A stretch of 32,345 bases of DNA. Source: an uncultured Verrucomicrobia subdivision 3 bacterium (lineage in GTDB: Bacteria; Verrucomicrobiota; Verrucomicrobiia; Limisphaerales; UBA11358). Where the stretch lies: NCBI GenBank assembly GCA_903827955.1, contig CAIKKJ010000160.1, forward strand, positions 1-32,345, given 5' to 3'. How positions within the stretch are numbered: the stretch's first letter is position 1; the number at the start of each line of letters is the position of its first letter. Below are positions 1-32,345 of this stretch, one piece after another. The translations under genes were made by a program, and so were the position numbers. The notes under the pieces are model-generated. The model had not been told where the DNA came from, ran no database searches, and was given only the letters and a program-made list of their open reading frames with translations.

Positions 1-267
1 GAAAAAGTTTTGCCCGCCGAACTCGTGCTGCTCGCGATGGGTTTCCTCGGACCTGAGCAACCGTTGCTCGAATCGCTCGGCATCGAACGCGACCCGCGTT
101 CCAACGCCAAGGCCGATTTCGAGAAATACACGACGAACCATCCGAAGGTTTTTGCGTGCGGCGATTGTCGGCGCGGCCAGAGCCTCGTGGTATGGGCGTT
201 TAACGAAGGCCGCGGCGCGGCGCGCGAATGTGACCGCTTCCTGATGGGCAAGACGGATTTGCCTTGA
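1..267 (+). CDS. gltD: Glutamate synthase small (beta) subunit, C-terminal part
   Basis: The frame is open from the first base, so the gene starts outside the window and only the last 88 codons are visible. The residues match the end of the NADPH-dependent glutamate synthase beta chain: a [11 protein letters not shown] strand, then an [20 protein letters not shown] segment that closes the flavin/NAD(P)H fold. In this family the subunit passes electrons from NADPH to the large subunit, which makes glutamate from glutamine and 2-oxoglutarate. An intrinsic terminator follows the stop. A related FAD-dependent oxidoreductase is possible, but the [17 protein letters not shown]-type ending is characteristic of GltD. 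Confidence 0.88.
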
Positions 268-290
268 ACCTTTCTGCCCGTTTAAACAAG

Positions 291-318
291 CCGCCGGATG
301 TTACCTCCGGCGGTTTTT
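291..318 (+). terminator. Intrinsic terminator after gltD
   Basis: An 8-bp perfect stem (CCGCCGGA with TCCGGCGG) encloses a 7-base loop and runs straight into five T residues. It sits 24 bases after the gltD stop and separates it from grpE. Confidence 0.85.
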
Positions 319-386
319 GTTATTAGGCCAACCGACCGCATTGCCCGTTGCCGGGGGTGTCCGGTTCTGCTAATTTTTCCATCTGA

Positions 387-959
387 ATGTTTGGACGTAA
401 AAAAGCCATGAGTGACACCACCACCGAATCATCGCAGACCGAAACTGCCGCCACCGAAAATGCGCCGCTGACGCCGGAGCAGATTGCCGACTTGCAGAAA
501 CGCGCCGCCAAGGGCGATGAAAACTGGGAACGCCTGCTGCGCACGACTGCCGATTTTGAAAATTTTAAGAAGCGCGCCGCGCGGGAAAAAACCGAGGCCG
601 CGCAATACGCCACCGCGTCGGTGTTGGCAAAAATATTGCCGGTGCTGGACAACTTTGAGATGGCGCTCGCCGCCGCGCAGAATGCCACTGGCGACAAACT
701 CGCGTCGTTCCAATCCGGCGTGACGATGATTCAGCAACAATTAAAAAGTGTGCTGGCAGAGAGTGGACTGGAAGAAGTGGACGCGGCAGGCAAATCATTC
801 GATCCAAATTTTCACGAGGCCGTCTCCGAACAGGAATCTGCTGAGGTGGCCGAGGGCAACGTGCTGCAACAACTCCGCAAAGGCTACAAACACAAGGAAC
901 GGCTACTGCGTCCGGCCACTGTCGTCGTCGCAAAAAAACCGGCGGAAGTTTCAAAGTAA
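387..959 (+). CDS. grpE: Nucleotide exchange factor GrpE
   Basis: GrpE releases ADP from the Hsp70 chaperone DnaK and works with DnaJ in the cytoplasm. The 190-residue product has the family layout: an acidic, low-complexity N-terminus (about 1-30), a long helical dimerisation region with the FENFKKRAAREK signature (about 60-75), and a C-terminal domain containing FDPNFHEAVS and the LRKGYKHKERLLRPATVVV ending. It is followed 40 bases later by dnaJ, the usual partner; dnaK is not in the window. An alternative start at 408 (MSDTTTESS) would remove seven residues. Neither start has a strong Shine-Dalgarno sequence, so the start is uncertain. Confidence 0.95.
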   Translation: MFGRKKAMSDTTTESSQTETAATENAPLTPEQIADLQKRAAKGDENWERLLRTTADFENFKKRAAREKTEAAQYATASVLAKILPVLDNFEMALAAAQNATGDKLASFQSGVTMIQQQLKSVLAESGLEEVDAAGKSFDPNFHEAVSEQESAEVAEGNVLQQLRKGYKHKERLLRPATVVVAKKPAEVSK

Positions 960-999
960 AACGGATACATCACTTCCAGCATTTTCATTTTAATTCGTC

Positions 1000-2133
1000 A
1001 TGGCGAAACGCGACTACTACGAAATCCTTGAAGTCACCCGCGAGGAAACGGCCGATGGCATCAAGAAATCCTACCGGCGGCTGGCGGTGAAATATCATCC
1101 GGACAAAAATCCGGGGGACAAATCGGCCGAGGAAAAATTCAAGGAACTGGGCGAGGCTTACGAGGCTTTAAGCGACCCGCAAAAGCGCGCCACCTACGAC
1201 CAATACGGCCACGCGGCCTTCGATCCCCGCCAGCGCGCACGCGGCGGCGCGGGTGCGGGCTTCCACGATCCGTTTGATATTTTCCGCGAAGTTTTCGGCG
1301 GTGCGGGCGGCAGCATTTTTGAAAACATGTTCGGTGGCGGCAGTGATCCTTCCGCCCCGCAGCGCGGCGATGACTTGCGTTATGACTTGGAAATTTCTCT
1401 GGAAGAAGCCGCGCTCGGTTGCGAAAAGGAAATTTCCGTCACGAAGCTCGACAAGTGCGACGGCTGCAACGGCGCGGGCGCGGAGGCTGGTTCAAAAATG
1501 CGCCAGTGCGGAACCTGCGGCGGTCGCGGACAGGTGCTGACCTCGCGCGGAATTTTCAGCATCGCGCAGACGTGCCCGCATTGCAAAGGCCAGGGCAGCA
1601 TTCTGGAACGTCCGTGCAAAAAATGTTCCGGCAACGGCAAGGCGCAGCGGGCGTCGAAAATAAAATTGCGCATCCCGCCAGGCGTCGAAGGCGGTTCGCG
1701 CCTGCGTTCACAGGCCAACGGCGAGGCGGGCTTTCGCGGCGGGCCGAGCGGCGATTTGTATGTGGTGCTGTTCGTGAAGCACCATGAGATTTTCAAGCGC
1801 GACGGCGATGATTTGATTTGCGAAGTGCCGGTGAGCTTTGTGCAGGCAGCGCTGGGTCACGAAATTGAAGTGCCGACGCTCGAAGGCCGTGCGACAATCA
1901 AAGTTCCCGCCGGCACGCAGCCGGGCACGGTGTTTCGCGTGAAAGGTCGCGGTGTGAAAAACCTGCAAGGCTACGGCCAGGGTGATTTGCATGTCCGCGT
2001 GCAGGTGGAAGTGCCGACGCATCTGGACGGCGCGCAAAAGGCGAAGCTGAACGAATTCGCCGCCCTCTGCGACGGCAAACAGGCTCCTATCGCCAGCGGA
2101 TTTTTTGAGAAGGCGAAGAAATTTTTCAAATGA
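1000..2133 (+). CDS. dnaJ: Chaperone protein DnaJ
   Basis: This is the Hsp40 co-chaperone that delivers unfolded substrates to DnaK and stimulates its ATPase. All type I domains are present in 377 residues: a J domain at 1-70 with the HPD motif at 33-35, a Gly/Phe-rich linker at about 75-115, four CxxCxGxG zinc-binding repeats from Cys153 to about residue 210 (CDGCNGAG, CGTCGGRG, CPHCKGQG, CKKCSGNG), and the C-terminal substrate-binding beta domains. It lies directly behind grpE, so the two are probably co-transcribed. Confidence 0.97.
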   Translation: MAKRDYYEILEVTREETADGIKKSYRRLAVKYHPDKNPGDKSAEEKFKELGEAYEALSDPQKRATYDQYGHAAFDPRQRARGGAGAGFHDPFDIFREVFGGAGGSIFENMFGGGSDPSAPQRGDDLRYDLEISLEEAALGCEKEISVTKLDKCDGCNGAGAEAGSKMRQCGTCGGRGQVLTSRGIFSIAQTCPHCKGQGSILERPCKKCSGNGKAQRASKIKLRIPPGVEGGSRLRSQANGEAGFRGGPSGDLYVVLFVKHHEIFKRDGDDLICEVPVSFVQAALGHEIEVPTLEGRATIKVPAGTQPGTVFRVKGRGVKNLQGYGQGDLHVRVQVEVPTHLDGAQKAKLNEFAALCDGKQAPIASGFFEKAKKFFK

Positions 2134-2172
2134 CCTGCAGGGTTGGCATGTTGCTGACCGTTTTGAAAACCT

Positions 2173-2193
2173 GGGACGGCGGCACGCCGTCCC
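2173..2193. repeat. Perfect GC-rich palindrome between dnaJ and rsmE
   Basis: A 9-bp perfect inverted repeat (GGGACGGCG / CGCCGTCCC) has a 3-base spacer. It lies 12 bases before the rsmE start and has no T-tract, so it is not a normal terminator. It could be a dispersed intergenic repeat or an RNA hairpin that limits rsmE expression; its copy number cannot be judged here. Confidence 0.6.
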
Positions 2194-2205
2194 TCCCGAA
2201 TTAAG

Positions 2206-2955
2206 ATGCACCGTTTCTATTTGCCGCCGGAAAATTGCCGTGGCGATTTACTGTGGCTGGAAGGACGCGAGGCGCACCACGCACTGCACGTTCTCCGGCT
2301 GAAACGCGGCGAGCGCGTGTCCGTGCTGGACGGCGTGGGTGGTGAATTTTTCTGCGACGTGCAGGACACGGCGAAAAATTCTTTAGCACTCGCGGTGAAG
2401 GAAAAAAAATCTACCCCCCTGCCCAGTTGTGAAATCACGCTGCTCGTCGCCGTGCCAAAGGGAAAAATAATTGAGAGCATCACCCAAAAATCCGTGGAGC
2501 TGGGCGTGAATCGTATCGTGCCGCTGTTGACCGAACGCACCATCACGCAACTCGACGACGATGACGCAGAAGGCAAACGCGAAAAATGGCAACAGGTCGC
2601 CATCGAAGCCATCAAGCAATGCGGCGCAACGTGGCTGCCGAAGGTGGAAACGCCGCAGACAATTTCAGAATTCATGATACGCGGGGGTAAAATTGAATTG
2701 TCGCTGGTCGGTTCTTTGCAGACGGCGCGGCGCCATCCGCGTGAGTGGATCATCGAATTTCAAAAATCTCACGGACGTCCGCCGCAGAGTGCCGCCGTGT
2801 GGATCGGACCCGAGGGCGATTTCACGCTGGAAGAATTGCGCCTGATTGAAGGCGCCGGAACCAAACCGATTACGCTTGGCAACCTGACATTGCGGGTGGA
2901 GACGGCGGCGGTTTATTGTCTGTCGTTTTTAAATTATGAGCTGCGACACAATTGA
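2206..2955 (+). CDS. rsmE: 16S rRNA (uracil-1498-N3)-methyltransferase RsmE
   Basis: RsmE methylates N3 of U1498 in the decoding region of 16S rRNA using S-adenosylmethionine. The 249-residue protein has the N-terminal PUA-like RNA-binding part (about 1-70, with the HHALHVLRLKRGE segment) and a C-terminal SPOUT methyltransferase fold. The knot signatures are visible: GPEGDF at 201-206 and the GNLTLRVETA segment at about 224-233, matching the family LG-x-RILRxETA. It follows dnaJ at a 72-base gap that contains a strong palindrome, and may be read through from grpE-dnaJ. Confidence 0.93.
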   Translation: MHRFYLPPENCRGDLLWLEGREAHHALHVLRLKRGERVSVLDGVGGEFFCDVQDTAKNSLALAVKEKKSTPLPSCEITLLVAVPKGKIIESITQKSVELGVNRIVPLLTERTITQLDDDDAEGKREKWQQVAIEAIKQCGATWLPKVETPQTISEFMIRGGKIELSLVGSLQTARRHPREWIIEFQKSHGRPPQSAAVWIGPEGDFTLEELRLIEGAGTKPITLGNLTLRVETAAVYCLSFLNYELRHN

Positions 2956-3007
2956 TTTTATCGGCTGTGCTTTTGCTGTTTCACCCTGATTTTCAAGGGG
3001 TTTCCTT

Positions 3008-3041
3008 TATAATTGACCTTGCTGTTTTTTACAGGTAGCCT
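3008..3041 (+). promoter_or_regulatory. Candidate promoter region upstream of the DUF5679-NDK pair
   Basis: Two overlapping signals lie in the 129-base gap after rsmE. One is a perfect TATAAT at 3008-3013 without a good -35. The other is TTGACC at 3013-3018, a 17-base spacer, and TAGCCT at 3036-3041. A small dyad (ACAGG-tag-CCTGT, 3031-3043) overlaps the second -10 and could bind a regulator. This is by eye only. Confidence 0.35.
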
Positions 3042-3084
3042 GTGTCTACCGTTTGGCGCATGAAGCGTCGTCGGGAATTTTTTT

Positions 3085-3270
3085 ATGCCAGAAGGTTACT
3101 GCGTCAAGTGCAAGGCCAAACAGCCCATCGCCGATGGCGTTGAAGAAACCATGAAAAATGGCCGCAAAGCCATTAAGGGCAAGTGTCCCACCTGCGGAAC
3201 TGTGATGTTTAAAATTCTGGGCAAAGCTGCCGCCGCACCGGCCAATCCCACACCGCCTCCGCAAGTTTGA
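3085..3270 (+). CDS. Small zinc-ribbon protein, DUF5679 type
   Basis: A 61-residue protein with two Cys pairs, CVKCKAK near residue 7 and CPTCGTVMFKILG near residue 35, separated by a short basic loop with TMKNGRKAIKGKC. This matches the DUF5679 pattern of small zinc-binding proteins of unknown role, found alone or appended to larger nucleic-acid proteins. The C-terminus is Ala/Pro-rich and probably disordered. The stop lies four bases before the next start, so it is almost certainly translated from the same mRNA as the NDK protein. No specific function can be given. Confidence 0.8.
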   Translation: MPEGYCVKCKAKQPIADGVEETMKNGRKAIKGKCPTCGTVMFKILGKAAAAPANPTPPPQV

Positions 3271-3274
3271 ATTT

Positions 3275-4447
3275 ATGTCGCAACAGCTCGCTTACGTCAT
3301 CGTTACCCCCTACTCGCTTCACAAATCCCGCACGGGCGGTATTTTAAGCCGCCTCATTACCCGCACCGGACTTGACCTCGTCGGTCTGCGGATGTTCGCA
3401 CCCAGTGCTGAACTCGTGAAGGAATATGCCGAAACCATCGTCTCCGCGCACGATCCGCAGGACCGCAAGATTCAGGAACTGCTCAAGGGCTACGTTCTTG
3501 AAAACCTTTCACCCGACCCCAAGACCGGCCTGCGTCGCCGCGTGATGATGTTGCTCTTCCGTGGTGATGAAGCCGTCCGGAAAGTCCGCTCCGTCGTCGG
3601 CAATTTAAGCCCAAACCGCCGTGGGGGTGAAACCATCCGCGACACCTACAGCGACCTCATCATGGATGACCAAGGCAACGTCCGCTATTTCGAACCGGCT
3701 GTGCTCGCCGCGCCGAATGTCGAGGAAGCGGAACGTAAATTAAAATTATGGGCGAAATATTCCGACGCCGACGGCGGTATCTTGGAAAATGTCAACGCCT
3801 ACGCCGCCGGCGAATCGCCCGAACGCACCCTCGTCCTGATCAAGCCCGACAACTTTAAGTTTCCGACCGGCCGCCCCGGCAACGTCATTGATTTCTTCTC
3901 CCGCACCGGACTGTTCATTGTCGGCGCAAAAATTCTCCGCATGAGCACCTCGCAAGCCATGGAGTTTTATGGTCCCGTCCGTGAATTTCTCCGCGCTAAA
4001 TTGAAAGACGGCGTCAGCGCCAAGGCCAAGGATATTCTCGAAAAAGAATTCGGTTTCAAAATTGCCGATGCCGATCAGAAAGCGCTCGGCGAAATCCTCG
4101 GCCCCATCCAGGGCGATTCGCAATTTGATAACATTGTCCGCTTCATGTCCGGTCATGCGCCCGGCGAGATTCCGCAGGCCGACTGGATCAAGCCCGGCAC
4201 CGAGAAGTGTATCGCCCTGATTTATGAAGGCGTCGGAGCCGTGAACAAAATCCGCGACGTGCTAGGACCGACCGATCCTTCCAAAGCGCCTCCGGGTTCG
4301 ATCCGCCGCGAATTCGGCTCTACCATCATGGTCAACGCCGCGCACGCCAGCGATTCGCCCGACAACGCTAAGCGCGAATTCGGCATCGTCAAACCTGGTG
4401 AAAATAATTTTAAACAAGTCATCGAAGAAGCCTTCGGGAAGATTTGA
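3275..4447 (+). CDS. Tandem nucleoside diphosphate kinase with degenerate N-terminal domain
   Basis: NDK transfers phosphate from ATP to nucleoside diphosphates through a phosphohistidine. This 390-residue protein contains two NDK-like units, whereas the usual bacterial enzyme has about 140 residues. The C-terminal unit (about 178-390) has the lysine in LVLIKPDNF, the AxxPGSIRREFG arginine segment and the active-site NAAHASDS with His357. It also carries an insertion of about 60 residues before KCIALIYEG. The N-terminal unit (about 1-175) keeps the fold signs (VRKVRSVVG, ETIRD, VEEAERKLKLW), but the lysine is replaced by Thr11 and the histidine position by Leu144 in AVLAAPNVEEAER. It should therefore be inactive and may be structural or regulatory. 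An operon with the small zinc-ribbon gene is likely. Confidence 0.85.
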   Translation: MSQQLAYVIVTPYSLHKSRTGGILSRLITRTGLDLVGLRMFAPSAELVKEYAETIVSAHDPQDRKIQELLKGYVLENLSPDPKTGLRRRVMMLLFRGDEAVRKVRSVVGNLSPNRRGGETIRDTYSDLIMDDQGNVRYFEPAVLAAPNVEEAERKLKLWAKYSDADGGILENVNAYAAGESPERTLVLIKPDNFKFPTGRPGNVIDFFSRTGLFIVGAKILRMSTSQAMEFYGPVREFLRAKLKDGVSAKAKDILEKEFGFKIADADQKALGEILGPIQGDSQFDNIVRFMSGHAPGEIPQADWIKPGTEKCIALIYEGVGAVNKIRDVLGPTDPSKAPPGSIRREFGSTIMVNAAHASDSPDNAKREFGIVKPGENNFKQVIEEAFGKI

Positions 4448-4463
4448 AGCCGCCTGACTATTC

Positions 4464-4492
4464 AAGCCCACGCCATGCGCGTGGGCTTTTTT
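4464..4492 (+). terminator. Intrinsic terminator after the NDK gene
   Basis: A 10-bp stem (AAGCCCACGC / GCGTGGGCTT) with a 5-base loop is followed by a run of six T residues that begins in the stem. It lies between the convergent NDK and pdhC genes. Confidence 0.88.
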
Positions 4493-4525
4493 GTTTGTCC
4501 GCCATTTCCGTAGATTGTCAGTGCC

Positions 4526-5716
4526 TCACAATTTCGCGGGTTCACTGATTAGCTGCGCGATACGCTGGAGCAGCCGCCCCGCCGCCCCGCCATCCAGCAC
4601 GCGATGGTCAAAACTTAAAGTCAGATTTGCTTCCATCACCGGCACAAATTGATTTGTTTTCTCGTCCCAAAACGGCACGCGGCGCCCAGCGCCCATGCCC
4701 AACACCAGCGTCTGCTCCGGCAACGGAATTGGCGTGGCCCAGATCAAACCGAACGTCCCGAAATTGGTGACGGTGGCGATGGATCCGCCGGTGGCATCGG
4801 CGGGTAGTTTCCGCGCGCGCGCAAGTTCGACGAGCTCATTATAGCGTTGTGTCAGATCTTTCAACGGTTTCTGGTCGGCGTTGCGGATAACCGGAACCAG
4901 CACACCATCTTCTGCCTCAACCGCAAAGCCCACGTCAATGGAACTAGGATGAACGATTTTATTGCCCACCAACCGCCCGGCCACGGCGGAATTTTCCGCG
5001 AGCGCGAGCGCCAGTGCGCGCAAGGCGTAGAGCGCGGGGCCGGGCTTGGGATTGGACGCTTTGCGATGCGCCAGCACGGCGTCCAGTTGCACCGGCAAAC
5101 CGACCGTCGCCAGCGGGCGCGTCCAACTGCGGCGCATCGCATCCGCCACCGCCACGCGCATGGAGGATGCCGCGCTCATCTTGTGCTTGTCGAGGCTGGC
5201 AATGTATTTTTCGAAATCTTCAACGGTCACACGCCCAGCCGCGCCGCTGCCAGCGACGCCCGCTAAGTCAGCGGCGTGCAAACCGAGTTCGTCCATGCGC
5301 GCTTTGAGCCGCGGCGAAAGATAGCTGGCTCCGGCGGCGTTCGCCGGCACAGGCAGGCCGCGCACGGTCGGCTGGACGCGACCGCTTATACGTTTCTCGT
5401 CGGATTTGGAAACATGCCCAGCTTCGGAAGCCGTCACGGACGAAACATCAAGACCGAGGCGCGCAGTTTCTTCTTTCGTCGCTTCAATTTGACCAAGTGT
5501 GGCGCCGACGGCGTAACTCTCATCTAACTTCGCGGTGAATTTTTCAATTTTCCCTTTGCATGGCGAGGCGACGGTCATCGTGGCCTTGTCGGTTTCGACC
5601 TCAATCAAATCTTGATCGGCTTCTACGCTGGCACCGGGCTGCACGAGAAAATTGACGATGCGGGCCTCGGCGATGGATTCGCCGAGCTGCGGCATAATGA
5701 TGGGAATCTGCGGCAT
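4526..5716 (-). CDS. pdhC: Dihydrolipoamide acetyltransferase, E2 of pyruvate dehydrogenase
   Basis: E2 carries the acetyl group on lipoyl-lysine and transfers it to coenzyme A at the core of the complex. In 396 residues it has one N-terminal lipoyl domain (about 1-78) with Lys44 in EVETDKATMTV, an E3/E1-binding domain (about 132-170, YLSPRLKARMDELGL to VTVEDFEKYI), and the C-terminal acyltransferase domain with SFDHRVLDGG (His371, Asp375). It starts three bases after the E1 beta stop, so it is the last gene of a three-gene operon. The substrate is inferred to be pyruvate from the PdhA/PdhB type of neighbours; a branched-chain keto-acid complex cannot be fully excluded. No E3 gene is in the window. 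Confidence 0.92.
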   Translation of the reverse strand: MPQIPIIMPQLGESIAEARIVNFLVQPGASVEADQDLIEVETDKATMTVASPCKGKIEKFTAKLDESYAVGATLGQIEATKEETARLGLDVSSVTASEAGHVSKSDEKRISGRVQPTVRGLPVPANAAGASYLSPRLKARMDELGLHAADLAGVAGSGAAGRVTVEDFEKYIASLDKHKMSAASSMRVAVADAMRRSWTRPLATVGLPVQLDAVLAHRKASNPKPGPALYALRALALALAENSAVAGRLVGNKIVHPSSIDVGFAVEAEDGVLVPVIRNADQKPLKDLTQRYNELVELARARKLPADATGGSIATVTNFGTFGLIWATPIPLPEQTLVLGMGAGRRVPFWDEKTNQFVPVMEANLTLSFDHRVLDGGAAGRLLQRIAQLISEPAKL

Positions 5717-5719
5717 AAA

Positions 5720-6685
5720 TTATTGGCGTAAAATTTTTCGCGCGGCCTCGGCCACGCTGACGGCGGTCGGACGATGCGCGGTCCAGAGATTCGGGTGATA
5801 CGGCACGGGGGTGTCTTTGGCGTTGAGACGTTGCGGCGCCGCGTCGAGCAGGCCGTAGCCTTCGCTCGCGACGCGCGCAATGATTTCAGCGGTGACGCCG
5901 CCCCACGGCCACGCTTCGCCGACGCAGAGTAATTTCCCCGTGCGCGCCACGCTGGCCATGATGGTGTCGGTGTCGAGCGGTTTCACAGAACGCAAATCCA
6001 CAACCTCAATCTCCCAGCCTTCGCCGGAAAGTTCCGTCGCCGCCTCGAGCGCCTCGTGAACCATCGCACTGTAAGTGACTACGGTCAGATCGCGGCCTTC
6101 GCGAGCGATGCGCGCCTTGCCGATGGGCAAGGCTTCACTCGGAAGTTTTTCCGCTTTCAAATGGCGGTAAAGAAATTTGTGTTCGCAAAAAACCACCGGG
6201 TCATCGAGCGCAACGGCTTCGAGCAACATGGAGTAAGCGTCTTCAACCGTCGCGGGCGTCAGCACAATCACGCCAGGATAATGGGCGTAAATCGCCTCGA
6301 TGCACTGGCTGTGAAAGGGCCCGCCGCCGGATGTGCCGCCGAACGGCAGCCGCACGGTGATGGGACAGGAAACGCCGGTGCGCCAGAAAAGTGTCGCGGC
6401 CTGATTGACGATTTGATTAAAGCCGACCGTTGAAAAATCTGCGAATTGCATCTCGATGATGGGGCGCATCCCTTCAATCGCCGCGCCGACGGCAAGGCCG
6501 ACCATCGCGTCTTCGCTGATGGGTGAATCGAGCACGCGACCGGGAAATTCTTTCGCCAAATTTTTCGTAGCCTTGAACGCGCCGCCGAAGTCACCGACAT
6601 CCTGGCCGTAGATGAAAACGCGCGGGTCATCGCGTAGGGCGTGGGCCTGAGCTTCGCGGATGGCATCGAGGTAGGTCAGGCTCAT
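5720..6685 (-). CDS. pdhB: Pyruvate dehydrogenase E1 component, beta subunit
   Basis: The beta subunit pairs with E1 alpha to form the thiamine-diphosphate-dependent decarboxylase that feeds E2. The product from this start has 321 residues, usual for the family, beginning MSLTYLDAIREAQ. Recognisable elements are GQDVGDFGGAFKATKNL, the SEDAMVGLAVGAAIEGMRPI segment, the TVRLPFGGTSGGGPFHSQ region and the C-terminal VGEAWPWGGVTAEI transketolase domain. A longer reading from 6730 is possible, but the ATG at 6685 overlaps the upstream stop as ATGA, a typical translational-coupling junction, so I chose it. Confidence 0.93.
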   Translation of the reverse strand: MSLTYLDAIREAQAHALRDDPRVFIYGQDVGDFGGAFKATKNLAKEFPGRVLDSPISEDAMVGLAVGAAIEGMRPIIEMQFADFSTVGFNQIVNQAATLFWRTGVSCPITVRLPFGGTSGGGPFHSQCIEAIYAHYPGVIVLTPATVEDAYSMLLEAVALDDPVVFCEHKFLYRHLKAEKLPSEALPIGKARIAREGRDLTVVTYSAMVHEALEAATELSGEGWEIEVVDLRSVKPLDTDTIMASVARTGKLLCVGEAWPWGGVTAEIIARVASEGYGLLDAAPQRLNAKDTPVPYHPNLWTAHRPTAVSVAEAARKILRQ

Positions 6686-7677
6686 TGCGGGTGGGTCTCG
6701 TTCAAATGTTCGGAGGCGATCGCGTTCCACTTTTCCGCAAACGGATCAGGCCCGGGCTCGCGTTGCGCTTGCGCTACGGCATCTTCGATTTCGCGGATAG
6801 CTTCGCTGCGCCAAGTGGCAAGCGTTGCCGCGTCCGTCCATTTTTGTTGGAGTAAATATTCCTCGGCCACTTTCAGGCAATCACGACCGAGCGTGGAATT
6901 TTTCATTTCCGGCGGAATATAACTGGCGTCATCGTGTTCGCCGTGGCCGCAGAGGCGCAGCAATTTGGCAACGATCAACTGCGGGCCTTCCCCTGCCCGG
7001 GCGCGCGCGGCGGCGGTGCCGACCACTTTCAAACACGCGGTCAAATCCGTTGCGTCCACCGAGTGCGCGCCGACTCCATAGCCAGCGGCCTTGTCCACAA
7101 GTTCATCACAAGCGAATTGACGGCTGGTCGGTGTGGAATACGCAAATTGATTGTCCGCCACGACCATGAGCAGCGGCAGTTTTTCCACAGCCGCCTGGTT
7201 CAAGGCTTCGTGAAACGCACCGGTGGACGTGGCCCCATCGCCAAGACATGCGGCGCCGACGGTGCCGGAAATTTTTTTCAGGCGGTGCGCGAACAGCATT
7301 CCATTGACGACGGAAATCATTGCACCGAGGTGCGATATCATCGGCAGCAACCCATCACGCGGACGACCGCGATGAACATTGCCATCGCGCCCGCGCATCG
7401 GGCCGAGCGAAGAACCGAGGTAGGTGCGGACGGCATCAAGAATAGTTTCGCCAAAGGCAAGGCGACCGGCGGCATCACGAATGAGCGGCGCAAAGACATC
7501 GCCTTTGCGCAGTGAAAGGCCGACGGACACGCTCAAGGCTTCTTGGCCGCGCCCGAGAAAAACCCCACCGTGAATCTTGCCGGCGCGGTAGAGCGCGGCA
7601 AATTTATCATCCAGCAGCCGGGCACGCAGCATGAGACGAAACGCAGCGAGTTGCGGCTCGGTGACGGGTTGCAACAT
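6682..7677 (-). CDS. pdhA: Pyruvate dehydrogenase E1 component, alpha subunit
   Basis: E1 alpha binds thiamine diphosphate and decarboxylates the 2-oxo acid. The 331-residue protein contains the thiamine-diphosphate motif beginning GDGATSTGAFHEALN and ending in VVADNQFAYSTP, and the SHLGAMISVVNGM region. It is the first gene of the minus-strand operon and diverges from the hybrid kinase gene across a 129-base gap. The last four bases overlap the pdhB start as ATGA. Active-site and length features agree with pyruvate or branched-chain 2-oxo acid dehydrogenases; pyruvate is the more likely substrate. Confidence 0.92.
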   Translation of the reverse strand: MLQPVTEPQLAAFRLMLRARLLDDKFAALYRAGKIHGGVFLGRGQEALSVSVGLSLRKGDVFAPLIRDAAGRLAFGETILDAVRTYLGSSLGPMRGRDGNVHRGRPRDGLLPMISHLGAMISVVNGMLFAHRLKKISGTVGAACLGDGATSTGAFHEALNQAAVEKLPLLMVVADNQFAYSTPTSRQFACDELVDKAAGYGVGAHSVDATDLTACLKVVGTAAARARAGEGPQLIVAKLLRLCGHGEHDDASYIPPEMKNSTLGRDCLKVAEEYLLQQKWTDAATLATWRSEAIREIEDAVAQAQREPGPDPFAEKWNAIASEHLNETHPQ

Positions 7678-7806
7678 GAGCGCAGTTTATCGCCCGCCAC
7701 CGGCACCAGCAACGATTCTTTCAAACGCCGCTAAAAAATTCGGCTGGCTGGCCGATACGAAATCTGTTAAATCCCGCGCTCCGGGAACGTTGTCCGGTTT
7801 GCCGAG

Positions 7807-10182
7807 ATGAATCCAATTAAATTTCAGGCCTTGTTGCTGGCCAATGACGCGAAGCTGGCCGAAGCGCTGTCGCTGGCCATCCGCATGGATGCCGGCAGCC
7901 TTGGCTTTGCCTCCAATTACACCGAGTCGCTCCGCGCGATGCAGACACATCCGCCGGACGTGCTGCTGCTCGACTTGAAATCCGCCGAGGCGGACTGCCT
8001 GAATTTGTTGCGCCAACTCAAGCATCATGCGCTCTCCACACCCATCTTCAGCATCGCGCTCGCGCCCGCGACGGACACGACGGCGGTGCTGCGCGCATTC
8101 GACCTCGGCCTGAACGATTTCATCCAGACGCCATTCGAGAACAATCCCATTTTTCGCGCCCGGCTGCGCAGCGGAATGCAGACGAAGCGAAAATTTGAGG
8201 AATTTCTCCGCCGCGACCGGGAACTGGCCGAAGCCGTGCGCGCCGCCGAATCTGGTTCGCGCGCCAAGTCGGAATTTCTCGCGGCGATGAGCCACGAAAT
8301 CCGCACGCCGATGAACGGCGTCATCGCCATGTCCGGCCTGCTGATGGAAACATCGCTCACCCCCGACCAGCGCGGCTATCTCGACACCATCCACAACAGC
8401 AGCGAGTCGCTACTGAGCATCATCAATGACATCCTCGACTTTTCCAAAATCGAGGCAGGTAAGATGGAACTCGAAAAGCGTCCGTTCGATTTGCGCGGCA
8501 GCATCGAAGATTCGCTCGACCTGCTCGCGCCGCGCGCCTTGGACAAATCGCTCGACCTCGCCTACCAGGTGGACGAACGCATCCCCGCACTCATTGAAGG
8601 TGACGGCCAGCGGCTGCGGCAGGTGCTCGTCAATCTCATCGGCAACGCGCTTAAATTCACAGACCGCGGCGAAGTGTTCACACGCGTCCAAAAATTACAG
8701 CTGCCGGCCGATGAATCCGCCGACCCGGCGACGATGCGTTTACATTTTGCAGTGAAAGATTCCGGCATTGGCATCACGCCGGATCGGTTGTCAAAACTAT
8801 TCAAGCCGTTCACCCAGGCGGATGTTTCCACCGCGCGCAAATACGGCGGCACGGGCCTCGGCCTCGCCATCAGCCGCCGACTCGTGGAGTTGATGGGCGG
8901 AAAAATGTGGGCAGATAGCGTGCCCGGCGAAGGCTCGACGTTTCATTTCACCGTCACCGTTTCGGCGGCGCCCGATTCCAAGCCGCCCGCGCACACGGGC
9001 AAAATCCCGCGCCTTGCCGACCTGAAGGTTTTGATCCTCGACGACAACGCCACCGCGCGGAACATTTTGTTCGACCAGTGCCGGCTGTGGGGCATGTTGC
9101 CGCAGGCCGTGGAAAATTCCGCGCAGGCAATGGATTTGTTGCGCAAGGGAAACTCCTTTGACCTCGCACTGATTGATTTGCATTTGCAGGGCATGGACGG
9201 CCTGGCGGTCGCGGCAGAAATCCAAAAAATCCCGTCCGCCGCCATGATGCCGATGGTGCTGCTCACGCCGATGGGCAAAAAGAAAAGCGGCTCGGAGGAA
9301 GTGCGCATCGTCTTCGCTCACGCCGTGCACAAGCCGGTCAAGCCCGCGCAACTCGCTGCCGCGCTGGAGCGCGCGCTCATCAGCCCACGCATCGCGCCGC
9401 GCGCCGCCGAGCCGCCCAAATCTGCACAACTGCTGGCGGCGACATTGCCGCTGCGGATTCTTTTGGTGGATGACAATGCCATCAACCAGAAAGTCGCCGT
9501 GCGGATTTTGCAGCAGATCGGTTATACACCCGAAGTCGCCGGCAATGGCCGCGAGGCGCTGGACCTGCTCGACCGGCAGCCATTTGATTTCATTTTCATG
9601 GATGTAATGATGCCGGAAATGGACGGGCTGGAGGCCACGCGCGTGTTGCGCAAACGCCAGATGAGCGGCGGTCATGCACATTACCAGTCGCGCATCGTCA
9701 TCTGCGCGATGACGGCGCACGCGATGACCGGCGACCGTGAAAAATGCATCGCCTCCGGTATGGATGATTACCTTGCCAAACCAGTCCGGCCAAAAGATGT
9801 GCGCGACATGCTGGAACGTTGGGGCGGAAAAATCATGTCTGGCAACGCAAAATCAGACGCCAGCAAACCGGCGGAAAATTCCAACACCGAACCGCCCGTG
9901 GACATGGATCGCATGATGGATTTGACGGACGGCAACAACGATAGCTTGCGCGAGTTGGTGGAGATGTATCTCAAGCAGACGCACACAAGCAATTCGACCA
10001 AATCCAGACCGCCATCCGCGAAAGCAACGCCGACACGTTGCGGCGCGTGGCGCACAGCGGTGCCGGTGCCAGCGCAACGCTCGGCATGTCACGCCTCGTC
10101 CCCCGCCTGCGCGAGCTGGAAAAAATCGGCGCAGCGGGATCCGTTACTGGCGCGGCGGCTATTTTTGAAAAAGCTGTGGTAG
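7807..10182 (+). CDS. Hybrid sensor histidine kinase (REC-HisKA-HATPase-REC-REC), frame lost in its Hpt domain
   Basis: This cytosolic-looking phosphorelay kinase has no membrane segment. Domains in order are an N-terminal receiver (about 5-125, Asp56, the usual conserved Lys replaced in QTPF), HisKA with [10 protein letters not shown] (His163), a HATPase with [14 protein letters not shown] and [10 protein letters not shown], a second receiver (about 400-530, Asp457), and a third receiver (about 555-680, Asp599 in [11 protein letters not shown]). A C-terminal Hpt domain begins near residue 700 ([23 protein letters not shown]), but after residue 726 this frame turns into low-complexity Ser/Pro/Arg text and stops. 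The Hpt continues in another frame (separate entry). Read through, the protein would have 816 residues. The signal is unknown; the downstream receiver protein is the likely partner. Confidence 0.9.
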
Positions 10183-10259
10183 AGTATGCCGCCATCCAGG
10201 ATTTTTTGAAAACCAACCCCGAACTCGCCAGCGTGTTCAAAAACTTCAAACCCGCATGA
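9987..10259 (+). pseudogene. Out-of-frame remainder of the kinase Hpt domain
   Basis: Read from 9987 this frame gives [20 protein letters not shown] and then [14 protein letters not shown], a recognisable histidine phosphotransfer helix with the phospho-His codon at 10053-10055. It continues exactly where the kinase frame loses sense. Removing two bases from the CACACA run at about 9982-9987, or adding one base there, restores a single frame. The restored stop overlaps the next gene start as ATGA, which indicates this was the original gene end. A sequencing error, a recent mutation or a true frameshift are all possible. A TTG at 10038 could allow independent translation, but it would cut the first Hpt helix. 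Confidence 0.75.
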
Positions 10260-11446
10260 AACAAATTTTGATCATTGAAGACGATGCCGTTGTCGCCAAC
10301 GTCTATCGCAACAAACTGGCGGTCGAAGGCTACAAGGTCGAAGTCGCAGCCGACGGCGAAATCGGCCTGCGCATCATGCGCACGTTCCGCCCCAACCTCA
10401 TCATTTTGGATTTGATGCTGCCGGGCATTTCCGGCGTGGATGTCATCAAGGAAGTTCGCAGCGAGGAGGATTTTGCCAAGACGCCGATCATTGTTTTCTC
10501 CAATACTTACCTGACCAATCTCATCCAGGACGCTTGGCGGGCGGGCGCGAACAAGTGCCTTTCCAAATCCAGTTGCACACCGAAAGATGTCATCGAAGTC
10601 GTGCGTAACATGATCGGCGACAGCGGTGCGATGACGCAACAGAAACCCGCTGGCGGCGAGGCGGCTTCCGCCAAACCCGCCACGTTGCCGGTGGAAAATG
10701 ACGCGGCCTTCCAGCAGGATTTGCGCAAGACGTTCATTGATAATCTGCCCGCCACGCTCACCGCGCTGCGTGCCGGTATGGTGGCGCTTGTCAAGGCCGA
10801 CACGGAAATGCTCAAGCTCAAGCAGGTCTATGAACTTTACCGGCTCGTGCACGCGCTCAACGGCAATTCCGGCATCGCCGGCCTCGTCCAGATCGCGCAC
10901 ATGAGCTCCGCGTTCGAGGCGCTGCTCAAGGAAATTTACGAAAAGCCGAAAAACATCAACCAGTCCACCACCCGCACCGTGGCGGCAGCGGTGGATTTCC
11001 TCGGCCTGCTGTTTGAAAAAGGGATTTTGCCGGAACAGCAGGAACTGCCCGCCTCGAAAATTCTTGTCGTGGATGACGAGGCCATTTCCCGCCGCGCCAT
11101 CGTGTATGCGCTGGAAAAAGCAAAGCTCAAATCCGTCAATGTGGACGACCCGCAGCAGGCGTTGCAACTGCTTAACGACAATGAATTCGACCTCATCTTC
11201 CTCGACGTGGACATGCCCGGCATGACCGGCTACGAACTGTGCGCCAAGCTGCGCGCTTTGCCGCAGCACAAAAAGACGCCGGTGGTTTTCGTCACCAGCC
11301 TCAACGATTTCGAGAACCGCACCAACTCCACGATGGCTGGCGGCAACGATTTCATCGGCAAGCCTTTCCTCTTCATTGAGCTGACCGTCAAGGCGCTCAT
11401 CCACGTCCTCAAATCGAAATTGCAACCACGTCCGCCGGGCAGCTAA
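10256..11446 (+). CDS. Response regulator with REC-Hpt-REC architecture
   Basis: This 396-residue phosphorelay protein has no DNA-binding output domain. Residues 1-120 form a receiver (EDD near 8-10, Asp52 in ILDLMLPGISG). Residues about 150-250 are helical and include RLVHALNGNSGIAGL, which resembles an Hpt site with His199, although the usual Lys after the His is Asn. Residues about 265-390 form a second receiver (VVDDEAISRR, Asp317 in FLDVDMPGMTG, with the conserved KPF). The ATG overlaps the stop of the restored kinase frame as ATGA, so the two were probably translated in a coupled way. Output is unknown; it may act by protein contact or pass phosphate on. Confidence 0.85.
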   Translation: MKQILIIEDDAVVANVYRNKLAVEGYKVEVAADGEIGLRIMRTFRPNLIILDLMLPGISGVDVIKEVRSEEDFAKTPIIVFSNTYLTNLIQDAWRAGANKCLSKSSCTPKDVIEVVRNMIGDSGAMTQQKPAGGEAASAKPATLPVENDAAFQQDLRKTFIDNLPATLTALRAGMVALVKADTEMLKLKQVYELYRLVHALNGNSGIAGLVQIAHMSSAFEALLKEIYEKPKNINQSTTRTVAAAVDFLGLLFEKGILPEQQELPASKILVVDDEAISRRAIVYALEKAKLKSVNVDDPQQALQLLNDNEFDLIFLDVDMPGMTGYELCAKLRALPQHKKTPVVFVTSLNDFENRTNSTMAGGNDFIGKPFLFIELTVKALIHVLKSKLQPRPPGS

Positions 11447-11455
11447 CATTCCCGC

Positions 11456-11920
11456 GTGAAAAAAAAACTGAAGCGGATCGCGCTGGCGTTGCCTGTGTTG
11501 TTTTTGCTGTTGCAATTGACCAATCCCGCGCGCACCAATCCGCCGGTGAAGCGCGATTTCATCGTCGCCGCCAATCCGCCCGCCGAGGTCGCCGCGACCA
11601 TCCGCGCCGCGTGCTACGACTGCCATTCGCACGAAACCCAATGGCCGATTTATTCACGTATCGCGCCGTCCTCGTGGCTCGTCGTGGCTGATGTGAACGA
11701 CGGCCGCGAACATTTTAATTTCTCCGACTGGCCAGAAGATTCCACCCGCGCCGCAAAAAAACTGGATCGCGTCAACGAGGTGCTTGATTACAAAGAAATG
11801 CCGCCAAAAAAATATACCGCGCTGCATCCCGAAGCGCGCCTGACCGACGTGCAGCGCAAAGCCGTGATGGATTGGACGGAAGCCGCCGCCGATAAATTGC
11901 GCAACAGCACGAACAACTGA
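11456..11920 (+). CDS. Haem-binding domain protein with N-terminal membrane anchor
   Basis: A 154-residue protein with a basic start and hydrophobic stretch (about 8-20, LALPVLFLLLQL), probably a signal anchor or signal peptide, followed by a periplasmic domain with a single CYDCH c-type haem motif at 53-57 and the WPIYSRIAPSSWLV segment. The pattern, with the conserved MPPKKYTALHPEARL stretch near the end, matches the haem-binding (Haem_bd) family. A role in electron transfer or redox sensing is inferred. The start is GTG, nine bases after the regulator stop, and the next gene begins directly at its stop. It may be part of the same transcript as the phosphorelay genes. Confidence 0.82.
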   Translation: MKKKLKRIALALPVLFLLLQLTNPARTNPPVKRDFIVAANPPAEVAATIRAACYDCHSHETQWPIYSRIAPSSWLVVADVNDGREHFNFSDWPEDSTRAAKKLDRVNEVLDYKEMPPKKYTALHPEARLTDVQRKAVMDWTEAAADKLRNSTNN

Positions 11921-12544
11921 ATGCTCCACTCTGAATTCATTCCCGCCGCGCAGAAAAATTCCCGCGCGCTCATGGTCATGCTCCACGGTCTCGGCGACAG
12001 CATCGAAGGCTACCGCTGGTTTCCCGAGGCGATAAATCTGCCGTGGCTGAATTTTCTCCTCGTCAACGCACCCGACGATTACTATGGCGGATTTTCCTGG
12101 TTCGACATTAACGACCAGAAACCCGGCGTCGTCCGCAGCCGCGAACTGCTTTTCAATTTGCTGGATGACTTGCGCGCGAAAAATTTTCCCGCCGACCAAA
12201 TCACGCTCGGCGGATTTTCGCAAGGCTGCCTGATGACGATTGACGTTGGCCTGCGCTACCCGCATCGGCTGGCTGGCCTCGTCGGCATCAGTGGCTGGGT
12301 TTTTGAAATGGAAAAATTGCTCGCAGAAATTCCCGCCACCGCCAAGCAGCAGCGACTGCTGGCCACGCACGGACCATTCGACGCCGTCATTCCTATCGCC
12401 AGCGTCCGCGAGCAATTGAAGCAACTTCAGGCTGCCGGCTTCAAAGCCACTTGGCGAGAATTTCCCAAGGCGCACACCATTCACGGTGAGGAAGAACTCG
12501 CCGTCATCCGCGAATTTGTGCGCGCCGGCTACGACGGGAAATGA
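11921..12544 (+). CDS. Phospholipase/carboxylesterase family alpha/beta hydrolase
   Basis: The 207-residue product has the compact fold of the bacterial carboxylesterase/thioesterase family: MVMLHGLGDS at the oxyanion loop, the nucleophile in GGFSQG (Ser100), the acid in HGPFDAVIP (Asp154), and a histidine in KAHTIHGEEE (His185 or His188). No signal peptide is evident, so it should be cytoplasmic. It begins on the base after the upstream stop, implying one transcript. The family hydrolyses short acyl esters; the natural substrate is not predictable. A 6-bp hairpin (12554-12572) follows. Confidence 0.88.
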   Translation: MLHSEFIPAAQKNSRALMVMLHGLGDSIEGYRWFPEAINLPWLNFLLVNAPDDYYGGFSWFDINDQKPGVVRSRELLFNLLDDLRAKNFPADQITLGGFSQGCLMTIDVGLRYPHRLAGLVGISGWVFEMEKLLAEIPATAKQQRLLATHGPFDAVIPIASVREQLKQLQAAGFKATWREFPKAHTIHGEEELAVIREFVRAGYDGK

Positions 12545-12553
12545 AGAAGCAGA

Positions 12554-12572
12554 AGCTGGAATAAAGCCAGCT
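12554..12572. other. Small hairpin between convergent genes
   Basis: AGCTGG and CCAGCT form a perfect 6-bp stem around a 7-base loop between the esterase and the XRE gene. There is no T-tract, so terminator function is doubtful. Confidence 0.35.
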
Positions 12573-12590
12573 GCGGATCAAACCGCAAAA

Positions 12591-12833
12591 TTATCGCAGC
12601 GCCTTTTCAAACTTTTTTGCAAATTCAGAAAACGGCACTTCCAACGCCTGACAAATTTGATGCAACTCAACCAAATCAAGCCGACGCTCCCCGCTTTCGT
12701 ATTTTGATACAAATGATTGCGGACGTCCGAGTTTTTTTGCCAGCTCGGTTTGATTGAAGCCAGCAGTAACTCGATGTTTCCGCAGCAACTCTTGGAGTTT
12801 TAGCTGACTGTGGCTGAAAATGGATTTTGGCAC
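12591..12833 (-). CDS. XRE-family helix-turn-helix regulator
   Basis: A small DNA-binding protein with a five-helix XRE/Cro domain: LQELLRKHRVTAGFNQTELA, then LGRPQSFVSKYESGERR as recognition region, then LDLVELHQICQALEV. I chose a GTG start at 12833, giving 80 residues. The frame stays open to an ATG at 12905, but that would put the operator palindrome inside the coding region and overlap the divergent lipoprotein. The family often represses its own promoter and the divergent one, which fits the palindrome at 12864-12880. It is smaller than many stand-alone regulators and of a type common on mobile DNA. The start is the least certain point. Confidence 0.8.
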   Translation of the reverse strand: MPKSIFSHSQLKLQELLRKHRVTAGFNQTELAKKLGRPQSFVSKYESGERRLDLVELHQICQALEVPFSEFAKKFEKALR

Positions 12834-12855
12834 CAGCCATGAGAAATAATTGGAT

Positions 12856-12884
12856 TTGACGATTATCCCTAAATGGGATAGTTG
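12856..12884 (+). promoter_or_regulatory. Candidate lipoprotein promoter with embedded operator palindrome
   Basis: TTGACG at 12856-12861 and TAGTTG at 12879-12884 are 17 bases apart. Inside the spacer lies a perfect dyad, TATCCC-taaat-GGGATA (12864-12880), suitable for a dimeric XRE repressor. The lipoprotein ATG is only eight bases after the -10, so the transcript would be almost leaderless. On the other strand GATAAT in the same dyad could serve as -10 for the regulator. Confidence 0.45.
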
Positions 12885-12892
12885 CTTTCGCG

Positions 12893-13219
12893 ATGAAAAA
12901 CTCAAAAATCATTCAAATCGGAGTGCTGACTTGTTTTGTTTTAATGGTTGGATGCGCGTCAAATTCAAACAACCGTCCAAATGACTGGTATAAAACAGGC
13001 ATGACTCCAGAACAAATTAAAATTGATATGGCTAATTGCAGATTGATGGCGGAAATGAATAAGCCGATGCCAGTATTTTACGCTGGTGGCGGTGGGTTTT
13101 TAGCTTCAGCAATGATTAGCGCAGCAAAGGAAAAAACGGTGTTTGAAGATTGTATGGTCGCAAAGGGATATATTAAAACAAATGAGTTAAAGACGACGGT
13201 TAGTAAAATAAAAAAATAG
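12893..13219 (+). CDS. Small lipoprotein of unknown function
   Basis: A 108-residue product with a clear lipoprotein signal: a basic start (MKNSKII), a hydrophobic stretch and the lipobox LMVGC with Cys21. The mature part has WYKTGMTPEQIKIDMANCR, a Gly-rich hydrophobic segment (FYAGGGGFLASAMI) and DCMVAKGY, with two more Cys that could form a disulphide. This pattern (a T-P-E-Q-x-x-x-D-x-x-x-C segment followed by C-M-x-x-K-G-Y) recalls small outer-membrane-associated lipoproteins, but I cannot name the family. Codon use is AT-rich (many AAA, ATT, AAT), unlike neighbouring genes, which suggests recent acquisition together with the divergent regulator. Confidence 0.8.
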   Translation: MKNSKIIQIGVLTCFVLMVGCASNSNNRPNDWYKTGMTPEQIKIDMANCRLMAEMNKPMPVFYAGGGGFLASAMISAAKEKTVFEDCMVAKGYIKTNELKTTVSKIKK

Positions 13220-13243
13220 TTATTAGAACATTACCCGAAAGCG

Positions 13244-13304
13244 ATTCGTAAAAAACGAATGCAGAAGTGGTTTGCATTTTGGGCAAGCACCAACTTCTGC
13301 ATTC
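13244..13304. repeat. Compound inverted repeat behind the lipoprotein gene
   Basis: A perfect 12-bp inverted repeat, GAATGCAGAAGT at 13257-13268 and ACTTCTGCATTC at 13293-13304, encloses 24 bases that can pair further (TTTGC with GCAAG, near the centre). The left arm also pairs with an upstream ATTCG (13244-13248) as ATTCG/CGAAT, so two hairpins compete. There is no clear T-tract. It may be a terminator for convergent genes, or the boundary of an acquired segment. Confidence 0.6.
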
Positions 13305-13360
13305 ATCATTCTGCCTTCCGTTGTTGTGGCGGGCCGCGCTGGCGCACGGACTTGGGAAGC

Positions 13361-13570
13361 TCACGTTTTCAACTGACGGTTCACGCCGGAGAAAAAAATC
13401 TGTTCCGGCTGTGACTCGCCCTGCCCCGACCACTCCATCGCGTTCGCCACGGCGGCGCGCATCTTGGCAAACCACCATTGTCCGCGCGCCATGCGAGTTT
13501 CGCGTTTGCGCCCGTAAATACGGCTGGCGGTGGCGTTGAATCCGAGTTCGAGTTGTTCGTTGGTTGTCAT
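13361..13570 (-). CDS. Small basic/aromatic protein, unknown function
   Basis: A 69-residue product starting MTTNEQLELGFN, with a central basic and aromatic stretch (RGQWWFAKMRAAVANAMEW) and an ending with QPEQIFF. The order NEQLEL, then a basic R-rich stretch, then WWFxxMR and PEQ, matches my recollection of short uncharacterised proteins from Verrucomicrobia, so I consider it a real gene; this is recollection, not a search. A longer reading from 13618 is possible, but the ATG at 13570 gives the natural beginning. It is alone on the minus strand behind the SLBB gene. No catalytic motif is seen; it may bind nucleic acid. Confidence 0.55.
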   Translation of the reverse strand: MTTNEQLELGFNATASRIYGRKRETRMARGQWWFAKMRAAVANAMEWSGQGESQPEQIFFSGVNRQLKT

Positions 13571-13680
13571 AATTTTGGTTTCAATTACGACCACACTTTC
13601 GCAGACGAGGTCGGACATTGGCTGTCCGAGTGAAAAATCACTGAAAAAAATTTCTAACCAAACCGGAAGGAAGAAAAAGT

Positions 13681-14040
13681 TCAGCGCAGCTCCACCACGT
13701 CACCCGGTTCCAGCGGAATGTCCGCGCCGCTGAACAGCACAGTCGCCGGCATCACCGCGCTCTCGCCCTGATGCGTGATGACCACGGCCTTCGGCTCCTG
13801 CGCGCCGATGTAGTTGGCCGTCGCCACCACCTGCGCGAGCGTCAGCCCCGCGACCCACGGAACCTGCGGATTCTGCACGGCACCGACCACCGTGATGCCG
13901 TTGTATTGCGCGAGTTGCTGCCGCAACGCCGCGTTCTGGCCGGCAAGATAGGCGTTCTCCGCCGCCGCGCGCGACCGCGACTTGGTGGTGCAACCGGAAA
14001 CCACCAGTGCGAAAATCAAAATGATCAGTTGTGGTTTCAT
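13681..14040 (-). CDS. Short lipoprotein with a single SLBB-like domain
   Basis: The 119-residue product starts MKPQLIILIFALVVSGCTT, a lipoprotein signal with lipobox VSGC. A short polar helix (about 25-50, AENAYLAGQNAALRQQLAQY) leads into a single SLBB-type fold: ITVVGAVQNPQVPW, LTLAQVVATANYIGAQEP, and the closing IPLEPGDVVELR. SLBB domains occur in polysaccharide export outer-membrane proteins, which are three or more times longer; this is a minimal form with no export channel. It follows panB by 42 bases. A GTG start at 14055 would add five residues; the ATG is preferred for the signal peptide. Confidence 0.75.
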   Translation of the reverse strand: MKPQLIILIFALVVSGCTTKSRSRAAAENAYLAGQNAALRQQLAQYNGITVVGAVQNPQVPWVAGLTLAQVVATANYIGAQEPKAVVITHQGESAVMPATVLFSGADIPLEPGDVVELR

Positions 14041-14082
14041 CGCCAAATGTAACACCGTGAAATTTGAAAAAGTTTCAAGGAA

Positions 14083-14856
14083 TTATTTCGCCGGCGAGGC
14101 GAGCGAACTTTTCCACGCCGCCACCGCCGATTTGATTTCGCCCGCGCAATTCACTTTCGGCTTCACGAAACGCGGCGTGAACCACGGAAACGCGCCAATC
14201 AAATCCTGCGTCACCAAAATCTGCCCGTCGCAATCCGGCCCGCTGCCGATACCGATGGTTGGCGCGGAAATCTTTTCCGAAATCTCCTTTGCCACCGGCG
14301 GCGTCACGAGTTCCAGCACAATCGCAAACGCGCCCGCATCGCTCAAAGCCTTGGCATCATTGAGCAATTTCTGATGTTCCGCGTCCTGCTTGCCTTTGAT
14401 TTTGTAACCGCCTTCCTCGACAACGTGCTGCGGCAACATGCCGAGATGGCCGCAAAACGGAATTCCCGCCGCGACGATGGCTTGCACTTGCGGCAGAATT
14501 TCCCGCCCGCCTTCCGCCTTCACAAACTCCGCGCCGGCGGCAACCAGTTTTTTTGCGTTGGCTACCGCGTCGGAAATCGTCTCGTAACTTTTGAACGGCA
14601 AATCGCCGCCGAGCAATGCGTTCGGCTTCGCGCGCGCGGCGGCACGGACGTGATGCTCCATTTCCGCCATCGTGACGTGCGTCGTGTCGGGATAACCGAG
14701 CACCACCATGCCAAGTGAATCGCCGACGAGCAGCAACGGCACGCCGCACTCATCGAGCAGCTTTGCCATCGGATAATCGTAGGCCGTGAGCGCGGCGATC
14801 TTCTCGCCGCGCGCTTTCATGGCGCGGATGGAATCAACTGTGATTTTGGAATTCAT
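14083..14856 (-). CDS. panB: 3-methyl-2-oxobutanoate hydroxymethyltransferase
   Basis: PanB makes ketopantoate from 2-oxoisovalerate and methylene-tetrahydrofolate, the first committed step of pantothenate and coenzyme A synthesis. The 257 residues match the usual length. Signatures are LTAYDYPMAKLLDECG, LLLVGDSLGMVVLGY, the HHVRAAARAKPNALLGGDLPF stretch around residues 68-88, GIPFCGHLGMLPQ, and the IGIGSGPDCDGQILVTQDL region. It lies between a heptose kinase gene and the SLBB lipoprotein on the same strand. No panC or panD is nearby. Confidence 0.96.
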   Translation of the reverse strand: MNSKITVDSIRAMKARGEKIAALTAYDYPMAKLLDECGVPLLLVGDSLGMVVLGYPDTTHVTMAEMEHHVRAAARAKPNALLGGDLPFKSYETISDAVANAKKLVAAGAEFVKAEGGREILPQVQAIVAAGIPFCGHLGMLPQHVVEEGGYKIKGKQDAEHQKLLNDAKALSDAGAFAIVLELVTPPVAKEISEKISAPTIGIGSGPDCDGQILVTQDLIGAFPWFTPRFVKPKVNCAGEIKSAVAAWKSSLASPAK

Positions 14857-14860
14857 CGTC

Positions 14861-14928
14861 GTAGCGGCATCTCGGAAGAGTGCCGAAAATTAAATTTAGA
14901 TGGCGGCGCTCTGCCGAGACGCCGCTAC
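14861..14928. repeat. Long imperfect palindrome between the heptose kinase gene and panB
   Basis: Two 25-base arms (14861-14885 and 14904-14928) match at 22 of 25 positions as inverted repeats around an AT-rich 18-base spacer. The arms begin GTAGCGGC and end GCCGCTAC. It nearly fills the gap between the two genes. Its symmetry and GC-rich arms are typical of dispersed palindromic repeats; it could also fold in mRNA before panB. Confidence 0.8.
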
Positions 14929-14930
14929 CC

Positions 14931-15938
14931 TTAAAAACTTTTCACCAATTCCTCTGGCGTAGTCGTCGCCGTGCCGACTTTGCCGACGACAATTCCCGCC
15001 GCGTGATTGGATAAAATCGCGGCTTCAATTGGCGATGCACCCGCCGCAATCGCCAGCGTGAAGCTCGCGATGACCGTGTCGCCCGCGCCGGACACGTCGA
15101 AGACTTCCTGCGCCACCGTCGGAATGTGAAACGGTTTTTCACCGCGCTGGCAGAGCAACATGCCGAGTTCGCCGAGCGTGATGAGCAGCAGCGCGGGATT
15201 TAATTCTTTCAACAGCCTCTCCGCGACCAGCATCAGGTTTTTGTCCGCAAACAGATTGGCGTTCTTGGTATCGTCCGGCAAGTCCGCGAGTTCAAACGCC
15301 TCTTTGCGGTTCGGCGTGATGAGCGAGAGACCGTTCAGATTCAGGTGATGCACCGGCTTCGGGTCGAGGCTCAACCACACGCCGCGCGCATGGCAGAGCG
15401 TTTTGATTTCGTTCAGCAACGGCTGCGTGACCACGCCTTTACCGTAGTCGCCGACGATGACGGCATCCGCGCTGGAAATTTTCTTTTTAATTTCCGCAAG
15501 CAAACTGGCGGTGGTCTTGGCATCCAGCGCACCGCGCGTTTCGCGATCCACGCGGACGACCTGCTGCTGGTGCGCCACGATGCGCGTCTTGATGCTCGTA
15601 TGCCGCGTGGAAGATTTCACCAAGCCAGCGCAGCCGATGTTTTGTTCGCCGAGAAGTTTTAACAATTTTCCCGCCGCCTCGTCGCGGCCAATTGCGCCAA
15701 AAAGTTCCGCCGGCGTTTTCAGGTGAACCAAGTTGCGCGCGACGTTCGCCGCGCCGCCGGGCATGAAACTCTCGCGTTGAAAATCAACCACCGGCACCGG
15801 CGCTTCCGGCGAGATGCGCGACACGCCGCCCCAGATGAACTGGTCGAGCATCACGTCGCCGACAACGAGCACGCGGGTCTTTTGCGCGGCGGCCAAAATC
15901 TGCCGGGCGCGTGAAGCGGATAATTTTTTTGCACTCAT
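14931..15938 (-). CDS. D-glycero-beta-D-manno-heptose-7-phosphate kinase (PfkB family)
   Basis: The enzyme phosphorylates heptose 7-phosphate at C1 on the route to ADP-heptose for lipopolysaccharide core. The 335-residue protein has PfkB signatures: VGDVMLDQFIWGGVSRISPE near 26-45, the PGGAANVARNL segment near 60, and the C-terminal DVSGAGDTV with catalytic Asp287. The N-terminal half resembles the kinase half of HldE (RfaE domain I). The cytidylyl/adenylyltransferase half is absent, so it corresponds to a stand-alone HldA/RfaE1 type. A different sugar kinase of the PfkB family is possible but less likely. Confidence 0.88.
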   Translation of the reverse strand: MSAKKLSASRARQILAAAQKTRVLVVGDVMLDQFIWGGVSRISPEAPVPVVDFQRESFMPGGAANVARNLVHLKTPAELFGAIGRDEAAGKLLKLLGEQNIGCAGLVKSSTRHTSIKTRIVAHQQQVVRVDRETRGALDAKTTASLLAEIKKKISSADAVIVGDYGKGVVTQPLLNEIKTLCHARGVWLSLDPKPVHHLNLNGLSLITPNRKEAFELADLPDDTKNANLFADKNLMLVAERLLKELNPALLLITLGELGMLLCQRGEKPFHIPTVAQEVFDVSGAGDTVIASFTLAIAAGASPIEAAILSNHAAGIVVGKVGTATTTPEELVKSF

Positions 15939-15955
15939 TTTATTTTGGCTAAAAC

Positions 15956-16495
15956 TGAAACACGGATAAATTATTTAGGCTCGGAATTTGTCGCTTTTTT
16001 TAATGCCGCGAGCCGCAGATCATCAAGCTGGCAAACTGATCCCTTGCAAGTGCTGGTCGGACTTCTGCCTGCAATCTTTTCAAGAAACGGATTCACGAGC
16101 GCGACCAGATTTGTGTCTTCGTTTTGGACGGGAAAACTTTGATGATAGACCTTCACCGAGGTTAGCCACCTGTCTCTGCGCTTGAGGATTTCCGCACTTG
16201 GCGGCGCAACCTGATCCCAAATCGCCAAAGTTCCAATGCTTATATCCATTCGGTTTTCCAGATCCGCGATTGCATTTGTAGTCTGGTTCAAGCGCAATTG
16301 CGCCAGTGTGACGGAATCCATCGCCGCTTGTGCCGCCACATCCACTTCTTTCGCGATTTCAAATTTCTTGAAAGCATTACTCGCCCACAGAAAACCAGCC
16401 GCCGCGCCGACAATAAAACTTACGGCGATAACTATGACCTTTTTAATGTTCATGTTATTTGATCGTTAAAGAATCCGTGTTCAATCCGTGTTTCA
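15956..16495. repeat. Inverted 12-base repeats flanking the 160-residue unknown gene
   Basis: TGAAACACGGAT at 15956-15967 and ATCCGTGTTTCA at 16484-16495 are exact inverted copies lying just outside (3' end and 5' side) of the gene between them. The right side also has a second near-copy (AATCCGTGTTC, 16472-16482). Such words are common in dispersed intergenic repeats; whether they delimit a mobile unit is unknown. Confidence 0.5.
15971..16453 (-). CDS. Membrane-anchored protein of unknown function
   Basis: The 160-residue product starts MNIKKVIVIAVSFIVGAAAG, a single membrane-spanning anchor. It continues with a mostly helical, Ala/Gln-rich region (about 25-75, possible coiled coil, with LAQLRLNQTTNAIADLENRM) and a soluble part ending in the Cys pair CKGSVC (about residues 136-141), which may form a disulphide outside the membrane. 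I do not recognise a family. It lies between thiG and the heptose kinase gene with a different base composition (more AT) and is flanked by inverted repeats, which suggests an accessory gene. Confidence 0.65.
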   Translation of the reverse strand: MNIKKVIVIAVSFIVGAAAGFLWASNAFKKFEIAKEVDVAAQAAMDSVTLAQLRLNQTTNAIADLENRMDISIGTLAIWDQVAPPSAEILKRRDRWLTSVKVYHQSFPVQNEDTNLVALVNPFLEKIAGRSPTSTCKGSVCQLDDLRLAALKKATNSEPK

Positions 16496-16509
16496 TCTGT
16501 GGCTAATAA

Positions 16510-17292
16510 TTAGTTTAGAAACGCCGTCAACGGACTCGTCGCGCTCGCCGTTTCGCTTTGCGTGCCCAGCCCGATTTCATACGCGCTGCGCCCCGCTTCC
16601 ACTGCGTGCTTGAACGCGATGCCCATGCGGTTCGGGTCGTTCGCCACGGCGATGGCGGTGTTCACCAGCACGGCGTCCGCACCGAGTTCCATCGCCTCCG
16701 CCGCGTGGCTCGGCGCGCCGATGCCGGCATCTACGACCACGGGAACGGTCGCCTGTTCAATGATGATGCGGATCTGGTCGCGCGTCTGGAGGCCGCGATT
16801 CGAGCCGATGGGCGAACCGAGCGGCATCACCGTCGCGCAGCCGACTTCCTGCAAGCGTTTCGCCAGCACCGGATCGGCGTTGATGTAGGGCAGCACGGTG
16901 AAACCTTCCTTCACCAGAATCTCCGCCGCCTTGAACGTCTCAATCGGGTCGGGCAGCAGGTAGCGCGGGTCGGGATGGATTTCGAGCTTCACCCACTTCG
17001 GCAAACCGGCGGCAACGGCCAGGCGCGCGAGGCGGACGGCTTCCTCGGCGTTCATCGCGCCGCTGGTGTTGGGCAGGAGCAGATATTTTTTCGGATCAAT
17101 GAATTCGAGGATGTTCGCGAACGGGTCTTTCTTGCCGGACAAATCCGCGCGGCGCAGCGCGACCGTGACCATTTCCGTGCCGCTGGCGGCGAGCGCATCG
17201 CGCATGGCTTCCGGCGACGGAAATTTTCCCGTGCCGAGAATCAATCGCGAATGGAACTCGCGTCCGGCAATGACCAAAGGTTTGAACGACAT
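16510..17292 (-). CDS. thiG: Thiazole synthase ThiG
   Basis: ThiG builds the thiazole phosphate of thiamine from deoxyxylulose phosphate, ThiS-thiocarboxylate and dehydroglycine, with ThiH or ThiO as partner. The 260-residue reading from [13 protein letters not shown] has the TIM-barrel landmarks: [35 protein letters not shown], the Schiff-base lysine in [15 protein letters not shown] (Lys102), [13 protein letters not shown], and [20 protein letters not shown]. The frame is open further upstream to 17430, but that stretch has no family similarity, so the ATG at 17292 is used. No thiS or thiH is adjacent, which is unusual. Confidence 0.93.
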
Positions 17293-17391
17293 CGCGGATA
17301 ATTTAGAAAATCGCGGCGGATTGTCGAGGCGGGAAGACAATTTCAAGCGCCCGCGAATTTCAATATGGACGTTAGCCGAGGGTGATTTGGC

Positions 17392-17420
17392 TTGACGGGT
17401 GAAAACCAAAACTTTAGCTT
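17392..17420 (+). promoter_or_regulatory. Candidate nusA promoter
   Basis: TTGACG (17392-17397), a 17-base spacer and TAGCTT (17415-17420) lie in the thiG-nusA divergent region. Transcription would start near 17427, just upstream of the structured leader. Confidence 0.4.
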
Positions 17421-17425
17421 GCTCG

Positions 17426-17501
17426 GACAAAGCGGAGTCGGCTGGGTTACCAGCGAGCGAAAGTCGGAGACAAAAGTCTTTCCGGCTTTTTTATTCGCCG
17501 G
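17426..17501 (+). promoter_or_regulatory. Attenuator-like structured leader before nusA
   Basis: The leader can fold into a small hairpin GCTGG-gtta-CCAGC (17441-17454), then a terminator-like hairpin 17462-17487 (AGTCGGAGAC with GTCTttCCGGCT, including a two-base bulge and a G-T pair) followed by TTTTTT to 17492. The strand CCGGC (17482-17486) can instead pair with GCCGG at 17497-17501, which would destroy the terminator. This competing pair is the classic layout of transcription attenuation. Ligand or protein is unknown; autocontrol by NusA is only a guess. Confidence 0.45.
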
Positions 17502-17531
17502 AACCAGAGCCAAGACCCCGCGTTCAGAGTT

Positions 17532-18797
17532 ATGAATGCTGATTTTTTAGCCGGACTGGAATTTTGGGAACGCGAAAAAGGCGTCAGCCGTGAAGTGCTC
17601 ATGGCTGCCGTCCAGGAAGCGTTGTTGCAGGCCGCCAAGAAGGCCGTGGGACCCGCACGCGAACTCCGCGTGGTGATGGATTCCAAGAACGGTGACATCA
17701 AGGCCTTCGCCAAACTCATTGTCGCGGATAAGGTAATCTCACAGCACGATCAAATCTCTGTGTTCGATGCACGGCGCATCAAAGCCGATGCAAAGGTTGG
17801 CGATGAAATCGAAAAAGAAGTCACGCCCCAAGGCTTCGGCCGCATTGCCGCGCAATACGCCAAGCAGGCGCTCATGCAAAAAGTGCGTCAGGCAGAAAAG
17901 GCGCTCATTTTTACTGAATTCAAAGACCGTGTGGGTGACATCGTCAGCGGCACGGTGCGCCGGTTCGACCGTTCAGACGTGATTCTTGATCTCGGCAAAT
18001 ACGAGGCGCTCATGCCGAACAAGGAACGCGTGCCGACGGAAGAATATCAGGTTGGCGAACGCGTGCGTTGCTACGTCAAAGCCGTGCAGGAAGGGCCGCA
18101 CGGGCCGGAAATCATTTTGTCCCGCGCCGACCCGCGGTTCATCATCAAGCTGTTTTCCGTCGAAGTTTCTGAAATCAGCGACGGCACGATTGAAATCAAA
18201 GGCATCGCGCGCGAACCCGGTTTCCGCACGAAGATGGCCGTGTATTCACGCGATTCAAAAGTCGATCCGGTCGGTGCGTGCGTAGGCATGCGCGGTCAGC
18301 GTGTAAAAAATATCGTCCGCGAACTGAACAACGAGAAGGTGGACGTGATTCCGTGGTCATCCGACATCCGGGCGTTTGTCACGAAAGCCCTTGAACCGGC
18401 AAAAATCCGCAGCATGGATCTCGACGAACGCAGCAAGCGCGTGAAAATTTTGGTGTCCGAAGACCAGCTTTCGCTCGCCATCGGCAAGCGCGGCCAAAAC
18501 GCGCGGCTGACCGAGAAATTGATTGGCTGGGGCGTGGAAATCATCGCCGAGCAGATCGTCACGAAGGGTTTTGATGAACAGGTGGCGGAAGCCGTCACAC
18601 AGATCGCAGCGATTCCGGGCATCACCCCCGAACAGGCGGATGCGCTGGTTCACGCCGGTGTCACGAAGCTCGAAGTTTTGTTGTCGGCGGAAGCTGGCGA
18701 CCTGGCGGACATCCCCGGCATTGGTGAAAACGCCGCCGCGATTTTGGACGCCGCGCGCGCCGAGGCCTCACGCCGTTCGGCGTCCGTGAACAGCTAG
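17532..18797 (+). CDS. nusA: Transcription termination/antitermination factor NusA
   Basis: NusA binds RNA polymerase and nascent RNA and modulates pausing, termination and antitermination. The 421 residues contain the N-terminal polymerase-binding domain (about 1-130), an S1 domain (about 135-200, GDIVSGTVRRFDRSDVILDL), two KH domains with GMRGQRV (from 252) and GKRGQNARL (from 318), and a C-terminal helix-hairpin-helix region (GITPEQADALVHAG, IPGIGENAAAILDAAR). It heads the translation-factor cluster. The usual upstream rimP is missing: the 239-base gap to thiG cannot hold it. Confidence 0.96.
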   Translation: MNADFLAGLEFWEREKGVSREVLMAAVQEALLQAAKKAVGPARELRVVMDSKNGDIKAFAKLIVADKVISQHDQISVFDARRIKADAKVGDEIEKEVTPQGFGRIAAQYAKQALMQKVRQAEKALIFTEFKDRVGDIVSGTVRRFDRSDVILDLGKYEALMPNKERVPTEEYQVGERVRCYVKAVQEGPHGPEIILSRADPRFIIKLFSVEVSEISDGTIEIKGIAREPGFRTKMAVYSRDSKVDPVGACVGMRGQRVKNIVRELNNEKVDVIPWSSDIRAFVTKALEPAKIRSMDLDERSKRVKILVSEDQLSLAIGKRGQNARLTEKLIGWGVEIIAEQIVTKGFDEQVAEAVTQIAAIPGITPEQADALVHAGVTKLEVLLSAEAGDLADIPGIGENAAAILDAARAEASRRSASVNS

Positions 18798-18891
18798 AAT
18801 TTTATGGCGCGGAACGGAACAAATTTAGTTTGCGCGATTTAAGCCATGAAGGCGAATTGCACATTCCAGTCGGCGCCGGTGAAAAAAAATT

Positions 18892-21363
18892 ATGCCTCGT
18901 CGGATTTACGACATCTCGAAAAAGCTTGGTCTGGACAACAAAGTGATCCTGGCCAAAGCCAAGTCGCTGAACATCACTACCGCTAAGGTTCCGTCCAGTT
19001 CCATTGATAACATCAGCGCCGACTACCTCGAAGAGGAGTTGATCAAAGACCACCCCGAGGTCGCCGCGCGGTTCGCCCCCAAGCCGGTCGAGGAAAAGCC
19101 CAAGCCCGCACCCGTCGAGGAAAAAATCGTTCTCATCACCGCGCCGCCCACGCCACCGCCCGCGCCTGAACCGCCACCAATCGTCGAAGCTGAAGTCGAA
19201 GTTTACCCCGCACCTGCCGCCACGACCGCGCCAGCGATGGAAGTGCCGACACCCGTTGTCCCGCCGCCCGCACCAAAGCCAGCGGCACCGGTCGCGCCCC
19301 CTGCCCCGCCCAAACCGCAGATGGGAGACAAGGTTGGATTCATCCAGCTTGCACCGCGGCCGGGTTCCGCCCGCGGTGGCGATCGCAGCGGCGACCGTGC
19401 CGGTGCGCCCCAACCCCAGCAGCGTCCGCAGCCGGGAGGCCGGCCGGGCCAGCCACAACGGGGTGATTCACGCGGCTCCTTTCAGCGCGGCCGTGATGGT
19501 CGCCAGCAGTTTGTTTCACAACCGGCCAAACCAGCCGCACCGCAGCAGCCAAAAATCTCCCTGCCGTCCGACGCTCAAATCATCACCATCAAACCGCCGA
19601 TCATCGTCCGCGCTTTGGCGGAAGCGATGAAGCAAAAGCCGTTTGCCATCATCGCCGAGTTGATGAAGCTCAAGGTCATGGCGACGGTAAATCAGTCCAT
19701 TGACGAAAAAATCGCCGCTCAGGTTTGTGCGCATTACGGCTTCAAATTTGAAGCGGAAAAACGCGCCAAGGGCGAAGGCGTCGTTCATCCCCCGGACAAA
19801 AAAGTTGAACTGGACGTGGACGACAAACCGGAGGATTTGAAACCGCGCGCGCCGGTCGTGACCATCATGGGCCACGTTGACCACGGCAAGACCTCGCTGC
19901 TTGACGTCATCCGCAAGGCGAATGTGGTCGCAGGCGAAGCCGGCGGAATCACCCAGCACATCGGTGCTTACACGATTGCCGTGCCGCATCCGGAGCGCAA
20001 AACAGAAATTGCCCAGATTACTTTTCTCGACACGCCCGGCCATGCGGCGTTTAGCTCTATGCGTTCGCGCGGTGCGAACGTCACGGATATCGTCGTGCTC
20101 GTCGTCGCGGCAAATGACGGCGTGATGCCGCAAACCTTGGAAGCGCTCGCACACGCGAAGGCGGCGAAAGTGCCAATTCTTGTCGCGGTCAACAAAATCG
20201 ACCATCCGAATGCGAACGCGATGAAAGTCCGCCAGCAGTTGCAGGACAAAGGTCTGGTGCCTGACGACTGGGGTGGCGATACGATTTTCGTGGAATGTTC
20301 CGCGCTGACCAAACAGGGCATTGATAAATTGCTCGAAATGATTTTGCTTCAGGCTGACTTGCTCGAACTGAAGGCGAATCCCGACCGCAATGCCAAGGGC
20401 AACGTTATCGAATCCGGCGTCTCGGCCGGCGGCCCGACGGCGACGGTGCTGGTGCGCAAAGGCACGTTGCATCTGGGCGACGTGATTATCTGCGGCGAGT
20501 TTTACGGCAAGGTGCGCGCGCTCATCAACGAAGAAGGCCAGCGCTTGAAAGAAGCCGGCCCGTCGGTGGCTGTCAGCGTGCTCGGTTTGAACGGCGTGCC
20601 GGAAGCGGGCTGGGAATTCAGCTCCGTGGACGACGAAAAAGCCGCGCGCGTTCTCGCCGAGGAGCGCGCCCAGGTCGCCAAGACCGAAGCCCTTGAAGGC
20701 CGTTCCAAGGTCACGCTGGAAAATCTTTTCGCTTCGCTTGAAGCCGCGCAAAGCAAAGTGTTGCGCGTCGTTGTCAAGGCGGACACGCAAGGTTCAGTCG
20801 AAGCCATTGTCGAGGCGCTCAAGAAGATTGAATCCGACAAAGTTTCGCTCGAAGTGTTGCACAGCGATGTGGGCACGATCACTGAAAACGATGTCGCGCT
20901 CGCGGCGGCGTCCAAGTGCGTCATCCTTGGATTCCACACACGCCTCGACAGCACGGCGGCGGAAAAAGCCAAGCACGCCGGCGTGCAGGTGAAACTTTAC
21001 GCGATCATCTACGAATTGATTGACCAGGTGAAGGACTCCATGGCGGGCCTGCTGGATCCCGACCTCAAGGAAACGATCGTTGGCTCGGCGGAAGTGCGAC
21101 AGGTTTTTGAATTGTCCAAGGGCATTCCCGTCGCCGGTTGCATGGTCAGCAACGGCCGCATCGTGCGCGGCAAAGTCCGTGTGCGCCGCAAAAAAGATGT
21201 CATCTACGAAGGCGTCACGCAGTCGCTGCGCCGTTTTCAGGACGAAGTCAACGAAGTGCGTTCCGGCATGGAATGCGGCATCCGTGTCGAAGGCTTCGGC
21301 GAGTTCCAAATCGGTGACAGCATCGAATGTTACGCTGTGGAAAAAATCGCAGCGAAGCTGTGA
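18892..21363 (+). CDS. infB: Translation initiation factor IF-2
   Basis: IF-2 is the GTPase that brings initiator fMet-tRNA to the 30S subunit and drives subunit joining. The 823-residue protein begins with an IF2_N domain ([20 protein letters not shown]), followed by a long Pro/Ala- and Arg/Gln/Gly-rich linker (about 65-225), a second N-domain (about 230-300), and the G domain: GHVDHGKT at 327-334, [20 protein letters not shown] and SAL. The beta-barrel and C-terminal tRNA-binding domains follow, ending near [14 protein letters not shown]. The ylxR and L7Ae-like genes often found between nusA and infB are absent; the 94-base gap holds no credible gene. Confidence 0.97.
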
Positions 21364-21397
21364 AATAATTTTTTAACGGATCCAGACCTAATCGAAT

Positions 21398-21772
21398 ATG
21401 CCCAACGTCCGACACGAACGGGTGCGCGAACTTTTAAAGCGCGAAATCGGCGAGGCCATTCGCCGCGAATTTCACGTCAACGATGTCGGCATCATCACGG
21501 TGAACGACGTGGATGTCGGTGGCGACCTGCGGACAGCCATCGTGTTCATTAGTATCCTTGGCAATGCTGACCAGCAAAAACGCGGTTTGCAGGTGCTGAA
21601 CGAACAGCGCATCCGCATTCAAGGTCTGGTCGGCAAGGCGGTCGTCTTGAAATTTACCCCGACGCTGAAATTCGTCATTGACGATTCCATTGTCCGCGGC
21701 AACAAGGTTTTGCAGATCATCGAAGAACTGGAAAAAGAAGCGGCGGCAAAACCCGGTGAATCCAAACCGTGA
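21398..21772 (+). CDS. rbfA: Ribosome-binding factor A
   Basis: RbfA assists late 30S subunit maturation and 16S 5'-end processing, notably in the cold. The 124-residue product has the typical start (RHERVRELLKREIGEAIRRE) and KH-like core (VGIITVNDVDVGGDLRTAIVFISIL, residues about 28-52, and LKFTPTLKFVIDDSI). It follows infB by 34 bases and its stop overlaps the next start as GTGA, so it belongs to the nusA operon. Confidence 0.95.
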   Translation: MPNVRHERVRELLKREIGEAIRREFHVNDVGIITVNDVDVGGDLRTAIVFISILGNADQQKRGLQVLNEQRIRIQGLVGKAVVLKFTPTLKFVIDDSIVRGNKVLQIIEELEKEAAAKPGESKP

Positions 21773-22752
21773 AAAAACATCCGGCCATCATTGAACGGAT
21801 TCTTGAAATCATCCGTGAGCATAAAACTTTTTGCATCGTCGGCCACGTCCGTCCGGACGGCGACTGCATCGGCTCGCAGCTTGGCCTCGCGCTCGCGTTG
21901 CAGGCCGAAGGCAAGAAAGTAACCGTGTGGAACTCTGACGCCGTTCCGCAAAAATACAAGTTTCTGAACCGCGACGGCTTGCTCGAAAAACCGAAGGCGG
22001 GTGAAAAGTTTGACTGCGTCATCGCCACCGACTGCGCCAGCTTCGAACGGTTGGGACGCGCAGGCGAATGCATCGGCGACCGAAAAATCTTCATCAACAT
22101 CGACCACCACGTCAGCAACACGCGTTACGCGGATGTGAATTGGATTTCACCACGCGAACCTTCCTGCGGCGAGTTGATTTATCGGCTGCTGAAAATCGCC
22201 CGCTGGCCGATCACCAAGCCAATCGCCGATTTACTGTTCACCGCAATCTCCACGGACACCGGTTCGTTCCAATATTCAAACACGCGGCCTGGCACATTCC
22301 ATGCCGGCGCGGAACTGGTCACACGCGGCGCAAATCTGGCGAAAATTTGCGACGAAGTGTATCAATCCTATCCGGTCTCCCGCGCCAAGTTACTCAAACA
22401 CGTCTATTCAAAATTCCGCCTTTCGCCGGATGAAAAAATCGCCTGGTTCTGGCTGAAGCAAAAAGATTTCACTCGCACCGGCGCGGAAAGCGATGACACG
22501 GAAGGTTTGATTGACCACATCCGCGCCGTCGAACCGGTGATTGTTGCCTGCGTGTTTGAAGAACTGGAGCCAGAGATGACACGCATCAGCCTGCGCTCCA
22601 AAAGTGACAAGGTGAATGTGAGCGAAATTTGCAAACAGTTCGGCGGCGGCGGCCATCCGGCAGCCGCTGGCGCACGCATTCCCGGCACACCGTTGTCAAC
22701 GCAGCGCAAAGTCATCGCCGCCGTAAAACGCGCGTTGAAAGCGGCGAAGTAA
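21769..22752 (+). CDS. nrnA: DHH-family oligoribonuclease / pAp phosphatase
   Basis: The NrnA type degrades short oligonucleotides to mononucleotides and dephosphorylates 3'-phosphoadenosine 5'-phosphate. The 327-residue protein has the DHH metal motifs: HVRPDGDCIGS (His26, Asp30, Asp32), the acidic ATDCAS, DHH at 112-114 in NIDHHVSNTRYAD, the STDTGSFQYSNT segment, and the C-terminal DHHA1 motif GGGGHPAAAG around His296. The start is GTG, overlapping the rbfA stop. This gene commonly sits between rbfA and truB, as here. A c-di-AMP-type phosphodiesterase is a related but less likely role. Confidence 0.9.
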   Translation: MKKHPAIIERILEIIREHKTFCIVGHVRPDGDCIGSQLGLALALQAEGKKVTVWNSDAVPQKYKFLNRDGLLEKPKAGEKFDCVIATDCASFERLGRAGECIGDRKIFINIDHHVSNTRYADVNWISPREPSCGELIYRLLKIARWPITKPIADLLFTAISTDTGSFQYSNTRPGTFHAGAELVTRGANLAKICDEVYQSYPVSRAKLLKHVYSKFRLSPDEKIAWFWLKQKDFTRTGAESDDTEGLIDHIRAVEPVIVACVFEELEPEMTRISLRSKSDKVNVSEICKQFGGGGHPAAAGARIPGTPLSTQRKVIAAVKRALKAAK

Positions 22753-22764
22753 TTTTCAATTTTC

Positions 22765-23478
22765 ATGCAAGATTTCACCGCGCTTGACGGCGCCATTCTC
22801 GTAGATAAGCCCGCTGGCCCGACCTCGCACGATGTCGTGGACGCCATCCGCCGCAAGTTCGGTATCAAAAAAGTCGGGCACTGCGGCACACTGGATCCGA
22901 ACGCCACCGGGTTGCTCATCATTGTGCTGGGGCGCGGCACAAAACTGTCCGAGCGGCTCATGGGCGATGACAAAGTTTATGAGGGCACGATCAAATTCGG
23001 CGAGGCGACAGATAGCTACGATTGCGACGGCGAAATCACCGGTTCACTGCCTGTGATGCCGATGACACTGGAACAGTTGAACGAAGAAGCGGCTAAATTT
23101 ATTGGCGATTTAATGCAGGTTCCGCCGATGGTTTCCGCCATCAAAAAAAACGGCGTGCCACTCTACAAGCTCGCGCGCAAGGGCATCGAGGTCGAACGCG
23201 AGCCGCGCTTAATCCACGTCTATAATTTCCGCTTCACCGACTACACCGAGCCGTTCGGCAAATGCCGCGTGGCCTGCACGAAGGGAACCTACATCCGCAG
23301 CCTCGCGCATGATCTCGGCCAGAAACTCGGCTGCGGCGCGCATTTGACAACGCTGCGCCGGAGCGCCTCCGGAAAATTTGACGTGACCGATGCGCTGCCG
23401 CTGGACGCGGTTTTAAATCTGACAACGGCAGAACTGGAAAAGCGCGTGCTGCCGTATTTAAAACTGGCTGCAGCTTAA
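22765..23478 (+). CDS. truB: tRNA pseudouridine(55) synthase TruB
   Basis: TruB converts uridine 55 in the T loop of tRNAs to pseudouridine. The 237 residues carry the family motifs: ILVDKPAGPTSHDVV, then GHCGTLDPNATGLL with the catalytic Asp44, the YEGTIKFGEATDSYD segment, and the CTKGTYIRSLAHDLG region. It lacks a long C-terminal PUA domain, giving a short form. It starts 12 bases after nrnA within the operon. Confidence 0.96.
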   Translation: MQDFTALDGAILVDKPAGPTSHDVVDAIRRKFGIKKVGHCGTLDPNATGLLIIVLGRGTKLSERLMGDDKVYEGTIKFGEATDSYDCDGEITGSLPVMPMTLEQLNEEAAKFIGDLMQVPPMVSAIKKNGVPLYKLARKGIEVEREPRLIHVYNFRFTDYTEPFGKCRVACTKGTYIRSLAHDLGQKLGCGAHLTTLRRSASGKFDVTDALPLDAVLNLTTAELEKRVLPYLKLAAA

Positions 23479-23554
23479 AAGCCATAGATGGATAAAGACC
23501 AAATACAGATAAAACCGGTTTGAATCTGCGTTTCACCGGTGAAAATCTGCAGCT
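23468..23554. repeat. Degenerate repeat-like gap between truB and ribF
   Basis: The 85-base gap and the end of truB carry two copies of CTGCAGCT (23468-23475 and 23547-23554) and two of ACCGGT (23514-23519, 23535-23540), plus AATCTGC words. It resembles a decayed copy of a dispersed intergenic repeat. No gene or T-tract is seen. Confidence 0.4.
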
Positions 23555-23563
23555 GAAAGAATT

Positions 23564-24490
23564 GTGAAACTCATTCACGCCGCAAGCGAATTGGACAACG
23601 GCAACCGCAAGGTCTGCCTGGCCATCGGCGTGTTTGATGGCGTGCACCTCGGCCATCAGCAAATCATCCGGCAGACGATTTCCGATGCGCGGCAGCACGA
23701 CGCCTTGGCGCTCATCGTCACGTTCGACAAGCATCCAAGTGCCATCGTCGCGCCCGACAGAGTCCCGCCGCAAGTTTTTTCGCGCTCACAAAAATTGCGG
23801 GCGATTGAGGCGTTGGGGGCGGACGCGTTGCTGGAGATTCCCTTCGACAAAAAGTTCAGCGAAAAATCCGGCGAAGTTTTCATCCGCGAACTAGCGCAGG
23901 ACCTCGGGAAAATTTCTTTCATTTGCGTCGGCGCAGATTTTGTGTTTGGCTGCAAACGGAGCGGCAATGTGGCGTTGCTAAAAACGCTCGGCACGGAAAT
24001 CGGTTTTCAAGTCCATGGCCATGCGGCGGTGGCGCTGGACGGCGAAACGGTCAGCAGCACGCGCATCCGGGAAATGATCCGCACGGGAAATCTGGATGCC
24101 GCGAGCCAGATGCTTGGCCGTCCGTATGAGATTTGCGGGCGCGTAGTCGTTGGCGACCAGATTGGGCATGAACTTGGTTTTCCGACGGCGAACTTAGACG
24201 TGACCGGCCTGGTGCTGCCACCAAACGGCGTGTATGCCGCCAGCACAAAACTTGGCGGAAAAAACTTTCGTGTGGCATTGAACATCGGCCTGCGTCCGAC
24301 AGTCGCGGCGGCGCAACCACAGTTGCGGGTAGAAGCGCATCTGCTAGATTTCAATGGCGACCTTTACGGGCAGGAACTGAATCTGGAAATTGGCGACAAG
24401 TTGCGTGATGAACGGAAATTTTCATCGTCGGCTGAATTGCGGGCGCAAATTAGCTGCGATGTGGCGACAGTTCGCAACGGATTTAAATAA
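23564..24490 (+). CDS. ribF: Bifunctional riboflavin kinase / FAD synthetase
   Basis: RibF phosphorylates riboflavin to FMN and adenylates it to FAD. The 308-residue product has an N-terminal nucleotidyltransferase domain with IGVFDGVHLGH (21-31), a VSSTRIREMIRTGNLDAA segment, and a C-terminal flavokinase domain with GHELGFPTANLD, the GVYAAST turn and the RPTV segment near 245. The start is GTG at 23564. It ends the nusA-infB-rbfA-nrnA-truB-ribF cluster, an order seen widely in bacteria. Confidence 0.95.
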   Translation: MKLIHAASELDNGNRKVCLAIGVFDGVHLGHQQIIRQTISDARQHDALALIVTFDKHPSAIVAPDRVPPQVFSRSQKLRAIEALGADALLEIPFDKKFSEKSGEVFIRELAQDLGKISFICVGADFVFGCKRSGNVALLKTLGTEIGFQVHGHAAVALDGETVSSTRIREMIRTGNLDAASQMLGRPYEICGRVVVGDQIGHELGFPTANLDVTGLVLPPNGVYAASTKLGGKNFRVALNIGLRPTVAAAQPQLRVEAHLLDFNGDLYGQELNLEIGDKLRDERKFSSSAELRAQISCDVATVRNGFK

Positions 24491-24573
24491 GTTTTCATGC
24501 TGAAAATTATTAATTAAATGACAAATCTTTATCTTTGTTCGCAGGATTAGTCACTTGGAAACGAAGATTCTCC

Positions 24574-24601
24574 TTGAAATTCACGCAAAAGTCGTTAGCA
24601 T
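24574..24601 (+). promoter_or_regulatory. Possible rpoD promoter
   Basis: The 247-base gap between ribF and rpoD holds no gene. TTGAAA (24574-24579), 16 bases, TAGCAT (24596-24601) is the best by-eye promoter candidate and would leave a leader of about 130 bases. Confidence 0.25.
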
Positions 24602-24737
24602 CAAGCCACGTCAGTCTTCTGGAGTTCGCGAAACCAAGATTCACAGGTGAACGCGGGTGCATTGTCAGAAGCCGCAATTTCGCGGTCGGAGAGGCTATTT
24701 CTCTGAACTGAAACGGGTATTCCCGGTCAGATAATTT

Positions 24738-26621
24738 ATGTCGAAACGCAAAGTCACGACGCCAAAAAGCGCGTCGCCCAGCAGTCGTCGCAGTGTCAAG
24801 CCCGCCAAGCCCGTTAAGGTTAAAACCCCGCCGGTGCGCCGGCGGTTTGTCATTTCCAGCAAGGCCATCAAACCTGACGCGCCCAACAAACCAAAGTCGG
24901 CAGCCGCAGCCACGCCAGCCGTGAAACATCCGGCGAACGGCCAACCCGCCAACGGCCAGACGCCGTCAGCGCCGATGCTGACCTCCGTGGATTTGACGGA
25001 AACAATCAAGACGCTGCTGCACCTCGCCCAGGAGCACGGCTACGTCACTTACGACGACATCAATGACATCCTGCCGGAAAATCTAAGTCCGGATGACCTC
25101 GACGCATTGCTTTCAAAACTGCGCAGCCTTGACGTAGAAATCGTCATGGATCAGGCCGAGGCCGAACGTTCCGACCGCGTCAAACAGCCGGAGGCAAACG
25201 AAGAAGCCGTGGACGAAGATGCGCGGCTTGAGATTTTGGACGACCCGGTTCGCATGTATATGAACCAGATGGGCAAGGTTCCCCTGCTCACGCGCGAACA
25301 GGAAGTTGAAATCTGCAAAAAGATTGAAGAAGCCGAGGTGGCGATGAAGGCCATTATTTACGGGCTTGGTTTCACGGCGAAGGAACACATCGCCATCGCG
25401 GAAAAACTCTTGTCCGATCCGCCAAAAGAACGTTTCGACCGCGTCATCGTTGACAAAAAAATCGCGAACCGCGACGGGCATCTCAAGGATCTGCGCAAGC
25501 TCATCAAGAAGGTTCATGAGGCTGATGCCAAAGTTGACGAAAAATATTTTCAATGGCAAAAGGCACAGCAGAAAGGTCGCAAGGAGTCACTCGCCAAGGA
25601 ATTGAAAAAAATGGGCGCGAAGCTCCAGGAGACTTTTGCAAAATTTTACTACAAGCAAAAAGTTGTCGAGGAAATGATTGTCGTGGCCGGCAACATCTAC
25701 GAAAAATTTCAGGCCAGCCTGCGCCATGTCACGGAACTTGAAAGCCAGCGCAGCACGTCTGAACGTCGCGCCGCGATTGAGGCCGAGCACCAGAAAATTT
25801 CCACGCTCGAACAATTCGTGCGGATGCCGCGCGAAGAATATTACAAAACCTTCAAGGAATTGAAGGGCGCCGCCGATCGCGCGCTCAAGGCCAAAACGCA
25901 CATGGCCGAGGCGAATTTGCGCCTCGTCGTCTCCGTCGCTAAAAAATACACGAACCGTGGCCAATCATTCCTCGATTTGATTCAGGAAGGCAACATCGGT
26001 TTGATGAAAGGCGTCGAGAAATTCGAATATCGCCGCGGCTACAAGTTTTCCACCTACGCGATCTGGTGGATTCGTCAGGCGATCACGCGCTCGATTGCGG
26101 ATCAGGCGCGCACGATCCGCATTCCGGTCCACATGATTGAGATCATGAACAAGCTCTGGCGCGCACAGAAACAGCTCACGCAGGAACTTGGCCGCGAACC
26201 CACGCCGGAAGAACTGGCGGACGAAATGCACATGCCCGTCTCGCGCATCCACGCGTTGCTCAAGATGGCGCAACAACCCGTTTCGCTGCACGCGCCCGTC
26301 GGCGACGACGGCGACGTAAGCGTTGGTGACTTCATCGAAGACAAGTCGGCGGAAAATCCTTCCGACGTGACCAGTTACAGTTTGCTCCGCGAAAAACTTG
26401 GCGACGTGCTCACCACGCTCACCGAACGCGAGCGCAAAATTCTCGAAATGCGCTTTGGCCTGATTGACGGCTACGAACGCACGCTCGAAGAAATCGGCAA
26501 GATGTATAACGTCACTCGCGAACGTATCCGCCAGATCGAGGCGAAGGCACTGCGCAAGCTGCGCCACCCCACACGCGTCCGCCACCTGCAAGGCTTCCTC
26601 GAAGGCGCGGAAGTGCAGTAA
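24738..26621 (+). CDS. rpoD: Primary sigma factor RpoD (sigma-70)
   Basis: This is the housekeeping sigma factor that directs RNA polymerase to most promoters. The 627 residues include a Lys/Pro/Ala-rich N-terminal extension (about 1-85), region 1.1 ([20 protein letters not shown] onwards), region 1.2 ([20 protein letters not shown], about 168), a non-conserved helical insert, region 2 from about 394 ([29 protein letters not shown]), region 3 (HMIEIMNKL to [11 protein letters not shown]), and region 4 ([20 protein letters not shown]; helix-turn-helix [20 protein letters not shown] near 583). Regions 1.1 and the full 1.2 to 4.2 identify it as the primary factor rather than an alternative sigma. 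A terminator follows the gene. Confidence 0.97.
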
Positions 26622-26635
26622 AAAATGTTTCCACC

Positions 26636-26670
26636 AATCGCCCGTGAAAAATTCGCGGGCGATTTTTTTT
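26636..26670 (+). terminator. Intrinsic terminator after rpoD
   Basis: A 9-bp stem (AATCGCCCG / CGGGCGATT) with an AT-rich 11-base loop ends in eight T residues. Confidence 0.9.
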
Positions 26671-26717
26671 GTCGTCAACCATTTGCCTGTTGAAAAATCC
26701 TTTGCTTCAATGAAGTC

Positions 26718-27965
26718 ATGAAAGTCCTGGTCTCCGCCATCGCCTGCAACCCGTATCTCGGGTCGGAGAGCCATTTCGGACGGGCCGCGATCAAATGCCT
26801 CGCCCGCGACCACGAACTGTTCGTCATCACCACGAGCCGCGACCGCGCCGACATGGAAAAGGCCGCCGGCGCGGGCCTCGTGCCACCGAACGTGAAATAT
26901 TTTTACGCCGGGAAATTTTCCCCGTGGCATCCGAACCGGATGCGGGCACGGATCCAGGGCTGGCGCGAATACGTGGACTTCACCCGCGACTCGCTGGCAG
27001 TGGCGCGGGAGCTGCATCGCCACGAAAAATTTGACCTCGTCCACCACGTCACCTACACCACCAGTCGCGTTGCCTCGCCGATGTGGCGGCTGGGAATACC
27101 CTTTGTCTACGGGCCGATTTGCGGCAATGAACCGTATCCCTTCCGGCTGTTTCCACTGTTGAGTCCGTTGGGTGCGGGGTTTGAACTCTCGCGCAAGCTG
27201 CATAATTTTCGCTCGCGGCATTCACCCGCCGTGCGCAAAAGCATCCGCCGCGCGAACCACGTTTTCGCCATCACCGAGGAGGCGGAACACTTGCTGACCG
27301 CCGTGCGCGGCTCCGGTGCCGGCATTTCAAAATTGTCGCCTGGATTCTACTCGACGGAACAGGTTGCGGCCTTTTCACGTTTCGTGCCGGAGAAAAAACT
27401 GGATGGGCCACTGCAAATTTATGTGGCCGGACATCTGGGCGGCCAGAAATGCGTGGCGCTGGCATTTCACGGGCTGGCGCTGGCAAAAAAGCGCGGCGTG
27501 AAATTTCGTTACCATCTCGGTGCCGACGGGCCGGAAGTGCCCCACTTAAAAAAACTAGCGGTGCGGCTGGGATTGACCGATGAAATCATTTTTGGCAACC
27601 AGATGAGTCGCGAAAATTACCTGAAGGAACTCGGCCGCACGCACATTTATCTGCTGCCCAGCATGCGGGAAACCGTCGGCCTCACCATGCTGGAGGCGAT
27701 GCTGGCCGGCGCCGTGCCGGTAGTGGCTGACAATGGCGGGCCGCGCGTCGCAGTGACGCCGGATTGCGGCTACAAGATTTCCGTGACCACGCCGGGACAA
27801 ATGGCCAGACAGATTGCTGATGCCGTGACAGCCATAGACCGCGACCGGAACATCGTTTTGGAAAAAGGAAAACGGGCATCGCAGCGAGTGGCCGAACACT
27901 ACACAGAAGACAATTACCGCCACGCGGTGAACGCAGTTTATGAATCTGTCACCAGATTGAAGTGA
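26718..27965 (+). CDS. Glycosyltransferase, GT4-like (group 1)
   Basis: The 415-residue protein has the two-domain GT-B layout: an N-terminal acceptor domain (MKVLVSAIACNPYLGSESHF) and a C-terminal donor-binding domain with LPSMRETVGLTMLEAMLAG, which contains the E-x7-E motif of retaining GT4 enzymes. The segment VYGPICGNEPYPFRLF and GADGPEVPHLKKLA also fit. It has no membrane segment and is presumably cytoplasmic or membrane-associated, acting on cell-envelope glycans; donor and acceptor cannot be told. It begins close to the terminator after rpoD and is followed four bases later by the small DUF2007 gene. Confidence 0.88.
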   Translation: MKVLVSAIACNPYLGSESHFGRAAIKCLARDHELFVITTSRDRADMEKAAGAGLVPPNVKYFYAGKFSPWHPNRMRARIQGWREYVDFTRDSLAVARELHRHEKFDLVHHVTYTTSRVASPMWRLGIPFVYGPICGNEPYPFRLFPLLSPLGAGFELSRKLHNFRSRHSPAVRKSIRRANHVFAITEEAEHLLTAVRGSGAGISKLSPGFYSTEQVAAFSRFVPEKKLDGPLQIYVAGHLGGQKCVALAFHGLALAKKRGVKFRYHLGADGPEVPHLKKLAVRLGLTDEIIFGNQMSRENYLKELGRTHIYLLPSMRETVGLTMLEAMLAGAVPVVADNGGPRVAVTPDCGYKISVTTPGQMARQIADAVTAIDRDRNIVLEKGKRASQRVAEHYTEDNYRHAVNAVYESVTRLK

Positions 27966-27969
27966 ACGC

Positions 27970-28179
27970 ATGAAACTATTTTTTGCCGGCCCGCTCATCA
28001 AAACTGAACTGCTCGTCGTCATGCTTGAAAAACATGGCATCGCGGCCACACAAGAATTCGCCGACCCCACCGTGCCCGACGATGGCGACCTGAACCGTCC
28101 CGCTCACGTCCTCGTGCCGGAGGCAGATTACGACCGCGCCCACCAGTTGTTTTTCACCGAGCGCGAAGACGAGCTATGA
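27970..28179 (+). CDS. DUF2007 family protein
   Basis: The 69-residue product MKLFFAGPLIKTELLVVMLE-type start, followed by KHGIAATQEFADPTV and HVLVPEADYDRAHQLFF, fits the DUF2007 family of small alpha-beta proteins, annotated only as putative signal-transducing (PII-like fold). It follows the glycosyltransferase by four bases and is probably co-transcribed. No function is known. Confidence 0.78.
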   Translation: MKLFFAGPLIKTELLVVMLEKHGIAATQEFADPTVPDDGDLNRPAHVLVPEADYDRAHQLFFTEREDEL

Positions 28180-28197
28180 AGAGCCGCGTATAAATTT

Positions 28198-28223
28198 CAC
28201 GCAAAATGCGTGAGCCTCACGCA
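28198..28223. other. Overlapping hairpins before the pseudopilin gene
   Basis: TGCGTGA (28207-28213) can pair either with the upstream CACGCA (28198-28203) or with the downstream TCACGCA (28217-28223). Three linked arms of the same word form competing hairpins of 6 and 7 bp. Without a T-tract this is not a standard terminator. Confidence 0.4.
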
Positions 28224-28290
28224 TTCGAAACGACCGTTTCTCAAATTCCAAGGGAAATCCGCGCGGCATGCGAAATGCTAAAATATTTCC

Positions 28291-29517
28291 ATGAGATTCG
28301 CGCAGACCCGGCGATCGGCGGATGCGTTCACATTGGTGGAATTGCTGGTAGTCATCGGCATCATCGCCCTCCTCGCTGCCTTGCTGCTGCCAGCCTTGAA
28401 CCGCGGCACGATACGCGCCCGGCGCATCATCTGTGAAAATCAACTGCGGCAGATTGGCCTCGCTTTTCAAAATTTCGCGCACGACCACAACGGAAAATTT
28501 CCGATGCAAGTTCCCGCAGGCAACGGCGGCTCGCAGGAATTCGCGGAGAACAGCCTGCTGGTGAACGGCAATTTTTATTTCGGCTGGCACAATTTTGAAC
28601 CGCTCGGAAATTTTCTGGATTCGCCCCGTCTGCTGATCTGTCCAGCGGACACGCGAATCGCAGCGACCAATTTTGCCACACTGCGCAATGCGAACCTCAG
28701 CTATTTTGTCGGCGTGGATGCGGAATATTCCCGGCCCATGTCAATCCTTGCCGGCGATGGCAACCTCGCTACTTCGCGCACGTTGCTCCGGCGGGCGACC
28801 GGCGCAAACCTGGCGTGGACCGCCGCACAACATTGGTTTCAGGGCAACGTGCTTTTCGCCGACGGCCATGTGGAAGAATGGGGCGCGGCCACGACCGGCA
28901 AAAGTTTGGCCACCGCTGGAAACTTCGTGCTGCCCACAATCAATCCCGCAGCAAATTCATCGGGCGCAAGCACCGGTGATGACACGCGACCGGCTTCGCG
29001 GCCAGCCAATCCGGCGACTGGTGGCAACAACAGCCAGCCTGCGGAAAATCACAAACAAGATTCACCACCCGCCACAGCTTCGCCAGCAACTCCGGACAAA
29101 TCGCCAAGCCAGCCGCAAAATCCCAAAGTCAGTCCAGCCGACGCGCGCATCCGAAGCCCGATCGCCGCTCCCGGCATCAAATCCAACACACCATTTGCGC
29201 TGCCACCGGAACCGCATCTTATTTTGACCCCACAGCCGGGAGAAAATATCGCCGCGAGCCCGCTTAAATTGGTGACTACTTCAAATATGATCATCACCGC
29301 CGCCAGAGCGAATACTGGCGAGCTTGTGGCCGCAGAAAACAATTTGCCGGCGACGAATAATTTTTCACCGCCAACCCCAAAACCACGGCACGGATTTTTT
29401 TCCGGCTGGGGCTGGCTATGCTGGCTGCTCCTCATTTTGGTTCTCGCTGAAATTGGTTTCCGAAATTTTTCAAAACGGCGCCAGCAACGCCGGCAGAAAA
29501 AAATTAATCGCAGCTAA
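28291..29517 (+). CDS. Prepilin-like protein with H-x9-DG motif and extra C-terminal membrane segment
   Basis: The 408-residue protein begins with a type IV pilin/type II secretion prepilin signal, [20 protein letters not shown] (from residue 14), although the residue before the cleavage Phe is Ala rather than the usual Gly. The globular part (about 45-205) ends with [17 protein letters not shown], the H-x9-DG motif (His181, Asp191) found in the abundant pseudopilins of Planctomycetes, Verrucomicrobia and Lentisphaerae. After it come about 165 residues of Pro/Ser/Asn-rich, low-complexity linker, then a second hydrophobic segment (about 374-390, [16 protein letters not shown]) and a basic tail. 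A second membrane anchor is unusual for a pilin. The role is unknown; surface or secretion functions are likely. Confidence 0.75.
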
Positions 29518-29580
29518 ACGCGGCCAGCTGCAGCCAAAACCCTTCTGGATTCTCAATTCCGGCTTCTGTATTCTGCCCCG

Positions 29581-30730
29581 ATGTTCGACATCGTCCGCCC
29601 CCAGATTGCCACCGCCGCCGACAAGGTTTCCCACCTGCGGAGGTTTCTTTGACGTCGCCAAATTGAACCAACGGTTTGCCGAACTTGAATCGCTGATGAC
29701 CGGCGAAACTTTCTGGAACAGCCAGGAAGCCGCGCAGAAAGTCATCAACGAAACCAATGACATCCGCAACAAGCTTGAGCCCCTCGCCCGCTTCGGCAAA
29801 CAAGTCGAGGATTTGCAGGTCATGCTCGAACTCGCCGCCGCCGAACCCGAGGCGATGCAGCTTCAACTCGAAACCGAGATGACGCGCGACACCGCCAAAC
29901 TTTTCGCCGACCTCGACACGTTTGAACTGAAAACTTTTCTGCGCGGCCCGCATGACAAGTGCAACTGCATCTTCACCATCAACTCCGGCGCGGGCGGAAC
30001 CGAATCACAGGACTGGGCGGAAATGCTCTCGCGCATGTATGGCCGCTGGTTCGATTCGCGCGGTTGGAAATGGGAAGTCACTGACGCGCTGCAAGGCGAC
30101 ACCGCCGGATTAAAGACCGTTACCTTTCGCGTCGAGGGCGAGAACGCCTACGGCTTTTGCAAAGCGGAACGCGGCGTGCATCGGCTCGTGCGCATCTCAC
30201 CGTTCGATTCCAACAAGCGCCGCCACACGAGTTTTTCCAGCGTGGACATCGTCGCGGAACTGACCGACTTACTCGAAACCGACATCGTCATTCCGAAGGT
30301 GGAAATCCGCCGCGACACCTATCGCTCCGGCGGTAAAGGCGGACAGAACGTAAACAAGGTGGAAACCGCCGTGCGCCTCACGCACATCCCGACCGGCCTC
30401 GTCGCCGCGTCACAGGCGCAGCGCAGTCAGGTGCAAAACGAAGCCACCGCGATGGCGATGTTGATCTCCAAACTTTACGCGTTGAAACTCGACCAGGCCA
30501 AAGGCGAGATGGAACGTTTTTACGGCGACAAAGGCAGCATCTCGTGGGGCAACCAGATTCGCAGCTACGTTTTCCAGCCGTATCGCATGGTGAAAGATTT
30601 GCGCACCGGCGAACAATCCAGCGACGTGCAAGCCGTGATGGACGGCGCGCTTGATCCCTTCGTGAACGCGTGGCTCCGCGCCGGCTGCCCGTTGAAACGG
30701 ATGCAAGGTGTGAAAGATGAGGAAGAATAA
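29581..30730 (+). CDS. prfB: Peptide chain release factor 2, programmed +1 frameshift
   Basis: RF2 recognises UAA and UGA and releases the peptide. The gene begins with ATG at 29581 and reads 23 codons to CTT-TGA-C at 29647-29653, the classical RF2 frameshift site, preceded by a Shine-Dalgarno-like CGGAGG. Skipping one base (T at 29650) continues at 29651 (DVAKLNQRF) to the stop at 30728. The joined product is 382 residues. It contains the anticodon-mimic SPF at 206-208 and GGQ at 253-255 (SGGKGGQNVN). Reading the second frame alone from an earlier start gives a false protein. The UGA at codon 24 lets RF2 levels regulate the enzyme's own synthesis. Confidence 0.95.
29638..29653 (+). promoter_or_regulatory. 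RF2 recoding site
   Basis: CGGAGG (29638-29643), three bases, CTT TGA C (29647-29653). The Shine-Dalgarno-like element and the slippery CTT next to TGA match the conserved RF2 +1 frameshift signal. Confidence 0.92.
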
Positions 30731-30793
30731 CCGCAAAGAACGTAGAGAACACAAAGACGTTTTCCTTTGCGCTCTTTGTGTTCTCTGCGGTTA
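30728..30793. repeat. Imperfect inverted repeat between prfB and trpC
   Basis: The right arm (30774-30793) is the inverted complement of two left blocks, TAACCGCA (30728-30735) and GAGAACACAAAG (30745-30756), with nine extra bases between the blocks. The structure fills most of the gap. It overlaps the prfB stop codon. The wording is like a common dispersed intergenic repeat. Confidence 0.65.
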
Positions 30794-30803
30794 AATAAAT
30801 TTT

Positions 30804-31592
30804 GTGAACATTCTCGACAAAATTGTAGAGCAAAAGAAACGCGAAGTCGCACAACTGCCCGCGCGCCTTATCGCGGCGGGTGATTTGCGCGATGCGATGC
30901 TGGAACACGGCGAACGGCGCGATTTTATTGCCGCGCTGAAAAATCCGCGCGTCGGAAAAATCGGTTTAATTGCCGAGGTGAAGAAGGCGTCGCCATCAAT
31001 GGGCGTCATCTGCAAAGACTTCGATCCCGTCCGCATTGCCAAGGAATACGAAGCGGCGGGTGCAAGCTGCCTTTCCGTTTTGACGGATGAAAAGTTTTTT
31101 CAAGGCTCGCTGGATTATCTCCGCCAAATCCGCGCCGCCGTGAAAATACCATTGCTGCGAAAGGACTTTATCATTGATGAGCGCCAGATTCTCGAAGCCA
31201 TCGAATGGGGCGCGGACGCCATCCTGCTCATCGTCGCCATTTTGACGGACGAGCAGTTGCAGAAATTTCATTCACTCGCGATTGAAGCTGGTCTCGCCGT
31301 TTTGGTGGAAGTTCATGACGCAGAAGAATTGAATCGCGCGCTGAAAATTTCCCCGCAACTCATCGGCGTGAATAATCGCGATTTGAAAACTTTCAAAGTT
31401 GATTTGGCGACGACGGAAAATCTTGCCTCACGCATTCTTGAAAACGGTTCGTTGCTCGTCGCGGAAAGCGGAATCCATACGCGCGCAGATGTAGAACGTG
31501 TTCAAGCGTGCGGCGCGGGCGCAATCCTCGTCGGTGAATCGCTCGTCAAGCAAGGTGACATTGGCGCAAAAGTCCGCGAGCTGATTGGGTAA
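30804..31592 (+). CDS. trpC: Indole-3-glycerol phosphate synthase
   Basis: TrpC closes the indole ring in tryptophan synthesis. The 262-residue TIM-barrel protein shows the family order: ILDKIVEQKKREV at the N-terminus, LIAEVKKASPSMG, EAAGASCLSVLTDEKFFQG, VKIPLLRKDFIIDERQ with a catalytic lysine, LVEVHDAEELNRAL, GVNNRDLKTFKVDL and VAESGIHTRADVERVQACGA. The start is GTG at 30804. It stands alone without other trp genes, so it is probably unlinked from a trp operon. Confidence 0.96.
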   Translation: MNILDKIVEQKKREVAQLPARLIAAGDLRDAMLEHGERRDFIAALKNPRVGKIGLIAEVKKASPSMGVICKDFDPVRIAKEYEAAGASCLSVLTDEKFFQGSLDYLRQIRAAVKIPLLRKDFIIDERQILEAIEWGADAILLIVAILTDEQLQKFHSLAIEAGLAVLVEVHDAEELNRALKISPQLIGVNNRDLKTFKVDLATTENLASRILENGSLLVAESGIHTRADVERVQACGAGAILVGESLVKQGDIGAKVRELIG

Positions 31593-31597
31593 TTTGC

Positions 31598-31628
31598 AGG
31601 AGACTCGTTACCTCGTCTCCTACTTTTT
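31598..31628 (+). terminator. Hairpin terminator between trpC and pdxA
   Basis: AGGAGAC (31598-31604) and GTCTCCT (31615-31621) form a 7-bp stem with a 10-base loop, followed a few bases later by TTTTT. It lies in the convergent gap and overlaps the pdxA stop. Confidence 0.6.
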
Positions 31629-32345
31629 ATTTCTCGCCAACTGCTTCGCCAAGCGTATCGCGGCAATCATACTTCCGGGATTCGCAATTCCTTTTCCTGC
31701 GATGTCGTAAGCCGTGCCGTGATCGGGCGAGGTGCGGATGAACGGCAAACCGAGCGTCCAATTCACGCCGGTGTCGAACGCGACGGCTTTCAGCGGCGCG
31801 AGTCCTTGGTCGTGATACATCGCGACGACGGCGTCAAAATCGCCTTGCAGCGCATAGTGAAAAACCGTGTCGCCGCTCAACGGGCCGGTGACATCAAAGC
31901 CGAGTTTTTGCATCGCTTGAATCATTGGCGAAATAATTTTTATTTCTTCATCGCCAAATTCACCGCCTTCGCCCGCGTGCGGATTCAATCCGCAAACGGC
32001 AATTTTTGCGCGCGCCAAACCGAGGTCGTGGCACGCTTGCACAGCCAGTTCAACGGCCAGAAAAACTTTTTCCGCCGTCAATTTTTCAGGAACCGACTTG
32101 ATGGAAATATGAACGGTGGCGAGCGCGACGCGCAGCCAGCGTCCGCGTTCATCCGTGCCGAGCAACATCATCGCGGTGCGTTTGGCACTGGCGAGTTCGG
32201 ACAGAAATTCCGTCTGGCCAATAAATTTATGTCCGGCATCAACGATGGATTTTTTATTTACGGGCGCGGTGATGAGCGCGTCGAGTTCGCCGCGCAAACA
32301 GCGTTGGCCGCCGTCGTGCAACGCGGCGATGGCGGCGTGAGCGGC
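31620..32345 (-). CDS. pdxA: 4-hydroxythreonine-4-phosphate dehydrogenase, N-terminus missing
   Basis: PdxA oxidises 4-phosphohydroxythreonine in the deoxyxylulose-dependent route to pyridoxal phosphate. The gene runs off the end of the window; the visible 241 residues contain the metal-binding and family motifs: GHKFIGQTEFL, the GLNPHAGEGGEFGDEE segment, AMYHDQGLAPLKAV and RTSPDHGTAYDIAGKG. The internal TTG at 32319-32321 is not the true start, since the frame is open to the last base and the missing part holds the substrate-binding N-terminal lobe. Confidence 0.93.
   Translation of the reverse strand, partial: AAHAAIAALHDGGQRCLRGELDALITAPVNKKSIVDAGHKFIGQTEFLSELASAKRTAMMLLGTDERGRWLRVALATVHISIKSVPEKLTAEKVFLAVELAVQACHDLGLARAKIAVCGLNPHAGEGGEFGDEEIKIISPMIQAMQKLGFDVTGPLSGDTVFHYALQGDFDAVVAMYHDQGLAPLKAVAFDTGVNWTLGLPFIRTSPDHGTAYDIAGKGIANPGSMIAAIRLAKQLARNKK

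Follow-up and report, generated by a model that had tools for sequence, protein, structure and literature searches.

A conserved terminator before nusA-infB in Limisphaerales and its probable role as a transcription attenuator

In the window, the whole analysed stretch of 32,345 nucleotides from an uncultured bacterium of the order Limisphaerales (phylum Verrucomicrobiota), a terminator hairpin, P2, stands between a promoter and the operon that begins with nusA and infB. We propose that P2 is a transcription attenuator of nusA-infB, through which NusA probably exerts negative feedback on its own operon without the help of a switch. The hairpin is conserved across the order, and its core has been exchanged on both sides of the stem relative to the rest of the phylum.

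The locus itself is simple. The nusA gene (17532 to 18797, forward strand, ATG at 17532) encodes 421 amino acids with NusA_N, S1, two KH and helix-hairpin-helix domains (Pfam), and matches TIGR01953 with 394 bits. Its product is up to 93% identical to NusA proteins from Limisphaerales, Verrucomicrobia subdivision 3 and Verrucomicrobiia records. The second gene of the operon, infB, encodes IF-2 (18892 to 21363, forward strand; TIGR00487, 742 bits), and the full gene order is nusA, infB, rbfA, a gene for an NrnA-like DHH protein, truB and ribF. Upstream of nusA lies thiG, which is divergent and has its likely ATG at 17292. The gap between thiG and nusA contains no upstream gene on the forward strand for which P2 could be the 3' terminator.

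P2 (17460 to 17492, forward strand) consists of a hairpin from 17460 to 17489 and a U-tract of six T residues from 17487 to 17492. In the main stem, AAAGTCGG (17460 to 17467) pairs with CCGGCTTT (17482 to 17489). The upper stem pairs AGAC (17468 to 17471) with GTCT (17476 to 17479) around an AAAA loop, and TT at 17480 to 17481 is bulged. Because of the bulged stem, a simple terminator scan does not list P2; between 14000 and 24000 the same scan returns 13 terminator-like sites versus 18.1 from shuffles, which is fewer than chance. The fold of P2 reaches −14.6 kcal/mol (z = −4.0), a value equalled by none of 200 shuffles. Taken from the window sequence by itself the case for P2 is only moderate, and the comparison with relatives decides. 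An earlier note on this DNA had described a terminator-like hairpin with six T residues about 40 bases before nusA. This description is borne out: the structure can be read directly, the U-tract ends 39 nt 5' of the nusA ATG, and the 3' arm CCGRCT with its U-tract is present in all 50 leaders read, our own and those of 49 relatives.

The well-spaced promoter that the note had placed at 17392 to 17420 holds up as well. It combines a −35 box TTGACG (17392 to 17397), a 17-nt spacer and a −10 box TAGCTT (17415 to 17420) on the forward strand. A simple consensus scan does not list this promoter, whose −10 box agrees with TATAAT at three of six positions. A TTGAC box nevertheless occurs 90 to 120 nt 5' of the end of the U-tract in 50/50 leaders. 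Transcription would start 7 nt past the −10 box, giving a predicted nusA 5' leader from 17427 to 17531 (forward strand), and an RNA terminated at P2 would then measure about 66 nt. From 17420 to 17531 the whole leader folds at −52.3 kcal/mol (z = −5.55 versus shuffles). Close to the presumed start site, at 17428 to 17437, AGAACGGTAAAG or ACAAAGCGGT is kept in many relatives; the AGAACGGTAAAG form presumably resembles a mycobacterial NusA-binding site.

Between the promoter and P2 the leader forms a further hairpin, P1 (17441 to 17454, forward strand), with the sequence GCTGG-GTTA-CCAGC. P1 is found in this order only. Of the order's 106 distinct leaders, 84 have the arms GCTGG and CCAGC. The P1 region has a mean z of −0.82 in the order, whereas the value is +0.21 in 54 leaders taken from other orders and classes. 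In alignment A2 a UA pair of P1 is exchanged for CG in three of 43 rows (UA 40, CG 3). The stretch from 17427 to 17492 contains no ATG, GTG or TTG from which a leader peptide could start. We also rejected a leader peptide as a common feature, since among 134 loci of the order just 22 have an ATG between the presumed start site and P2.

Within the order P2 is almost invariant. The comparison started from 59 genomes, the window's own and its relatives, of which 54 have a NusA match; the upstream region was read in 50 of these, and the four left out comprise three matches without a gene start and one at a contig end. A covariance model of P1 and P2, R2, was built from 43 rows. With an E limit of 0.01 and matches counted at any position, R2 hits 263 of the order's 320 genomes; of the 154 with completeness of 90% or more and contamination of 5% or less, it hits 144. 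For 80 named loci chosen by their NusA, R2 matches 79, all upstream of nusA; 77 are close to the gene, and L121 and L126 are somewhat further away. The 80th locus (L130) has no gene start. The same search yields 25 extra weak rows, 24 of them from this hairpin read on its reverse strand.

Of the order's 138 loci (109 of them distinct), 137 have a hairpin of −7 kcal/mol or lower followed by a T-run no more than 160 nt from nusA; of 231 dinucleotide shuffles passed through the same terminator finder, 26 do. The core of the stem is GUCGG/CCGAC at 97 and GUCGG/CCGGC at 36 of the 138 loci (together 133). One outlier, L199, has GCCGG/UCGGC, and in another, L004, the U-tract is broken as CTATTTT. Three metagenome bins (L060, L104, L126) are titled Methylacidimicrobium fagopyrum or Akkermansia muciniphila, yet carry NusA and a leader of the order's type; these titles look wrong. 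Within the window's own 3.86-Mb genome, the pattern AGTCGG-N4-24-CCGRCTTTTTT occurs a single time, at nusA. A search for further copies of the leader there gives nine R2 matches with E of 1 or less; the next best has E = 0.03, and none is strong.

Such uniformity has a cost. At the base of P2 none of the eight pairs in alignment A2 shows a two-sided change, and the covariation score is 0.081 for the structure versus 0.125 when the structure is slid by −3 columns. Since the sequence is nearly fixed inside the order, the order alone gives no independent proof of pairing.

The proof comes from the rest of the phylum. At the same thresholds, the terminator finder detects a hairpin before nusA at 35 of 39 loci from the class's other orders, a count to be set against the same shuffles. 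Among 40 leaders that come from other classes it detects 31. In these lineages the core differs from that of the order. Among the 39 loci of other orders it is GUGGG/CCCAC (18), GUGGG/CCCGC (8), GUGGA/UCCAC (3) or GCGGG/CCCGC (3), and among the 40 leaders of other classes GUGGG/CCCAC (14), GUGGG/CCCGC (7) or GCGGG/UCCGC (1); these cores, like those of the order, were counted with a pairing pattern and so in rows selected for pairing. The middle pair of the core is thus C-G in the order and G-C elsewhere in the phylum, an exchange on both sides of the stem. Alignment A4, which holds 85 of 98 available rows, has G-C in 45 and C-G in 40 rows at this pair and two-sided changes at five of seven pairs. 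That 99% of A4 is paired is circular, because its rows were picked for pairing.

For a fair test, we chose the 3' arm alone, taking the one nearest nusA, and then looked for a partner within the preceding 30 nt. A matching 5' arm is present in all 157 distinct leaders that have a 3' arm (106/106 in the order, 32/32 in other orders, 19/19 in other classes), a set that excludes leaders without the 3' motif as defined (three in the order, 7/39 in other orders and 21/40 in other classes). Sought in the same way, an arm that would fit the exchanged middle pair occurs in nine of the 157 leaders, with about 13 expected by shuffling. The exchanged core and the 157 partner arms together indicate that the hairpin is selected for. 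Hence the compensatory changes for which the earlier note had proposed to search do exist: they separate the order from the rest of the phylum and hardly occur inside the order. In the phylum sample, under strict filters and with an E limit of 0.01, the full model R2, with P1 and P2 together, has matches in 25 of 387 genomes. Only the window's own locus and one of the same genus, among the 27 loci matched, adjoin a NusA gene, so the remaining matches look like chance terminators.

The leader holds a second, less uniform layer of structure. The parts that flank P2 (17427 to 17459 and 17494 to 17531) can pair with each other over a long range, in the window with z = −4.83. Shuffling the leader outside P1 and P2 weakens the fold, with a mean z of −1.36 over 106 leaders, 44 of them below −1.5 and our own at −4.91. 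We traced the signal to 35 leaders in which TTCGC follows the U-tract. Their long-range pairing has a mean z of −1.41 and falls below −1.5 in 14; in the other 71 leaders the mean z is −0.01, with seven below −1.5. When partners are swapped between species, the pairing of the 35 becomes weaker in all 2000 permutations and that of the 71 in 1950 out of 2000, a result to which common base composition and kinship may contribute. As predicted from the sequence, the long rod would keep P2 intact and so would not act as an antiterminator; it could form only after read-through. A CCCC..GGGG hairpin after the U-tract, seen by eye in other families, was rejected because its mean z is only −0.44, with 10 of 71 leaders below −1.5.

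Leader terminators of this operon are known from other bacteria. The rimP-leader, described by Naville and Gautheret in 2010 (PMC2965389), is a short intrinsic terminator that lies in the 5' leader of the rimP-nusA-infB operon and has a GGGc(...)gCCC stem. Their description presents its general form without a visible antiterminator, offers RimP or NusA as the regulator with NusA as the best candidate, and calls this terminator the most ubiquitous attenuator (PMC2965389). The leader in the window shares with it a short conserved terminator before nusA-infB, a conserved stem sequence and the lack of a visible antiterminator. However, the operon here begins with nusA, and rimP is neither in the operon nor detected in the genome. 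The core of the order is GUCGG/CCGAC or CCGGC instead of GGGc..gCCC, and P1 is added before P2. Other orders and classes of the phylum come closer, bearing a G-rich/C-rich core (GUGGG/CCCAC or CCCGC, also GCGGG). In the Escherichia coli leader a TGGGCTTTAGGCCCTTTTTTT hairpin stands before rimP.

The Rfam family RF01770 (rimP leader) likewise describes a leader terminator of the same operon. In the window nothing reaches its gathering score, and between 17300 and 17600 there is no match even at E = 1. It exceeds its cut-off in none of 20 relatives, but this model of 102 positions also exceeds its cut-off in only one of 14 control genomes. No known RNA family was found in the window's leader. 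By position and behaviour, we would regard the leader as a variant that works like the rimP-leader, without filing it as a member. Our search of the literature, to which the species list in the supplement of the 2010 report did not belong, returned no earlier report of a nusA leader terminator in Verrucomicrobiota, and we found no end-mapping data (Term-seq, dRNA-seq) for Akkermansia in the literature.

RimP is the first regulator to consider, and it is not detected. RimP_N matches none of 40 relatives and none of 194 genomes of the phylum, and RimP_C exceeds its cut-off in none of 115 phylum genomes, with four weak matches below; each domain matches 10 of 14 control genomes. Of 145 genomes in the phylum sample, in contrast, 141 have a detected NusA. 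A very diverged RimP could still be present in the phylum. If RimP is absent, it cannot regulate P2, and its lack of detection argues against RimP as the regulator and leaves NusA as the leading candidate. Moreover, a phylum sample without detected RimP retains the terminator before nusA, an argument that the terminator can do without RimP.

NusA has a precedent in Bacillus subtilis: according to a 2025 review (PMC12288461), NusA autoregulates nusA there by stimulating termination in the leader, which sets how far transcription proceeds into the operon. Both leaders place a terminator between a promoter and the operon that encodes NusA. Regulation is shown experimentally in B. subtilis, whereas here it is predicted. 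Mondal et al. reportedly described the B. subtilis autoregulation in 2016 as working without antiterminator structures.

In the mechanism that we propose, RNA polymerase would start at about 17427 and copy P1 and P2. Some polymerases would stop at P2 and its U-tract and release the short RNA; the remaining ones would enter nusA, infB and probably rbfA, nrnA, truB and ribF. An antiterminator would be unnecessary, as the stopping share would be set by how well the hairpin performs. Since NusA stimulates intrinsic termination, it would enlarge this share, and high NusA would lead to less nusA-infB mRNA, that is, to negative feedback. The idea that a termination factor is controlled by termination in its own leader, raised before, thus keeps its core: a selected terminator between a conserved promoter and nusA-infB makes such self-control plausible, as does the mechanism in B. 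subtilis. Only its switch finds no support.

That switch would let the 3' strand of P2 pair alternatively with GCCGG (17497 to 17501), in the part of the leader 3' of the terminator (17493 to 17531, forward strand); in a variant of it, the partner would lie in the upstream leader. In the window the pairing of CCGGC (17482 to 17486) with GCCGG, which also appears as the inverted repeat I2, can form: it reaches −11.6 kcal/mol (z = −2.5), and five of 200 shuffles are as good. Sixteen of 107 leaders of the order, including the window's own (−2.56), pair downstream at z below −1.5, against none of 35 from other orders. But all five pairs exist in eight of 106 distinct leaders of the order, where 6.4 are expected, and 272 of 1000 permutations with redealt downstream pieces match or exceed this count. 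The mean z is close to zero on both sides in the order: for the downstream partner −0.21 (+0.42 in the 35 of other orders), and for the upstream partner −0.02, with seven of 107 below −1.5 (+0.11 in the 35, two below). We rejected an upstream antiterminator, which gives no signal in duplex energy versus shuffles, and the duplex-energy test finds no conserved antiterminator in the 107 and 35 leaders. A mild excess of downstream pairing remains in the order as a weak tendency. In addition, a partner 3' of the U-tract would be made too late to stop termination there. We consider a switch very improbable.

Other explanations retain the terminator and change its meaning. A real attenuator might answer to a regulator other than NusA, such as IF2, a ribosome-assembly protein, NusG or a ligand, that reads P1 or the core of P2. 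The near fixation of the core at 133 of 138 loci goes beyond the need of a plain terminator, and P1 is an extra conserved hairpin of the order, yet the operon suggests no second regulator, the obvious candidate RimP is undetected and other orders keep P2 without P1; we think such a regulator unlikely. As a constitutive partial terminator, P2 could also do no more than define the basal expression of the operon, without feedback. While nothing in our analysis shows regulation itself, P2 persists in many families and, with an altered sequence, across the phylum, and the best studied counterpart, the B. subtilis nusA leader, is regulated; accordingly we give this explanation rather little credence. 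A chance hairpin would fit the failure of the simple scan to list P2, but is refuted by conservation (50/50, 263/320, 137/138, 157/157) and the single genomic occurrence, and the end of another transcript is contradicted by the divergent thiG. The chance of either is close to nil. Attenuation by NusA feedback therefore stays our preferred explanation, although it leaves the long-range pairing unexplained.

A more elaborate version would cover this pairing, and we offer it as a doubtful conjecture. The leader might be a two-layer NusA sensor specific to the order, in which the ancient core flipped from GUGGG/CCCAC to GUCGG/CCGAC and was frozen together with the new P1 because NusA or a partner reads the sequence. 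In the clade with TTCGC, read-through RNA would additionally refold into the rod and govern the fate of the nusA-infB mRNA.

The order amounts to a natural double mutant of the core, so that NusA reading the sequence versus mere hairpin stability is now directly testable. If the feedback is real, negative feedback on a general termination factor via its own terminator is common to very distant bacteria. It would be a known type of control, here in a lineage without detected rimP, the usual neighboring gene.

The NusA proteins themselves (17532 to 18797 in the window) also differ between orders. Changes specific to the order could, but need not, accompany the changed core of P2. Twelve positions that are nearly fixed in 97 sequences of the order differ in 19 from other orders; K183 and R303 are two of these positions and lie within or close to the S1 and KH domains.
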